Assembly: GCF_013213975.1 (NCBI RefSeq)
Contig: NZ_JABSST010000004.1
Span: 1-64,000 of the forward strand
DNA from: Winogradskyella sp.
GTDB lineage: Bacteria > Bacteroidota > Bacteroidia > Flavobacteriales > Flavobacteriaceae
DNA length: 64,000 nt
Reading direction: 5' to 3'
Within the stretch, counting starts at the first letter, position 1. The number at the start of each line of letters is the position of its first letter. The translations under genes and the position numbers were made by a program. The notes under the pieces are model-generated. The model was given only the letters and a program-made list of their open reading frames with translations. It did not search any database and was not told the DNA's origin. Positions 1-64,000 of this stretch are shown here, piece after piece.

Positions 1-222
1 AATGTAGATTTAATTATTTTAATTGGCGCCTATGCGCAAAATTATTATTTAAAAGACAAGAAAACATTGACAGAGCGTGTTGGGGACTTTAAAACCTATC
101 TACCTAAATATTTTCCTATTCCTCATCCTTCACCAACAGATAGATTTTGGCGCGCAAAAAACCTTTGGTTTGAAGAATTGGTGGTGCCTGAGTTAAAAGA
201 CTACATTTCTAAAATAGTGTAA
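1..222 (+). CDS. Uracil-DNA glycosylase family protein, C-terminal end (partial)
   Basis: The frame is open from the first base to a TAA stop and gives 73 residues, so the start lies outside the window. The fragment contains HPSPTDRFW followed by LWFEELVVPELK. This matches the C-terminal HPSP(R/T)...NPWFE..V.P.L segment of small uracil-DNA-glycosylase superfamily proteins, in which the HPSP histidine lies in the DNA minor-groove loop. The expected role is base-excision repair or a related DNA glycosylase function. The catalytic N-terminal motif cannot be seen, so substrate and activity are unknown. A strong hairpin follows directly. Confidence 0.7.
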   Translation, partial: NVDLIILIGAYAQNYYLKDKKTLTERVGDFKTYLPKYFPIPHPSPTDRFWRAKNLWFEELVVPELKDYISKIV

Positions 223-227
223 AAAAA

Positions 228-249
228 GCCTTACCATTTTTGGTAAGGC
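228..249. terminator. Bidirectional intrinsic terminator
   Basis: GCCTTACCA and TGGTAAGGC form a perfect 9-bp stem with a TTTT loop. A-rich sequence lies on the left and a short T-rich stretch on the right. It sits between convergent genes (the glycosylase tail and the AhpD-like gene) and probably serves both. Confidence 0.8.
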
Positions 250-273
250 CTTAACTCTTAAATGGATTTGAGA

Positions 274-876
274 TTAATATTTAGTGCCATCATGTTTACC
301 TTTTTCCCATCCGTGTTTTCCGAGATACTGGTCAGCACTTTCTACAGCTCCTGATTCTATATCAGTTCCCATAGAGTCGTTCCATCTGTTGAGGTATCCG
401 AAAAGTGAAATTACACCTAACATTTCTACAATTTCCCCTTCGTCCCAATGCTCATATAATCGTCTTTTAATATCTACATCTACAGCATTAGGCACTAATG
501 ATGCTGCTAAGCTAAAGTCTAAAGCTGCACGCTCTGCCTCAGAAAAAGCAGGATGTGTTCTGTATTCCCAAATATTATCGAGTTGTTCTTGTTCTGCGCC
601 ATAACGCTCGGCTGCTCTAATAGCGTGAGCCTGACAATATCGACAACCAGTAGAATTACTACTTACCCATGCAATCATGCGTTTCAAGGCCGAGGTTACG
701 CGACCTTCGTTGGCCATAACGGCTTTGTTTAGGTTTATAAATGCTTTACTAATTGCTGGTCGTCGTTGCATAGTCAAAACAGAATTTGGGCAAAATCCAA
801 GGGTTTCATTAAAGAATTCTGCCAATTCTTTTGTTTTTAAATCATGCTCTGGCGATAACGGAGTTACTAATGCCAT
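274..876 (-). CDS. AhpD-like / carboxymuconolactone decarboxylase family peroxidase-related protein
   Basis: A 200-residue protein with the motif CRYCQAH near residues 78-84, followed by AIRAAERYG. This is the CxxC-x2-H redox centre of the AhpD-like alkylhydroperoxidase/CMD fold. Family members are small cytosolic helical proteins that use the cysteine pair in peroxide reduction or dithiol relay, and the length fits the 'peroxidase-related' subgroup (about 180-200 aa). It is divergent from an OsmC-family gene 67 bp away, another thiol-dependent hydroperoxide-handling family, so the pair may act together in oxidative stress. The physiological substrate is unknown. Confidence 0.8.
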   Translation of the reverse strand: MALVTPLSPEHDLKTKELAEFFNETLGFCPNSVLTMQRRPAISKAFINLNKAVMANEGRVTSALKRMIAWVSSNSTGCRYCQAHAIRAAERYGAEQEQLDNIWEYRTHPAFSEAERAALDFSLAASLVPNAVDVDIKRRLYEHWDEGEIVEMLGVISLFGYLNRWNDSMGTDIESGAVESADQYLGKHGWEKGKHDGTKY

Positions 877-943
877 AGTTGTATTTTTAAGTCGTATTTT
901 TGATTGTACAAGATAGCAGTTCTAACATGTAATCTAAAACAAA

Positions 944-1372
944 ATGGCAGATAAAATTGTAACACATTGGCAAGGTAGTTTAACCTTTGAATCTGATAAT
1001 CCAAGTGGAAAATTAGTAATTATGGATACAGATGTTGAGGGTGAAGAACGTAAGGGATTATCTCCTAAAGCAATGATGTTATCATCATTAGCCGGTTGTT
1101 CTGCTCTGGATGTGATTTCAATCCTAGACAAGATGAATGAAGACATTGACGATTTTAAAATTGAAGTGTCTGGAGAACTAACAGATGAACATCCAAGATT
1201 TTACCATTCTGTGGTAGTTGATTATCATTTTTATGGCACAGATTTAAATAAGAAAAAATGTGAAAGAGCTGTTGATTTATCTGTAGAAAAGTACTGTGGT
1301 GTCATGGAGATGTTCAGGCAGTTTGCTAAAATAGAAACATCAATTCACTACCACAATGTGATGAAAAAATAG
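944..1372 (+). CDS. OsmC family protein
   Basis: A 142-residue OsmC/YhfA-like protein. The first conserved cysteine lies in LAGCSALDV and the second in YCGVMEM, matching the two redox cysteines of OsmC/Ohr enzymes. The family reduces organic hydroperoxides or acts on related small thiol substrates in the cytosol. The ATG follows an A-rich stretch rather than a clear Shine-Dalgarno. The gene is divergent from an AhpD-like gene. The exact OsmC subgroup is not certain. Confidence 0.85.
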   Translation: MADKIVTHWQGSLTFESDNPSGKLVIMDTDVEGEERKGLSPKAMMLSSLAGCSALDVISILDKMNEDIDDFKIEVSGELTDEHPRFYHSVVVDYHFYGTDLNKKKCERAVDLSVEKYCGVMEMFRQFAKIETSIHYHNVMKK

Positions 1373-1461
1373 GCTCCAAACAGTCAATGACTCTTGAATA
1401 TGATGACATGAGAATCTTTTTTCAAAGAAAATAGAATATTGGACATCATACAAAATAGACA

Positions 1462-1488
1462 ACAAATAACTGTTAATCAGTTAGTTGT
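1462..1488 (+). promoter_or_regulatory. Hairpin in the osmC-ilvD intergenic region
   Basis: ACAAATAACTG and CAGTTAGTTGT can pair at 10 of 11 positions around a TTAAT loop. The tract that follows (AAATTTTG) is a poor U-run, so it may be a weak terminator of osmC or a leader element of ilvD. In this 224-bp gap I found no leader reading frame enriched in Ile, Leu or Val codons. Confidence 0.45.
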
Positions 1489-1596
1489 AAATTTTGTAGC
1501 CCATCTGAATTTACAAGTTAATTCTTCATAACACGACTCCGAGCTTGTTCAATAGGTAATTTTAACATTGCAACTAAGATTTTGCAAGCTTAAGTT

Positions 1597-3276
1597 ATGA
1601 GTCAATTGAATAAATACAGCAAAACAGTTACACAAGATCCAACACAGCCAGCTGCTCAGGCTATGCTTCATGCTATAGGATTAACCAAAGAGGATTTTTT
1701 TAAGCCAATTATCGGAATTGCAAGTACAGGTTATGAGGGCAATCCTTGTAATATGCACCTAAATGATTTAGCAAAACTTGTAAAAGAAGGCACAAAGAAT
1801 GAGGATATTGTTGGGTTAATATTTAATACCATTGGAGTTAGCGATGGTATTTCCATGGGAACACCGGGAATGCGTTACTCCTTACCGTCGCGAGATGTTA
1901 TTGCCGATTCAATGGAGACTGTAGTTCAAGCGATGAGTTATGATGGGCTTGTTACTGTTGTTGGTTGTGATAAAAATATGCCAGGTGCTCTAATGGCAAT
2001 GATTAGATTAAACCGTCCTTCTATTTTAGTGTATGGTGGTACCATAGATTCAGGATGTCATGAAGGTAAAAAGTTAGATGTTGTTTCTGCGTTTGAGGCT
2101 TGGGGAAGTAAAGTTGCAGGGACTATGGCCGAAGACGAGTATCAAAATATTGTTGAAAAAGCTTGTCCTGGGGCAGGTGCTTGTGGCGGAATGTATACCG
2201 CTAATACTATGGCATCTTCTATAGAAGCTTTAGGTATGGCATTGCCATATAATTCTTCAAACCCTGCATTAAGTAAAGAAAAAAAGGACGAGTCGGTTCG
2301 AGCTGGCGAAGCTATGCGCATCTTACTAGAAAAGGATATTAAACCCTCTGATATTATAACACGCAAGTCTCTCGAAAACGCAATAAGATTAGTTACAATT
2401 CTTGGTGGTTCTACCAATGCAGTTTTACATTTTCTTGCTATTGCAAGAGCAGCAAATATTGAATTTACTCTCAAAGATTTCCAAGATATTAGTGATAACA
2501 CTCCATTTTTAGCAGACCTTAAACCTAGTGGTAAATATTTAATGGAAGATGTACATGCTGTAGGTGGTATTCCAGCTGTAATGAAATATCTTTTAAAGAA
2601 AGGTTTACTTCATGGAGACTGTTTAACAGTAACAGGAAAAACTGTTGCTGAAAATTTATTAGATGTAAAAGATCTTACCAAAGGTCAGGATGTTATAAAG
2701 CCAATAGAAAACCCTATCAAAGTTTCAGGCCATTTGCGCATGCTGTACGGCAATTTAGCCACAGAAGGTAGTGTTGCTAAAATTACTGGAAAAGAAGGAT
2801 TAAGATTTAAAGGAAGAGCTAAGGTGTTTGAAGGAGAATATGCTGCAAATGATGGTATAAGAGATGGTAAGGTGGAAGAAGGGGATGTGGTAGTTATAAG
2901 GTATGAGGGGCCAAAAGGAGGCCCAGGAATGCCAGAAATGTTAAAACCTACTGCTGCCATTATGGGTGCAGGATTGGGCAAAGACGTGGCTTTAATTACG
3001 GATGGAAGATTCTCAGGAGGAACTCATGGTTTTGTTGTTGGGCATATTACTCCAGAGGCTCAAGAAGGTGGTAATATTGCTCTTGTTAAAGATGGTGATG
3101 TCATAATAATTGATGCAGAAACCAATTCAATTTCTGTTGAGGTTTCAGAAGAAGAATTACAAAGTAGAAGATTAGAATGGAAGGCGCCAGATTTAAAGTT
3201 TAATCGCGGTGTGCTTTATAAATATGCTAAAACAGTATCATCAGCTTCTATGGGCTGCGTTACTGATGAATTTTAA
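1597..3276 (+). CDS. ilvD: Dihydroxy-acid dehydratase
   Basis: A 559-residue iron-sulfur dehydratase that converts 2,3-dihydroxy-isovalerate or -methylvalerate to the 2-keto acids in valine and isoleucine synthesis. Visible cluster and active-site motifs are GCDKNMPG near residue 123, [16 protein letters not shown] near 190, and [19 protein letters not shown] near 472. The length matches the IlvD family. It is the first gene of ilvD-ilvB-ilvN-ilvC-ilvA, and ilvB begins 12 bp after its stop. The start is the ATG before SQLNKYSK. Confidence 0.97.
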
Positions 3277-3288
3277 AATCAAAAGCTC

Positions 3289-5025
3289 ATGAAAGAAACA
3301 CAAATCGTACAAGGTCAGGTAGAAAAAACATCTACTACAGAACGTATTTCTGGAAGTGAAGCTATCGTAAAATGTCTTATTGAAGAAGGTGTTGATCTAC
3401 TTTATGGTTATCCAGGTGGAGCCATAATGCCAGTTTATGATGATCTTTATAAATACCAAGACAAGATTCATCATGTATTATGTCGTCACGAGCAAGGAGC
3501 AACACATTCGGCGCAAGGTTATGCACGAATTTCGGGAAAAGTTGGTGTGGCTATGGCTACCTCCGGACCAGGAGCAACTAATCTCATTACTGGAATTGCG
3601 GATGCTCAGATAGATTCAACTCCAATGGTTTGTATTACAGGTCAAGTGCCTTCCCATCTATTGGGAAGCGATGCCTTTCAAGAGACTGATATTGTGGGTA
3701 TTTCTACTCCAATTACAAAATGGAATCATCAGATTACTAAGGCTTCAGAAATTCCTGAAGTCATAGCAAAAGCATTTTATATTGCAAAGAGCGGTCGCCC
3801 AGGTCCAGTTTTAGTTGATATTACTAAGGATGCACAATTCGAAGAGTTTGATTTTAGATATGAAAAGTGCTCTGGAATTAGAAGTTATAAACCGGTACCT
3901 GAAACAGATAAGGAAGCTTTGAAAGTGGCTGCGGATTTTATAAATAATGCCAAAAAACCATTAGTTGTTTGGGGCCAAGGAGTCATTTTAGGAGAAGCTG
4001 AAGAGGAATTTAAAGCAGTTATTGAAAAGGCTGGAATACCTTCGGCTTGGACTATTTTAGGTGCTTCGGCCATACCAACATCTCATCCATTAAATGTTGG
4101 AATGGTTGGTATGCATGGTAATTATGCGCCTAATATTTTAACTAATGAATGTGACGTGCTTATAGCTATTGGTATGCGTTTCGACGATCGCGTTACAGGA
4201 AGTCTCAACACCTATGCGAAGCAAGCTAAGATTATTCATTTCGAAATTGATCCTGCAGAAGTAGATAAAAATGTAAAAACAGATGTTGCTGTTTTGGGCG
4301 ATGCAAAGGACAGTTTAAAGCAATTGCTTCCACTATTAAATCCTAATTCTCACATAGGCTGGCGCCAACGTTTCAAAGATCTCTACAAAATTGAATTTGA
4401 AAAAGTCATTAAAGCGGATTTACATCCAACTAAAGATGGCTTAACTATGGGTGAAGTTTTAAAAGAAATTAATGTACAGACTAAAGGTGAAGCGGCCATT
4501 GTAACCGATGTTGGACAACACCAAATGATAGCCTGTCGTTATGCAGAGTTTAATGAATCCAAAAGTAATATTACTTCTGGTGGCTTAGGAACTATGGGCT
4601 TTGGTTTACCAGCTGCTATTGGAGCTAAAATGGCGGCGCCAGATCGCGAGGTCATTTCAATTTCAGGTGATGGTGGCTATCAAATGACCATTCAAGAATT
4701 AGGTACCATTTTTCAAACAAAAGCAGCGGTTAAGGTTGTTGTACTTAACAACGACTTTTTGGGAATGGTAAGACAATGGCAACAGTTGTTTTTTGATAAA
4801 CGTTATGCATCCACTGAAATGGTGAACCCGGATTTTGTTGCTATTGCAAAGGGTTATCACTTAAATGCAAAACGCGTTACTAAAAGAGAGGAATTGGCAA
4901 GTGCAGTGGAAGAAATGATTGCAAGTAAGGAGCCTTACTTCTTGGAAGTTTGTGTTGAAAAAGAGGATAATGTATTTCCAATGATTCCATCTGGAGCATC
5001 AGTATCAGATATAAGATTAGAGTAG
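3289..5025 (+). CDS. ilvB: Acetolactate synthase, large (catalytic) subunit
   Basis: A 578-residue thiamine-diphosphate enzyme that condenses pyruvate with pyruvate or 2-ketobutyrate. The N-terminal domain has YGYPGGAIMPVYD and the catalytic glutamate in CRHEQGATHSAQGYAR. The middle domain carries the FAD-binding region (GMRFDDRVTG). The C-terminal ThDP motif is GDGGYQMTIQELGT...NNDFLGMVRQWQ. A small regulatory subunit gene follows after 87 bp. That gap has no obvious ORF or hairpin. Confidence 0.97.
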   Translation: MKETQIVQGQVEKTSTTERISGSEAIVKCLIEEGVDLLYGYPGGAIMPVYDDLYKYQDKIHHVLCRHEQGATHSAQGYARISGKVGVAMATSGPGATNLITGIADAQIDSTPMVCITGQVPSHLLGSDAFQETDIVGISTPITKWNHQITKASEIPEVIAKAFYIAKSGRPGPVLVDITKDAQFEEFDFRYEKCSGIRSYKPVPETDKEALKVAADFINNAKKPLVVWGQGVILGEAEEEFKAVIEKAGIPSAWTILGASAIPTSHPLNVGMVGMHGNYAPNILTNECDVLIAIGMRFDDRVTGSLNTYAKQAKIIHFEIDPAEVDKNVKTDVAVLGDAKDSLKQLLPLLNPNSHIGWRQRFKDLYKIEFEKVIKADLHPTKDGLTMGEVLKEINVQTKGEAAIVTDVGQHQMIACRYAEFNESKSNITSGGLGTMGFGLPAAIGAKMAAPDREVISISGDGGYQMTIQELGTIFQTKAAVKVVVLNNDFLGMVRQWQQLFFDKRYASTEMVNPDFVAIAKGYHLNAKRVTKREELASAVEEMIASKEPYFLEVCVEKEDNVFPMIPSGASVSDIRLE

Positions 5026-5112
5026 CCCATAATAGGCATTTGGCAAAATGAGCCTTGATAAAATGTTACATATATCGCAGTCGAAATGTGCATAGATTAT
5101 TAAAAAATTAGA

Positions 5113-5643
5113 ATGAGTACAGAAAAACAATATTTCACGGTTTCAGTATATACTGAAAATAACATTGGTTTGCTTAACCGGATTTCAGCAATTTTTCAAA
5201 GACGACACATTAATGTAGAAAGTTTAAATACTTCAGCTTCTGAAATTGAAGGCGTTTCAAAATTTACAATTCTTGTGCATGTTTCCGAATCGCAAATTAA
5301 GAAGATTATTGGGCAAATTGAAAAACAAGTTGAAGTTATAAAAGCCTACTACCATACAGAAGAAGAAACTATTTATCAAGAATCATGCATCTTTAAAATA
5401 AAGTCAGATCTGCTTTTTGAAGAGCGTCAGATTCAGAATATCATTAAAGAAAGTAATGCCAGGATAGTTACTGTTAACAAGGAATTTTTTGTTCTTGAAA
5501 AATCTGGAAGGCGACAAGAAATCGAATTATTATATAGAGAACTAAATGCTTTTGGAATTATGCAATTTACGCGTTCAGGACGTATTGCAGTAACCAAAGA
5601 TGAAATGAAAATATCACAAATGCTAGCCGCATTTCAACATTAA
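5113..5643 (+). CDS. ilvN: Acetolactate synthase, small (regulatory) subunit
   Basis: A 176-residue protein with an N-terminal ACT domain (FTVSVYTENNIGLLNRISAIFQRRHINVESL) and the second ALS small-subunit domain, ending in SGRIAVTK. In this family the ACT domain binds valine and transmits feedback inhibition to the catalytic subunit. The length agrees with the 160-180 aa family norm. It lies 12 bp upstream of ilvC and is placed to form a holoenzyme with IlvB. Confidence 0.95.
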   Translation: MSTEKQYFTVSVYTENNIGLLNRISAIFQRRHINVESLNTSASEIEGVSKFTILVHVSESQIKKIIGQIEKQVEVIKAYYHTEEETIYQESCIFKIKSDLLFEERQIQNIIKESNARIVTVNKEFFVLEKSGRRQEIELLYRELNAFGIMQFTRSGRIAVTKDEMKISQMLAAFQH

Positions 5644-5655
5644 AAACAAATTAAA

Positions 5656-7164
5656 ATGTCGAATTATTTTAACACATTGTCATTAAGAGAACAATTAGAG
5701 CAATTAGGAAAATGCCGATTTATGGATGCTTCAGAATTTGAAGATGGGGTTAATGCTTTAAAAGGAAAGAAAATTGTTATTGTAGGTTGTGGAGCGCAAG
5801 GTTTAAATCAAGGTTTAAATATGAGAGACTCTGGCCTAGATATTTCCTATGCACTGCGTCAAGCCGCTATAGATGAACAACGTGCTTCTTATAAGAATGC
5901 CTCATCCAATGGATTCACCGTTGGCACATATGAAGAATTAGTTCCGGATGCTGATTTAGTATTAAACTTAACTCCAGATAAACAACATACAAATGTGATT
6001 AAGGCAGTAATGCCTTTAATGAAGAAAGGAGCGACATTAAGCTACTCTCATGGTTTCAATATTGTTGAGGAAGGTACTAAAATACGTGAAGATTTAACCG
6101 TTATAATGGTTGCGCCAAAGTGCCCAGGAACTGAAGTTAGAGAAGAGTATAAGCGTGGATTTGGGGTTCCTACATTAACCGCAGTACATCCAGAGAATGA
6201 TCCTGAAGGTAAAGGATGGGCACAAGCTAAAGCCTATGCTGTAGCAACTGGAGGTCATCGTGCAGGAGTATTAGAGTCCTCATTTATAGCAGAAGTAAAA
6301 TCTGATTTAATGGGTGAGCAAACCATTTTATGTGGATTATTACAAACTGGAGCCATTTTAAGTTTTGATAAAATGGTTGAAGATGGTATTGATCCAGGAT
6401 ATGCAGCTAAGCTAATACAATTCGGATGGGAAACCATTACAGAAGCCTTAAAGCATGGTGGTATAACCAATATGATGGATCGCCTATCAAATCCAGCAAA
6501 AATAAGAGCCTTTGAATTATCAGAAGAACTTAAAGGTATAATGCGTCCTTTATTTGAAAAACACATGGATGATATTATATCTGGTCATTTTTCAAAAACT
6601 ATGATGGAAGACTGGGCAAATGATGATATTAATTTATTATCCTGGAGAGCAGCAACTGGCGAAACTGCCTTTGAAAAAACTGCTCTGACTTCAGATCATA
6701 TTATTGAGCAAGAGTATTTTGACCATGGCGTATTATTAGTGGCTTTCGTGAAATCTGGAGTAGAGTTAGCTTTCGAAACTATGGTAAGTGCTGGTATTAT
6801 TGAAGACTCTGCATATTACGAATCCCTTCATGAATTACCATTAATCGCAAATACGATTGCGAGAAAGAAGCTATTTGAAATGAATCGCGTTATTTCGGAC
6901 ACTGCAGAATATGGGTGCTATTTATTTGATCATGCTTGTAAGCCTTTATTGGAAGACTTTATGAAATCTGTAGACACCTCTGTTATTGGTAAATCGTATA
7001 GCGCGTCACATGGAGTTGATAACCTTGAATTAATTGCTATTAATGAAGCGATTAGAAATCATCCAATCGAAGCAGTTGGGAAGCGCTTACGCAGTGCTAT
7101 GACAGCTATGAAAGAAATAAAAACAGAAGAAGTAAGTAGAGCAACACAAGAGGCGCTTGTCTAG
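5656..7164 (+). CDS. ilvC: Ketol-acid reductoisomerase, class II (long form)
   Basis: A 502-residue enzyme that isomerises and reduces acetolactate or acetohydroxybutyrate with NADPH and Mg2+. The N-terminal Rossmann motif is [15 protein letters not shown], followed by [16 protein letters not shown], which supplies the arginine and serine residues typical of NADPH binding. The length and two knotted C-terminal domains mark the enterobacterial-like class II enzyme rather than the roughly 330-residue class I. It is the fourth gene of the ilv block. A GTCTTTG-CAAAGAC inverted repeat (about 7181-7195) sits in the 66-bp gap before ilvA. Confidence 0.96.
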
Positions 7165-7230
7165 GCGATATTTATTGTTAGTCTTTGTCAAAGACAAAAA
7201 ATGATCATTTCTTTTAATTAAGGACTGAAG

Positions 7231-8496
7231 ATGGAAAACACAACAACATATAGCCCTTCGCTACACGACGTTGAGAAAGCTGCAGAAAATCTAAGAGGCA
7301 TTGCTAAAGTAACGCCACTCTCTAGAAATGTGCGTTACTCAAAGCATTTTAATTCTAATATCTTTTTTAAACGTGAAGACTTACAAGACGTAAGGTCTTA
7401 TAAAATTCGAGGAGCATATAACAAGATTTCATCTTTGGAGCCTAACCAAATAGAAAACGAAATTGTTTGTGCTAGTGCGGGTAATCATGCACAAGGAGTG
7501 GCCCTATCCTGCAAACTTTTAAAAATTAAGGGTACCATTTTTATGCCTTCACCAACACCTAGTCAAAAAATTGAACAGGTAAAGATGTTTGGCGAAGCGT
7601 TTGTCACTGTTGTTTTAGTTGGTGATACGTTTGATGATGCTTATGAAGCTGCAATAAAAGAATGTGAACGATTAAATAAAACATTTATTCACCCCTTTAA
7701 TGACGAAAAAGTTATTGAAGGACAAGCTACTGTTGGATTAGAAATCATTGATCAGGCAGCATCGCATCCTATTCATTATGTGTTTGTGCCAATAGGTGGT
7801 GGTGGGTTATCAGCAGGTTTGTCCACAATTTTTAAATTGCTTTCACCAGAGACTAAAATCATTGGAGTAGAACCAAAAGGAGCGCCATCAATGTCAATCT
7901 CAATTCAAAATGATCGCAATACAACATTAAAGGCCATAGAGAATTTCGTAGATGGGGCGGCAGTTAAACGCGTTGGTGATATTAACTTTAATATTTGTAA
8001 GTCAACCTTAGATGACGTTGTGATAGTTGATGAAGGTAAAATTTGCCAAACCATTTTAGACCTTTATAATAAAGACGCCATTGTTCTAGAACCAGCAGGC
8101 GCCTTAAGTCTTTCGGCTTTGGAACAATATAAAGAAGAGATTGAAGGAAAGAATGTTGTATGTGTTGTTAGTGGTAGTAATAACGACATAACGCGAACGG
8201 CAGAGATTAAAGAGCGTGCTTTATTGTATGCCAATTTAAAGCACTACTTTATAATAAAGTTTCCTCAGCGCGCAGGAGCGCTTAGAGAGTTTGTCTCTAC
8301 TATTTTAGGACCTGAAGACGATATCACTCATTTTGAATATACTAAGAAGGTGAATAGAGAGAATGATGTTGCAGTAGTTGGTTTGCAACTAAAATCACCA
8401 GAAGATTTACAGCCCTTGATCACTAAGATGAAGTTGCATAATTTTTTCGGAGATTATCTCAATAACAAGCCAGATTTATTTCAGTTTCTAGTATGA
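7231..8496 (+). CDS. ilvA: Threonine dehydratase (threonine ammonia-lyase), biosynthetic
   Basis: A 421-residue PLP enzyme that turns threonine into 2-ketobutyrate, the first isoleucine-specific step. Visible motifs are the PLP lysine in VRSYKIRGAYNKI (near residue 57), the substrate loop SAGNHAQGVA, and the phosphate-binding loop GGGGLSAG. The last ~90 residues (HYFIIKFPQRAGALREFVSTIL onward) form a single ACT-like regulatory domain, fewer than the two in E. coli IlvA (514 aa). The gene ends the ilv block, directly before the thr attenuator, so it consumes the product of the downstream operon. Confidence 0.95.
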   Translation: MENTTTYSPSLHDVEKAAENLRGIAKVTPLSRNVRYSKHFNSNIFFKREDLQDVRSYKIRGAYNKISSLEPNQIENEIVCASAGNHAQGVALSCKLLKIKGTIFMPSPTPSQKIEQVKMFGEAFVTVVLVGDTFDDAYEAAIKECERLNKTFIHPFNDEKVIEGQATVGLEIIDQAASHPIHYVFVPIGGGGLSAGLSTIFKLLSPETKIIGVEPKGAPSMSISIQNDRNTTLKAIENFVDGAAVKRVGDINFNICKSTLDDVVIVDEGKICQTILDLYNKDAIVLEPAGALSLSALEQYKEEIEGKNVVCVVSGSNNDITRTAEIKERALLYANLKHYFIIKFPQRAGALREFVSTILGPEDDITHFEYTKKVNRENDVAVVGLQLKSPEDLQPLITKMKLHNFFGDYLNNKPDLFQFLV

Positions 8497-8567
8497 TAAT
8501 GAGGTTTTTAAGGAAAATTCATTTGAATAATCATTGAAAAATGAGTCGAGAGAAAATAAATCATTTA

Positions 8568-8595
8568 TTGGTTTTGTTAAGTAAATATATTTTTG
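8568..8595 (+). promoter_or_regulatory. Promoter candidate of the thr operon
   Basis: TATTTTTG (8588-8595) matches the Bacteroidetes -7 consensus TAnnTTTG exactly. TTG lies at 8568-8570, 17 bp upstream. A transcript beginning about 6 nt downstream would contain the whole Thr/Ile leader peptide and the attenuator. The assignment is by consensus only. Confidence 0.55.
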
Positions 8596-8631
8596 AACAT
8601 TTGTACTTGAATGAGATATATTATAAACATA

Positions 8632-8661
8632 ATGACAACAATGATTACCATGATTCCCTGA
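8632..8661 (+). CDS. thrL: thr operon leader peptide (MTTMITMIP)
   Basis: A nine-codon reading frame, ATG to TGA, encodes M-T-T-M-I-T-M-I-P. Five of nine residues are Thr or Ile, the end products of the pathway encoded by the flanking thr and ilv genes. It is followed at once by a sequence able to form an antiterminator and then by an intrinsic terminator. This is the architecture of ribosome-mediated attenuation as known for enterobacterial thrL. The frame is too short for the ORF track. The upstream sequence is A-rich with no clear Shine-Dalgarno, as is usual in this phylum. Confidence 0.8.
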   Translation: MTTMITMIP

Positions 8662-8662
8662 C

Positions 8663-8724
8663 GGAAGGTGATATTGTTATACCCATATATTAAACCTTCC
8701 TAAAATTTTTAGGAAGGTTTTTTT
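8663..8724 (+). terminator. thr attenuator: antiterminator strand plus intrinsic terminator
   Basis: AAACCTTCCTAAA and TTTAGGAAGGTTT (8692-8720) form a perfect terminator stem, and the T tract runs to 8724. Immediately after the leader-peptide stop, GGAAGGT (8663-8669) is exactly complementary to ACCTTCC (8694-8700), the 5' arm of that stem. A ribosome stalled on Thr/Ile codons would leave GGAAGGT free to pair and block termination. A ribosome reaching the stop would cover GGAAGGT and let the terminator form. Confidence 0.88.
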
Positions 8725-8761
8725 ATGGACTAGATTCAAAGGTCCAAGAAAATTGAACTAT

Positions 8762-11209
8762 ATGAAAGTACTAAAATTTGGAGGCACATCCGTTGCTAAT
8801 GCAGAAAACATATCTAAGGTTATTACGATCCTTAAATCAGAATCGAAAAAGCAAAAACTTGCCGTTGTTGTTTCGGCATTAGGCGGCACAACAGATATGC
8901 TTATTAAAGCAGGTGAGTTAGCGACTCAAAAAGATAAAGATTACATAAAGGTGTTTCAAAATATTTCTGAAAGACACCATAAGACTGTTGAAGGCTTAAT
9001 TAAAGGACCTAGAAAAAGAACAGTTTTTAAGCAGATCGATGACATGCTAAATGATTTAAAGCAGATACTTCAAGGTATTTATTTAATCAATGAATTTTCC
9101 GACAAATCTCGCGATAAAATCTTAAGTTTCGGTGAATTGTTGTCTTCATACATTATATCAGAAGCATTAGTACAAATAGAAAAAAAATCTACATTAAAGG
9201 ATAGTCGAGACTTAATCATTACCGATTCTAATTACACCAATGCTAATGTCATCAGTAAAATAACCTCTGAAAATATTTCTTCATTTTTCAATAAAAACAA
9301 AGAACGAATAGTTGTTTTACCTGGCTTTGTTTCTAGCAATAAAGCTGGTGATACAACAACACTTGGGCGAGGCGGATCTGATTATACAGCTGCATTGGTT
9401 GCTGCAGCAATTAAATCATCTACATTAGAGGTTTGGACTGATGTAAGTGGTATGTACACTGCTAATCCTAAATTGGTTAAGCAAGCGTTTGCAATAGAAG
9501 AGATTTCTTATCAGGAAGCTATGGAATTATCACATTTTGGCGCCAAGGTATTGTATCCTCCTACGGTTCAGCCTGCATTACAAAGGAGTATTCCGATTTA
9601 TATAAAAAACACTTTTGAGCCAAAGGCAAAAGGGACTTTAATAACTAAAAAACCAAAATCCAAGAATGGTCCTGTTAAAGGAATAAGCCATATCGAAGAT
9701 ATAGCCTTATTAACTCTTGAAGGAAATGGCATGGTAGGAATTCCTGGATTCTCTAAGCGGTTATTTTCTGCGCTCTCAAGACATGAGATCAACGTGGTTT
9801 TAATTACACAAGCATCTTCAGAACATTCTATCTGCGTTGGAGTGTATAGCAAAGACGCTAAGCAGGCTAAAAGCATCGTGGATGATGAATTTGCTTATGA
9901 GATTTCATTGAAGCGTATTCAACCACTACTTATTGAAGACGAATTGGCTATTGTTGCTGTGGTCGGTGATAAGATGAAGAGTCATCAAGGTATTAGTGGG
10001 CGACTATTTAGTTCCCTTGGTCAAAATAATGTAAACGTAAGAGCAATTGCCCAAGGAGCATCTGAGCGTAATATATCAGCAGTAATTGCACATAAAGACA
10101 TTAAGAAGGCATTGAATACTTTGCATAATCGATTTTTTGAAAAACAAGTAAAAACACTAAACTTATTTGTTGTTGGTGTTGGCAATGTAGGTGCTATTTT
10201 ACTAGATCAAATAAAGCAACAGCAAGACTACTTATCTAAAAATCTGTTGTTAAACATTAAAGTAGTTGGCATAAGTAATTCTAGAAAAATGATCTTCAAT
10301 GAAGAAGGCATTGCATTATCAACTTGGACAGAACAGATTAAAAAAGGAAAAGCTAGGACACATAAATCGTTTTTTGAAGCGGTTAAAGCTCAAAATCTAA
10401 GTAATAGTATTTTTATTGATGTTACCGCTAATGAAGACGTTGCAAAAACCTATAAAGATTATTTAAAAGAAAGTATTGCAGTTATAGCATGTAATAAAAT
10501 TGCCTGTTCCTCAAAATATTCAGATTATCAAGAACTAAAGGAATTGTCAAGAAAGTACAATGCTTCATTCTTATTTGAAACAAATGTTGGCGCCGGATTG
10601 CCAATAATTTATACTTTGAATAACTTGATAAACTCAGGTGATACTGTAACGTCTATTCAAGCTGTTTTATCAGGAAGTTTGAATTTTATTTTCAATAATT
10701 TTAATGAAGAACGAACTTTTTATGATGTAGTTAAACAGGCGCAAGATGAAGGATATACAGAGCCGGACCCTAGGATTGATCTTAGTGGTGTTGATGTTGC
10801 AAGAAAGATACTAATTCTAGCCAGAGAAGCTGGATTTAAATTAGATCTCAAAGACATTAAGAATGAAGCGTTTTTACCTAAATCAAGTTTAAAAGCAGAT
10901 TCTGTGGCAGATTTTTATAAAACTTTAAAGTCTGAAGCTACGCATTTTGAAAGCCTTTATCAAAATGCAAAAGCAGAAGACTGTCAATTAAAGTATGTTG
11001 CTGAATTTAATAATGGAACCGCTAAAGTTGGACTAAAGGCAGTTGATAAAGAGCATCCATTTTATAATTTAAAGGGAAAAGATAATATTGTGCTTTTTTA
11101 TACCCATCGTTACCCAGAGCAACCGCTAATTATAAAAGGAGCTGGAGCTGGAGCTCAAGTTACAGCTTCAGGTTTATTTGCTGATATTATAACCCTTGGA
11201 CGAAATTAA
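8762..11209 (+). CDS. thrA: Bifunctional aspartate kinase / homoserine dehydrogenase
   Basis: The N-terminal aspartokinase domain begins MKVLKFGGTSVANAENI and has TTTLGRGGSDYTAALVAAA. ACT repeats follow at about residues 310-460 and are the expected site of threonine feedback. The C-terminal homoserine dehydrogenase domain starts near 465 (LFVVGVGNVGAILLDQI) and has GSLNFIF and EGYTEPDPRIDLSG. The ORF track begins at a TTG at 8753; I prefer the ATG at 8762 because the family starts MKVLKFGGTS. The protein is 815 aa. It is the first structural gene after the thr attenuator, and thrB begins 5 bp later. Confidence 0.96.
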   Translation: MKVLKFGGTSVANAENISKVITILKSESKKQKLAVVVSALGGTTDMLIKAGELATQKDKDYIKVFQNISERHHKTVEGLIKGPRKRTVFKQIDDMLNDLKQILQGIYLINEFSDKSRDKILSFGELLSSYIISEALVQIEKKSTLKDSRDLIITDSNYTNANVISKITSENISSFFNKNKERIVVLPGFVSSNKAGDTTTLGRGGSDYTAALVAAAIKSSTLEVWTDVSGMYTANPKLVKQAFAIEEISYQEAMELSHFGAKVLYPPTVQPALQRSIPIYIKNTFEPKAKGTLITKKPKSKNGPVKGISHIEDIALLTLEGNGMVGIPGFSKRLFSALSRHEINVVLITQASSEHSICVGVYSKDAKQAKSIVDDEFAYEISLKRIQPLLIEDELAIVAVVGDKMKSHQGISGRLFSSLGQNNVNVRAIAQGASERNISAVIAHKDIKKALNTLHNRFFEKQVKTLNLFVVGVGNVGAILLDQIKQQQDYLSKNLLLNIKVVGISNSRKMIFNEEGIALSTWTEQIKKGKARTHKSFFEAVKAQNLSNSIFIDVTANEDVAKTYKDYLKESIAVIACNKIACSSKYSDYQELKELSRKYNASFLFETNVGAGLPIIYTLNNLINSGDTVTSIQAVLSGSLNFIFNNFNEERTFYDVVKQAQDEGYTEPDPRIDLSGVDVARKILILAREAGFKLDLKDIKNEAFLPKSSLKADSVADFYKTLKSEATHFESLYQNAKAEDCQLKYVAEFNNGTAKVGLKAVDKEHPFYNLKGKDNIVLFYTHRYPEQPLIIKGAGAGAQVTASGLFADIITLGRN

Positions 11210-11214
11210 TATAC

Positions 11215-12135
11215 ATGAAAAGTATTAAAGTTTTTGCGCCTGCAACAGTAGCCAATGTGTCCTGTGGATTTGATGCTATGGGCTTTGCCTTGGAAAGCCT
11301 TGGTGATCAAATGGTGTTTACACAAACAGAAGACAACGGTGTTAAGATATCAAAAATTGAAGGAGCAAATTTACCCTATGACGTGGATAAAAATGTTGTA
11401 GGTGTAGTTGCGAAACAAATGCTAGAGGATTCTAATGCTAACTTTGGGTTAGACATACAGATATTTAAAAATTTCAAACCAGGTAGCGGATTAGGAAGTA
11501 GTGCTGCAAGTGCCTCTGGAACTGCATTTGCGGTCAATACACTATTAGATAATAAATACAATAAATTAGAATTAACACAATTTGCGATGCAAGGTGAAGT
11601 CACTGCTTGTGGCTCTGCCATAGCAGATAATGTTGCCGCATGTTTGTATGGTGGTTTTATTTTGGTTAGAAGTTATAATCCTTTAGATATTGTTTCTATA
11701 CCAACACCAGGAGAATTGATAGCTACAGTCATACATCCTCAGATTGAAATAAAAACAGCAGATTCACGCCAGGTTGTACCTGAAACAATTCCTGTAAAAA
11801 CAGCAGTTGCACAATGGGCTAATGTAGGTGGTTTAATAAGTGGCTTACACACCAAAGACTTTAATTTAATAGGTCGGTCATTGGTTGATTATGTAGCAGA
11901 GCCAAAACGAAAAGAACTCATCCCACATTTTGATAAGGTTAAACAAAGCGCATTGAATTCCGGTGTTTTAGGCGTTGGTATTTCTGGATCGGGACCAACA
12001 ATATTTGCGTTAAGTAAAGGTAAAAATATTGCGCATAAAGTGGCGAAGGCAATGGATGAGGTATATGTAAATTCTGGTATTGGCTATAATATATATGTGT
12101 CGCGAATAAGTAATAAAGGGGTTCACTTAGTATGA
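11215..12135 (+). CDS. thrB: Homoserine kinase
   Basis: A 306-residue GHMP-family kinase that phosphorylates homoserine with ATP. The family ATP loop is visible as PGSGLGSSAASASGTAFAVN near residue 90. The N-terminal FAPATVANVSCGFDAMGFAL and the C-terminal GVGISGSGPTIFAL are further GHMP motifs. It starts 5 bp after thrA, and its stop overlaps the thrC start (ATGA), which suggests translational coupling. Confidence 0.95.
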   Translation: MKSIKVFAPATVANVSCGFDAMGFALESLGDQMVFTQTEDNGVKISKIEGANLPYDVDKNVVGVVAKQMLEDSNANFGLDIQIFKNFKPGSGLGSSAASASGTAFAVNTLLDNKYNKLELTQFAMQGEVTACGSAIADNVAACLYGGFILVRSYNPLDIVSIPTPGELIATVIHPQIEIKTADSRQVVPETIPVKTAVAQWANVGGLISGLHTKDFNLIGRSLVDYVAEPKRKELIPHFDKVKQSALNSGVLGVGISGSGPTIFALSKGKNIAHKVAKAMDEVYVNSGIGYNIYVSRISNKGVHLV

Positions 12136-13430
12136 AGTATTTTAGTTTAAATCATGACGCGCCTGAAGTATCATTTCAAGAGGCTGTAATAAAAGGATTG
12201 GCACCAGATAAAGGCCTTTATTTCCCTAAGTCAATTAATCAACTTCCTAAGTCGTTTTTTGATAACATTGAGTCCTTAGATGATGTCTCTATAGCTTATG
12301 AAGCTATTAAACAATTTGTTGGTGATGAAATTCCACAAACAGATTTAAAAGACATATTAGAAGATGTTCTAAGTTTTGACTTTCCTGTTGTAGAACTTAA
12401 TGATTCCATATCGGCTTTAGAATTATACCATGGGCCAACCATGGCATTTAAGGATGTAGGAGCTCGATTTATGGCAAGATGTCTAGGTTATTTTAATGGG
12501 CAAAAAGAGACGAAAGAGAATGTAACAGTATTAGTAGCTACTTCAGGTGATACAGGTGGTGCAGTGGCGAGTGGATTTTTAGGCGTAAATGGTGTTGAGG
12601 TTGTTATCCTTTATCCAAGTGGTAAAGTAAGTGACATACAAGAAAAGCAATTAACTACCCTTGGTCAAAATATTACCGCCTTAGAAGTCGAGGGTGTTTT
12701 TGACGACTGTCAGGCTATGGTAAAGCGTGCTTTTTTAGACAAGGATTTTCATAATAAGCGAAAGTTAACATCAGCTAATTCTATAAATATAGCAAGGTGG
12801 CTTCCTCAAATGTTTTACTACTTTTTTGCTTATAAGGCTTTAAAACATAAGGGTAAGGATTTGGTGTTTTCTGTACCTAGCGGTAATTACGGGAATATTT
12901 GTGCAGGTATGATGGCTCAAAAACTAGGGCTACCAATCCAACATTTTGTTACGGGCACGAATGCAAATGATGTGATACCACAATATTTAAAAACAGGTAA
13001 TTACACTACTAAATCATCTGTTGCTACAATTTCAAATGCTATGGATGTTGGTGCACCTAGTAACTTTATTCGTATTAAAGAATTACATGACGGCAGTTTT
13101 GAGTTATTAAAAAAGAATTTATCCGGTTATAGTTATTCTGATGTTGAAACTCTAGAAGCGATCAATTATTTAAAAGAGCGTAGTGATTATGTAGCAGATC
13201 CACATGGTGCCATTGGTTATTTGGCATTAAAGGATTATTTAGCAGGAAACCGCAATGTTCAAGGTGTCTTTTTAGAAACAGCCCATCCCATCAAGTTTTT
13301 ACCTGTTATGCCAAATTCTATTGCAGATAAATTAGAAATACCAACTCAAATAAAATCAATTTTGTATCTTAAAAAGCGCAGCATTCAAATACATGACTAT
13401 GAACAGCTAAAGGACTATTTGCTCCCTTAA
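12132..13430 (+). CDS. thrC: Threonine synthase
   Basis: A 432-residue fold-type II PLP enzyme that converts O-phosphohomoserine to threonine. The PLP lysine lies in [14 protein letters not shown] (near residue 110), and the following [14 protein letters not shown] is the cofactor and substrate loop. The length fits the shorter bacterial form. The start overlaps the thrB stop by 4 bp. It completes thrABC downstream of the attenuator. Confidence 0.95.
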
Positions 13431-13441
13431 AAGAACTTTTT

Positions 13442-15028
13442 ATGAAACACAATTGTATCCCTCAACAATTTCAAATCAACGAACTGATTCATCAATCGAC
13501 GTATTTACTTAATGGCGAATTAATAGAGTGGAGTGGTGAAACAACAGATATATATTCGACAATTTCTTCAACAGAAGATTACAAACCAACCTTATTAGGA
13601 AGTATTCCTACTTTAACAGAAACGGAGGCGTTACAAGCCTTAGATGCGGCTTCTGAAGCCTATGGGAAAGGACAAGGATTATGGCCAACTATGAAAGTTT
13701 TAGATCGTGTAGAATGTATGTTAAAGTTCGTTGAACAGATGAAAACCAAGCGCGAAGAAGTTGTAAAATTATTAATGTGGGAAATTGGTAAAAATTTACC
13801 AGATTCTCAAAAAGAATTTGATAGAACAGTCCAATATATTTACGACACTATTGAAGATTATAAGCAGTTAGATCGGGATAGCGCGAAGTTTCATAAGCAA
13901 AGTGGTGTCCATGCACATATAAGACGCGGTCCGCTAGGAGTAGTATTGTGTTTGGGGCCTTATAATTATCCTTTAAACGAAACCTTTGCACTTTTAATTC
14001 CCGCTTTAATAATGGGAAATACAACGATATTTAAACCTGCAAAATTCGGGGTATTATTATTATCACCACTTTTAGAGGCGTTTCAAAATAGCTTCCCCAA
14101 AGGTGTGGTTAATATTCTTTACGGCAGAGGCAGAACTGTTGCTACTCCAATAATGAAGGATGGCAGAGTTGATGTTTTGGCTTTGATTGGTAATAGTAAG
14201 TCTGCAAACGCATTGCAAGATCATCACCCAAAAAGTAACAGGCTAAGGATGGTTCTAGGATTAGAAGCTAAAAATCCTGCTATTGTTTTAAAGGATGCGG
14301 ATTTGGATTTAGCTATAGCTGAGTGTATTGCAGGAACAACCTCTTTTAATGGACAACGTTGTACGGCATTAAAAGTATTATATGTCCACGAGGATGTTGT
14401 TGATGAATTTAACAGGCGATTCTCAAATGCTGTTGACGCTTTGAAATTTGGTAATCCTTGGGATAAGGATGTTAAACTGACTCCGTTACCAGAGCCAGAT
14501 AAACCTGTTTATATTCAAGAATTAATTGATGATGCTAAGATAAAGGGTGCAAGTATATTAAATTCTAGAGGTGGTGAAACCACTGATAATTATATATTCC
14601 CGGCTATCTTATATCCTGTGACTAAGGATATGCGCGTATATGAAGAAGAGCAATTTGGTCCCGTAATACCCGTAATTCCTTTCTCTAAAATCGGCGAGCC
14701 TTTAGATGATATGGCTGCTTCTAATTATGGGCAACAAGTTAGTTTGTTTGGGAAAGACACTAGAACATTAGCGCCATTAATTGATACTTTAGTTAATTTG
14801 GTTTGTAGAGTAAATCTTAATAGTTCATGCCAAAGAGGCCCTGATGTTTATCCATTTACTGGACGTAAGGATTCAGCAGTAGCAACTTTGAGTGTTCATG
14901 ATGCGCTTCGTTCTTTTTCAATTAGAACGTTTGTAGCTTCGAAAGACAACGATTATAATAATGCGATTTTAAAGGAACTACTTGATTCTAACGCTTCAAA
15001 TTTTGTAAGTACTGATTACTTATTGTAG
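13442..15028 (+). CDS. NADP-dependent glyceraldehyde-3-phosphate dehydrogenase-like aldehyde dehydrogenase (GapN type)
   Basis: A 528-residue aldehyde dehydrogenase. [33 protein letters not shown] is the cofactor-binding region. [17 protein letters not shown] contains the general-base glutamate, and [11 protein letters not shown] carries the catalytic cysteine in the NGQRCTALK context typical of non-phosphorylating GapN enzymes. GapN oxidises glyceraldehyde-3-phosphate to 3-phosphoglycerate and yields NADPH. It begins 11 bp after thrC and precedes a strong terminator, so it appears to be the last gene of the thr operon. It could supply NADPH for threonine synthesis; that link is inference. 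Confidence 0.82.
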
Positions 15029-15039
15029 TTAATTAGTTA

Positions 15040-15077
15040 GATATTCATAAAATAGCTTTGGTTATTTTATGAATATC
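15040..15077 (+). terminator. Terminator of the thr operon
   Basis: GATATTCATAAAAT and ATTTTATGAATATC form a perfect 14-bp inverted repeat around a 10-nt loop, followed by ATAATAATTTTTA. It lies 11 bp after the gapN-like stop and separates the thr operon from the arg leader. Confidence 0.75.
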
Positions 15078-15129
15078 ATAATAATTTTTAATTGTAAATT
15101 AATTAGGAAGTCCGTTAAAAATATATTTC

Positions 15130-15303
15130 TACCTTTACACCCAGAATTAAACCATAAAAGCAGATAGCTTGTTAGTATTAACCTTCATATTTATTTTTAG
15201 CACTGTTGTTCTTCGCAATAACAGCAGAAGGTTACGTCCTATTTTCCGTCGCCCGTAAGGGTATGTATTTATTTTGGAACCTAGGTGAGTCCGGTTCCCT
15301 TTT
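15130..15303 (+). promoter_or_regulatory. Structured attenuator-like leader of the arginine operon
   Basis: A -7-like TACCTTTA at 15130-15137 would start a roughly 200-nt leader. Its segments can pair in alternative ways. AACCTTC (15180-15186) pairs with GAAGGTT (15227-15233), enclosing the stem CTGTTGTT/AATAACAG (15203-15210 / 15217-15224). AGGTT (15229-15233) can instead pair with AACCT (15278-15282). GGAACC (15276-15281) pairs with GGTTCC (15293-15298), followed by CTTTTC, a terminator-like stem. TTACG/CGTAA (15232-15236 / 15254-15258) is a further option. This 1:2, 2:3, 3:4 layout resembles an attenuator or riboswitch. The region is visibly less AT-rich than its surroundings. Confidence 0.6.
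15169..15258 (+). CDS. Candidate Arg-rich leader peptide (TTG start)
   Basis: A 29-codon frame from TTG (15169) to TAA (15256-15258) lies inside the arg leader. Its last 14 codons contain six arginines (CGC, AGA, AGG, CGT, CGT, CGC), ending R-R-L-R-P-I-F-R-R-P. Six arginines just before a terminator-like hairpin and an arginine operon is what an arg leader peptide would look like. Weaknesses: there is no ATG, the N-terminal half is plain hydrophobic sequence, and the Arg codons overlap the pairing strands rather than sitting upstream of them. Confidence 0.35.
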   Translation: MLVLTFIFIFSTVVLRNNSRRLRPIFRRP

Positions 15304-15346
15304 CAAAACATTTCAAAACACATTTTAACACTAAAACACAATTGCA

Positions 15347-15970
15347 ATGAAAATTGTTATTGCTGATAAGTCACATACGGTATATGCAGATATAATTTGC
15401 AAAACCATTGAAGATGCTGCGCAAGTAAGAGGTACTGGTATTGCTAAGCGCCAGCCAACATATATCATATCTAAAATTGAAAATGGGAATGCTGTGATAG
15501 CACTAAAAGACAACAAATTTGCCGGTTTCTGTTATATCGAATCGTGGAGTCATGGAAAGTTTGTAGCCAATTCAGGATTAATTGTTCATCCTGATTTTAG
15601 AAATCAAGGTTTAGCTAAGCAAATTAAGACTGTCATTTTTGAACATTCAAGGACTAAATTTCCTAACGCCAAAGTCTTTAGTATAACTACAGGATTAGCA
15701 GTAATGAAGATGAATAGTAATTTGGGTTATAAGCCTGTTACTTTCTCTGAGCTTACTGATGATCAATCATTTTGGAATGGTTGCCAGACTTGCAAAAATT
15801 ACGATGTACTTCAACGTACTGAGCAAAAGATGTGTCTGTGTACAGGAATGTTGTACGATCCAAGCAAGAAAAAAGGTAAAGAAAGTTCAAATCATAAATA
15901 TGATAAAAAAGTATGGACGAGATTAAAAAGCATCAAGCAATCTCGATTCCTTAAAAAGGATAAGACATGA
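15347..15970 (+). CDS. GNAT-family N-acyltransferase heading the arg operon (probable N-acylglutamate synthase role)
   Basis: A 207-residue GNAT protein with the acyl-CoA motif HPDFRNQGLA near residues 81-90. The stop overlaps the argG start by 4 bp (ATGA). The cluster has no argA or argJ, yet contains argB, argC, argD and argE, so this protein is the likely source of N-acylglutamate (inference from context). A C-terminal cysteine cluster is seen: CQTC (146-149) and CLC (163-165), then a Lys-rich tail. The cysteines could bind a metal. The acyl donor (acetyl- or succinyl-CoA) cannot be told from sequence. Confidence 0.7.
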   Translation: MKIVIADKSHTVYADIICKTIEDAAQVRGTGIAKRQPTYIISKIENGNAVIALKDNKFAGFCYIESWSHGKFVANSGLIVHPDFRNQGLAKQIKTVIFEHSRTKFPNAKVFSITTGLAVMKMNSNLGYKPVTFSELTDDQSFWNGCQTCKNYDVLQRTEQKMCLCTGMLYDPSKKKGKESSNHKYDKKVWTRLKSIKQSRFLKKDKT

Positions 15971-17148
15971 AAAATAGATTAGTTATAGCCTATAGTGGTG
16001 GATTAGACACCTCTTATTGTGCATTGAGTTTGAGTAAAGCTGGTTATGATGTGCATGCTGTTAGTGTTAATACAGGAGGTTTTACAAAAGAAGAAATCAA
16101 AAGCATTGAAACTAATGCCTATAAAATGGGTGTATCTACCTACAAGAATATAGACGCCATTAGTTCATATTATAATAAGGTAATTAAACACCTCATTTAT
16201 GGTAATGTTCTCAAAAACAATACCTATCCATTATCCGTGAGTGCAGAACGAATAATTCAAGCCATTGAAATTGTAAAATATGCGAATGACATTGATGCTA
16301 AATTTATAGCTCATGGCAGTACTGGAGCTGGGAATGATCAAGTAAGGTTTGATATGATTTTCCAAACTTTAGCGCCAGATATTGAAATTATAACACCAAT
16401 AAGAGATGGTAAATTAAGCAGACAGGAAGAGATTGATTATCTCAAAGCAAATGGTGTTGATTTGCAATGGGAAAAGGCTAAGTACTCCGTTAATCAAGGG
16501 CTTTGGGGAACCAGTGTTGGAGGAGAAGAAACGCTAACTTCTAAAAATCCTTTACCTGAGTATGCATATCCATCTCAATTAGAAAACTACGAAACACAAA
16601 ATATTGAGCTTCATTTTAAAGAAGGTGAATTGGTTGGAGTTGATGAATTTAAGTCTGAACCTCAGCATTGTATAGCGTATTTAAATAAAGTGGCTTCCAA
16701 ATTTGCCATTGGTAGAGATATTCATGTTGGTGATACCATTGTTGGGATTAAAGGACGTGTAGGTTTTGAAGCAGCTGCAGCTTTAATTACTATTAAAGCG
16801 CATCATTTATTAGAAAAGCATACCCTAACAAAATGGCAACTACAGCATAAGGAGTACTTATCTAGTTTTTATGGAATGCATTTGCATGAAGGACAATATT
16901 TAGATCCTGTTATGCGAGATATAGAAGCTTTCCTAAAGAACAGTCAATCCAAGGTTTCTGGAAGTGTTTTTGTTTCCTTAAAGGCGTATCATTTTTCCTT
17001 GGATGGTATAGCCTCACCTAATGATTTAATGAATGCCAAATTTGGAAGTTATGGTGAAGACAATAAAGGCTGGACCGCAGATGAGGTCAAAGGATTTATC
17101 AAAATTAATGGTAATCAAAATAGAATCTATCACCACGTAAATTCATAG
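15967..17148 (+). CDS. argG: Argininosuccinate synthase
   Basis: A 393-residue PP-loop ligase that joins citrulline and aspartate with ATP. The nucleotide loop is YSGGLDTSYCAL at residues 9-20. Family motifs HGSTGAGNDQVRFD and WGTSVGGEE are present. The start overlaps the GNAT stop, and argC starts 2 bp after its stop. It is the penultimate enzyme of arginine synthesis, with ArgH encoded at the end of the same operon. Confidence 0.95.
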   Translation: MKNRLVIAYSGGLDTSYCALSLSKAGYDVHAVSVNTGGFTKEEIKSIETNAYKMGVSTYKNIDAISSYYNKVIKHLIYGNVLKNNTYPLSVSAERIIQAIEIVKYANDIDAKFIAHGSTGAGNDQVRFDMIFQTLAPDIEIITPIRDGKLSRQEEIDYLKANGVDLQWEKAKYSVNQGLWGTSVGGEETLTSKNPLPEYAYPSQLENYETQNIELHFKEGELVGVDEFKSEPQHCIAYLNKVASKFAIGRDIHVGDTIVGIKGRVGFEAAAALITIKAHHLLEKHTLTKWQLQHKEYLSSFYGMHLHEGQYLDPVMRDIEAFLKNSQSKVSGSVFVSLKAYHFSLDGIASPNDLMNAKFGSYGEDNKGWTADEVKGFIKINGNQNRIYHHVNS

Positions 17149-17150
17149 TA

Positions 17151-18128
17151 ATGATAAAGGTAGGAATTATAGGAGGAGCAGGATATACCGCTGGAGAATT
17201 GATCAGACTTTTGTTAAATCATAATCAGGTTTCAATTGATTTCGTTTTTAGCACATCTAATGCTGGTAATAAAGTTTCTAAAGTGCATCAGGATTTGATT
17301 GGATCAACTGAAATTGGTTTTACTAGCGAAATTAATTCGAATGTAGATGTTCTCTTTTTGTGCTTGGGTCACGGAAATTCCAAAGCATTTTTAGAGCAAA
17401 ATAGCTTTTCTGGTCATACTAAAGTCATTGATTTAAGTAATGATTTTAGACTGGAGCCTAGCCAGACATTTGAGAATAAATCCTTTGTTTATGGTTTACC
17501 AGAATTTCAAAAAGAGCGAATTAAAACCTCAAATTTTGTGGCAAACCCTGGGTGTTTTGCTACAGCTATTCAATTGGCAGTTTTACCGCTCGCCAATGCT
17601 GAGTTATTAACCAATGATATTCATATTAATGCAGTTACTGGTGCAACAGGCGCAGGAACTTCTTTGTCTAAAACAACACATTTTACATGGCGCGACAATA
17701 ACTTTTCCTATTACAAGCCTTTTACACATCAACATTTGGGTGAAATAGAACAAACCATAAATGGGCTTCAAAATAGCTTTCAGTCTAACGTACATTTTAT
17801 TCCTAATCGCGGTAATTTTTCAAGAGGCATTTTTGCAACGGTATATACAGATTATGAAGGTACAATAGATGATGCTACCCAGTTGTATCAAGACTATTAT
17901 AAGGATGCAGCCTTTACTTTTATTTCAGAAGAGGCAGTGCATTTAAAACAGGTAGTGAATACTAACAAGTGTATCATTCATTTACATAAGCATAATGAAA
18001 AGCTATTAATCACAAGTATAATAGATAACCTACTAAAAGGAGCTTCAGGTCAAGCTGTACAGAATATGAACTTGATGCTTGGATTTAATGAAACTGAAGG
18101 ATTAAACCTAAAAGCCAACTTCTTCTAA
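17151..18128 (+). CDS. argC: N-acyl-gamma-glutamyl-phosphate reductase
   Basis: A 325-residue NADPH-dependent reductase of the ASADH fold. The N-terminal dinucleotide motif is VGIIGGAGYTAGELIRLL. The catalytic cysteine lies in NPGCFATAIQLA (near residue 132). GATGAGTS and HQHLGEIEQ are also conserved. It reduces acylglutamyl phosphate to the semialdehyde. It sits between argG and proC with 2-bp and 11-bp gaps. Confidence 0.94.
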   Translation: MIKVGIIGGAGYTAGELIRLLLNHNQVSIDFVFSTSNAGNKVSKVHQDLIGSTEIGFTSEINSNVDVLFLCLGHGNSKAFLEQNSFSGHTKVIDLSNDFRLEPSQTFENKSFVYGLPEFQKERIKTSNFVANPGCFATAIQLAVLPLANAELLTNDIHINAVTGATGAGTSLSKTTHFTWRDNNFSYYKPFTHQHLGEIEQTINGLQNSFQSNVHFIPNRGNFSRGIFATVYTDYEGTIDDATQLYQDYYKDAAFTFISEEAVHLKQVVNTNKCIIHLHKHNEKLLITSIIDNLLKGASGQAVQNMNLMLGFNETEGLNLKANFF

Positions 18129-18139
18129 AACCATAGATT

Positions 18140-18940
18140 ATGAAAATTGCAATTATAGGAACAGGAAACTTAGGAAAATCTATAGCAAAAGGCTTGATAA
18201 CTACCGACGCTATAACCTCACTTTATCTTACCAAAAGAAATTTGAGTGATATACAAAGTTTTAAAGGGTATAAAAATGTCTTTTTAACTTCAGACAATAT
18301 AGAGGCCGTTAAGCATTCAGATATTTTAATTTTTGCTGTTCAACCTGCTCATTTTGAAGAAATTCTTCAAACGATAAATCCGTATTTAACGGAGAAGCAT
18401 GTTTTAATATCCACAATAACCGGATTTACCATTTCAAAAATTGAAGCTGAGGTTGGTGAGCAGAATTTTATTATCAGAGCTATGCCAAATACGGCTATTG
18501 CAGTTGGTAAATCCATGACCTGTTTATGTGCTAATGCAAATGGTGAAAAGCGCATTAAAATAGCGGCGGCTATTTTTAACAGACTTGGGCACTCATTGAC
18601 TATTCCAGAATCACAAATGCAAGCCGCAACGGTTGTTTGCGCAAGTGGTATTGCCTTTTGGATGCGTTTGATTAGAGCCACAACACAAGCGGCGATTCAG
18701 CTTGGTTTTGATGCCAAGGAAGCCCAAGAATTGGCGATGCACACGAGTGAAGGAGCTGCTAACTTATTAATTACAACTGGGAATCATCCTGAAGAAGAGA
18801 TTGATAAAGTTACAACACCAATGGGTTGCACCATTGAAGGTTTGAATGAGATGGAACACAAGGGCTTGAGCTCTTCCTTAATTCAAGGTATGGTAACATC
18901 ATTCAAAAAGATTAATACAATAAAAGAAGAACAGATATGA
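18140..18940 (+). CDS. proC: Pyrroline-5-carboxylate reductase
   Basis: A 266-residue NAD(P)H-dependent reductase that makes proline from pyrroline-5-carboxylate. The Rossmann motif is IAIIGTGNLGKSIAKGL. RAMPNTAIAVGKS and the C-terminal TTPMGCTIEGLNEME match ProC. Its stop overlaps argD by 4 bp. A proline enzyme inside an arg operon suggests shared supply from glutamate or ornithine-derived semialdehyde. No proA or proB is seen in the window. Confidence 0.9.
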   Translation: MKIAIIGTGNLGKSIAKGLITTDAITSLYLTKRNLSDIQSFKGYKNVFLTSDNIEAVKHSDILIFAVQPAHFEEILQTINPYLTEKHVLISTITGFTISKIEAEVGEQNFIIRAMPNTAIAVGKSMTCLCANANGEKRIKIAAAIFNRLGHSLTIPESQMQAATVVCASGIAFWMRLIRATTQAAIQLGFDAKEAQELAMHTSEGAANLLITTGNHPEEEIDKVTTPMGCTIEGLNEMEHKGLSSSLIQGMVTSFKKINTIKEEQI

Positions 18941-20064
18941 GTTTATTTAATGTATATCCGTTGTATGATGTAACTCCAGTTAAGGCCAAAGATGTCTATA
19001 TATATGACGACCAGGGACAATCGTATCTCGATCTTTATGGCGGTCATGCGGTTATTTCTATCGGGCATTCACATCCAAAATATGTCACTGCCATTACTAA
19101 TCAATTGGAACAATTAGGGTTTTACAGTAATTCTATAGTTAATCCTTTGCAGATAGAATTAGCTAATAAACTGAAAGTCGTTTCAGGATGTAATGACTAT
19201 GAATTATTTTTATGTAATTCTGGTGCAGAAGCTAATGAGAATGCATTGAAATTAGCGTCATTCCATACGCAAAAGTCAAAAGTTTTAGCGTTTAAAAATG
19301 GATTCCATGGTAGAACATCGGCAGCAGTTGCAGCAACGGATAACAGAAAAATTATATCTCCTTTGAATGCACAACAAAAGGTTGATTTCGTCGACCTAGG
19401 AGATTTAGAATCTGTAGAAGCTATCCTTAAACAGAACCAAACTTGTGCTATAATAGTTGAATGTATTCAAGGCGTTGGTGGATTAGATCAGAGTACTACA
19501 GCATTTTATCAAGGTTTAGAGCAATTATGTAAGACTTACAACACTTTATTAATTGCAGACGAAGTGCAATCTGGTTTTGGTAGAACTGGTGAATTCTTCG
19601 CCTTTCAAAAGCACAAGATCACTCCAGACATCATCTCAATAGCTAAAGGCATGGGTAATGGATTCCCTGTTGGCGGTATATTGATTTACTCTGAGATAAA
19701 AGCGTCATTCGGATTATTGGGAACAACTTTTGGAGGGAATCATTTAGCCTGTGCTGCAACTTTATCAGTATTGGAGGTTTTAGACCAACAACAATTAATG
19801 AATAATGCCACAGATATATCTGAATATTTTATGGAGCAGGCTAAGAAGCTTCCAAAACTTAAAGCTATAAAAGGGAGAGGTTTAATGTTAGGCTTAGAGT
19901 TCGATTTTCCGATTTCTGAATTACGAAAAACGCTCATTTTTAAACATCACATTTTTACAGGGAGCTCGAAGAACCCAAACCTTATTCGAATTTTACCGCC
20001 CTTAACGGTAAAGAAAAGCCATATAGATATGCTTATTGAAGCATTGCATTCAGAATTAAAATAA
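18937..20064 (+). CDS. argD: Acylornithine aminotransferase
   Basis: A 375-residue class III PLP aminotransferase that turns acylglutamate semialdehyde into acylornithine. Visible are YLDLYGGHAVISIGHSHP near the N-terminus, NSGAEANENALKLA, the PLP aspartate region ADEVQSGFGRTGEFFAF, and the PLP lysine in SIAKGMGNGFPVGG. The length matches ArgD (about 375-400 aa). It is coupled to proC by overlap and followed 1 bp later by argF'. Confidence 0.93.
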   Translation: MSLFNVYPLYDVTPVKAKDVYIYDDQGQSYLDLYGGHAVISIGHSHPKYVTAITNQLEQLGFYSNSIVNPLQIELANKLKVVSGCNDYELFLCNSGAEANENALKLASFHTQKSKVLAFKNGFHGRTSAAVAATDNRKIISPLNAQQKVDFVDLGDLESVEAILKQNQTCAIIVECIQGVGGLDQSTTAFYQGLEQLCKTYNTLLIADEVQSGFGRTGEFFAFQKHKITPDIISIAKGMGNGFPVGGILIYSEIKASFGLLGTTFGGNHLACAATLSVLEVLDQQQLMNNATDISEYFMEQAKKLPKLKAIKGRGLMLGLEFDFPISELRKTLIFKHHIFTGSSKNPNLIRILPPLTVKKSHIDMLIEALHSELK

Positions 20065-20065
20065 T

Positions 20066-21001
20066 ATGAAACATTATACATCTATTTACGATATAGAAAA
20101 TCTACAGCAATGTATTGCTGACGCTAAGGCTCTTAAAAAAGATCCCTATGCTTTTGATGATTTAGGAAAGCATAAAACTTTGGTCATGCTCTTTTTCAAT
20201 TCAAGTTTGAGAACACGTTTAAGTACAGAAAAAGCAGCAAAGCATTTAGGTATGGATGTCATGGTTTTAAACATTGACAATGCCTGGAATTTAGAATTTG
20301 AAGATGGCACAATTATGAATCTCGATACTTCTGAACATATTAAAGAGGCAGCACAAGTGATCTCACAGTATGCAGACATTATTGCGGTCAGAGCATTCCC
20401 AACGTTGAAGGATAAGGACAAAGATGAATCTGAGCTTATACTCAGTAGTTTTAAATCTTATGCCACAGTTCCTATTGTAAATATGGAAAGTTCAACAGCA
20501 CATCCATTACAGGCATTAGCAGATGCCATTACAATTTCTGAATTAACTGAAGTTAAGAAACCTAAAGTTGTGCTCTCTTGGGCACCACATCCCAAAGCCT
20601 TACCACAGGCTGTAGCAAATTCATTTGTAAAGATGATGCAACAACTAGATATAGAGTTTGAAATTACGCATCCAGAAGGGTATGAGCTAAACCCTGAAAT
20701 TGTTAAGGATAGTAAAGTGAACTACAATCAAAACGAAGCTTTAAAGCATGCCGATTTTGTATATGTCAAGAATTGGAGCAGTTACAGCGATTATGGGAAG
20801 ATACTGACTGAAGATGCTGATTGGATGATGACTAAAGCTAAGTTAGGAGATGCCAAGTTTATGCACTGTTTGCCAGTAAGACGAAATGTTGTGGTAGAAG
20901 ATGCCGTTTTAGATAGTGCACAATCTGTGGTTATTGAGCAAGCTAACAATAGAACATATGCTGCGCAGATTGTATTAAAAAATATTTTAGAGAACCTTTA
21001 A
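20066..21001 (+). CDS. argF': N-acylornithine carbamoyltransferase (ArgF' type)
   Basis: A 311-residue transcarbamylase. FNSSLRTRLSTEKA is the carbamoyl-phosphate loop, seen in acetyl-/succinyl-ornithine transcarbamylases rather than the STRT of ordinary OTC. SWAPHPKALPQAV and HCLPVRRN are also typical of this group. Such enzymes carbamoylate acylated ornithine, so ArgE would act afterwards on acylcitrulline. At the position I align with the published specificity residue (Pro in the Bacteroides fragilis succinyl enzyme, Glu in the Xanthomonas acetyl enzyme) this protein has Ser89 (LDTSEHIKEA). The acyl group therefore remains open. Confidence 0.88.
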   Translation: MKHYTSIYDIENLQQCIADAKALKKDPYAFDDLGKHKTLVMLFFNSSLRTRLSTEKAAKHLGMDVMVLNIDNAWNLEFEDGTIMNLDTSEHIKEAAQVISQYADIIAVRAFPTLKDKDKDESELILSSFKSYATVPIVNMESSTAHPLQALADAITISELTEVKKPKVVLSWAPHPKALPQAVANSFVKMMQQLDIEFEITHPEGYELNPEIVKDSKVNYNQNEALKHADFVYVKNWSSYSDYGKILTEDADWMMTKAKLGDAKFMHCLPVRRNVVVEDAVLDSAQSVVIEQANNRTYAAQIVLKNILENL

Positions 21002-21002
21002 A

Positions 21003-21779
21003 ATGCAAACACTAAAAATCATAAAAATAGGTGGGAACATCATTGACGATCAAAAAGCATTATCTGACTTTTTAAAACAATTGGCAACACTAGAAGGTCC
21101 TAAAATTCTAGTACACGGTGGAGGTAAGTTGGCTTCCAAAATGACAGAGCGGTTAGAAGTGCCAGTTAAAATGCATAATGGCAGACGTATTACAGATGCA
21201 GAAACCCTAGATATTGTAACAATGGTGTACGCAGGAAAAATAAATAAAACAATCGTAGCACAGTTACAAGCCAATCAATGTAATGCTATTGGATTAACCG
21301 GATCTGATGGTAATACTATTATTACTGAAAAAAGAGCAATCAATCAGATAGATTTTGGGTTTGTTGGAGATGTTAAGGCTGTGAATACGGATAGTCTAGA
21401 CTTACTAATAGATAACAAAATTACCCCTGTTTTTTGCGCTATAACTCATGATAAAAAAGGACAACTACTTAATACCAATGCAGACACAATTGCTTCTGAA
21501 TTAGCCATTGCATTTTCCAAAAATTTCAGAACGGAATTGTATTACTGTTTTGAAAAAAATGGCGTTTTAAAGGACGTTTCAGATAATGATTCTGTAATTG
21601 AAACTATAGATGCTAAGTACTATCAAAAACTAATTGAAGAGCATATAATAGCTGATGGCATGTTGCCTAAGCTCACCAATTGTTTTAATGCTATTGAAAA
21701 AAATGTGAGTAAGGTTTGTGTTGGCAAGCCTAGTATGCTATTTCAATCAGATTCAATTTATACAACACTTATAAAATGA
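21003..21779 (+). CDS. argB: N-acylglutamate kinase
   Basis: A 258-residue amino acid kinase. KIIKIGGNIIDD (N-terminal phosphate loop) and ILVHGGGKLASKM are the family motifs, and VNTDSLDLLI with NTNADTIASELAIAF lies in the ATP half. It phosphorylates acylglutamate, usually the feedback-controlled step. It lacks a long N-terminal helix like that of arginine-inhibited hexameric NAGKs, so strong arginine inhibition is less expected; this is inference. Overlaps argE by 4 bp. Confidence 0.92.
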   Translation: MQTLKIIKIGGNIIDDQKALSDFLKQLATLEGPKILVHGGGKLASKMTERLEVPVKMHNGRRITDAETLDIVTMVYAGKINKTIVAQLQANQCNAIGLTGSDGNTIITEKRAINQIDFGFVGDVKAVNTDSLDLLIDNKITPVFCAITHDKKGQLLNTNADTIASELAIAFSKNFRTELYYCFEKNGVLKDVSDNDSVIETIDAKYYQKLIEEHIIADGMLPKLTNCFNAIEKNVSKVCVGKPSMLFQSDSIYTTLIK

Positions 21780-22837
21780 TAAAGACATTAACCAAAGATG
21801 CTATTGCCTTATTGAAGCAATTAATTGAGACTCCATCGTTTTCATCACAAGAAGGTGATACAGCGGTATTGATTGAGCAGTGGTTTATAAATCATAAGAT
21901 TCCATTTAAAAGGCAAGCACATAACGTTTGGACTTTCAATAAATACTTCGATGACAGTAAACCGACACTTCTTTTAAATTCCCATCATGACACGGTTAAA
22001 CCAAACAACGGTTATACTAAAGATCCGTTTCAAGCTATAGTAGAAGGGGATAAATTATATGGCTTAGGAAGTAATGATGCTGGAGGATGTTTGGTGTCGC
22101 TACTAGCAACTTTTACATATTTCTATGAAAATAGAAACCTCAACTATAATCTTGTTATTGTGGCTTCAGCAGAAGAGGAAAGTAGTGGTCCAAATGGATT
22201 AAACAGTATGTTACCTGTGATTCCAAAAATTGATGTTGCCATTGTTGGTGAACCGACCTTAATGCAGCTTGCTGTTGCAGAAAAGGGCTTGGTGGTTTTT
22301 GACGCCAAAGTAAAAGGTACTGCAAGTCATGCAGCACATCCAAATGACGATAATGCCATTTATAATACCATCGATGTATTAAAGTGGTTTCAAGAGTTTA
22401 AGTTCGATAAAAAGTCACTTGTTCTTGGAGATGTTAAAATGACTGTCACTCAAATCAATGCTGGCAAACAGCATAATGCCGTACCGTCAGAGGTTGATTT
22501 GGTTGTTGATGTTCGTGTTAATGATAGGTATAGTAATGCCGAGATTGCTGAGATACTTAAGCAGAAGTCTCCTTGTACTAGCATTGAAGCGCGAAGTTTG
22601 AGATTAAATTCATCGGCAATTCCGATTCATCATGAGTTGGTGAAAGCTGGAATAAAATTAGGTAGAGAGACTTATGGGTCACCTACCTTGTCCGATCAAG
22701 CCGTATTAAGCTGTCCATCTCTGAAATTAGGTCCAGGTGATAGCACACGTTCTCATACAGCAGACGAGTATATTTATATATCGGAAATTGAAGAAGGTAT
22801 AGATATCTATATAAAAATGTTAAATCAGGTATTATGA
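21776..22837 (+). CDS. argE: M20-family deacylase, probable N-acylcitrulline/acylornithine deacetylase
   Basis: A 353-residue zinc peptidase of the M20 family. Metal-site motifs seen: LLNSHHDTV near residue 65, GSNDAGGC near 100, and ASAEEESSGPNG near 127. The dimerisation domain lies in the middle (residues 165-270). In an ArgF' pathway it should remove the acyl group from acylcitrulline. It is coupled to argB and argH by 4-bp overlaps. Confidence 0.88.
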   Translation: MIKTLTKDAIALLKQLIETPSFSSQEGDTAVLIEQWFINHKIPFKRQAHNVWTFNKYFDDSKPTLLLNSHHDTVKPNNGYTKDPFQAIVEGDKLYGLGSNDAGGCLVSLLATFTYFYENRNLNYNLVIVASAEEESSGPNGLNSMLPVIPKIDVAIVGEPTLMQLAVAEKGLVVFDAKVKGTASHAAHPNDDNAIYNTIDVLKWFQEFKFDKKSLVLGDVKMTVTQINAGKQHNAVPSEVDLVVDVRVNDRYSNAEIAEILKQKSPCTSIEARSLRLNSSAIPIHHELVKAGIKLGRETYGSPTLSDQAVLSCPSLKLGPGDSTRSHTADEYIYISEIEEGIDIYIKMLNQVL

Positions 22838-24108
22838 AACTCTGGGAAAAAGGATTTACAATCGATAGAAAAATAGAACAATTTACTGTTGGCAATGATA
22901 GGGAAATTGATCTGCATATCGCCAAATATGATGTACAAGCATCTTTGGCACATGCTGTTATGTTAGAGTCTATAGGAATTTTAAACTCTAAAGAACTCGA
23001 ACAATTGAAAAATGGCTTAGAAGGAATTTCAAATGCAATCGAAAACGGTGAATTTATAATAGAAGACACCTTTGAGGATGTGCATTCTAAAATCGAATAC
23101 GAACTCACAAAAACTTTGGGAGATGTTGGTAAAAAAATTCACACAGCACGTTCCAGAAACGATCAAGTTTTAGTGGCTTTACAGTTGTATTATAAAAATA
23201 GTTTAAAGGAGATTAATAAAAGAGTCAAAGAGCTATTTGATACACTATTAAACTTGGCGGCTACACATAAAGATGCAGTATTGCCTGGCTATACGCACTT
23301 ACAAGTTGCCATGCCATCGTCTTTTGGACTTTGGTTTTCTTCTTATGCTGAACTTTTGATTGATGATGTGCATGTATTAAATGCCGTTGAAAAAATTGTA
23401 GATCAAAATCCCTTAGGATCGGCAGCAGGATATGGAAGTTCATTCCCAATTGATAGAAATTTAACCACTAAAGAACTTCAATTTTCAACCTTAAAGTATA
23501 ATGTTGTCGCAGCACAATTAAGTCGAGGAAAAAGTGAACGATCTATCGCTAGCGCTTTAGGTGGTTTAGCAAACACTCTGGCGCGTTTTGCAATGGATAT
23601 TTGCTTGTATATGAGCCAGAATTTTGGGTTTATTAGTTTTCCAGACGAACTCACAACAGGAAGTAGTATTATGCCACATAAGAAGAATCCTGATGTCTTT
23701 GAATTGATTAGAGGAAAATGCAATAAGATTCAAGCTTTACATACTGAAATGCTACTCATTACCAACAATTTACCTAGTGGTTACCATAGAGATTTTCAAT
23801 TGCTTAAAGAGCATATGATTAGTGCCTTTGAAGACCTTAAGAACATTTTGGATATTTTTAATTATGCAATTCAACAAATCATAGTTAAGGATGTAGACTT
23901 AACAGATGAAAAATATAAATATCTTTTTACTGTTGACAGTATTAATAACCTTGTGGTAGAAGGCATGTCCTTTAGACAGGCTTATCAAGAGATTGGTAGC
24001 CAAGTACAAAACGATACTTATAAGCCAGATTTAGGTAAACCACATACACATATTGGCAGTATGGGTAATTTATGTTTAGATGAAATACGAGCTAAGTATC
24101 CAAAATAA
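22834..24108 (+). CDS. argH: Argininosuccinate lyase
   Basis: A 424-residue member of the fumarase/aspartase superfamily that splits argininosuccinate into arginine and fumarate. The superfamily signature is TGSSIMPHKKNPDVFELIRGK near residue 275. HTARSRNDQV and PGYTHLQVAMPSS carry other active-site residues. At 424 aa it is somewhat shorter than typical ArgH (about 450-460). It is the last gene of the arg operon and is followed at once by a terminator. Confidence 0.94.
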   Translation: MKLWEKGFTIDRKIEQFTVGNDREIDLHIAKYDVQASLAHAVMLESIGILNSKELEQLKNGLEGISNAIENGEFIIEDTFEDVHSKIEYELTKTLGDVGKKIHTARSRNDQVLVALQLYYKNSLKEINKRVKELFDTLLNLAATHKDAVLPGYTHLQVAMPSSFGLWFSSYAELLIDDVHVLNAVEKIVDQNPLGSAAGYGSSFPIDRNLTTKELQFSTLKYNVVAAQLSRGKSERSIASALGGLANTLARFAMDICLYMSQNFGFISFPDELTTGSSIMPHKKNPDVFELIRGKCNKIQALHTEMLLITNNLPSGYHRDFQLLKEHMISAFEDLKNILDIFNYAIQQIIVKDVDLTDEKYKYLFTVDSINNLVVEGMSFRQAYQEIGSQVQNDTYKPDLGKPHTHIGSMGNLCLDEIRAKYPK

Positions 24109-24133
24109 AAAGCATCCGAAAGGATGCTTTTTT
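24107..24133 (+). terminator. Terminator of the arg operon
   Basis: AGCATCC-GAAA-GGATGCT is a perfect stem with a GNRA-type tetraloop, followed by six T. It directly follows the argH stop. Confidence 0.92.
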
Positions 24134-24187
24134 GACCTACTAGAATTTATAGCCCTTACCCTAAAACAAAGACTAGTAGTACATTAT

Positions 24188-25654
24188 TTAGACACGTGGT
24201 AAATCGCTGTCATCTTTTAAAGGCAGATGAGATTCACCCATTAAATAGGCATCTACATGATGTGCAGCTTGGCGACCTTCTGAAATGGCCCAAACAATTA
24301 AGGATTGTCCACGACGCATATCTCCTGCAGCAAAAATACCTGGTACGTTTGTGGCATAATCTTTAGTTGTTGCTTGGATGTTAGTTCTAAAATCCATTTC
24401 TAACCCAAATTGTTCAGCTAAGGTGGTTTCTGATCCTGTAAAACCAAGCGCCAGTAAGGCCAAATCGCATTTCCATTCCTTTTCGGTGCCCTCAATTTCT
24501 TTAAGTTGTGGTCGTTCACCTTTGGTGAATAACCATTCAACTTCAACTGTTTTTAAACCTTTTAGATGGCCTTTACCATCGCCTAAAAATTCTTTGGTAG
24601 AAATACTAAAAAAGCGTTCTACACCTTCTTTGTGAGAAGAACTTGTTCTCAATTTCATTGGCCAATAAGGCCATGGTTGATGTGTAGGACGTCCTTCAGT
24701 AGGTTTGCTTAGAATTTCAAAATTAGTTACGGATTTAGCACCATGACGGTTAGAAGTCCCTATACAATCACTTCCAGTATCACCTCCACCAATCACAACT
24801 ACATCCTTACCTTCTGCTGAAATAATAGACTCGAAATCAGTTAAACCATCTACATATTGGTTGTTTAATTTCAAGAAGTCCATGGCTTGTATAACACCTT
24901 TTAAATCAGATCCTGGAATCGGGATACTGCGTCTTACAGTGGCACCACCACAAAGTACAATAGCATCATACTCATCCTTTAGTCTGTTAGCGTCGACATT
25001 CCCTCCAACATGAGCATTTGTCTTAAATACAATACCTTCTTCTTCTAAAATCTTAAGACGTCTATCGATGACATGTTTTTCCATTTTAAAATCAGGAATA
25101 CCATAGCGTAATAAGCCTCCAATCTTTTCATCACGTTCAAAAACAGTAACATTATGGCCAGCTCTGTTTAATTGTTGTGCTGCTGCTAATCCAGAAGGTC
25201 CAGAACCTACTACAGCCACTGATTTTCCGGTTCTTACTTTAGGTGGATTTGCAGCAATCCAACCTTCTTTGAAAGCTGTTTCGACAATATTTTTTTCAAT
25301 ATTCTCAATGGTCACAGGATCTTCATTAATACCTAAAACGCATGCTTCTTCACATGGTGCTGGACATAATCTGCCTGTGAATTCAGGGAAATTATTGGTT
25401 TTATGTAAAATTTCTGCGGCCTCTTTCCATTTTCCTTTATACACCTTATCATTAAAATCAGGAATTAAATTCCCAAGCGGACAACCACTATGGCAAAACG
25501 GAATACCGCAATCCATACAACGTGCTCCTTGATTTTTAAGCCCTTCTTCTTTTAGCGGAATCATAAATTCCTTATAGTCTTTTATGCGTTTTTCTGGAGC
25601 AATATAGCTTTCGTTTTCTCTCTCAAATTCTAAAAATCCTGTTACCTTTCCCAT
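24188..25654 (-). CDS. gltD: Glutamate synthase (NADPH), small subunit
   Basis: A 488-residue FAD/iron-sulfur flavoprotein that passes electrons from NADPH to the large subunit. The N-terminal cysteine sets CMDCGIPFCHSGCPLGN and CPAPCEEACVLG bind [4Fe-4S] clusters. The FAD motif is VVGSGPSGLAAAQQL (near 150) and the NADPH motif is VVIGGGDTGSDC (near 290). It ends three bases from the start side of gltB's stop on the same strand, in the order gltB-gltD. It acts with GltB in ammonia assimilation. Confidence 0.96.
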   Translation of the reverse strand: MGKVTGFLEFERENESYIAPEKRIKDYKEFMIPLKEEGLKNQGARCMDCGIPFCHSGCPLGNLIPDFNDKVYKGKWKEAAEILHKTNNFPEFTGRLCPAPCEEACVLGINEDPVTIENIEKNIVETAFKEGWIAANPPKVRTGKSVAVVGSGPSGLAAAQQLNRAGHNVTVFERDEKIGGLLRYGIPDFKMEKHVIDRRLKILEEEGIVFKTNAHVGGNVDANRLKDEYDAIVLCGGATVRRSIPIPGSDLKGVIQAMDFLKLNNQYVDGLTDFESIISAEGKDVVVIGGGDTGSDCIGTSNRHGAKSVTNFEILSKPTEGRPTHQPWPYWPMKLRTSSSHKEGVERFFSISTKEFLGDGKGHLKGLKTVEVEWLFTKGERPQLKEIEGTEKEWKCDLALLALGFTGSETTLAEQFGLEMDFRTNIQATTKDYATNVPGIFAAGDMRRGQSLIVWAISEGRQAAHHVDAYLMGESHLPLKDDSDLPRV

Positions 25655-25657
25655 GAC

Positions 25658-28600
25658 TTAAGCTGTTTGTAATTGTTCTTCTTTCTCTAATCTTAATAAA
25701 GCTTGCTTATACTCTTCTGGAAGTATTTTTTTGAATTTTGGAAGTGTATTTTTCCAATCATCTAAAAGACGTCTAGCCAAAGGACTACCTGTCGCTAAAA
25801 AGTGGTTTTCAACCAACTGTTCTAGTTGAACTTGATCCTCTACTGTGCTAACCGGATCAATATTTAATTCAGAGGAATTGCAAAAAGATTCAAAAGTGTT
25901 ATCACTATCTAGAACGTAAGCTATACCTCCACTCATACCGGCTCCAAAATTGCGACCTACAGACCCCAAGATCACAGCAACACCGCCTGTCATGTATTCA
26001 CAACCATGATCTCCAATACCTTCTACTACTGCTTTGGCTCCTGAATTACGAACGCAAAAACGTTCACCGGCCTTACCGTTTATATAAACTTCTCCACTGG
26101 TTGCACCATATAATGTTACATTACCTGTAATGATATTTTCCTCAGGTACAATCGTACATTCTTTAGGTACTTTAATGATCAACTTACCTCCAGATAAACC
26201 TTTTCCTAGATAATCATTGGTATTACCATGAACAGTCATACTTACGCCTTTAGTAGTAAAGGCTCCAAAACTTTGACCGGCAGATCCTGTAAAGTCAATA
26301 TTAATAGTGTCTTCTGGTAAGCCATTAGCACCATATATTTTAGAGATTTCATTGCTCACAATCGCACCCACCGCACGGTCTATATTGGTGATAGGTAACT
26401 CTAAATCTGTGCGCTGTCTTCTAAACAAAGCCTGGTGTGCTTGACGTATTATTTTAAAATCTAAATGCGTTTCTAGATTATGATCTTGTGTATCAGTATT
26501 GTAAAGTTTTACATCTTCTGAAACCTCTACTTTGTGCAGTATTGGTGTTAGATCAATACCAGAAGCCTTGTAATGTTCAATGGCTTTATTTCGGTTTAAT
26601 TTCTGAACCTGACCTACCATTTCATTCACTGTTCGGAAACCAAGTTTAGCCATGATTTCACGCAACTCTTGTGCTACAAAATACATGTAGTTAACAACAT
26701 GCTCTGGCTTGCCTTTAAATTTCTTTCTAAGTTCAGGATTCTGCGTTGCAATACCTACAGGACATGTATTTAAATGGCACACACGCATCATAATACATCC
26801 TGATGCCACAAGAGGAGCAGTAGCAAAACCAAATTCTTCAGCACCCAGTAAACAGGCGATGGCTACATCGCGACCGGTCTTTAATTGACCATCACATTCT
26901 AAAACTATTCGGTTACGTAGGTCATTCATAACCAAGGTTTGTTGTGCTTCTGCTATACCTAATTCCCAAGGTAAACCAGCATGACGCAAAGATGTTAAAG
27001 GAGACGCTCCTGTTCCACCGTCAAAGCCAGAAATAAGAATGACATCTGCTTTGGCTTTTGCAACACCAGCAGCAACAGTTCCAACACCAACTTCTGATAC
27101 TAATTTTACATTAATACGTGCTGCTCTATTTGCAGATTTAGCATCATATATTAATTGTGATAAATCTTCAATAGAGTAAATATCGTGATGTGGTGGCGGC
27201 GAAATAAGTCCTACATAGGGAGTTGAATTTCTCGTTTTCGCAATTTCACGATTAACTTTTGGGCCAGGCAATTGACCACCTTCTCCAGGTTTTGCTCCTT
27301 GTGCAATTTTTATTTGAATTTCGTTAGCATTGGTCAGGTAATTTGAAGTGACTCCAAATCGACCCGATGCAATCTGCTTTATAGCAGAGTTTCTCCAGTC
27401 TCCTTGAGAACTTTTATAGAAGCGTTCTTGATCCTCACCGCCTTCTCCAGAATTGGATTTACCACCAATTCTATTCATGGCTACGGCTAAATTCTCATGC
27501 GCTTCTTTACTAATAGACCCATAAGACATAGCTCCAGTTTTAAAGCGCTTTACAATTTCTGTCCATGGCTCAACTTCATCAAGAGGAATTGGGTCAAATT
27601 GATCAAACTCAAAGAGACCTCTGATGGTCATTAAATGTTTAGATTGATCATTAACGAGTTGAGAGTATTCTTTATAAGTCGTAGCTTTATTTGTGCGAAC
27701 TGCCTCTTGGAGTTTTGCTACAGTAAGCGGATTGAACATATGTTTTTCCTGACCTCGACGCCAACGGTAATCTCCACCAACTTGGATATCAATATGTGTG
27801 TCGTCCTTTTGAAATGCTTTACGATGACGTTTTACAATTTCTTGTTCAATTTCTCTTAAGCCAACACCTTGAATTCGTGTTGGTGTATTAGGAAAATACT
27901 TCTGAACAGTTGCTGTATTTATTCCAATACATTCAAACAATTGAGAGGCGCGATACGAATTTAAGGTTGAGATACCAATCTTATTCATCACCTTTAAAAT
28001 ACCCTTTCCAATGGCCTTATTGTAGTTTTTAATTGCTGTTAAATATTCTAAATCAGTGACGTCCTTGCTGTTAATTTGTTCCTGAACAATCTCGTTAACG
28101 ATGTAAGGGTTAATTGCGCTTGCGCCAAAACCAAATAATAATGCAAAGTGATGAACCTCGCGTGGTTCTGCCGATTCGATGATGATGCTTACCTGTGAGC
28201 GTTTTCCTAATTTATGTAGCGCGTGATTAACATAAGAGCAAGCTAATAACGCTGGAATAGGTGCTTGATTTTCATTAACATAACGGTCAGACAAAATAAT
28301 GATATTAGTACCATCGTCAATGGCTTTTGAAGCTTGCGCAATAAGATTCTCAAGAGCAACTTCTAATTCATTTAGACCTTTACTAACTTCATACAGCATT
28401 GAAATTGAAGTGACCTGAAAATCTGGATTAGAGTCAAAATTTCTGATCTTGTCTAAATCATGTTTAGAAATGACAGGATTTTGAATTTTCAGTTTCTTAC
28501 AATGAGTTGCATTGATATCAAATAGGTTAACATCACTTCCAAGGGTTAAACTAATATCAGTAATCAATTCTTCTCTAATACCATCTAATGGTGGATTTGT

Positions 28601-30160
28601 AACCTGAGCAAAGAGCTGTTTAAAATAATTGTAGACTAATTGTGGACGTTCAGATAATACCGCAATTGGCGCATCGCTACCCATGGATCCAATAGGTTCT
28701 TTACCTAGTTGCGCCATTGGTCTGATGATGGTATTTAAATCCTCTCGGGTGTAACCAAAGACTATTTCTCGCTTTTTTAAATCTATTTCATCATATAATA
28801 TTGGCCCTTTCTTCGCAGAAATATCCTTTAAGTGAACTAAGTTTTTATTGAGCCACTGTCTATAAGGGTATTTAGATGCTATTTCTTCTTTTATTTCCTC
28901 ATCATTTACAATTCTTCCCTTATTCATGTCTACCAAGAACATCTTCCCTGGTTCTAGCCTTCCATGAAATTCAACGTTCTCTGGTTTAATATCAACTACA
29001 CCTGTTTCTGAGGACATGATAACATTTCCACTTTTTGTAACGGTATAGCGCGATGGACGTAGACCGTTTCTATCCAGAACTGCTCCGATGTAATTACCAT
29101 CTGTGAATGGTATAGAAGCTGGGCCATCCCATGGTTCCATTAAGCAAGAATTATACTCGTAGAATGCGCGTTTAGCATCAGACATATTTGGGTTTTTTTC
29201 CCAAGCTTCTGGAACAAGCATCATCATTGCTTCTGGCAAAGAACGCCCTGTCATTAAGAGTAATTCTACAACCATGTCTAAGGTTGCTGAATCCGACTTA
29301 CCTTTTAAAATGGTCGGTATAACTCTTTTAATGTCATCACCAAACGCCTCACTCCGCATAATTTCTTCGCGTGAAAACATTCGAGAGACATTTCCTCTAA
29401 GGGTGTTAATCTCACCATTATGACATATGTATCTGAATGGTTGAGCCAAATCCCACGTTGGGAAGGTGTTGGTTGAGAAACGTTGGTGTACAAGTGCTAA
29501 CCTGGTATCTAATGCCGAATTAAAGAGATCTAGATAATATTCGTTGATGTGCTCTGGCTTTAATAATCCCTTATAAATGATAATTTTTGTTGACAAACTA
29601 GGAACATAAAAGACTTTAGATTCTGAAAGTTTAGAATTATAAATAGTGTGTTCTGTAATTTTACGTGCAGCAAAAAGTTTTAAATTAAACGCTTTGTCGG
29701 TTTGTTCTGGGTGAGACTTGCCAATGAATATTTGTTTAACAAACGGTTCTGTAGATTTGGCAATTTCACCGAGAATTTTACTGTTTACAGGAACATCTCT
29801 CCAGCCAAATAATTTTAGTCCTTGATTAGCGATTTCTTTTTCAAAAACATCAATACAAAATTGACGTTGATTTTCTTTTCTTGGTAAGAACACATTACTT
29901 ACTGCGTATTGCCCTGGTTTCGGCAACTCGAATTCGCAAAAAATCTTAAAAAACTTATGTGGAATATCAATTAAAATTCCAGCACCATCTCCAGTAACAC
30001 CATCCGAACTAACTGCACCACGATGTTCTAATTTCACTAAAATTTCTAACGCTTTGTGTATGATATCATTTGAACGTTTTCCAGTAAGGCTACAAATAAA
30101 ACCAGCACCACAATTATCATGTTCAAATTCGGGCAAATAAAGACCTTGTTTCTTCAGCAT
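25658..30160 (-). CDS. gltB: Glutamate synthase, large subunit
   Basis: A 1500-residue enzyme that moves the glutamine amide onto 2-oxoglutarate. The class II amidotransferase begins with a short propeptide and the nucleophile Cys17 (EHDNCGAGF). The central and FMN-binding synthase domains follow. The [3Fe-4S] cysteines are visible in CHLNTCPVGIA. The C-terminal GXGXG beta-helix domain is at about 1230-1440 (GKGLSGGKLII, GAGMSGGIAYV). It is divergent from a porin-amt-PII-like group, which fits coordinated nitrogen uptake and assimilation. Confidence 0.97.
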   Translation of the reverse strand: MLKKQGLYLPEFEHDNCGAGFICSLTGKRSNDIIHKALEILVKLEHRGAVSSDGVTGDGAGILIDIPHKFFKIFCEFELPKPGQYAVSNVFLPRKENQRQFCIDVFEKEIANQGLKLFGWRDVPVNSKILGEIAKSTEPFVKQIFIGKSHPEQTDKAFNLKLFAARKITEHTIYNSKLSESKVFYVPSLSTKIIIYKGLLKPEHINEYYLDLFNSALDTRLALVHQRFSTNTFPTWDLAQPFRYICHNGEINTLRGNVSRMFSREEIMRSEAFGDDIKRVIPTILKGKSDSATLDMVVELLLMTGRSLPEAMMMLVPEAWEKNPNMSDAKRAFYEYNSCLMEPWDGPASIPFTDGNYIGAVLDRNGLRPSRYTVTKSGNVIMSSETGVVDIKPENVEFHGRLEPGKMFLVDMNKGRIVNDEEIKEEIASKYPYRQWLNKNLVHLKDISAKKGPILYDEIDLKKREIVFGYTREDLNTIIRPMAQLGKEPIGSMGSDAPIAVLSERPQLVYNYFKQLFAQVTNPPLDGIREELITDISLTLGSDVNLFDINATHCKKLKIQNPVISKHDLDKIRNFDSNPDFQVTSISMLYEVSKGLNELEVALENLIAQASKAIDDGTNIIILSDRYVNENQAPIPALLACSYVNHALHKLGKRSQVSIIIESAEPREVHHFALLFGFGASAINPYIVNEIVQEQINSKDVTDLEYLTAIKNYNKAIGKGILKVMNKIGISTLNSYRASQLFECIGINTATVQKYFPNTPTRIQGVGLREIEQEIVKRHRKAFQKDDTHIDIQVGGDYRWRRGQEKHMFNPLTVAKLQEAVRTNKATTYKEYSQLVNDQSKHLMTIRGLFEFDQFDPIPLDEVEPWTEIVKRFKTGAMSYGSISKEAHENLAVAMNRIGGKSNSGEGGEDQERFYKSSQGDWRNSAIKQIASGRFGVTSNYLTNANEIQIKIAQGAKPGEGGQLPGPKVNREIAKTRNSTPYVGLISPPPHHDIYSIEDLSQLIYDAKSANRAARINVKLVSEVGVGTVAAGVAKAKADVILISGFDGGTGASPLTSLRHAGLPWELGIAEAQQTLVMNDLRNRIVLECDGQLKTGRDVAIACLLGAEEFGFATAPLVASGCIMMRVCHLNTCPVGIATQNPELRKKFKGKPEHVVNYMYFVAQELREIMAKLGFRTVNEMVGQVQKLNRNKAIEHYKASGIDLTPILHKVEVSEDVKLYNTDTQDHNLETHLDFKIIRQAHQALFRRQRTDLELPITNIDRAVGAIVSNEISKIYGANGLPEDTINIDFTGSAGQSFGAFTTKGVSMTVHGNTNDYLGKGLSGGKLIIKVPKECTIVPEENIITGNVTLYGATSGEVYINGKAGERFCVRNSGAKAVVEGIGDHGCEYMTGGVAVILGSVGRNFGAGMSGGIAYVLDSDNTFESFCNSSELNIDPVSTVEDQVQLEQLVENHFLATGSPLARRLLDDWKNTLPKFKKILPEEYKQALLRLEKEEQLQTA

Positions 30161-30355
30161 ATCTCAAAAATTTCGCAAGTATTCTACTCCTATTATTAGC
30201 TCTAAGATAGACGCAAGAATTTGATTAAAAAAAAAGTCAATTCACTTTTCTCATATCCATAATTAAGTGATTTGTAAATGAAAAAATGGAAATTAAATGG
30301 ACGAAAAATGCAAAATTCATAATGAGATTAATCTATAAATAGACTTAAAAAATTA

Positions 30356-30369
30356 CGAAAACGTTTTCG
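30356..30369. promoter_or_regulatory. Perfect 14-bp palindrome, possible LacI-family-like operator
   Basis: CGAAAACGTTTTCG is fully self-complementary with a central CG. This form is typical of operators bound by LacI/PurR/CcpA-type repressors. It lies about 195 bp upstream of gltB and 234 bp upstream of the porin gene. No LacI-family gene is in the window, so the binding protein is unknown. Confidence 0.5.
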
Positions 30370-30526
30370 AAAAATTCATTTTAATAAGAATAATTTAATG
30401 AAAATGATAAAAATATGAATTTTATTCATTTTTTAAATTATTAAATTTTAAAAAAAATCATTATAAAAAATTATACCTCAAAATAAAATGGGTGTAAAAT
30501 GAGAAAATAATAAAAATAGTCTAATA

Positions 30527-30570
30527 TACCCCCTTTTTTTAGGGGTATTAAATAAAATAAAATAGTTTTG
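30527..30570 (+). promoter_or_regulatory. Promoter candidate of the porin-amt genes with adjoining inverted repeat
   Basis: TAGTTTTG (30563-30570) matches TAnnTTTG exactly and would start transcription about 27 bp before the porin ATG. The -33 area (TTTA near 30538-30541) lies inside an inverted repeat, ATACCCC (30527-30533) and GGGGTAT (30542-30548). A protein bound to this repeat would block or modulate the promoter. Confidence 0.55.
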
Positions 30571-30602
30571 ACCATTGACTAACGTTTAAAACAGATTGAA
30601 TT

Positions 30603-31631
30603 ATGAAAAAAATGTTTACCTTATGTATGTTCTCTTTAGCATTTGGATTATTTGCACAGGAAGAAGAGACAGAAGAAAAAAAGTCATTTAGTTTTAGTGG
30701 AAGTATTGACGCTTATTATAGGGCTAACTTAACTGCTCCAAATGATGAAGATGCTATTGCCCCAGGATCGTCTTTTGCCAATTTGCCAGGTTTCTCTCTT
30801 GGTATGGCTAATATTATTGCTTCTTATGAAGGAGAGAAGATTGGATTTGTTGCTGATTTAGTCTTTGGTCCTAGAGGAACAGACGCCATTTTTGCCTCAC
30901 CAATGTATTCTGCAACAGGGAACATTGTAAATCAATTATACGCCTACTGGAATGTAAATGAAAGTGTAACCTTAACCTTTGGTAATTTCAATACGTTCTT
31001 GGGTTATGAGGTTATTTCACCTGTAGCTAACTTTAATTATAGTACATCTTATCTTTTCTCTTATGGTCCTTTTAGTCATACAGGGTTAAAAGCAGACTTT
31101 GCTTTATCAGATGATTTAAGCTTAATGGTTGGTGTTTTTAATGACACGGATTTAACTGAATTTAATCCAACAGGTGATTATGCTGCTGGTGCCCAATTAG
31201 GTTACAAAGACCAGTATTTGAACTTATTATATGATCCATCATTTTTTGAAATTGATTTTACCGGGGGATTCAACCTTTCTGATGAATTCTTTTTAGGGAT
31301 TAACGCGGCTTATTTAAGTTTAGAAGATGATGCAGGTGGATTTATGGGTGCGGCTTTATATCCTCAGTACACTGTTTCCGATACGTCTGCAATAGGTTTA
31401 AGAGTGGAGTACTTTGCTGAAGATGAAAATTTTGGTGCTATTGGTTCTGGAGTTGCAGATACTAGTGTTATTGCTGCAACATTAACAGGAAGTTTTACAA
31501 TTGAAGATGATTTAATCATCAAGCCAGAAATACGACTGGATAGTGCCTCCGATGATGCGTTTATAGATAATGATTTAGCTGCAACAAAGAGTTTGGGTTC
31601 TTTCTTGATAGCTGCTGTCTATAAGTTCTAG
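30603..31631 (+). CDS. Outer-membrane beta-barrel porin (BBP2-like)
   Basis: A 342-residue secreted protein. It has a signal peptide (MKKMFTLCMFSLAFGLFAQ, probable cleavage after FAQ), then an acidic EEETEEKK stretch, then alternating aromatic/hydrophobic strands ending in VYKF, as in outer-membrane barrels. Segments such as YWNVNESVTLTFGNFNTFLGYE and SYLFSYGPFSHTGLK resemble the BBP2/OmpL-like porins common beside transporters in Bacteroidetes. It lies 35 bp upstream of amt and probably passes ammonium or another small nitrogen solute. The substrate is inferred from context. Confidence 0.8.
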   Translation: MKKMFTLCMFSLAFGLFAQEEETEEKKSFSFSGSIDAYYRANLTAPNDEDAIAPGSSFANLPGFSLGMANIIASYEGEKIGFVADLVFGPRGTDAIFASPMYSATGNIVNQLYAYWNVNESVTLTFGNFNTFLGYEVISPVANFNYSTSYLFSYGPFSHTGLKADFALSDDLSLMVGVFNDTDLTEFNPTGDYAAGAQLGYKDQYLNLLYDPSFFEIDFTGGFNLSDEFFLGINAAYLSLEDDAGGFMGAALYPQYTVSDTSAIGLRVEYFAEDENFGAIGSGVADTSVIAATLTGSFTIEDDLIIKPEIRLDSASDDAFIDNDLAATKSLGSFLIAAVYKF

Positions 31632-31666
31632 TACTACAAAAATTTAACTAACAAAAACAAATAATT

Positions 31667-32977
31667 ATGACTGACAACTTTTTAATGATATTGCCAAAAT
31701 TTATGGCGATTCAAGAAGCTGTTCCAGCGACAACAAAGGACATTGAAGATGCTGTATCGGCAATCAACGGTGACTTAGGGATGCTTTGGATGCTTCTTTC
31801 GGGAATCTTAGTATTTTTTATGCAAGCAGGGTTTACCCTTGTTGAATCTGGGATGACACGATCAAAAAATGCGGTAAATATCGCAATGAAAAACTTACTT
31901 GATATTTGTGTTGGATCACTAACGTATTGGTTAGTAGGGTATTCTTTAATGTATGGTGACACTTCTAACGGATGGTTCTTCTGGAGTGGTTTATTTCAAG
32001 GTGAAGGTGCGGATTTATTTTTCCAAACAATGTTTGCTGCAACAGCTGCAACAATTGTATCTGGTGCCATAGCTGGTAGAACAAAATATTCTACTTATGT
32101 TATTTTCTCTGTAGTAATGACTGCTTTAATTTATCCTATTTCAGGTGGGTGGCAATGGCAAGGCGAAGGCTGGTTAACAGAATTAGGTTTCATTGACTTT
32201 GCTGGATCTTCAATTGTTCATTCTGTAGGTGGATGGGCTGCTTTAGTTGCTGCTATTTTGGTAGGACCGCGAATTGGAAAATTTGTTGATGGAAAAGTAT
32301 TACCAATACCTGGACATAATCAAATCTTAGCGACTTTAGGTGTATTCATTCTTTGGTTAGGCTGGTTTGGATTTAACGGTGGATCTCAATTAGCTTGGGG
32401 AGGTGCAGATGCCATTGGAGCCTCAAATGTAGTGTTAATTACAAATATCGCAGCTGCAGCTGGTGGTTTAGGGGCATTAATTACTACTTGGATTTGGTAC
32501 GGAAAACCACATTTAGCGCAAACTTTAAACGGTGCTTTAGCTGGATTAGTGAGTATTACTGCTGGATGTGGAAATATGTCTTCTCAAGGTGCTTTCTTAG
32601 CCGGTTTATTAGGTGGAATTTTAGTTGTATTCTCTATCGAATTTATTGAGAAGAAATTAAAAATAGATGATGCTATTGGTGCCGTTTCTGTACACGGAGT
32701 AGTAGGTGTATGGGGAACTGTAGTTATTGGATTATGGGGAATTGACGGTGACACAGGTATTGGTTTATTCAATGGAGGTGGTATTACGCAACTTGGCGTA
32801 CAGGCTTTAGGTGCTTTAGCATATGCTGTTTGGGCTGTTGCTTTATCATGGATCGTTTTATTTACCTTAAAGAAAACAATTGGATTGCGTGTAAGTAAAG
32901 AAGTTGAAGAAAAAGGATTAGATTTGGCTGAACATGGAACTATTGCTTACCCCGGTAAGAGAGATAGAGGAGAATAG
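31667..32977 (+). CDS. amt: Ammonium transporter
   Basis: A 436-residue inner-membrane Amt/Rh channel with about 11-12 hydrophobic helices. Conserved elements are MQAGFTLVESGMTRSKNAVNIAMKN, GHNQILATLGVFILWLGWFGFNGGS (pore histidine region) and SVHGVVGVWGT (second pore histidine). It imports ammonium into the cytosol. Amt proteins usually pair with a PII protein that plugs the pore through its T-loop; the PII-like gene 210 bp downstream here lacks most of that loop. The downstream terminator suggests the two may be separate transcripts or partly read through. Confidence 0.96.
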   Translation: MTDNFLMILPKFMAIQEAVPATTKDIEDAVSAINGDLGMLWMLLSGILVFFMQAGFTLVESGMTRSKNAVNIAMKNLLDICVGSLTYWLVGYSLMYGDTSNGWFFWSGLFQGEGADLFFQTMFAATAATIVSGAIAGRTKYSTYVIFSVVMTALIYPISGGWQWQGEGWLTELGFIDFAGSSIVHSVGGWAALVAAILVGPRIGKFVDGKVLPIPGHNQILATLGVFILWLGWFGFNGGSQLAWGGADAIGASNVVLITNIAAAAGGLGALITTWIWYGKPHLAQTLNGALAGLVSITAGCGNMSSQGAFLAGLLGGILVVFSIEFIEKKLKIDDAIGAVSVHGVVGVWGTVVIGLWGIDGDTGIGLFNGGGITQLGVQALGALAYAVWAVALSWIVLFTLKKTIGLRVSKEVEEKGLDLAEHGTIAYPGKRDRGE

Positions 32978-33042
32978 ATTTTATATAAAATAATGAAACT
33001 TTACAAAGATTTTAAAATTGATCATATCATTTAGTTTTGTTA

Positions 33043-33081
33043 GCAAAACCCTCGGAATAAACTTTCGAGGGTTTGCATTTT
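33043..33081 (+). terminator. Terminator after amt
   Basis: GCAAAACCCTCG and CGAGGGTTTGC pair with a single bulged A around an 11-nt loop, followed by ATTTTAAA. It lies between amt and the PII-like gene. Confidence 0.75.
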
Positions 33082-33187
33082 AAATTATCAATAAAACTTG
33101 TATTATATCAATTAGACATTGTAAATCTTTAAATCTACCAGATTGATTCTTTATTCTAATTAATATTTCAGTTAATGCAATAAACAT

Positions 33188-33490
33188 ATGAAAAAGATAG
33201 AAGCAATAATTAAACAGCCTAAGTTTCCAGAAGTTAAATCTGCATTACATGATGTTGGGGTTAAGTTTTTCTCTTACTGGGAAGTTAATGCGGTATTAGA
33301 TGAAAATGATACGTTTAAAAAATTGTATCTATCCATTTTGGTTAATGATGATTTTGAAGAAGTTACTATAAAAGCAATTCTTCAATCTGCATTCACTGGG
33401 GACGATGGTGATGGGAGGATTTTTATTTCCTCAATAGATGAAATATATAAAATTCGAACTAAGGAAAAAGGATCAAGAACTTTAAGATAA
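33188..33490 (+). CDS. PII-like nitrogen regulator with shortened T-loop
   Basis: A 100-residue protein starting MKKIEAIIKQ, with the second PII signature TGDDGDGRIFIS (residues 70-81) and IRTKEKG (89-95). These hold the ATP-binding B- and C-loop residues. The region between FFSYWEV (28-33) and YLSILVNDD (47-55) is only about 13 residues. It lacks the usual glycine-rich T-loop with YRG and the modifiable tyrosine found in 112-residue GlnB/GlnK proteins. It is probably a trimeric nucleotide-binding protein that cannot be uridylylated at Tyr51 and may not plug Amt in the usual way. Confidence 0.85.
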   Translation: MKKIEAIIKQPKFPEVKSALHDVGVKFFSYWEVNAVLDENDTFKKLYLSILVNDDFEEVTIKAILQSAFTGDDGDGRIFISSIDEIYKIRTKEKGSRTLR

Positions 33491-33499
33491 TAGTCTTGT

Positions 33500-33525
33500 T
33501 TTATCAAATTTAGGCGTTTGATAAA
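33500..33525. other. Stem-loop after the PII-like gene
   Basis: TTTATCAAA and TTTGATAAA form a perfect 9-bp stem around TTTAGGCG. The outer GTC (33493-33495) and GAC (33526-33528) could extend it. There is no T tract, so it may act as an mRNA-stabilising structure rather than a terminator. Confidence 0.45.
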
Positions 33526-33588
33526 GACACTATAAAGAGACTCAACAATATTGTTTTTAGCTATTAGCTAAATTCATTTTTGTTAGTT

Positions 33589-33625
33589 AAACCCTCTAAG
33601 GTGATTTGATTTAGAGGGTTTTCTT
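33589..33625 (+). terminator. Terminator of the PII-like gene
   Basis: AAACCCTCTAA and TTAGAGGGTTT form an 11-bp stem followed by TTCTTT. It closes the nitrogen block before the convergent ppc gene. Confidence 0.85.
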
Positions 33626-33722
33626 TGCATTAGTAAGAGAATTAAATTTTTTAATCTGAAAATTAAAAAAGACCCATTCAATATTAAAACTAAATGGGCC
33701 TCAGTAAAAGTATTTTTTATTA

Positions 33723-36305
33723 CTACGCAGAATTACGGCTTGCATTAATGTTACCAAATAATGACCGTGTTACCATATTAGCATAAATCTTCATTTCTTC
33801 ATTGTCTGGTTTAATCCCAGCTTTTTCCATATCCTGAATCTTTTTCAAGGCATATTGTTGAATCGTTAATAAGGGTAGAACAATGGATTCTCTAACGTTA
33901 ATTGATGCTTTACCTGCAGGTTCTTCTTGCATTAATTCAGAATAACCAGTCAATTTAAGAATAAGGCGTTTAGAGGTTTCATATTCATCATAAATAATCT
34001 TCCAGAAGTCTCCGTATTCTTCATCATCTGCCATATATCTTGTTAAATCAAAAAAGGATTTAGATAGAGACATCATACTGTTTTCAATAAGTGTTTTAAA
34101 GAAATCAGATGTTTTAAATAAGATCTTTACCTTTTCAAATTCTCCATGGTCTTCATAGTACTTTAAGGCAGAACCTACACCAAAAAATCCAGGGACATTT
34201 TGTTTTAGTTGACTCCAAGATCCAACAAAAGGAATAGCTCTTAAATCTGAGAATACTAATCCATCAGATTTTCCACGTTTAGAGGGTCTACTACCAATAT
34301 TAGTTTTAGCGTAATACTTTAAAGTACTCATATGCTCTAAATACGGTATAAACTTTGGATGTGCTTTAAAATCTGAATACACCTTATAACTCCGTTCAGC
34401 TAAGTCAGTCATAACAACTCTGTTTTCAGGCGTCATACTTAGATCTGTATCACTGATACTATTGTAAATACCAGAACTTATTAATTGTTCTAAGTTGTAT
34501 TGTGAGGAATCTAAAGTTCCAAAGTTTGAACTAATCGTTTGTCCTTGAATAGTCAATTGTACTTCTTCATCTTCGATGGTTGGACCTAATGAGGCATAAA
34601 AGTTATGCGTTTTTCCACCTCCACGAGCAGGTGGTCCACCACGTCCATCAAAAAAGATGACTTTAATGCCATACTTTCTCGAAATCGCTGTTAAATTTTC
34701 TTTAGCTCTATAAATGGCCCAATTTGCCATTAAATAACCTCCATCTTTAGTACCGTCACTAAAGCCAAGCATAATGGTTTGTTTATTACCTCTAGATTTC
34801 AAATGTGCAGCATATTCTGGATTTGTATATAGCTCTTCCATAACCGTAGGTGCATTTTGTAAATCTGTTACAGTTTCAAAAAGAGGACCAATATCTACAG
34901 TTAGTTCATCTTGAAATGCCACTAATTTTAGCATGGCATACAATTGCATTACATTTAAAGTAGTTTGGTTGTTACTTATGATATAACGATTGGCAGCTTT
35001 CTCGCCATTATTCCCTTGAATGATCTTTATCACTTTCATGGTTTTTAAGGCTTTAAGGGTCTCTTCATCTTTAATTATAGATAAATCGACTTCACCCTTT
35101 ACCTTAGAAAGTATTTTAATTTGTTCCTTTTCAGATAAATCATGATAGTTTTCTGGAAAGACAGAACTACCGTTTTCTATTAAGGCATTAACCATATCAT
35201 TAAAAAACTGGGCGTGTTTTCTACTGTCTTGTCGGATGTCTAGATTAGCAAAGTGAAACCCAAATAAGTGAATTTTATTAAGCAAGCTATTGACTTCGGA
35301 GACATAAAGTGACTGGTGCTTATTGATTAGTAAATCCTTAATGACTTTCATTTCTGAGATGAAATGTTCAATAGTTAAATTAGATTCTTTATTGGTTATG
35401 ATTTTCCAGAGTTCTGTCTCCAATGCAACTATGCGTTCCTCTACACCAACAAATGTTAATTTTCGTCTTAAACGGCGTGCGTCTCTGTAATAGTTTTTTA
35501 TGACAGTTGAATGCAATCGTTCAGCAACACTAAGTGTTATCTCTGGTGTTACAAATGGATTGCCGTCGCGATCTCCTCCTGGCCAGAATCCAATATTGAT
35601 AATATCATTTTCAATTTCCTTGCCTTCGAAGATATTTTCTTGGATATAATCGTAAATTTTCCCAAAAGATTTATAAAAGACATTTTCTAAATACCATATT
35701 AAACTAACCGCCTCGTCATATGGAGTTGGTTTTTTATGTTTAAAGAATGGTGTCTTGCCTAATTGTGCTAATAAATTATTTATTCTTAACAGATCATTTT
35801 CTTGAATGGCCTCTGTTAAATCTGTAATAATACCCAAAACTGATCCTGGATAAAACTGAGTGGGATGTGCTGTTAAAACAATTCTTACTTTAAACTCCTC
35901 TAAGTATTTTTTAAGAGTATCCAATTTACCCTCCTTTGCGACAGACTCTTTTAAACTTCTTAGGGTGCCAATACCATCCATATTATTCACCACAGGGAAG
36001 GCAGCATCTTCAATAGCATCAAACAAAACTACTTGACGCTCGATATACTGTATAAACCTAAAAAGTAAATTAATACGGCTCTTTGGGGATCGTCTTGCCT
36101 GGTACTTCTTAAAAAATGTATCTACTATTGTAGTTGGGTCTTCTTGATTGGAAAATCCGTTTTTACAAGTTTCATGAAACAAGGGTAGTAAAACACCTGT
36201 TTTAGTAATTGTATCGAAAGGAAGTGTCATAAATATACTGTTATATATCTGATATTTAGACAATACACTTTGATTGAATCTTGTAAGTTTAGGTTGTGTT
36301 GGCAT
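33723..36305 (-). CDS. ppc: Phosphoenolpyruvate carboxylase (divergent Bacteroidetes type)
   Basis: An 860-residue enzyme that makes oxaloacetate from PEP and bicarbonate. The catalytic histidine lies in VLTAHPTQFYPGS (near residue 145). Other conserved blocks are FWPGGDRDGNPFVT, GFSDGTKDGGYLMANW, FFDGRGGPPARGGG and GSWSQLKQNVPGFFGVG. The C-terminus is NASRNSA, whereas the common family end is QNTG. It starts 6 bp after leuB on the same strand, so it may be the last gene of the leu operon. The oxaloacetate would feed the aspartate family made by thrABC. Confidence 0.92.
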   Translation of the reverse strand: MPTQPKLTRFNQSVLSKYQIYNSIFMTLPFDTITKTGVLLPLFHETCKNGFSNQEDPTTIVDTFFKKYQARRSPKSRINLLFRFIQYIERQVVLFDAIEDAAFPVVNNMDGIGTLRSLKESVAKEGKLDTLKKYLEEFKVRIVLTAHPTQFYPGSVLGIITDLTEAIQENDLLRINNLLAQLGKTPFFKHKKPTPYDEAVSLIWYLENVFYKSFGKIYDYIQENIFEGKEIENDIINIGFWPGGDRDGNPFVTPEITLSVAERLHSTVIKNYYRDARRLRRKLTFVGVEERIVALETELWKIITNKESNLTIEHFISEMKVIKDLLINKHQSLYVSEVNSLLNKIHLFGFHFANLDIRQDSRKHAQFFNDMVNALIENGSSVFPENYHDLSEKEQIKILSKVKGEVDLSIIKDEETLKALKTMKVIKIIQGNNGEKAANRYIISNNQTTLNVMQLYAMLKLVAFQDELTVDIGPLFETVTDLQNAPTVMEELYTNPEYAAHLKSRGNKQTIMLGFSDGTKDGGYLMANWAIYRAKENLTAISRKYGIKVIFFDGRGGPPARGGGKTHNFYASLGPTIEDEEVQLTIQGQTISSNFGTLDSSQYNLEQLISSGIYNSISDTDLSMTPENRVVMTDLAERSYKVYSDFKAHPKFIPYLEHMSTLKYYAKTNIGSRPSKRGKSDGLVFSDLRAIPFVGSWSQLKQNVPGFFGVGSALKYYEDHGEFEKVKILFKTSDFFKTLIENSMMSLSKSFFDLTRYMADDEEYGDFWKIIYDEYETSKRLILKLTGYSELMQEEPAGKASINVRESIVLPLLTIQQYALKKIQDMEKAGIKPDNEEMKIYANMVTRSLFGNINASRNSA

Positions 36306-36311
36306 TTTAAT

Positions 36312-37430
36312 TTATATGATAGTTGATTGACCGAGATGAATATTGGTAAAGTTCATGTTACTGTCATTTGGATTATTGATAAAATCTTCAATAAACTCTC
36401 CAACTTTACTTGTTGTTACATTATCGTGATTGTCGTTAATATCTGGTGTTGAAATACCTAGTTTTAAAGATTTTTCAACAGCTTTATTAATTAATTGCGC
36501 TTCTAAAAACAATTCAAAATGCTCTAGAAGCATAGCAGCAGACAGAATAGAAGCAATAGGATTTGCTATGCCTTTACCAGTAGCTTGAGGATATGATCCG
36601 TGAATAGGTTCGAACATTGCATATGTCTCTCCAACTGAAGCAGAGGCTAATAATCCAATAGATCCACCAATAACACTAGCCTCGTCACTAATAATATCAC
36701 CAAACATATTTTCAGTTAAAATAACATCAAATTGCTTTGGGTTTAGAATCATTTGCATCGCTGCATTATCAACAAATAAGAAGTCTAATTCTACATCTTG
36801 GTATTGCTGCGCAATTTCACCAACAACTTTTCTCCAGAGCCTTGAGCTCTCTAAAACGTTTGCTTTGTCAACCAAGGTAACTTTACCCTTTCTGTTTTGA
36901 GCGGCTTGAAAAGCTAAGTGTGTTATGCGTTCAATTTCTTCACGCGAATAGAGACATAAATCTGAGGCAACGTTTCCATTTTCACTTAAATGTTTATCAC
37001 CGAAGTAAATACCACCCGTAAGTTCTCTATAAATTGAAATATCAGTCCCCTTAATAATATGTTCTTTTAAAGGAGATTTATCCAGCAGCGTTTCATAAGC
37101 TTTCACTGGTCTTATATTGGCAAATAAGCCTAATTCTTTTCTTAGTTTAAGTAGCCCTTGTTCCGGACGTATTTTAGCGCTTGGATCATTATCATATTTT
37201 GGATGACCAATAGAGCCAAATAAAATCGCATCAGACGTTTTGCACAATTCAAGGGTTTCATCGGGTAATGGATTATTGTATTTATCAATAGCTATAGCTC
37301 CAACATCTGCTTTTTTAAATGTAAAGCTATGATTAAATTCAGAGGCTATAGCCTTAAGTGCTTTTACTGCTTGATCAGTCACTTCTGGACCGATGCCATC
37401 ACCTGGTAATACTGCTATATTTAACTTCAT
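36312..37430 (-). CDS. leuB: 3-Isopropylmalate dehydrogenase
   Basis: A 372-residue beta-decarboxylating dehydrogenase. LPGDGIGPEVTDQAVKAL is the N-terminal start. RELTGGIYFGDK holds substrate-binding residues, and the signature NMFGDIISDEASVIGGSIGLLASAS provides the metal-binding aspartates. It oxidises 3-isopropylmalate with NAD+ in leucine synthesis. It is fourth in leuA-leuC-leuD-leuB-ppc, 9 bp after leuD. Confidence 0.96.
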   Translation of the reverse strand: MKLNIAVLPGDGIGPEVTDQAVKALKAIASEFNHSFTFKKADVGAIAIDKYNNPLPDETLELCKTSDAILFGSIGHPKYDNDPSAKIRPEQGLLKLRKELGLFANIRPVKAYETLLDKSPLKEHIIKGTDISIYRELTGGIYFGDKHLSENGNVASDLCLYSREEIERITHLAFQAAQNRKGKVTLVDKANVLESSRLWRKVVGEIAQQYQDVELDFLFVDNAAMQMILNPKQFDVILTENMFGDIISDEASVIGGSIGLLASASVGETYAMFEPIHGSYPQATGKGIANPIASILSAAMLLEHFELFLEAQLINKAVEKSLKLGISTPDINDNHDNVTTSKVGEFIEDFINNPNDSNMNFTNIHLGQSTII

Positions 37431-37439
37431 ATCTAAGGC

Positions 37440-38030
37440 TTAATAAATTTTGTTAGCTTCAAAAGCTTCAATTAACTTTTTATTATTAATTAGGTAGTCA
37501 ATATCATCATACCCATTTATCATACAGGTTTTTTTGTAAGGATCAATAGCAAACATTTCTGAGAGATCACTTCCTTCAATTGCAATGGTTTGTTGTTCTA
37601 GATTTACCTTCACTAAGGTCTCTGGATGGGATGTTACGTCTTGTAATAAGTGTTCTAAAAACTCCTTTGAAACCTGAACTGGCAATAAACCATTATTAAG
37701 TGCATTGCCTTTAAATATGTCCGCAAAGAAGCTTGAAACTACTACTTTGAATCCATATCCACCAATAGCCCATGCAGCATGTTCTCTACTAGAGCCACAA
37801 CCAAAGTTATCTCCAGCAATTAAAATGCTTCCGCTGTAGACTTTATTGTTTAAAATAAATGATTCGTTTATTGATCCATCTTTATGAAACCTCCAATCTC
37901 TAAATACATTATCGCCAAATCCTTTTTTATCTGTCGCCTTTAAAAAGCGCGCAGGTATAATTTGGTCTGTATCAACATTCTCTATATTTAACGGAATGGC
38001 TGTAGATGTTAATGTCCTGAACTTTTCCAT
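37440..38030 (-). CDS. leuD: 3-Isopropylmalate dehydratase, small subunit
   Basis: A 196-residue swivel-domain subunit. [16 protein letters not shown] and [21 protein letters not shown] are the LeuD/aconitase domain 4 motifs, the latter contacting substrate. It forms the isomerase with LeuC. Its ATG shares one base with the leuC stop, which suggests coupled translation. Confidence 0.96.
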
Positions 38031-39415
38031 TAATTTAAGTGTTTTGTGATATCTATTATTTTTCCTTCAACTGCAGTAGCAGCTGCTACAAGTGGGCTCG
38101 CTAAAATGGTGCGAGAACCTTGTCCTTGTCGTCCTTCAAAATTTCGATTAGAAGTTGAGACACAATACTCACCTTGAGGTATTTTGTCATCATTCATTGC
38201 TAAACAGGCAGAGCAGCCAGGTTGACGAAGCTCAAAACCAGCTTCTGTAAAAATATCTTTTAATCCTTCATCTATAATTTGAGTTTCAACTTGTTTACTA
38301 CCCGGTACAAGCCAGGCGGTAACGTTGTCAGCTTTTTTCTTTCCTTTAATAAAGTTTGCAGCTACCCTAAAATCTTCAATTCTTGAGTTGGTACAACTTC
38401 CTATAAAAACGTAATTAATAGGCTTATTTATCAGGCTCTCTCCTGCTTCAAAATCCATATAAGCCAATGACTTTTTAAAAGATGGATTTTCTTCAACAGG
38501 AATGGTGTCAGAGATTTTAATTCCCATACCAGGGTTAGTACCGTAGGTTACCATTGGTTCTATATCGGCAGCATCAAAATGATATTCTTTGTCAAAGACG
38601 GCCCCTTCATCTGTTGGAAGTGTTTTCCAATAGGCGACCTTCTTTTCAAAAGCTTCACCTTTTGGTGCAAATTCTCGGTTTTTAATATAATTAAACGTAG
38701 TTTGGTCAGGTGCTATCATGCCTCCACGCGCACCCATTTCTATGCTCATATTACAGACAGTCATTCGACCCTCCATACTCATTTCTTCGAAAACATTTCC
38801 TGCGTATTCACAGAAATAACCTGTTCCTGAGTTTGTGCCGAGCTTTGAAATGATGTAAAGGATAACATCTTTAGGAAGCACTCCCTTTTTTAGTTTACCA
38901 TTTACAGTTACTCTTAAACTTTTTGGTTTAGTCAATAACAAACATTGACTTGCAAATACCTGAGCAACTTGGCTGGTTCCAATACCAAAAGCAATTGTTC
39001 CAAAAGCACCGTGAGTAGAGGTGTGACTATCACCACATACCATAGTAATACCGGGTTGCGTAATGCCAAGTTCTGGGGCCATAACATGGACAATACCATT
39101 ATACTTATGGCCTAACTCATATAAGGTTATATTGTTCTTTTTGCAGTTAATTGAAAGTTGCTCTAACTGATGACGCGACAGGGCGTCTTTAACCGGTTGA
39201 TCCTGATTTAAAGTCGGTGTATTGTGGTCTGCAGTAGCAACAATTTGATTTGGTCTAAAAATAGGAATTCCGCGATTTTCTAATTCGTTGAAAGCTTGCG
39301 GACTTGTTACTTCATGGATTAAGTGTTTGTCGATGTATAAAATCTGTGGACCATTTTCTATACTATCGACAACATGAGAATCCCATACTTTGTCAAATAG
39401 TGTTTTTTTACTCAT
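38030..39415 (-). CDS. leuC: 3-Isopropylmalate dehydratase, large subunit
   Basis: A 461-residue [4Fe-4S] aconitase-family subunit. Cluster cysteines are in [13 protein letters not shown] and [28 protein letters not shown] is the conserved substrate region. It isomerises 2-isopropylmalate to 3-isopropylmalate with LeuD. It lies 6 bp after leuA. Confidence 0.96.
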
Positions 39416-39421
39416 CTAAGC

Positions 39422-40591
39422 TCAAATAATTTCCTGATATACTTTGCTTGTTTCAATGATTTGATGAATATCATCATTATTAATTTCTTTCTTCTTATCG
39501 GCAAATATTAAAAAGTTAGCATAAACTTCATCAAGTTGCAATTTAGTTAATTCATAACCTATTTTTTTAGCACGGTAAGCTAATGCAGCTCTCCCACTTC
39601 TTGCAGTAAGAATTATAGCAGACTCAGTAACACCGACATCTTTAGGGTCTATTATTTCGTAAGTTTCTCTATTTTTTATGACACCATCTTGATGGATTCC
39701 TGAGCTATGTGCAAATGCGTTTGCACCTACTATAGCTTTATTTGGCTGTGTATAAATTCCCATGCTATCACTTACTAACTGACTCATACCATAAAGCATT
39801 GAGGTATTTACATTGGTATCTAAATTGAGGTAAGGATGCTGTTTTAAAATCATCACAACTTCTTCTAGAGCAGTGTTACCTGCGCGTTCTCCAATACCGT
39901 TAATAGTACATTCTATTTGCCTTGCACCGTTAATAATACCTTCTATAGAATTAGCAGTTGCTAAACCTAAATCGTTATGGCAATGACATGATAAAATGGC
40001 TTTTTCTATGCCTTTTACATTTTCTTTTAAATACTTAATCTTAGCGCCATATTCGCTTGGTAAGCAATAGCCTGTGGTATCTGGAATATTAAGCACTGTG
40101 GCACCAGCCTTAATGGCAACCTCACACACTCTAGCTAAATATTCATTATCAGTTCTACCGGCATCTTCCGCATAAAACTCTACATCTTCAACAAAAGACT
40201 TTGCATACTTTACTGCTGCAAAAGCACGTTCTAAAATATCTTCTTTTGTTGTTTTGAATTTATGTAAAATATGAGAATCTGATGTACCTATTCCAGTATG
40301 AATTCTAGGTTTCTTAGCATACTTTAGAGCTTCAGCGGCCACTTTTATGTCATTTTCTACAGATCGGGTTAATCCACACACGGTAGCATTTTTTACGATT
40401 TTTGAAATAGACTCTACAGATTTAAAATCACCTGGACTCGACACAGGAAAACCAGCTTCGATAACATCTACACCTAAAATGTCTAGTTGCTCTGCAATTA
40501 ATACTTTTCGTTGAGTATCAAGTTTACAACCAGGCACTTGTTCACCATCGCGAAGCGTAGTATCGAATATTTGAATAGCGTTATTTGACAT
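39422..40591 (-). CDS. leuA: 2-Isopropylmalate synthase, short form
   Basis: A 389-residue TIM-barrel acyltransferase that condenses acetyl-CoA with 2-ketoisovalerate. The signature [17 protein letters not shown] and the metal-site [14 protein letters not shown] are visible. Compared with the roughly 520-residue LeuA of E. coli, the C-terminal LeuA dimer/regulatory domain that binds leucine is missing. Homocitrate or citramalate synthase would be the alternative, but the leuCDB neighbours argue for LeuA. A good promoter lies upstream. Confidence 0.92.
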
Positions 40592-40686
40592 TTAACAAAA
40601 TAAAGATTAGTATTGTCTAACGAAGTTAGGGTATGGTTTTTTCAATTTTTTGGACCCTCCGATAGATTTTACGATGTTCAAAACCA

Positions 40687-40716
40687 AAAACATACATTAA
40701 AAACCTCACAGTCAAA
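40687..40716 (-). promoter_or_regulatory. Promoter candidate of the leu operon
   Basis: On the minus strand TTTG (40713-40716) and TATGTTTT (40687-40694; 7 of 8 to TAnnTTTG) are separated by 18 bp. The start would give about 90 nt of leader before leuA. That leader can form an AGGGT/ACCCT pairing and a CTAAC-TTC-GTTAG hairpin, but I see no Leu-rich leader peptide in it. Confidence 0.5.
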
Positions 40717-40735
40717 TACTTAATAGATATTTCCG

Positions 40736-42298
40736 TTGACAACTAAGGACCAAAAAGACAACTTATTTTCACTCGTTAAATCACTGACCAAATCAGAGAA
40801 AAGACAGTTTAAACTTTATGTTGGTCGCTTGGGTGTAAATGCTAATTCAAAATTTCTTAATCTCTTTAATCTTCTCGATAAAGCAAAGACTTATAATGAG
40901 CAAGCAATTTTACAAAGCAAAATCATAAAAAAGCAGCAATTGGCAAATGTAAAAGCGCATTTGTATAAACAGATTTTAATTAGCCTTAAGCTTAATCCCT
41001 CGCATCAGAATATAAGATCTCAAATTAGGGAACAACTCGACTTTGCATCTATATTATACCATAAGGGATTATACAAACAAAGCCTAAAAATTTTAGACAA
41101 AGCAAAGGAGTTGGCTATAGCCAATGAAGAGAAAAATATGGCTTTCGAAATTGTTGAATTGGAGAAAATTATTGAGTCACAGTATATCACAAGAAGTATC
41201 AGTACTAGAGCTGATGAATTGGCAATTCAAGCTCGAGATTTAAGTGCTCAAAATGTCATTGCAAGTAAACTTTCTAATCTTTCCCTACAGCTGTATAGCA
41301 TTATTCTTAAAACAGGGTATGTTAAAAATGAAAAAGAAGGAAAGGTTATTAAGGAATACTTCAACGATAGACTTCCTAAGTTAAACAATAAAAAAATTGG
41401 TTTTAGAGAGAAGCTTTGGTATTATAAAGCCCATTTATGGTATAATTTTTTACTGCAGGATTTTTTGAATTGCTATAGATATGCTTCAAAATGGGTAGAT
41501 CTTTTCTATCAATATCCAAACATGATCAATTTAAATCCTGTGTTTTTCTTAAAAGGGAATAACTATTTACTTGAGTCAATTTTCTTCCTAAAGAGCAAGG
41601 ATAAGTTTGTTAAGAAACTCAATGAGTTAAATGCTACGGTTTCAGATTCTAATTTTATAAAGGATGAAAATGTAGCTGCACTCATTTTTCTTTACACAAA
41701 CTTCCATAGCATAAATCAACATTTTATTGATGGTAGTTTTGATGAAGGGTTAGCTTTAATACCTGATATTGAAAAGCAACTTTCAAAATATGAAAGTCGA
41801 ATTGATCCGCATCATAAAATGATTTTCTATTACAAATTTGCGAGTCTTTATTTTGGAGCTGGATATAATAAAAAGTCCATCGAATACTTAGGTAAGATAA
41901 TTTCTAACAAGTCCCTATCTATGCGTGAAGACCTACTTTGTTTTTCGAGAGTCCTCAATCTGGTTGCTCATTATGAAGCAGGATTAGATTATCATCTGGA
42001 AGCATTACTCCGCAGCACGTATAAGTTTTTGATTAAAATGAATGACTTGTACGAAGTGCAAAAGGAAATGATAAAGTTTATCCGCGGGCTGCAAGATATC
42101 TATCCGCAAGACCTGAAAAAGGCATTTAAAGCGCTGCTAGATCAATTAAAAGTTTATGAAGATCATCCGTACGAACGACGAGCATTCCTATATTTAGATA
42201 TTATTTCATGGTTAGAAAGTAAGATCGAAAATTGCACGGTTCAAAAAATAATTCAGAAAAAATACATCTTGTCTCAAAATAATGCTAGAAAACTATAG
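40736..42298 (+). CDS. Helical-repeat (TPR-like) protein of unknown function
   Basis: A 520-residue soluble protein that I do not recognise by name. It starts at a TTG (no in-frame ATG nearby; TTG ACA ACT AAG). The body is mostly amphipathic helices with repeat-like segments such as ILYHKGLYKQSLKILDKAKELA and YFGAGYNKKSIEYLGKII, which resemble TPR units. No signal peptide or membrane segment is seen. The start MTTKDQKDNLFSLVKSLTKSEKRQFKLY is Lys-rich. It lies 2 bp upstream of recJ on the same strand, so a link to DNA repair or growth control is possible but unproven. Confidence 0.7.
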   Translation: MTTKDQKDNLFSLVKSLTKSEKRQFKLYVGRLGVNANSKFLNLFNLLDKAKTYNEQAILQSKIIKKQQLANVKAHLYKQILISLKLNPSHQNIRSQIREQLDFASILYHKGLYKQSLKILDKAKELAIANEEKNMAFEIVELEKIIESQYITRSISTRADELAIQARDLSAQNVIASKLSNLSLQLYSIILKTGYVKNEKEGKVIKEYFNDRLPKLNNKKIGFREKLWYYKAHLWYNFLLQDFLNCYRYASKWVDLFYQYPNMINLNPVFFLKGNNYLLESIFFLKSKDKFVKKLNELNATVSDSNFIKDENVAALIFLYTNFHSINQHFIDGSFDEGLALIPDIEKQLSKYESRIDPHHKMIFYYKFASLYFGAGYNKKSIEYLGKIISNKSLSMREDLLCFSRVLNLVAHYEAGLDYHLEALLRSTYKFLIKMNDLYEVQKEMIKFIRGLQDIYPQDLKKAFKALLDQLKVYEDHPYERRAFLYLDIISWLESKIENCTVQKIIQKKYILSQNNARKL

Positions 42299-42300
42299 AT

Positions 42301-43992
42301 ATGCGTTGGACGCTGAAACCTAAACCTGAGATTTCAAAAATTGAAGCTTTAAAAAAAGCACTTCAAGTAGATGATACTGTGGCCATGCTTTTGTTACAAC
42401 GTGGTATTGAAACTTATGAAGCTGCAAAAACATTTTTTAGACCAAGTTTTAATGATTTACACGATCCTTTTTTAATGAGGGATATGGATATGGCTGTTAA
42501 TAGAATCGAAAAGGCCATAGAATTAAAAGAAAATATCTTGGTTTATGGTGATTATGATGTCGATGGATCTACTGCTGTTGCTTTAGTGTCTTCATATTTA
42601 AAGACAAGGGTAAAATCTGTCGCAACATATGTTCCAGATCGTTATGATGAAGGGTATGGTGTTTCTTTTAAAGGAATAGACTTTGCTGATGATAATGACT
42701 TTAGTTTAATTATCGCCTTAGATTGTGGTGTTAAAGCAATTGAAAAAGTGACCTATGCTAAAGACAAGGGTATTGATTTTATTATTTGCGATCATCACAG
42801 ACCAGGTGATACATTGCCTGAAGCGGTTGCCGTATTAGACCCTAAAAGGAATGATTGTGACTACCCCTATAAAGAACTATGTGGTTGTGGAGTTGGTTTT
42901 AAACTAATTACAGCCTTAGCAGTGAAACAAGGTCAAACAGCTGAAGATTTAGTAGAATATTTAGATTTAGTAGCCACTGCTATAGGTGCAGATATCGTAC
43001 CAATAACGGGCGAGAATAGAGCATTGACATATTTTGGGTTACAGGTTATTAATTCTAATCCTAGGCCTGGCATTAAGGCTATTATTACTGAGATTAAGAA
43101 AGAAGAGTTATCCATTATAGATGTGGTCTTCATAATAGCACCGCGCATAAATGCTGCCGGCAGAATGAAACATGGTAATCATGCTGTGACTCTTTTAACG
43201 GAGCAAGATTTTAATCTTGCTGCAGAATATGCATTGGATATAGACCAATTTAATACGGATAGACGTGAAACGGATCGGATTATAACAGAAGAAGCCTTAC
43301 TTCAAATTAAAGAAAATAAAGAGCAAAAAGGGTTTACAACGGTCGTATACAACAAAGACTGGCATAAGGGTGTTATAGGCATTGTTGCCTCTAGATTAAC
43401 TGAAACCTACTATAGACCCACATTAGTTTTTACAAAAAGCGGTGACAAATTGGCTGCATCAGCACGTTCAGTTAAGGGTTTTGATGTATATAATGCGCTT
43501 GAAGCTTGTAGTGATTTTATCGTTCAATTTGGCGGACATAAATATGCGGCAGGATTGACAATATTGCCAGAAAATTATGACGCATTTAAAGCAAAATTTG
43601 AAGGTGTTGTCAAGGAAACAATAGATAAAAAACTGTTGACTCCAGAACTTAAAATTGACTTAACTATTGGATTACAGCAAATAGATCACAAACTTTATAG
43701 AATAATTCGTCAATTTGCTCCTTTTGGCCCAGGAAATATGACTCCTGTGTTTATGACTCAAGGAGTTACAGATACTGGATGGGGAAAATGCGTTGGTGAA
43801 GACGATAAACATATTAGATTTACAGCAACACAATCGTTCAATGATAAGCTTGTTGCAATAGGATTTGGTTTAGGGGATAAAATAGATCTTATTAGAAACA
43901 GAAAGCCTTTTGATATTGCCTATACGATTGATGAAAATCAATGGAATGGTTCTGTAAGTTTACAATTAAAATTAAAAGACATTAAAGCATAA
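42301..43992 (+). CDS. recJ: Single-stranded-DNA-specific exonuclease RecJ
   Basis: A 563-residue DHH-family 5'-3' nuclease. Catalytic motifs are VYGDYDVDGSTAVAL (near 80), ALDCGVKA, and CDHHRPGDTLPEAVAVLDPKR (near 165). The DHHA1 domain has ARSVKGFDVYNALEAC and FGGHKYAAGLTI, and an OB-like C-terminus follows. It acts in recombination and mismatch repair. The length matches RecJ (about 570). Confidence 0.94.
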   Translation: MRWTLKPKPEISKIEALKKALQVDDTVAMLLLQRGIETYEAAKTFFRPSFNDLHDPFLMRDMDMAVNRIEKAIELKENILVYGDYDVDGSTAVALVSSYLKTRVKSVATYVPDRYDEGYGVSFKGIDFADDNDFSLIIALDCGVKAIEKVTYAKDKGIDFIICDHHRPGDTLPEAVAVLDPKRNDCDYPYKELCGCGVGFKLITALAVKQGQTAEDLVEYLDLVATAIGADIVPITGENRALTYFGLQVINSNPRPGIKAIITEIKKEELSIIDVVFIIAPRINAAGRMKHGNHAVTLLTEQDFNLAAEYALDIDQFNTDRRETDRIITEEALLQIKENKEQKGFTTVVYNKDWHKGVIGIVASRLTETYYRPTLVFTKSGDKLAASARSVKGFDVYNALEACSDFIVQFGGHKYAAGLTILPENYDAFKAKFEGVVKETIDKKLLTPELKIDLTIGLQQIDHKLYRIIRQFAPFGPGNMTPVFMTQGVTDTGWGKCVGEDDKHIRFTATQSFNDKLVAIGFGLGDKIDLIRNRKPFDIAYTIDENQWNGSVSLQLKLKDIKA

Positions 43993-43996
43993 TTAC

Positions 43997-45253
43997 TTGG
44001 CAAAAGTAGATCCATACGCAGCATTACGGTTTAAAGAATTTAATATCTTTTTACTATTACGTTTTGCATTGGTTTCTGCATGGTCCATGCAATTTTTAGT
44101 AATTGAATGGCAAGTCTATGATCTTACTAATGATAAATTGAGTTTGGCGATTATTGGTGCTTGTGAATTTCTACCAGCGTTTTTTTTAGCTCCTTTTGCA
44201 GGGCATATTGTGGATCAAAAAGAGAAGCGAAATTTATTTGCTATATGTATAGCATTATTTTCCTTGATTAGCTTTGGTCTATTTTGGTTAACCTCTGAAA
44301 CGATTGAATCGTCTTGGGAAACGAACACTATTTTATTCAGTATATACGGTTTGGTGTTCTTTGGTGGTGTTCTAAGATCCTTTTTCGGACCAACTATTTT
44401 TTCATTGATTGCCCTATTGGTTCCCAAAAAAATATATCCTAATGCTGCAACCTGGAGTAGCAGCACTTGGAAGGGTGCAGCGGTTTTAGGGTCGTTATCT
44501 AGTGGTTTTTTAATTGCTTGGATTGGTGTACATTCTACATTAGGTGTAGTCTTTTTGTTGGTAATGTTTGCGCTGGTATTAGTTTTTTTCATAAAGAAAA
44601 AGTCGATCTTAAACAAGGAGATCAAAGAATCCGTTAAAGAGAGTTTAATAACAGGTGTAAGCTTTGTATTTAATGATAAGGTTATTTTAGGTGCTTTGAC
44701 TTTAGATATGATTGCTGTACTATTTGGTGGCGCAGTGGCGATTTTTACAGTATTTGCTAAAGATATTTTTGAAAATGGACCTAGAGGACTAAGTATTTTA
44801 AATGCATCACTCTCCTTGGGTAGTATTTTAACAATGTTAGCAACGACTTATATACCAATAACCAAAAATACAGGAAAGAAACTATTAGTGGCAGTGTTTG
44901 GTTTTGGTCTTTGCATGATTGTTTTTGGGGCATCTAAATTATTCTGGCTTAGTGTGGTAGCAATATTTATAGCTGGTGTTTTTGATGGTATTTCTATGGT
45001 GGTTCGCCAAACCATACTGCAATTAAAAACTCCAGATGAAATGCGTGGACGTGTAGGTGCTGTAAATTCAATGTTTGTTGGATCTTCTAATGAACTTGGA
45101 GCTGTTGAAAGTGGTGTAGCGGCAAAGATATTTGGTGCTCCGCTTGCTGTTATGCTTGGTGGAACAGTAACATTAATCGTAGTACTAATTATTGGTGCAA
45201 AAAATAAATCTTTACGAGAGCTGGACTTACAGCAAGATGTTGAAGCGAATTAA
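43997..45253 (+). CDS. Major facilitator superfamily exporter (EntS-like)
   Basis: A 418-residue inner-membrane protein with about 12 hydrophobic segments. The loop GHIVDQKEKRNLFAICIAL after helix 2 corresponds to the MFS signature between TM2 and TM3. It resembles EntS/MFS_3 exporters. The likely start is the TTG at 43997, just 4 bp after the recJ stop. The substrate cannot be deduced. Confidence 0.82.
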   Translation: MAKVDPYAALRFKEFNIFLLLRFALVSAWSMQFLVIEWQVYDLTNDKLSLAIIGACEFLPAFFLAPFAGHIVDQKEKRNLFAICIALFSLISFGLFWLTSETIESSWETNTILFSIYGLVFFGGVLRSFFGPTIFSLIALLVPKKIYPNAATWSSSTWKGAAVLGSLSSGFLIAWIGVHSTLGVVFLLVMFALVLVFFIKKKSILNKEIKESVKESLITGVSFVFNDKVILGALTLDMIAVLFGGAVAIFTVFAKDIFENGPRGLSILNASLSLGSILTMLATTYIPITKNTGKKLLVAVFGFGLCMIVFGASKLFWLSVVAIFIAGVFDGISMVVRQTILQLKTPDEMRGRVGAVNSMFVGSSNELGAVESGVAAKIFGAPLAVMLGGTVTLIVVLIIGAKNKSLRELDLQQDVEAN

Positions 45254-45271
45254 GCGGAAGCAAAAGAGTGA

Positions 45272-46042
45272 TTAATTTTTCTTTAACTCTAAAACTTTTC
45301 CATCAAAAACTCCATAGGTATAGTATTGAATCCAATCTCCTAAGTTAATGTAGTTTGATTTTTCATTTAGGGTAATTTCTAAAGGGAGATGTCTATGACC
45401 AAAAACAAAATAATCGCGATGTTTTTCACAGAGTTTCTTTTTACTGTATATGGCTAGCCATTCATTTTCCTCTCCTAAAAATTTGGCATCATCATCACCA
45501 GATATCAGTTTATTTTTTACAGATAAATATTGAGCAATTTTAACACCTATATCTGGATGCAGCCATCTAAAAAGCCACTTAAAGAATGGATTTGTAAATA
45601 CCTTTTTCATTCGCTTATAGCCTTTGTCTCCAGGACCAAGGCCATCTCCATGACCTATAAAGAATGAGGCATTGCCAATAGTAAAATCTTGAGGTTTGAA
45701 AAACACAGGAATCCCTAGCTCCTTTTCAAAATAACCATTCATCCATAAATCGTGATTTCCAACAAAATAATAGACAGGAATTCCTGAATCTACAATTTCA
45801 GCAAGTTTACCTAAAGTACGCGTAAATCCTTTTGGAACGACAGTTTTATATTCGAACCAAAAATCGAACAAATCACCGATAAGAAATATGGCAGCGGCAT
45901 CGTCTTTAATGGCGTCTAACCAAGCCACAAACTTTTTTTCACGTGGTAGAGATTCTTTAGGAGTTGGTGCGCCTAAATGATTATCTGAGGCAAAGTATAC
46001 TTTTTTGCCTTCAGACAAAACTATGTGGTGATTACTATTCAT
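45272..46042 (-). CDS. UDP-2,3-diacylglucosamine diphosphatase-like metallophosphoesterase
   Basis: A calcineurin-like phosphoesterase of 256 residues from my preferred start. Metal motifs are FASDNHLG, IGDLFDFW, GNHDLW, HGDGLGPGDKG and GHRHLP, in the order found in LpxH. LpxH cleaves UDP-diacylglucosamine to lipid X in lipid A synthesis at the inner membrane. The ORF track starts at 46066; I choose the ATG at 46042 (MNSNHHIVL) because earlier ATGs lie deeper within queD. This gives an 8-bp overlap with queD. Confidence 0.82.
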   Translation of the reverse strand: MNSNHHIVLSEGKKVYFASDNHLGAPTPKESLPREKKFVAWLDAIKDDAAAIFLIGDLFDFWFEYKTVVPKGFTRTLGKLAEIVDSGIPVYYFVGNHDLWMNGYFEKELGIPVFFKPQDFTIGNASFFIGHGDGLGPGDKGYKRMKKVFTNPFFKWLFRWLHPDIGVKIAQYLSVKNKLISGDDDAKFLGEENEWLAIYSKKKLCEKHRDYFVFGHRHLPLEITLNEKSNYINLGDWIQYYTYGVFDGKVLELKKN

Positions 46043-46487
46043 TATCAGACGCATACCATTCTGCAAAGCTGGTAGCGGTTTCTTGGAGTTTTATAGAATG
46101 AAGTTTTATATTTTCTGGTAATCGACTTTTAATCTTTGCAGCAAAGTCTATTACCATCATTTCAGTTGTTGGTTGATAATTCGTTAAAATAATATTATGG
46201 CCCTGCTCCTTTAGATCATTAGCCAAATCTATATGTGGTGTGTTTTTATTAAAGATCATTGTATGATCAAATACATCTACAATTTCTTCTTTAACAATCT
46301 TTTTTAAATCTCCAAAATCAATTACCATTCCAAATTTAACATTTGCAGTATCTGTAATTGGAACACCTATCACTGTAACAAACAAATGATAACTATGGCC
46401 GTGAAGGTTTTTACATTTACCGTCGTACCCATAAAGTGCATGACCAGCTTCAAAAGAAAATTGCTTTGTAATTCTTATGTTACTCAT
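46035..46487 (-). CDS. queD: 6-Carboxytetrahydropterin synthase / 6-pyruvoyl-tetrahydropterin synthase family
   Basis: A 150-residue T-fold enzyme. Zinc ligands and catalytic residues are visible in FEAGHALYGYDGKCKNLHGHSYHL (Cys near 27; three His) and in FDHTMIFN. The C-terminal LQETATSFAEWY carries the pterin-binding glutamate. The likely reaction is conversion of dihydroneopterin triphosphate to 6-carboxytetrahydropterin in queuosine synthesis; a pterin pathway role is the alternative. Its ATG overlaps the stop of the small membrane-protein ORF by one base. Confidence 0.88.
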   Translation of the reverse strand: MSNIRITKQFSFEAGHALYGYDGKCKNLHGHSYHLFVTVIGVPITDTANVKFGMVIDFGDLKKIVKEEIVDVFDHTMIFNKNTPHIDLANDLKEQGHNIILTNYQPTTEMMVIDFAAKIKSRLPENIKLHSIKLQETATSFAEWYASDNE

Positions 46488-46585
46488 TATCGTCTTTTGT
46501 TTCGATTATAGAAATAGACAACAACAAGGACTACACCTAGAATAAGAAACAATCCGTTACCTCCTAGAAAATTTAAAACATCCAT
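46487..46585 (-). CDS. Small single-pass membrane protein (32 aa)
   Basis: A 32-codon ORF, too short for the track. It reads MDVLNFLGGNG, then a hydrophobic core LFLILGVVLVVVYFY, then a basic tail NRNKRR. The profile is that of a one-helix inner-membrane peptide with a cytoplasmic basic end. Its TAA overlaps the queD ATG by one base (TAATG), and it begins directly after a second tiny ORF. Function unknown; the coupling to queD supports real translation. Confidence 0.55.
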   Translation of the reverse strand: MDVLNFLGGNGLFLILGVVLVVVYFYNRNKRR

Positions 46586-46586
46586 C

Positions 46587-46673
46587 TTATTCGTCTTTTA
46601 TTCTGTTTTTATAATATCTCAATATTACGTGAGCAAAGATTACCAAAACCACAAAGGGCAATAACATACCCAT
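46587..46673 (-). CDS. Small single-pass membrane protein (28 aa)
   Basis: A 28-codon ORF reading MGMLLPFVVLVIFAHVILRYY followed by a charged tail KNRIKDE. One hydrophobic helix and a basic/acidic end suggest a membrane microprotein. Its stop (TAAG) is one base from the start of the next microprotein, forming a chain microprotein-microprotein-queD. Function unknown. Confidence 0.5.
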   Translation of the reverse strand: MGMLLPFVVLVIFAHVILRYYKNRIKDE

Positions 46674-46767
46674 AGATATTCCAATACTCTAACTATTATT
46701 AGGAGCTTCCGTAAGCTTTTCTTTGCTATGAACTTATTGAAATAATTTAATCAATGCAAACATGGCG

Positions 46768-46799
46768 CAAATGTAATACGTATTTACTTGATCACTAAA
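46768..46799 (-). promoter_or_regulatory. Promoter candidate for the microprotein-queD-lpxH transcript
   Basis: On the minus strand TACATTTG (46768-46775) matches TAnnTTTG exactly, with TTTA (46796-46799) 20 bp upstream. It would start transcription about 90 nt before the 28-aa ORF. Confidence 0.5.
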
Positions 46800-46817
46800 T
46801 TTTTTGCGCGCTCAAAT

Positions 46818-48152
46818 TTAAGTCTTTTGTACAAGTGGTTTAAAAGTTTTTCTGAATTTTATGATTAGTGGCAATCCACGGGCTACAATCCAAAGTGTAA
46901 ATGCAATGAAAATTCCAATGAGCTTATAACTAAAATAATCCATTACATAAATTACAGGAATAAACACCAATAAGGTTGAAAATAGTAGCACATTTCTGAG
47001 ATATTCCATTTTACCTAGGCCTTTAAAGACTCCGTCAAATATGAAGGCCAAAGCACATAAAGGTTGCATCAATAAAATTATCCAAAAAACCTTATAAAAC
47101 TCTTTGAGTACAGTTTTATCGTCTGTAAATATTTGACCAATTGGGAAATACAGGATCGCCCCCAAAAATCCAATAATTATACCTACAAAGATTCCATATT
47201 TAATAAGTTTTTTGCTCAGATCTATTAGTAATTCATACTTCTTTGCACCAAGTAGTTTTCCTGAAAGAATATTACCTGCACTAGCGTACCCATCTATTAA
47301 AAAAGCCCCTAAAAACCATAGATTAATAGCTATAGTATAGGCAGCAATGTAGGTTGCACCATACTTTGTTGCAAAGCTAGTTCCAAAATACAAAGCAATA
47401 TTTAAGGCAATTGTCCTTATGAATAAATTCATAATCATTAAAATAAAGCGCTTTATCTCCGGATTAAATGGAAACTTAACTAATAAAGGAATATTTGTTT
47501 TTTTAATGATGAAATATGCAGCGATAAAGGCCATAATTATTTGTGCAACTACACTAGCATATGCTGCTCCTTGAATATGCATAGCAGGAATAATGTCCGG
47601 AATACCATACACAAAAATGATATCTAAAACTATATTAGCTAAAGCACCTGTAATAGCTATGAGCATTGGATGATAAGTGTTTTGAAGACCTCTAAAGGTT
47701 CCAAATACAGCTATAGTAAAAAGTGTAAATGGAAATCCAAATACTCTAATTTGGTAATAGTCCACACTGTAAGTTAAAATTACACCTGATGCATTATATA
47801 GTTTAAAAATCTGCGATGAAAAAGGATAAGTTACCAGAATAATAATAATACTTAGTGAGGTAATTAGAAAAATTGCTTGTGCAGGTAGATTTTTAACTTC
47901 ACTTAATTTATCAGCTCCTAAATATTGCGATACAATCGAAGAGATGGCACTACGTGTTTGACCCAAAACCCAAATTAGCATTGACATAAATGTGGTTACG
48001 ATACCAACAGCAGCCAAAGATGCTGTGGCATTATAATCCATATTACCAATTATTGCTGCATCAGTTAGAGACAATATAGGTTCAGATACACCAGAGATTA
48101 AGGCTGGTATAGCCAGGTTATTAATTTGTTTTAAAGTAATTGTTGTACTCAA
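46818..48152 (-). CDS. MATE family efflux transporter
   Basis: A 444-residue inner-membrane protein with about 12 helices. The start LKQINNLAIPALISGVSEPILSLTDAAIIGN is the characteristic MATE N-terminal region, and FGTFRGLQNTYHPMLI and FDGVFKGLGKM are the paired conserved segments. MATE proteins export cationic drugs or metabolites using Na+ or H+ gradients. The ATG overlaps the GNAT stop by 4 bp. Confidence 0.9.
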   Translation of the reverse strand: MSTTITLKQINNLAIPALISGVSEPILSLTDAAIIGNMDYNATASLAAVGIVTTFMSMLIWVLGQTRSAISSIVSQYLGADKLSEVKNLPAQAIFLITSLSIIIILVTYPFSSQIFKLYNASGVILTYSVDYYQIRVFGFPFTLFTIAVFGTFRGLQNTYHPMLIAITGALANIVLDIIFVYGIPDIIPAMHIQGAAYASVVAQIIMAFIAAYFIIKKTNIPLLVKFPFNPEIKRFILMIMNLFIRTIALNIALYFGTSFATKYGATYIAAYTIAINLWFLGAFLIDGYASAGNILSGKLLGAKKYELLIDLSKKLIKYGIFVGIIIGFLGAILYFPIGQIFTDDKTVLKEFYKVFWIILLMQPLCALAFIFDGVFKGLGKMEYLRNVLLFSTLLVFIPVIYVMDYFSYKLIGIFIAFTLWIVARGLPLIIKFRKTFKPLVQKT

Positions 48153-48649
48153 AGGACTAATTCATAGCAATGAAAAGGGAATTCACTTTGTTTCGGAAAA
48201 TAAATATCACCCAATCGTTTATAGCCGCGAAGTTCGTAAAACTTTTGATTTCTTTTGTTCTGTGAAAAGGTGTCTAATCGTATAGAGTTATAGTAATTTT
48301 CTAGAGCGTAGTTTTCGGCAAAACTCATGAGCTGTTGTGCATGACCAGAGCCCTGAAACTTTGGGTGAACCGCTAAGCGATGGATGTAGATATTATTGTC
48401 ATTTTGGGTTAACCATTTAACAGGTATGTATTCCTTGTCCATGTACGTTGAAATCACGATGGTACCTATTAATGTTTCATCTTTAATTAAAACATAGAGC
48501 TCAGCACGTTTTACATCATTAACAAAGGCTTTAGGGTTTGGGTAATGTTCATTCCATTGATAAATGTCATTGGTAATCATTGCTTTAGCACAAGCCTTAA
48601 TCATTACCATGATGGCGTCTATATCTTTCAAATTACCTTTTCGAATCAT
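48149..48649 (-). CDS. GNAT family N-acetyltransferase
   Basis: A 166-residue acetyltransferase. The acetyl-CoA motif is VHPKFQGSGHAQQLM near residue 100, and NQKFYELRGYKRLGD is the typical C-terminal strand. The substrate is unknown. It is coupled to the MATE exporter by overlap and divergent from the UspA gene with only about 34 bp between their starts. Confidence 0.83.
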   Translation of the reverse strand: MIRKGNLKDIDAIMVMIKACAKAMITNDIYQWNEHYPNPKAFVNDVKRAELYVLIKDETLIGTIVISTYMDKEYIPVKWLTQNDNNIYIHRLAVHPKFQGSGHAQQLMSFAENYALENYYNSIRLDTFSQNKRNQKFYELRGYKRLGDIYFPKQSEFPFHCYELVL

Positions 48650-48659
48650 TTATAATGTG

Positions 48660-48667
48660 TACTTTTG
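48660..48667 (+). promoter_or_regulatory. -7 element candidate for the UspA gene
   Basis: TACTTTTG matches TAnnTTTG exactly and lies 16 bp upstream of the UspA ATG. This would give a nearly leaderless mRNA. The -33 match is weak. Confidence 0.35.
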
Positions 48668-48683
48668 TTTCAAATTTATAGAG

Positions 48684-49481
48684 ATGAAAACAATATTAGT
48701 TCCTGTTGGGTCGTCAAATAATGCAAAGTCCCATTTGCAGTATGCTGTGGATTTTGCAAAAGCATTTGGGGCTAAATTATATGTAGTTCAAATATATAAT
48801 GTTTATACCAAAGCAGGAACAATGATTAAAGTAGATCATATTATTGAGCGTGAATCTAAAAAGTTTTTAGATAATCATGTAGCCTCTATAGATACTAAAG
48901 GTGTTGACCTTATTACGAAAACTTTTAAGGGTAAACTTGTTGATACCATAGAGAAAGTGTCTCATGCTTTGGATGTGGACCTTATTATTCTTGAGCCAAG
49001 AACAAATTCTGTAAAAGACGACGTGTATTTGGGTAAAACGTCAGGGAAGATAATAAAGCGTACTCAGATTCCTGCTCTCATAGTCCCTGAAGGGTCCACT
49101 TACAGGCCGATAGTTAAAATTTTAATCGCTTTAAAATCTGCTATTATTAAAAGGGAAGGTGTCTTGAGACCCTTAACTGCAATTAAGGATCATTTTAAGG
49201 CTGTTGTTAATATTCTCTTGGTTAAGACGAAGCAATATATTGAGGAAGATTTTGAACTTAATGACGAGTTACAGAGCATCATTACGAATACTACAATTGC
49301 AGAATGCCCAACAACCTTTCATGCTGTTTTAGAGCACTATAAAAATCATAGTCCAGATTTATTATGTGTTGTTAGACGTAAACGAGGATTCTTCTCTAAA
49401 CTTTGGGAAGAAGACGTGATTTTAAAGAAGGATTTCCACAGCTCAACAATTCCTGTTTTAGTTTTAAGTGGTTTAAAATAA
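48684..49481 (+). CDS. Universal stress protein family protein
   Basis: A 265-residue protein starting MKTILVPVGSSNNAKSHLQYAVDFAKAFGAKLYVVQIY, typical of the UspA fold. The first domain ends with LGKTSGKIIKRTQIPALIVPEG (near residue 140), which resembles the nucleotide-binding G-x-S motif. The C-terminal half is a degenerate second Usp domain. The ORF track starts at 48564, inside the divergent GNAT gene; I choose the ATG at 48684 on similarity. Confidence 0.85.
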   Translation: MKTILVPVGSSNNAKSHLQYAVDFAKAFGAKLYVVQIYNVYTKAGTMIKVDHIIERESKKFLDNHVASIDTKGVDLITKTFKGKLVDTIEKVSHALDVDLIILEPRTNSVKDDVYLGKTSGKIIKRTQIPALIVPEGSTYRPIVKILIALKSAIIKREGVLRPLTAIKDHFKAVVNILLVKTKQYIEEDFELNDELQSIITNTTIAECPTTFHAVLEHYKNHSPDLLCVVRRKRGFFSKLWEEDVILKKDFHSSTIPVLVLSGLK

Positions 49482-49483
49482 TT

Positions 49484-49557
49484 GGGGCATTAGCTCAGCT
49501 GGCTAGAGCGCTACGCTGGCAGCGTAGAGGTCATCGGTTCGAATCCGATATGCTCCA
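49484..49557 (+). tRNA. tRNA-Ala (anticodon GGC)
   Basis: Acceptor GGGGCAT pairs with ATGCTCC (one G-T). The D arm is GCTC-AGCTGGCTA-GAGC. The anticodon stem CTACG/CGTAG encloses loop CTGGCAG, giving anticodon GGC. The T arm is ATCGG-TTCGAAT-CCGAT. The discriminator is A, and no CCA is encoded. It lies 2 bp after the UspA stop and is followed by a terminator. Confidence 0.95.
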
Positions 49558-49567
49558 CTTTAATAGA

Positions 49568-49596
49568 AATACCTAAGTCTACACTTAGGTATTTTT
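49568..49596. terminator. Bidirectional terminator after tRNA-Ala
   Basis: AATACCTAAGT and ACTTAGGTATT form a perfect 11-bp stem with a 4-nt loop and a T tract on the right (A-rich on the left). It overlaps the stop codon of the convergent hydrolase gene. Confidence 0.9.
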
Positions 49597-50434
49597 ATTT
49601 AACGAAAGTTATTATAGATTCAACAACTATATCCAGTTCTGAGGACAATTGGTTTGAAGTCCAAGGATGTTTTACATTAAAAACATGATCTGCTCCGTCG
49701 ATTATTACAAGCTTACTATTGGGATTCCATTGATGTAAAGCATAGGCTTCGTCCATAGAAATCGATGTATCATTATCACCATGAATAATTAAGTGTGGTA
49801 TATCCAATCGTTTTTCAGCAGATGCTATGTGAAACCGTTCTTTATTTGCTATAAAATCTTCATAGAACTGATAATAATGAGGCATTTGTTGTTTGGTTCT
49901 TCCATTAATAACATATTTTACCCCTTTAGCTTTCCATTCGTCAAGGTCACTAGTTGTTACTGTGCGCTTCTCAAAATCAGAAACACTAGCTAAGGTTATT
50001 AATTTGGTGACCCTATTATCTTCTGAGGCCTTTAATATTGTTATCCCACCACCTCTACTGTGCCCTATTAAAGTAATCTGAGAACAATCAATTTTAGGAT
50101 GAGTTATAAAATGCGCTATAACCCAAGAAATAACATCATTTAAATCATCTAGCTCTATAGAATAATTGTTATTTCCAAAGGCTTCAAGATCTGGAAAATC
50201 TATGGGATTTTCAATAGTACCTCCATTGTGTGAAAAGTTGAATTTGACAAAACAATTTCCAGCTTCAGCAATTTTTTTACCCATTAAATCCCAAGCTCCC
50301 CAATCTTTAAATCCCTTATAACCATGACAAAATAGAACTATGGGCTGATTCGGCACGTCTTCTTTATAAAATGTATCAACTAGTATGGATTTCTTTCCTT
50401 TACGATTAAGGATACTATTTTTATTAATAATCAT
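49595..50434 (-). CDS. Alpha/beta hydrolase
   Basis: A 279-residue cytosolic hydrolase. The oxyanion region is LFCHGYKGFKDWGAWDL. The nucleophile elbow is IGHSRGGG (Ser near residue 124). The acid is in IHGDNDTSIS and the catalytic histidine in GADHVFNVKHP. It resembles dienelactone-hydrolase/prolyl-oligopeptidase-type esterases. Substrate unknown. It starts 2 bp after the AddB-like stop on the same strand. Confidence 0.83.
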   Translation of the reverse strand: MIINKNSILNRKGKKSILVDTFYKEDVPNQPIVLFCHGYKGFKDWGAWDLMGKKIAEAGNCFVKFNFSHNGGTIENPIDFPDLEAFGNNNYSIELDDLNDVISWVIAHFITHPKIDCSQITLIGHSRGGGITILKASEDNRVTKLITLASVSDFEKRTVTTSDLDEWKAKGVKYVINGRTKQQMPHYYQFYEDFIANKERFHIASAEKRLDIPHLIIHGDNDTSISMDEAYALHQWNPNSKLVIIDGADHVFNVKHPWTSNQLSSELDIVVESIITFVK

Positions 50435-50436
50435 GA

Positions 50437-53193
50437 TTAGCGTTCTTTTTCGGTAAAGTCAATATTCGGATCCAATATTTCTAAGATAAGTTGCTTTAAC
50501 TCAACTTCAAAAGCCTTAATTGTATCAATGGAAAGTGTTTGATCTTTTTTCTTGCTGTAGGTTGAGGGTTTTGTTCCAAATTTCAGAAAACCCGAATTAA
50601 GATTTTTAAATGAAATAATTCCTGCTTCAATGGGTAATTCTATCTTACTATTGACATACATCATATACGCATAGCAGAGTATCTGAAACGATTTACTGTA
50701 TTTATCGTAGTCAGTTGTGATATCTTCCCAATTGATTATTTCGACTTTATTTTGTTCTACCTTTCCTGACTTATAATCAATAACCCTAGTTACGCCATTT
50801 AACTGATCAATGCGGTCTACTTTTCCTTTTAAGACAATTGGGAAGTTAATATTTTTAATTTTAATAGGGATAGATTCATCAACTTCAATAGCTAAAATTT
50901 TAATGGTATTTCCTGAGTTAAGGGATTTTATTTCTAGGTCTAAAAAGTTATGAATGTACCGTTGGGCAATCTCAAAAACGATGAGGTTTTTTCCTTTTGA
51001 AAAATCTCCTTCCCTATATAAAAGTTTAAAGTGTTTATAAACGGTACTTCTAACCTTAGATTTAAACGCTTTAAGTAAAGCTATAGTTAAAAAATGGCCT
51101 TCCACGGGTTTATATAAATCCTCCAAGGTGTTATGAATAATCGAGCCTAGCGTATTTGCTGCAATATTTTCTTCAACACCTTCAAACTCTTTAACACCCA
51201 GTACTTTGTCATAATAAAAGTCTATAGGATTTCGAATGTAGTTTGTTAAAGACGACGGTGAAAATCCTTTAGCAGCAATAGTCTTAAGTTGCTCTAAGGC
51301 AGTTTGATTTTTCGACACTTGCTTTAGTTTATGTTCAATTATAGGGACTTTAGGCGCTGCAATAACCTGTTCAATTGTATGTATGCCTTCAATTTCTAAC
51401 TGTGTAATAAATCTACTTTTTTCACCTCCTTTAAGTGCATTAATTTCTGTATTATAAAGTATATAAATATTTTTAGCACGCTGAAGGAGTCGAAAAAAAT
51501 GGTAGGTGTAGACAGCGTCTTTTTCTTTATATGTTGGCAATCCATTTTGTAACTTAACGTCATAAGGGATAAAGGAATTATTAGTTTTACCTGAAGGAAG
51601 TATGCCTTCATTAACCGAACTAATTATTACGGTTTCAAAATCTAATACTCGCGATTCTAACATTCCCATTATTTGTAACCCATCAAGAGGTTCACCTTGA
51701 AAGTCTAAAGTTTCTGAAGTTAATAATTCGTTGAATAGACCTTCTAATATTTTAATAGACTTTAATTGTTGCTTGTATTTAGAGCTAAGTTCTGTTAACT
51801 GATTAAATAATTTATAAAATCTAAATAAATATTCTAACTCCAAATTACTCTTCTCCTGATTTAGCTTTGTTTTTATACGCTTAATTAGTTTTAAACATTG
51901 ATTAAGAGCAAATTTGGGATTGTCGGTCCAGGATTCAAATAACTCATGCAAGAAATTGAAATGAATATCATCAACTAGTGATTTTAATTGGTCTAGATTT
52001 AAATAGGTAAAGTTATATTTTTGAATACTTGTAATAATGTGTTTAGCCCCATTGCCTGAGTTTGACTCAAAGAGTCTATAGATTGAAGGGTGAGAAAGTA
52101 AATCGACAACATCTTCATGATAATATTGAGCAGTATTGTGTCGATGAATATGGAAAAGTAAATTAAATAATGATGCAAGAGGTACAAACTTTAATGGTAA
52201 TCCCATTGTTACATTAACTTGACTGATACTTTTAGGAATAGAATTTAAAACAGGCACTAAAAGATTTTCCTCTCCTAAAACCACAGCTACTTTTGATAGG
52301 TCTGAACGTTCTTCCTTTAAACCCTTAAGTATATGGCCAATATACTTGGCTTGCCCAACTAATTTGGGTATGCCAATAGTCTGAATCTTTTTCTTATTTG
52401 AATAGTGCGAGGTAATCCAATTGAAAGGGTTAGTATTAAAATATTTCCACTGTGATCGGTGCTGTCTTGCAAAATGTCCGGCATCATGAATAACGTCATT
52501 TACGAACGTCTGATCGATGTCCCAATAGATATGAGCAATATCACTTTGAAGCAAGCCTTGGATAATCTGAGACTCGGATTTATTTAAAGCATTAAATCCA
52601 AGAAATATGTGTTTTCTATTAGAATTAGTTTCGATGTAATACTCAAGGTTGTTTGCAGCCTCCCTATAGATTAGTCCTTGATAGCCTTCTTTGTTACCAA
52701 TTAATTCTTCTGTAAATGCGTTGTAGTAGTTTCCTAATTGCTTCCAGAATTTTAAATGCGATTTAATTAAGTTAGTTTGGTTAGATTCTAAGGACCAGTG
52801 GTCCAATTCTTTTATAGCTCCTAAATAATTGAATATATCAGTTTGATTTACCAGATATCTGTCAATCTCGTTAAAGTCTTGCAGTAATATCTGAGCCCAT
52901 TTTATAAAAGAGTCAAAGGGTTCTATTTCTAAATTATCAGTATGAGTAGAATAAGTTGTATATAGTCTAAATAATAGTTCTGAATTATGAAGCGCCTTAA
53001 GTCCTGATAGGTCTTCTACCAACTCTTCAATACTGAGAATTGTTGGGGATAAAATAGGAGACTTTAGAACAGAAGCTAGCTTATGTTTTAAGAATATTTT
53101 TGCCCGTTTACTTGGCAGAATAAAGCATAAATCTTGGAGTGGTAGTCCTTTTTTTTGGAGATCGTATAATACCTGCTTTATAAAACTTTCCAT
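50437..53193 (-). CDS. AddB-like PD-(D/E)XK nuclease / inactive helicase
   Basis: A 918-residue protein. The N-terminus (LCFILPSKRAKIFLKHKLA) resembles the start of AddB/RexB proteins but has no Walker A GKT. The C-terminus has a RecB-like nuclease: FSPSSLTNYIRNPIDFYYDK, GSIIHNTLEDLY, and GKVDRIDQLNGVTRVIDYKSGKVE, which holds the catalytic D-x-x-K. The cysteines that bind the iron-sulfur cluster in classic AddB are not evident. It likely pairs with the AddA-like helicase encoded 2.8 kb upstream on the same strand. Confidence 0.82.
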   Translation of the reverse strand: MESFIKQVLYDLQKKGLPLQDLCFILPSKRAKIFLKHKLASVLKSPILSPTILSIEELVEDLSGLKALHNSELLFRLYTTYSTHTDNLEIEPFDSFIKWAQILLQDFNEIDRYLVNQTDIFNYLGAIKELDHWSLESNQTNLIKSHLKFWKQLGNYYNAFTEELIGNKEGYQGLIYREAANNLEYYIETNSNRKHIFLGFNALNKSESQIIQGLLQSDIAHIYWDIDQTFVNDVIHDAGHFARQHRSQWKYFNTNPFNWITSHYSNKKKIQTIGIPKLVGQAKYIGHILKGLKEERSDLSKVAVVLGEENLLVPVLNSIPKSISQVNVTMGLPLKFVPLASLFNLLFHIHRHNTAQYYHEDVVDLLSHPSIYRLFESNSGNGAKHIITSIQKYNFTYLNLDQLKSLVDDIHFNFLHELFESWTDNPKFALNQCLKLIKRIKTKLNQEKSNLELEYLFRFYKLFNQLTELSSKYKQQLKSIKILEGLFNELLTSETLDFQGEPLDGLQIMGMLESRVLDFETVIISSVNEGILPSGKTNNSFIPYDVKLQNGLPTYKEKDAVYTYHFFRLLQRAKNIYILYNTEINALKGGEKSRFITQLEIEGIHTIEQVIAAPKVPIIEHKLKQVSKNQTALEQLKTIAAKGFSPSSLTNYIRNPIDFYYDKVLGVKEFEGVEENIAANTLGSIIHNTLEDLYKPVEGHFLTIALLKAFKSKVRSTVYKHFKLLYREGDFSKGKNLIVFEIAQRYIHNFLDLEIKSLNSGNTIKILAIEVDESIPIKIKNINFPIVLKGKVDRIDQLNGVTRVIDYKSGKVEQNKVEIINWEDITTDYDKYSKSFQILCYAYMMYVNSKIELPIEAGIISFKNLNSGFLKFGTKPSTYSKKKDQTLSIDTIKAFEVELKQLILEILDPNIDFTEKER

Positions 53194-53204
53194 TTTATAA
53201 AAAT

Positions 53205-53236
53205 AAAAAACGCCCCGAAATACGGGACGTTTTTAG
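53205..53236. terminator. Terminator between ompA and the AddB-like gene
   Basis: AAAAACGcCCCG and CGGGaCGTTTTT pair with one internal mismatch around a short loop, with A tract and T tract on either side. It follows the ompA stop on the minus strand. Confidence 0.75.
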
Positions 53237-53257
53237 TCAATTTATATAAATGTTTAT

Positions 53258-54664
53258 TTAATTCTGCGGATTTAATAGAATTACTTCAACACGTCTGTTG
53301 CTTTTTCTTCCATCTCTTGTTTTATTGTCTGCAATTGGCTTTTCTTCACCATACCCTTTTGATTCTAATCGGTCTGCAGCAATTCCATTAGCAATTAAAT
53401 AATCTCTAACTGCATTAGCTCTTCTTTCAGATAACAACTGGTTTGTTTTCTTAGAACCTACACTATCTGTATGACCGTCTATAGAGAATCTAGACTTTGG
53501 ATATTCCTTAAGAATTGCAATGATATTATCAACTACTTGCTCAGACTCACCCTTAATTGAAGATTTACCTGTGTTAAATAAAATAGTCTTAGCGTAATCG
53601 TTTAATGTTTTCATAACGGCTGGGCTAGGTGCTTGTCTTGGACATCCATCTAATTCAGCTTCACCAGCTTCGTTAGGACATTTATCATCTTTATCTAAAA
53701 CACCGTCTCCATCAGTATCTGGCCAAGGGCAACCACTATTGGCAGCAGGTCCAGCCTCGTTAGGACAGTTATCATCAACGTCAGCAACACCGTCACCGTC
53801 TGCATCTGGACAACCCATTAAAGATTTCAGACCAGCTACAGTAGGACACTTATCGTCGTTATCTATAACTCCATCACCATCGCTATCTGGGCATCCATTA
53901 AATTCAGCTAAACCAGCAGTATTAGGACAGTCATCTTTAGAATCTTGGATACCATCGTTGTCAGAATCCGGACATCCGTTGAAAATTTCTAAACCAGCTT
54001 CTTCTGGACAAGCATCGTCTTGGTCATAAATACCATCGTTATCCGTATCAACACCACCAAATTTAAATGTAACACCTAACGAATGTTGGAAATGCTTAGG
54101 CAGATAATCCTCGAAAGCATGTTTATATCTTGTATTGAAATCAACACCTAATTTTTTAGTGATCCAATATTTGATACCTAATGTACCATTGAATGTACCT
54201 GCGCCGATATCATCTAACCAGGTATAACCACCACCGATACCTAAATAAGGATCAATTTTATTAGAATTAATAGCATTCATGAAACTATATGAAATTGTAC
54301 CGTCAAGAGCATAATAAGTTAAATCACCAACTGTGTTTGTGCCAGCTTCAGATCCGTCAGGATTTAAATTTGTACCAAACTTGTCTATTTTATTAACAGA
54401 ACCAGTAGCAGTAAAAATAAAACCATCGCTGAGATATCTTGAAAGAGAGATAGTAGAAAGTGATGGATAGATATTCCAATGATCTTCTACATTAAAAAAT
54501 TCGTCAAAATATTCTCCTTGAGGTGCATCCTCCCCAACAGGATATGGGTCGACTGCATTGACACCGATAGAAACAGCCCATGGATTGTTCTTGTCTTGAC
54601 CATGCGTAGTGCTGAAACTCATAAGAAGCACTGCGACAAAAAGTAATCTGCTAAGATTTTTCAT
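53258..54664 (-). CDS. OmpA family outer-membrane protein with thrombospondin type 3 repeats
   Basis: A 468-residue protein. A signal peptide ([22 protein letters not shown]) precedes an N-terminal beta-barrel (to about 200). Five Ca-binding TSP3-like repeats follow (D-x-D-x-DG-x-x-D-x-x-D-x-C-P; about 205-335). A C-terminal OmpA peptidoglycan-binding domain ends the protein ([30 protein letters not shown]). It probably links the outer membrane to the cell wall. Transcribed alone from a well-matched promoter. Confidence 0.93.
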
Positions 54665-54702
54665 ATTCTAATTAATTTAATTTTTTAAGTGTTAATTGTT
54701 AG

Positions 54703-54733
54703 CAAATGTAAGTTGTTAAATGTTATTAACAAA
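54703..54733 (-). promoter_or_regulatory. Strong Bacteroidetes-type promoter of ompA
   Basis: On the minus strand TTTG (54730-54733) and TACATTTG (54703-54710) are separated by 19 bp, a full match to the -33/-7 consensus. Transcription would begin roughly 30 nt before the ompA ATG. Confidence 0.75.
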
Positions 54734-54789
54734 GACAAATATATAAAAATATTGTTATAACGCCCTATAATAGTGACTTTCTAAGGTTT

Positions 54790-55983
54790 TTATATCAATT
54801 GTAGTTTTTTACCAACTTTAACAAATGCATTAATGGCTTTGTCCAATTGGTCTTTACTATGAGCTGCAGATAATTGTACTCGAATTCTCGCTTTTTCTTT
54901 AGGAACTACAGGATAGAAAAACCCTATCACGTAGACACCTTCATCAAGTAGCATCTTAGCCATAGTTTGAGATAGCTTTGCATCATATAACATTACAGGA
55001 ACAATCGCTGAATCTCCATCAATTATATCAAACCCAGCCTCTCTCATACCTTTCTTAAAATATTTGGTATTCCAATCAACTTTGTCTCTCAGTGAGGTAT
55101 CGTTTTTGAGCATATCAAAAACCTTAATACTGGCACCTACTATTGCAGGTGCTAAAGAATTTGAAAACAAGTATGGTCTCGATCTTTGACGTAAAATTTC
55201 AATAATTTCTTTTTTAGCAGTTGTGTAACCTCCCATAGCACCTCCCATGGCCTTGCCAAGAGTACCCGTAATAATATCAATTCTTCCAAGTACACCTTTT
55301 TCTTCTAAAGTTCCAATACCCGTTTCACCTATAAATCCAGTAGCGTGACATTCGTCTATCATGACTAAGGCATCATATTTATCTGCCAAATCACAAATTT
55401 TATCTAATGGGGCAACAAGACCATCCATTGAAAAAACACCATCTGTAACTATGATTTTAAATCTAGCACCATTTTCATTCGCTGCAATGAGCTGTTTTTC
55501 TAAGTCGGCCATATCATTATTTCGGTAACGATACCTGGCGGCTTTACAAAGTCTAACACCATCAATTATGGAAGCATGATTAAGTGCGTCTGAAATTATA
55601 GCATCTTCTTTAGTAAGTAAGGGTTCAAAAACTCCCCCATTAGCGTCAAAAGCTGCCGCATAAAGAATTGTATCTTCGGTGCCATAAAAATCAGCGATTT
55701 TTTGCTCCAGTTCTTTGTGGATATCCTGTGTGCCACAAATAAAACGAACGGATGACATGCCAAAGCCATGGGAGTCTAAAGTGTTTTTTGCGGCTTTAAT
55801 AACCTCAGGATGAGAGGATAAGCCAAGATAGTTGTTAGCGCAGAAATTTAATACCTTTTCTCCAGTATTTAATGTAATTTCTGCATCTTGAGGTGATGTT
55901 ATAATGCGCTCCTCTTTAAAAAGTCCAGCCTCTTTTATAGCTTCTATTTCTTGTTGTAAATGCGATTTTATATTGCCGTACAT
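54790..55983 (-). CDS. kbl: Glycine C-acetyltransferase (2-amino-3-ketobutyrate CoA ligase)
   Basis: A 397-residue alpha-oxoamine synthase. [15 protein letters not shown] and [21 protein letters not shown] are family motifs, [10 protein letters not shown] precedes the PLP site, and the PLP lysine is in [14 protein letters not shown]. It cleaves 2-amino-3-ketobutyrate to glycine and acetyl-CoA in threonine breakdown. No threonine dehydrogenase gene (tdh) is adjacent. Confidence 0.92.
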
Positions 55984-56024
55984 AGTTATGGTGTTAATTA
56001 TTTGGTAAAGATACCATCAATAAG

Positions 56025-59000
56025 TTAGACTTCAATGACCTTAATAGTATCATTTATATAAACCAAATATTTATGAGTAACCTTTAAGTCCATCATACTT
56101 ATAACAGTAGAATATTCGTCTAACTGTGATTCATGTGATGATTTTGGGATCCCGGTCTTATAGTCAATAATTATGGCATTATCGTTTATAATATTTAAAC
56201 GGTCAGGTCTAAAAAGTAAACCAGAATCGGTAATGATATCTCGTTCGTTATACACTTCAGAACCTTGAACATAATATGTTTGCAGCATTGGATGGTTAAT
56301 AACCTCTAACACTAACTTTTGTAAATTTTCTTTTTCATCATAAACAATTTCACCTGAACTGATCAAGTCATTAAAGGCAAAATCTAAGTCTTCCTGGTAT
56401 TTAATTTTTGAAAGAATTAAATGTACTTTATTGCCTCGTTCTATTGCTATTTCTTGCTTTGTATCCCATAACTGACCTGATTTAGTTATGATATTTAAAT
56501 TATGGTCTTCTTTTGGTATAGATAAAAGTGGCAACTCTTTAGGTATAAAATCCTCTTGTTCGGCTTTAGATGGTTTGGATTCTGGTTCACCAAAATTATA
56601 GCTAAGTCTTTGGTCAGACCATTGATCTAGACTTTGCAAATAAGAGATTAACATTCCGGAATAGGTGTTGTCTTTTACATTGCCTTTTGAGTCAAAGTCC
56701 TTTTTTGATATTATGTGAAGTTCATCCTCAGGTCTCGTTAATGCCACATACAAGAGATTTATATTATCCAATTCTAATTGAGATTGGTGTTCTCTAAAAA
56801 TACGTTCTCCAATTTCTCCGAATTGAACGACGTCTTTACTGTAATTGAGCAGTAAAATCTCAAAATCATTGAATTTTTCTCTTTCTATGGGAAACCAAAT
56901 CTTTGGCTCGAGTTCTTTATAGATGTTAAGGTCTGCAAACGGAAAAATAACAACTGGGAATTCTAAACCCTTACTTTTATGAATAGTCATAATTTCTACA
57001 GCATTTAAATTCTGCGATGAGATAATGCTTAGACTATCTTTTTTAGTGTCAAAAAATTTCAAAAAAGAACTTAGATCTGCATTTTGTTTTTGGGTGAATT
57101 CTAAAATAAAATCTAGATAAAATTGAATGTAAGCATCAGACTCTTTATTGAGTTTAAATGACCTTATAAGTTCTTCAACGAGATCATATAGAGGCAAACT
57201 AATAAGTTGTGTTTTATTTATAAACACATTCAAGGACTCTAATCCTTCAAAGAATTTGTCTGTATTTGAATCTAAATGGCTTGTAAAAAATGCATGTTTA
57301 TCCTTTATATCGTTTAGTTCAGCTAATGCAGAAAGGATTTCAATCTTTAGGTTATCATTATCTTCTTGAACTAATAATTTCAGCGTTGTATCTAATAGGT
57401 TTACTTTTGGAGAGTTTGAAACAAGTAATGTTTCAGAAGAGGTTATTTTTAGATTTTTTTGACTCAGGTAATCTGCGATAGCAACACCTTCTTTACGCTT
57501 TCTTACAAGAATACAAATATCATTAAGTTCATATCCTCTGCTTAAGCAATTAATAATTGTTTCATAAGCCTTCTCACAATATAATAATGCCTCATCATCA
57601 TCAACTGTAGCATCTATGAAATCTAGATTAACATAGCCATTAGTATTACGAATAGCATTTTGCTCTCCATTTTCATAGAGATCAGCATAATTACCATCAG
57701 AAAAGTAATTTTGACTCAAAAATTTAAAGAAGCTATTATTGAACTTAATAATTTGTTTTGCACTTCTATAATTTGAGTTCAATGAAATAACGTCTGGTGC
57801 TATTTGAAATGGATTAGATGACCTATTGTATAGGCCAATAAACTGTTCTGCTTCTCCACCGCGCCATCTATAAATGGCTTGTTTTGCATCTCCAACTAGC
57901 ATAGCTGTTCCATTTGACGCAGATAATGTGTTGTCGAAAAGAGGAATAAGATTTTCCCATTGTAACCTTGAAGTATCCTGAAATTCATCAACAAAATAGT
58001 GCTTAAATTTTTCACCTAAACGTTCATAAATAAAAGGTGTAGGTTGATTTTTAATTTCTTTACTTATTATTTTATTAAATTCTGAAATAAGCATTTTATT
58101 TTGCTCTTCTTTTAAAGTGTTAAGTTCCTTTGTTATAGAATTTAAAACTGAAAGAGGGATGACATTTTTATAAAATCCTTTCTTCAATTTTAACTCAAAC
58201 ACTAAATTTCTCGAAGATTGAAATAGTTTGGATAATTGAGGTTGAATACTGTCAATAGTTTCAGCGATGGTTTCTGTAACTCGCTTTGGATAAAGCGTAT
58301 TGTTATTTAACAGATCATTTTGCCAACTCGCTTCAAAATTTAGTTTGAAGTTTTTTTCTTTTAGTTGTTTAAAATGATTAGGCAAAGACTTTCTGTTAAA
58401 GTCATTAAATTGTAAACCGCACTCTTCAATTAAGGTTAATGCATTTAATCCGATTATACTAATGTTTTTCTCCAACGAATTGATGGAACTAAATAGAACA
58501 TCTTTTAAATTATTAAAGTCATTTAGGGTTTTGGTTTTTAAATTGTCAATAGCTTCAATATCATTTTCACTCACCAAAAGCTTTGCAATTTTGTTAAAAT
58601 CATAACTAATGTCCCAGCTTTTATCTTCATCTGTTTTATCAAATGCAAAATCGATTAGGCTTTTGGTTAAAGCTTCGTCATCACCAGCTTTAGAAATGAG
58701 TTTATCTACAGCTTCATTTAATAAACGATTTTGATCTAGTTCTACCTCAAAATTCACCGGTAGGTTTAGATCATGAGCAAAGGTTCTTATAATTCGATGT
58801 GTAAAACCGTCAATTGTGGAAATATCAAAAGCACCGTAGTTATGGATGATATGTTTTAAGATGTGCTTTGATTTATTTTTTAGGTGTGTAGGCTTAATGG
58901 ATAATTCTTGACAAATGTCTATGAACATTGTATGTGGTTCTGTAAGATTTTTGTCGCTGGAGAATTGCCGAAGCATATCTATAATTCTTGTTTTCATTTC

Positions 59001-59156
59001 ACCAACAGCCTTATTGGTAAAAGTAATTGCCAATATGGATTTAAATTGATCATAGTTTTGTGCTTTGACCAAAATTTTAATGTAAGACTTGGCAAGGTTG
59101 TAGGTTTTACCACTTCCGGCTGATGCATTGTAAATTTTGAATGAAGAATCTCCCAA
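56025..59156 (-). CDS. AddA/RecB-like UvrD-type helicase with C-terminal nuclease
   Basis: A 1043-residue superfamily 1 helicase. Walker A is YNASAGSGKTYNLAK (near 12-22), then ITFTNKAVGEMK (Ia). Walker B is YFVDEFQDTSRLQW (near 385), motif III is VGDAKQAIYRWRGGE, and motif VI is NLLYVALTRPEDELHI. The C-terminal nuclease is RPDRLNIINDNAIIIDYKTG. It is shorter than Bacillus AddA (about 1230). It should unwind and degrade double-strand breaks with the AddB-like partner. The partner gene is separated by kbl and ompA, an unusual split. Confidence 0.88.
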   Translation of the reverse strand: MGDSSFKIYNASAGSGKTYNLAKSYIKILVKAQNYDQFKSILAITFTNKAVGEMKTRIIDMLRQFSSDKNLTEPHTMFIDICQELSIKPTHLKNKSKHILKHIIHNYGAFDISTIDGFTHRIIRTFAHDLNLPVNFEVELDQNRLLNEAVDKLISKAGDDEALTKSLIDFAFDKTDEDKSWDISYDFNKIAKLLVSENDIEAIDNLKTKTLNDFNNLKDVLFSSINSLEKNISIIGLNALTLIEECGLQFNDFNRKSLPNHFKQLKEKNFKLNFEASWQNDLLNNNTLYPKRVTETIAETIDSIQPQLSKLFQSSRNLVFELKLKKGFYKNVIPLSVLNSITKELNTLKEEQNKMLISEFNKIISKEIKNQPTPFIYERLGEKFKHYFVDEFQDTSRLQWENLIPLFDNTLSASNGTAMLVGDAKQAIYRWRGGEAEQFIGLYNRSSNPFQIAPDVISLNSNYRSAKQIIKFNNSFFKFLSQNYFSDGNYADLYENGEQNAIRNTNGYVNLDFIDATVDDDEALLYCEKAYETIINCLSRGYELNDICILVRKRKEGVAIADYLSQKNLKITSSETLLVSNSPKVNLLDTTLKLLVQEDNDNLKIEILSALAELNDIKDKHAFFTSHLDSNTDKFFEGLESLNVFINKTQLISLPLYDLVEELIRSFKLNKESDAYIQFYLDFILEFTQKQNADLSSFLKFFDTKKDSLSIISSQNLNAVEIMTIHKSKGLEFPVVIFPFADLNIYKELEPKIWFPIEREKFNDFEILLLNYSKDVVQFGEIGERIFREHQSQLELDNINLLYVALTRPEDELHIISKKDFDSKGNVKDNTYSGMLISYLQSLDQWSDQRLSYNFGEPESKPSKAEQEDFIPKELPLLSIPKEDHNLNIITKSGQLWDTKQEIAIERGNKVHLILSKIKYQEDLDFAFNDLISSGEIVYDEKENLQKLVLEVINHPMLQTYYVQGSEVYNERDIITDSGLLFRPDRLNIINDNAIIIDYKTGIPKSSHESQLDEYSTVISMMDLKVTHKYLVYINDTIKVIEV

Positions 59157-59197
59157 AAGATAAATTTTATACCAAAATAGGGAATCTTAATAATTTA

Positions 59198-59231
59198 TTT
59201 AGAACATCTTATTATCAAAACCGTAAATTTG
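59198..59231 (+). promoter_or_regulatory. Promoter candidate of sodA
   Basis: TAAATTTG (59224-59231) matches TAnnTTTG exactly, with TTTA (59198-59201) 22 bp upstream. The start would lie about 30 nt before the sodA ATG. Confidence 0.5.
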
Positions 59232-59268
59232 TTAAAATAGAAATACTAACATTTAAAACATAAATATT

Positions 59269-59877
59269 ATGGCTTTTGAATTACCAAAATTAAACTATGC
59301 ATATGACGCTTTAGTACCACATATTGATGCAAGAACAATGGAGATACACCATTCTAAGCATCATAACGGGTATACAACAAAATTAAATGCGGCAATTGAA
59401 GGAACCAATTTAGAAGGTAAATCAATTGAAGACATTCTAACTAATCTAGACATGAGTAATTCAGGAGTTAGAAATAACGGGGGTGGATTTTATAACCATT
59501 CTTTATTTTGGGATGTGCTTAACCCAGAAGATAGAGGATATCTTTCAGGTGAGTTAAAAGATGCTATTGAAGCTGAGTTTGGATCTAAAGATGCTTTTAT
59601 TGAAGCATTCTCAAAAGCTGCGGCTACACAGTTTGGATCAGGTTGGGCTTGGTTATGTGTTCATAAAGGAGGTAAGGTTGAGGTGTGTTCAACACCAAAC
59701 CAAGATAATCCATTAATGCCAGGCGTATCTTGTGGGGGTACTCCAATTTTAGGGTTAGATGTGTGGGAGCACGCCTATTACTTAAATTACCAAAATAGAA
59801 GACCAGATTATATTGAGGCGTTTTTCAAGGTCATTAATTGGAATGAAGTAGAGCGGAGATATGCTCAAGCAAAATAA
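59269..59877 (+). CDS. sodA: Superoxide dismutase (Fe/Mn family)
   Basis: A 202-residue cytosolic SOD. Metal ligands are His27 ([11 protein letters not shown] region), His in [10 protein letters not shown], and Asp/His in [10 protein letters not shown]. The residues NNGGGFYNH and a glutamine in the NQDNPLMP loop point to the Mn or cambialistic type rather than pure Fe. It dismutates superoxide. No signal peptide. A terminator follows. Confidence 0.95.
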
Positions 59878-59896
59878 GTATCAAAAAATAGAAAAG

Positions 59897-59928
59897 AAAA
59901 ATCCAAGTCCATATGGCTTGGATTTTTT
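59897..59928 (+). terminator. Terminator of sodA
   Basis: AAATCCAAG and CTTGGATTT form a perfect stem around TCCATATGG, followed by a T tract. It lies 20 bp after the sodA stop. Confidence 0.88.
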
Positions 59929-59942
59929 AATGTTTTTAAATG

Positions 59943-60014
59943 AAAAAAGGTGAACAGAGAGTTCACCTTTTTTGCCCCAAATCTACCATAAACTTAACCT
60001 ACTTATGTTATGGT
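59943..60014. repeat. 72-nt double-hairpin element, copy 1
   Basis: First of two near-identical copies. It has two parts. The first is a terminator-like hairpin, A6-GGTGAAC-AGAGA-GTTCACC-T6. The second is a conserved 41-nt block, GCCCCAAATCTACC...GTTATGGT, ending in an ACCATAA/TTATGGT stem. The hairpin can terminate in either direction. Read on the minus strand, the block precedes the terminator, as in the 3' end of a small RNA. Downstream, AAATATAGG-AGGA-CCTATATTT (about 60020-60041) is another hairpin. Confidence 0.7.
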
Positions 60015-60176
60015 GAGTCAAATATAGGAGGACCTATATTTAATATTTTAATTTATTGGATAAACGACCTATATATTAGTCTAAGCGAAGAATCCTCTGG
60101 CATTAGAAATCTTTTGAAAATAAAATCGATTAGTGAATAGAAGCTTTACATAAAGTATTACTTTAATATGGTGCAT

Positions 60177-60248
60177 AAAAAAAGGTGAACAGAGTTCACC
60201 TTTTTTTGCCCCAAATCTACCATGAACTTAACCTACTTATGTTATGGT
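60177..60248. repeat. 72-nt double-hairpin element, copy 2
   Basis: Second copy, same length. The first hairpin is A7-GGTGAAC-AGA-GTTCACC-T7, with a compensating loop and flank change relative to copy 1. The 41-nt block differs at one position (ACCATGAAC instead of ACCATAAAC). The sequence between the copies (60015-60176) is unrelated to that after copy 2, so the element itself is the conserved unit. Confidence 0.7.
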
Positions 60249-60360
60249 ATCACCAATGTAAATTTTATTTGTTAAAACAGTACATTATATTAGATGAAAT
60301 GCATGATTCTTAGGTGAAGTACGTAATTTTTCGGATTAACCGTAAATCAATTGTGATTAT

Positions 60361-62259
60361 TTAGTAAGCACGTTCTTTATTCCCTTCAAAGAAATTAATA
60401 AATGCTCTATTAACTACCCTATTACCGCCGTCAGTTGGATAATTGCCTGTAAAATACCAATCTCCTAAATTTTTTGGACAGGCTTTGTGGAGGTTCTCAA
60501 CTGGCTGAAAAATTATTTTAACTTCTGCGTTGACATCTTTATCACTGAGCAATTCCGAAATCTTAGCCGAGATTTGTTCGTCTGTAAAGTTGTTGTAAAT
60601 TTCTTTAACATAATTAAGGACGTTCTTATCTTTAAGATTTACTTGCTTAATACATTTTTTATAAACCTCTTCAACAATATGATATTGATTGTTATCCTTA
60701 AGAAGTTCAAGAGCGGCTCTAAAAGCAACTAAACTTTCAAGATTGGCCATGTCAATACCATAGCAGTCAGGATAACGAATTTGAGGAGCAGACGAAACAA
60801 CAATAATTTTCTTTGGATTCAAACGATCCATCATTTTTATGATACTTTTTTTCAAGGTCGTACCTCTTACAATACTATCGTCAATAATAACAAGATTGTC
60901 CGTGGGCTTAATAACACCATAGGTAACATCATAAACATGAGCTACTAAATCATCTCGACTACTATCTTCAGTAATAAAAGTTCTTAATTTAACGTCTTTA
61001 ATAGCAATTTTTTCAATACGTGGTCTTTCAGACAAAATCTCCTCAACTTTCTGAGCTGATAAAGCACGTTGACCTTTGAGGATGGCTTGTGTCTTTTTTT
61101 GATTTAGGTGCTCCTCAACCGTATCTATCATTCCAAAGAAAGAGGTTTCAGCAGTGTTTGGTATATAAGAAAACACGGTATTTTTTGTATCAAAGGCAAT
61201 GGCATCTAAAACCTTTGGCATTAATAGTCTCCCTAGTTCTTTACGTTCCTCATAAATTTCGGCATCACTACCGCGCGAAAAATAAATACGCTCAAATGAA
61301 CACGCTTTTCGTTCAAGAGGTTCCAGAATTTGTTTGATCTGTGTTGTACCATTCTTTTTAGTAATGATTGCATGACCAGGATTTAATTCAATAACTTCGT
61401 CAAACGGAACATCAAACACTGTCTGAATCACTGGTCGTTCAGACGCTACAACAACAACTTCATCATCTTTATAATAATAGGCTGGACGTATACCTGCAGG
61501 ATCTCTTAATACGAAGGAATCACCATGACCCAATAAACCAGCCATGGCATAACCGCCATCCCAGTTTTTTGCCGCACGACGTAAGATTTTACCAACTTTT
61601 AAACGCTCAGCAATTAAAGGTGAGCATTCACTTTTACTGTAGCCTTCTTTCTTAAGATCTTTATATATTTTACCTACAGCATCATCTAAAAAATGACCAA
61701 TTTTTTCCATCACTGTAATTGTATCAGCCTTTTCTTTTGGGTGTTGGCCAAGATCCACAAGATTGTTAAATAACTCATTAACATTAGTCATGTTAAAGTT
61801 ACCTGCAACAATTAAATTACGATGCATCCAATTATTTTGCCTTAAAAATGGATGAACACTTTCCACACTATTTTTACCAAACGTACCATAACGTACATGA
61901 CCAAGAAGTAATTCTCCTATATATGGGATGTTCTTTTTTTGAAGCGTAACATCATTTTTATATTCTGGATTTTGATTCATTTCCAAATTAATACGATGGT
62001 TAATTTGAGAGAAAATGTCTTGAATTGGTTGTTGCTCTACCGATCTTACTCGACTGATATAACGTTCCCCAGGGTTAGTATCCAATTTTATGCTTGCAAA
62101 TCCAGCTCCGTCTTGGCCGCGGTTGTGCTGCTTTTCCATCATCAAATACATTTTGTTGACTCCGTAGAAAGCACTGCCGTACTTTTCTTTGTAATATTCC
62201 AATGGTTTTAGAAGCCTAATAAGTGCTATTCCGCATTCATGTTTTAAAGCATCACTCAT
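60361..62259 (-). CDS. Amidophosphoribosyltransferase-like protein (long PurF form)
   Basis: A 632-residue protein with a class II glutamine amidotransferase domain (Cys9 in KHECGIALI; EKQHNRGQDGAGF) and a phosphoribosyltransferase domain with the PRPP motif VIIDDSIVRGTT near residue 460. PurF makes phosphoribosylamine from PRPP and glutamine in purine synthesis. At 632 aa it is longer than usual PurF (about 470-510), with extra sequence in both halves. A propeptide of eight residues would need removal. It may be a second PurF paralogue in this group. A pfkB gene follows upstream on the strand and a purN tail is nearby. Confidence 0.82.
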   Translation of the reverse strand: MSDALKHECGIALIRLLKPLEYYKEKYGSAFYGVNKMYLMMEKQHNRGQDGAGFASIKLDTNPGERYISRVRSVEQQPIQDIFSQINHRINLEMNQNPEYKNDVTLQKKNIPYIGELLLGHVRYGTFGKNSVESVHPFLRQNNWMHRNLIVAGNFNMTNVNELFNNLVDLGQHPKEKADTITVMEKIGHFLDDAVGKIYKDLKKEGYSKSECSPLIAERLKVGKILRRAAKNWDGGYAMAGLLGHGDSFVLRDPAGIRPAYYYKDDEVVVVASERPVIQTVFDVPFDEVIELNPGHAIITKKNGTTQIKQILEPLERKACSFERIYFSRGSDAEIYEERKELGRLLMPKVLDAIAFDTKNTVFSYIPNTAETSFFGMIDTVEEHLNQKKTQAILKGQRALSAQKVEEILSERPRIEKIAIKDVKLRTFITEDSSRDDLVAHVYDVTYGVIKPTDNLVIIDDSIVRGTTLKKSIIKMMDRLNPKKIIVVSSAPQIRYPDCYGIDMANLESLVAFRAALELLKDNNQYHIVEEVYKKCIKQVNLKDKNVLNYVKEIYNNFTDEQISAKISELLSDKDVNAEVKIIFQPVENLHKACPKNLGDWYFTGNYPTDGGNRVVNRAFINFFEGNKERAY

Positions 62260-62269
62260 ATTGTGTAAT

Positions 62270-62300
62270 AAAAAAACGCGCTCAATTTTGAGCGCGCTGG
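62270..62300 (-). terminator. Terminator after the pfkB gene
   Basis: On the minus strand CGCGCTCAA and TTGAGCGCG form a perfect 9-bp stem with a short loop, followed by seven T. It sits between the PfkB stop and the PurF-like start. Confidence 0.88.
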
Positions 62301-62302
62301 TT

Positions 62303-63229
62303 TTATGTTAATTCTATATCAAATTGTGTTAGACTTTTAAATTGGTCTAAGCGTTTATGTATTTCTGTTTTAGATAAATTTTCCATACGTTCGGTACCAA
62401 ACTTTTCAACACAAAACGAGGCTAAGGTTGATCCATAGATAACAGCAGTCTTCATATTTTCAAAAGAATAATCTCCAGTTTTTGCCAAATAACCTGCAAA
62501 GCCACCTGCAAATGTATCACCAGCACCTGTTGGATCAAATACTTCCTTTAAAGGTAGAGCAGGTGCATAAAAAACATTATCCTCTTGAAAAAGTAATGCG
62601 CCATGTTCCCCTTTTTTAATCACCACATATTTTGGGCCCATTTCATGGATTTTCTTTGCTGCAACCACTAGGGAATATTCACCTGTTAATTGTCTCGCTT
62701 CTTCATCATTAATAGTAATGACATCAATATGTTTAATGGTATTATGTAAGTCTTCAAGTGCGCAATCCATCCAGAAATTCATAGTGTCAAGCACTACCAA
62801 TTTTGGCTTAGATGTCATTTGATTTAAAACACTCATCTGCGTTAATGGATGCAGATTTCCTAGCATCACCACGTCAGCATTTTGATAATCCCTCGGAACT
62901 TTAGGTTCAAAATCAGCAAGAACATTAAGTTCTGTTGCTAAAGTATCTCTAGAATTCATGTCATTATGATACTTCCCACTCCAAAAAAAGGTTTTACCAT
63001 CTTTAACGATTTCTATACCTGAAATATCAATATTTTTATTGGCAAGGAGATCTAAATAATCTTGTGGAAAATCACCACCTACCACAGATACAACAGTAGA
63101 ATCTACATTAAAATTGGAGGCTGCTAAACCAATGAATGTTCCCGCTCCACCAAGAATTTTATCGGTTTTACCAAAAGGCGTTTCAATGGCATCAAATGCA
63201 ACGGTACCTACAATTACTAATTTACCCAT
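62303..63229 (-). CDS. PfkB/ribokinase family sugar or nucleoside kinase
   Basis: A 308-residue kinase. The N-terminal substrate loop is LGGAGTFIGLAASNFN. The C-terminal PfkB signature is DPTGAGDTFAGGFAGYLA, whose aspartate is the catalytic base. It phosphorylates a sugar or nucleoside such as ribose, adenosine or a related compound; the specificity is not set by these motifs. Its place beside purine-type genes makes a nucleoside substrate plausible. Confidence 0.86.
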   Translation of the reverse strand: MGKLVIVGTVAFDAIETPFGKTDKILGGAGTFIGLAASNFNVDSTVVSVVGGDFPQDYLDLLANKNIDISGIEIVKDGKTFFWSGKYHNDMNSRDTLATELNVLADFEPKVPRDYQNADVVMLGNLHPLTQMSVLNQMTSKPKLVVLDTMNFWMDCALEDLHNTIKHIDVITINDEEARQLTGEYSLVVAAKKIHEMGPKYVVIKKGEHGALLFQEDNVFYAPALPLKEVFDPTGAGDTFAGGFAGYLAKTGDYSFENMKTAVIYGSTLASFCVEKFGTERMENLSKTEIHKRLDQFKSLTQFDIELT

Positions 63230-63310
63230 TAAAAAAAGTTTAAATTAAGGTGTAAAAGTACATAAAATATATTCCTCATAAAACACGAAAAAGTGACAAA
63301 ACGGTCCTTG

Positions 63311-63952
63311 CTACTTTCTTCCAAAATCAGCAGGAATTTCTCCCCAAGCTTTTGTTTCCCACTTAACAATTATAGTATTATAATCATTAGAGTTGAGCCA
63401 TTTTACTGCTCGGTCAACCAATTCAAATAGGGTTTTATTTGTTTCTGTGCGTTCGAGTTTCGAATTACATGTTTTTTTGCGAACCCAACTTATAGCCGTT
63501 TTAGAATCTGTATAAATAATGCGATTGCTACGTTTTTGTTTTAGAAATGCTAAACCATGCACAATAGCTAAAAACTCACCAATGTTGTTTGTGCCTTGTT
63601 CAAAGGGGCCTTGGAGAAACAATTGTGTTTTTGTTTTTGTGTCTACTCCACGATATTCCATCTTACCGGGATTACCACTTGAAGCAGCATCCACCGAAAT
63701 TGAGTTGAAATTGGGTTTACCAATTTTTTTGAGCTGCTCTTCCGAGAGTTCACTTTTAAAAGTCTTGGATTTTCCTATGTAGTCTTTAGCCCCTTCTTTA
63801 AAGGCCTTTTTTGCGGCATCAAAAGATGTGAAGGATTTGTATTTTGCGCCTTTAAAATCTTTAATCTGTGATTTGCAATCATCCCAAGATTCAAAGATCC
63901 CGGGTTTATGTCCTTTCCAAACAACGTAATATTTGGATTTCTTCTTAGCCAT
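63311..63952 (-). CDS. Viroplasmin-domain ribonuclease HI
   Basis: A 213-residue protein. Residues 5-48 (YYVVWKGHKPGIFESWDDCK...) form the caulimovirus viroplasmin-like domain that binds RNA-DNA hybrids. Residues about 75-213 form RNase HI with catalytic acids in SVDAASSGNPG, IGEFLAIVHGL and YTDSKTAISW. It should remove RNA from hybrids. The start overlaps the preceding gene's stop by 8 bp on the same strand. Confidence 0.9.
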   Translation of the reverse strand: MAKKKSKYYVVWKGHKPGIFESWDDCKSQIKDFKGAKYKSFTSFDAAKKAFKEGAKDYIGKSKTFKSELSEEQLKKIGKPNFNSISVDAASSGNPGKMEYRGVDTKTKTQLFLQGPFEQGTNNIGEFLAIVHGLAFLKQKRSNRIIYTDSKTAISWVRKKTCNSKLERTETNKTLFELVDRAVKWLNSNDYNTIIVKWETKAWGEIPADFGRK

Positions 63953-64000
63953 TTAACAGTTTTTCAACGACAATAGGAAAGTGATTCATTTCTAATTCAT
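63945..64000 (-). CDS. purN: Probable phosphoribosylglycinamide formyltransferase, C-terminal end (partial)
   Basis: On the minus strand the open frame entering at the window end reads ELEMNHFPIVVEKLLNG and stops. This fits the PurN C-terminal pattern (E-x2-x-F-P-x-V-I-E-K-L-L). PurN transfers a formyl group in purine synthesis. The fragment is short (17 residues), so the call rests on this pattern and on the purF-like neighbour. Confidence 0.5.
   Translation of the reverse strand, partial: ELEMNHFPIVVEKLLNG

Follow-up and report, generated by a model that had tools for sequence, protein, structure and literature searches.

A predicted arginine-codon leader with conserved hairpins, and without a recognizable terminator, upstream of the arginine operon of Winogradskyella and other Flavobacteriaceae

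A short arginine-rich reading frame ahead of the arginine operon of Winogradskyella sp. is, judging by its conservation among relatives, a genuine coding leader ORF whose start is often not AUG. We read the region as a ribosome-mediated arginine leader because the frame is coding, its Arg codons are kept, two hairpins (A and C) bear the marks of selection, and the whole lies directly before GNAT-argG; the absence of ArgR matches, the lack of a U-tract, a rut-like composition downstream and an excess of Arg-rich leaders across the class lend further support. That the leader senses arginine codons and that its state is read by something other than an intrinsic terminator is, taken jointly, fairly likely. 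The window is the whole stretch of DNA analysed, 64,000 nucleotides of NCBI RefSeq assembly GCF_013213975.1 (contig NZ_JABSST010000004.1, positions 1 to 64,000 of the forward strand).

The arginine operon and its upstream region

We inspected the gap between a dehydrogenase gene (ending at 15028) and a GNAT gene (starting at 15347) directly in the sequence. Its features, and the genes that follow, are:

15130 to 15137, + strand: likely promoter -7 box TACCTTTA, TAnnTTTG-like, from the sequence
15169 to 15258, + strand: leader ORF uORF2 of 29 codons, (M)LVLTFIFIFSTVVLRNNSRRLRPIFRRP, from a predicted TTG start to a TAA stop; relatives keep frame 0 open, and the TTG is aligned in loci L002 and L004
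15179 to 15234, + strand: enclosing stem UAACCUUC/GAAGGUUA around hairpin A, strands 1 and 2 of the preliminary description, by eye and in the nearest relatives only
15203 to 15224, + strand: hairpin A, CUGUUGUU/AAUAACAG, within uORF2 and ahead of its main Arg codons; cognate halves pair better (67/75)
15250 to 15263, + strand: hairpin B, CGCCC-GUAA-GGGU(A), with the UAA stop in its loop, overlapping the last Arg and Pro codons; nearly invariant
15276 to 15298, + strand: hairpin C, GGAACC-UA-GG-UGAGU-CC-GGUUCC, with a conserved U-G-N-G-U pentaloop (85/90) and compensatory changes
15303 to 15346, + strand: unstructured run with C but little G, reaching to the GNAT start and rut-like in composition by its C/G ratio
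15347 to 15970, + strand: GNAT-family acetyltransferase (PF00583), gene 1 of the arginine operon
15967 to 24108, + strand: the presumed regulated operon behind GNAT, in the order argG, argC, proC, argD, N-acyl-ornithine carbamoyltransferase, argB, argE-like deacylase, argH, by best NCBIfam matches

The operon gene names are those of the best NCBIfam matches, several of which score under the curated cut-off. The GNAT protein, whose C-terminal part is Cys-rich (CQTC...CLCTG), may be the pathway's acyl-glutamate synthase; no curated family gives it a name. At the other end of the gap, a 24-nt inverted repeat at 15031-15086, 3' of the dehydrogenase gene, probably marks the end of the thr transcription unit. 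A search with the Pfam model of the arginine repressor ArgR matched 0 of 60 genomes of the family; the control search was positive in 9 of 14 control genomes, including Bacteroides ihuae and E. coli.

Boxes of the TAnnTTTG type lie at -12 to -5 in a Flavobacterium, according to the part of PMC9723704 used here, and from the box in the window we predict that transcription probably starts at about 15142. Given TACCTTTA at 15130 as a likely promoter box, 15130-15138 is probably untranscribed and would be unavailable for a long stem. We therefore rejected a long fold of 15119-15138 with 15254-15275, which also lies outside the set of conserved pairings.

A coding arginine-rich leader ORF, often without AUG

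For comparison, we searched with the GNAT protein and took the upstream stretch of the best match from each of 80 named loci, mostly Winogradskyella, Lacinutrix, Psychroserpens, Polaribacter, Tenacibaculum and Gelidibacter, and of 130 of 199 further genomes of the family; the nearest named relative is Winogradskyella tangerina, with 90% GNAT identity. In the resulting 211 upstream rows the window appears both as win and as L001, and some genomes occur in both collections. The hairpin C motif GGTGNGTCC is present in 188 of them, although the 23 rows without the strict motif count against our preferred reading. A set of 154 non-redundant leaders was formed from rows below 85% identity, minus those 23 and four more without CGCCY.

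Across these 154 relatives, codons 3-26 of the Arg frame contain six stops, compared with 243 and 252 in the other two frames. A start codon stands exactly 31 codons ahead of the stop in 62 leaders (30 TTG, 16 GTG and 16 ATG), and most of the remainder start at other lengths. Over the last 12 positions, 626 of the 1,848 codons encode Arg, and CGT and CGC replace one another. The preliminary description had noted six Arg codons among the final 14 before a TAA and no ATG, both of which are present in the window, and it had offered a non-AUG arginine leader peptide as one of two models; the coding frame, the fixed place of the start and the synonymous Arg codons in the 154 leaders strongly support that model. 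In the window itself, we assign the TTG as the predicted start of uORF2.

The stop follows immediately after RP codons in 127 of the 154 leaders, and in the window the frame ends ...RRP-TAA. In the other 27 there is no stop after RP and the frame would run on towards C, which counts against the preferred reading. The peptide outside its RRP end differs by clade. TnaC, an arrest peptide that senses tryptophan, has a Pro before its stop, and the Pro-stop end seen here recalls it. A nascent ...RRP peptide that senses free arginine or ornithine within the ribosome, as TnaC does its ligand, would explain why the stop so often comes straight after RRP; however, the stop is not universal, hairpin B (CGCCC) also dictates the Arg-Pro codons, the residues upstream of RRP vary widely across clades, and there is no sign of peptide-specific arrest. 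Such an arrest peptide is improbable; what the arg leader has in common with TnaC and SpeFL (PMC8429421) is a short leader peptide.

Hairpins A and C are conserved by compensatory change

The preliminary description proposed four pairing strands, and these exist: AACCTTC/GAAGGTT (in fact 8 nt, 15179-15186 with 15227-15234), AGGTT/AACCT and GGAACC/GGTTCC (15276-15281 with 15293-15298). The window leader alone folds only modestly better than shuffles (z of about -1.6), so the strands by themselves are unconvincing and comparison had to decide. When strands were swapped between species, the cognate combination was better for C in 130 of 133 cases and for A in 67 of 75, and two control windows gave no signal in the same test. 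Mutual information likewise ranked pairs in C and A highest; we set aside many other high-scoring pairs as clade effects. From these comparisons we conclude that hairpins A and C are selected. Hairpin B is nearly invariant and so offers no covariation.

In hairpin C, a stem and a short bulge lead to a GG/CC clamp that closes the loop UGNGU, which reads TGNGT in 85 of 90 aligned relatives. In a model-fitted alignment of 90 relatives, which is biased towards the model, 94.7% of the cells of the B+C structure are paired, as are 97.5% and 99.4% in the two helices of C. The alignment was built from the window and 91 of the 100 family loci L112-L211 (90 of the 92 matched), leaving out L114, L130, L137, L188, L191, L205, L206, L207 and L211. 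Both sides of a pair have changed in 106 cells across B+C, compared with 27 (sd 4.1) in shuffles of these 90 relatives, and sliding the partners abolishes the compensatory signal.

By eye, the enclosing stem AACCTTC/GAAGGTT is clade-specific, found in L002 and in weaker form in L004 and L073. The second of the original models, an aptamer-like RNA in which this stem encloses the structure and controls termination, is not supported, since the stem is clade-specific and the terminator is absent. An arginine-binding riboswitch formed by hairpin C and its neighbours is a separate proposal, favored by the conserved pentaloop and bulge and by the restriction of the motif to the arg operon in its own genome. 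We consider it very improbable, because the same RNA retains a coding Arg-rich ORF, C is small, and the bulge is not kept in other Bacteroidia. Neither the window's leader nor those of 20 relatives matched a family in Rfam 15, in agreement with the earlier remark that the element resembles no named RNA family; at a low threshold the best hit, an OppA thermometer whose 17.5 bits fall far below the gathering score of 290, was dismissed as chance. We also dropped two ideas about the C loop, that it might serve as an anti-Shine-Dalgarno complement or as a TAR-like arginine site.

No terminator and no competing structure

Hairpin C had been described as a terminator-like stem, and the four strands as a 1:2, 2:3, 3:4 layout. 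Neither description held up. Only CTTTTCAA follows the C stem in the window, and at least five T occur in the 8 nt after C in 22 of 184 loci; across 15029-15400 no terminator-like site was found. Although C is conserved, AGGTT/AACCT and the other upstream partners of C do not coevolve with it (cognate above the non-cognate mean in 36/75 and 42/75). The formation of C has a median of 0.46 in the full leader versus 0.85-0.89 in truncated ones, but shuffling the upstream RNA does not weaken the competition (mean formation of C 0.41 with shuffled versus 0.49 with real upstream RNA, in 70 of the 184 loci), and the real leader is no stronger a competitor. Pairing of C with the uORF2 start or with the Arg codons was rejected, as shuffled upstream RNA lowered the formation of C as much or more and species swaps showed no preference. 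No mutually exclusive structures were found in the arg leader, which also counts against the preferred reading. We further considered hairpin B as a terminator acting through the U-rich spacer behind it, and rejected this because, by eye, the U-run is missing in groups such as L145, L154 and L155.

Since C has neither a U-tract nor a coevolving competitor, attenuation by an intrinsic terminator is not supported. Of the parts of a classical attenuator, the leader has an Arg-rich ORF that appears to be translated and has neither the intrinsic terminator nor the exclusive antiterminator pairing. The window also holds a thr leader (8632-8724), which offers a ready comparison. Like the arg leader, it places a short ORF with regulatory codons ahead of a biosynthetic operon; unlike the arg leader, it has an ATG start (peptide MTTMITMIP-stop, before thrA), a strong terminator with a T-run (AACCTTCC...GGAAGGTTTTTTT) and, upstream, the complementary antiterminator strand GGAAGGT. 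Its presence argues that the lack of a terminator is particular to the arg leader. That the arg leader is nonetheless a classical attenuator of strands 1:2, 2:3 and 3:4 with its terminator at C would agree with the GC-containing C stem (-9.3 kcal/mol), with the CTTTTC that comes after it in the window, and with the anatomy of the thr leader, by which the latter appears to work in this way. Whole groups of loci have no T-run after C at all, however, and the conserved loop of C is unneeded in a terminator; together with the failure of the real upstream RNA to outcompete shuffled RNA, this leaves the classical scheme quite unlikely.

A second arginine ORF in many relatives

In 85 of the 154 rows, a further ATG ORF of 15-26 codons with an Arg-codon end, uORF1, lies upstream of uORF2; an example is MFNTINKNERPTSLPMRRRRR in L006 (L006:2203-2268). 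The rule applied (ATG, 15-26 codons, at least two Arg in the last eight, right distance) likely admits a few chance matches, such as L158 and L185. By frame, codons 2-18 contain 2, 105 and 127 stops. The uORF1 ATG comes 4 nt after a TAnnTTTG-like box in 60 of the 85, and with boxes at -12 to -5, as given in the part of PMC9723704 used here, it would be the +1 position and the ORF leaderless.

The 5' codons of uORF1 pair with the U-rich run just before uORF2, at -10.3 kcal/mol for cognate partners versus -7.3 kcal/mol for species-swapped ones; the cognate duplex is stronger than the swapped in 66 of 70 cases and than the shuffled in 74 of 78. Leaders with uORF1 start uORF2 with TTG or GTG in 67 cases and ATG in 18, compared with 14 and 44, and 11 unassigned, in those without it (Fisher p 7e-11, kinship not corrected for). 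Pairing of a uORF with a downstream ribosome-binding region also occurs in E. coli toiL, which, according to the part of PMC12121999 cited here, differs from the arg leader in sensing antibiotics and in having a single uORF.

The window and L002, L004 and L073 have no uORF1 and keep a TTG or GTG start, and from their sequences they look like reduced forms. The absence of uORF1 from the window counts against the preferred reading.

Distribution across the family, order and class

A covariance model of B+C matched 24 of 246 genomes of the order at E 0.01. Sixteen matches are strong, and all of these are in the family of the window and directly before GNAT-argG; the eight weak matches in other families of the order (E 0.001-0.009) were discarded, none being near arg genes. 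The genome of the window has a single strong match, before the arg operon, and the next has E 0.38. The preliminary description held that its proposal would fall if neither the stems nor the Arg-rich frame were conserved in close relatives; in fact the Arg frame and hairpins A and C are kept. It did not mention hairpin B at the stop codon, the pentaloop of C, the tandem uORF1 of relatives or the occurrence across Bacteroidia. One large genus of the family (g128) counts against the preferred reading, as the covariance model matches nothing in it and the three loci read from it, L241, L242 and L284, have no Arg leader.

Across the class, an ATG Arg-rich ORF lies ahead of 40 of 67 GNAT loci, compared with 8 of 67 on the opposite strand. 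A U-N-N-G-Y pentaloop hairpin is present in 17 of the 67, where block shuffles lead one to expect 1.0 and seven other loop patterns give 0 to 4; ORF and hairpin occur in that order in 11. These class counts are exploratory, because the loop type and hairpin rule were picked after examples had been seen, and three of the 67 loci (L241, L242 and L284) are from the window's own family. The class hairpins mostly have a CC/GG clamp rather than GG/CC and read mostly CC-UNYGY-GG, often bulge-free.

Other observations were made in passing. Upstream of GNAT in L241-L307, some Bacteroidia Arg leaders end in FFxRR-stop or PRA/PRI-stop rather than RRP-stop, forming several clade-specific peptide families. 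Loci L003, L008, L017, L025 and L083 carry an extra TTCCTG...CAGGAA-like hairpin, possibly a dispersed repeat, between C and the GNAT start, mostly followed by TCTC. The sole other strong UNNGY-loop hairpin in the window, at 12438 on the minus strand, is antisense within a gene and probably due to chance.

A model for arginine sensing and its readout

That the leader senses arginine through its codons is, from the sequence comparisons, probable, and if it does, a non-intrinsic readout is just as probable; given both, the chances for and against Rho as that readout are about even. We infer Arg-tRNA sensing, the direction of the response and a part for Rho from sequence. In the model that we favor, a ribosome would translate uORF2 (15169-15258), whose Arg codons are packed at its end. 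When charged Arg-tRNA is scarce it would stall on the last of these, beside B and about 24 nt ahead of C, keeping B open and leaving C free; when arginine is plentiful it would reach the stop codon in B and then leave. The position of the ribosome, read via B, C and the G-poor run, would set the expression level of the arg operon. The free RNA behind C (15299-15346) would permit early termination, likeliest Rho-dependent, from which a stalled ribosome would protect the transcript.

The C/G ratio of the G-poor run, which is a matter of composition only, is 2.79 over 188 loci, whereas 18 further upstream regions in the window give 1.02. Such a run would suit Rho and proves nothing, and it may simply be an A-rich initiation region. 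The readout could also be translation or stability of the GNAT mRNA. That the leader acts there, at the ribosome-binding region or an RNase site, instead of on transcription would agree with the lack of a terminator and has a parallel in the E. coli toiL sensing uORF, which masks a start region while Rho acts further downstream (PMC12121999). C lies about 48 nt ahead of the GNAT start, however, with no conserved pairing to the start region found, and sensing of Arg codons does not by itself discriminate between these platforms; we regard control of this kind as unlikely. The main weak point of the ribosome-mediated model is the conserved loop of C, whose role it does not account for.

More tentatively, and with more doubt than confidence, we suggest a new class of arginine-control RNA that would stand in ArgR's place in Flavobacteriaceae and extend through Bacteroidia. 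In this class the leader peptide would be followed, 10-30 nt on, by a UNNGY hairpin serving not as a terminator but as a recognition element, read either by a dedicated trans-acting factor or by the machinery of transcription or translation. The fuller form would be a two-stage relay from uORF1 to uORF2, in which a leaderless, ATG-started uORF1 with Arg codons would pair through its own codons with the U-rich run before a TTG- or GTG-started Arg ORF, uORF2, such that translation of uORF1 would gate translation of uORF2; the window would hold a reduced form, with the first stage gone and the weak start kept.

Relation to known leaders and significance

In the openly licensed literature searched, no comparable arginine leader turned up for Bacteroidetes. 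Among described systems, the cys leader peptides of mycobacteria and other actinobacteria, for which Rho is proposed by the authors, share with the arg leader a run of regulatory codons near the stop and the lack of a conserved terminator; they differ in amino acid and phylum and, as far as the cited part of PMC1262725 goes, have no conserved hairpins, whereas the arg leader has two that coevolve and a conserved loop. Within the same bacterial family, PMC9723704 describes in general terms how leader peptides attenuate amino-acid operons in Flavobacterium psychrophilum, so that the general idea is shared; its main text, in the part cited, mentions neither an arginine leader nor a tandem ORF or UNNGY hairpin, and its supplement may list an arginine case. 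Leader-like small ORFs have also been described in Bacteroides, with arginine not mentioned in the part of PMC7366714 cited here.

The arg leader departs from the textbook plan in having no intrinsic terminator or alternative strands and often a non-AUG start, and further in the two serial Arg ORFs and coevolving helix of many relatives and in a hairpin loop kept across the class. With ArgR matched in 0 of 60 genomes, it is the obvious candidate for arginine control in the widespread Flavobacteriaceae that lack this regulator.
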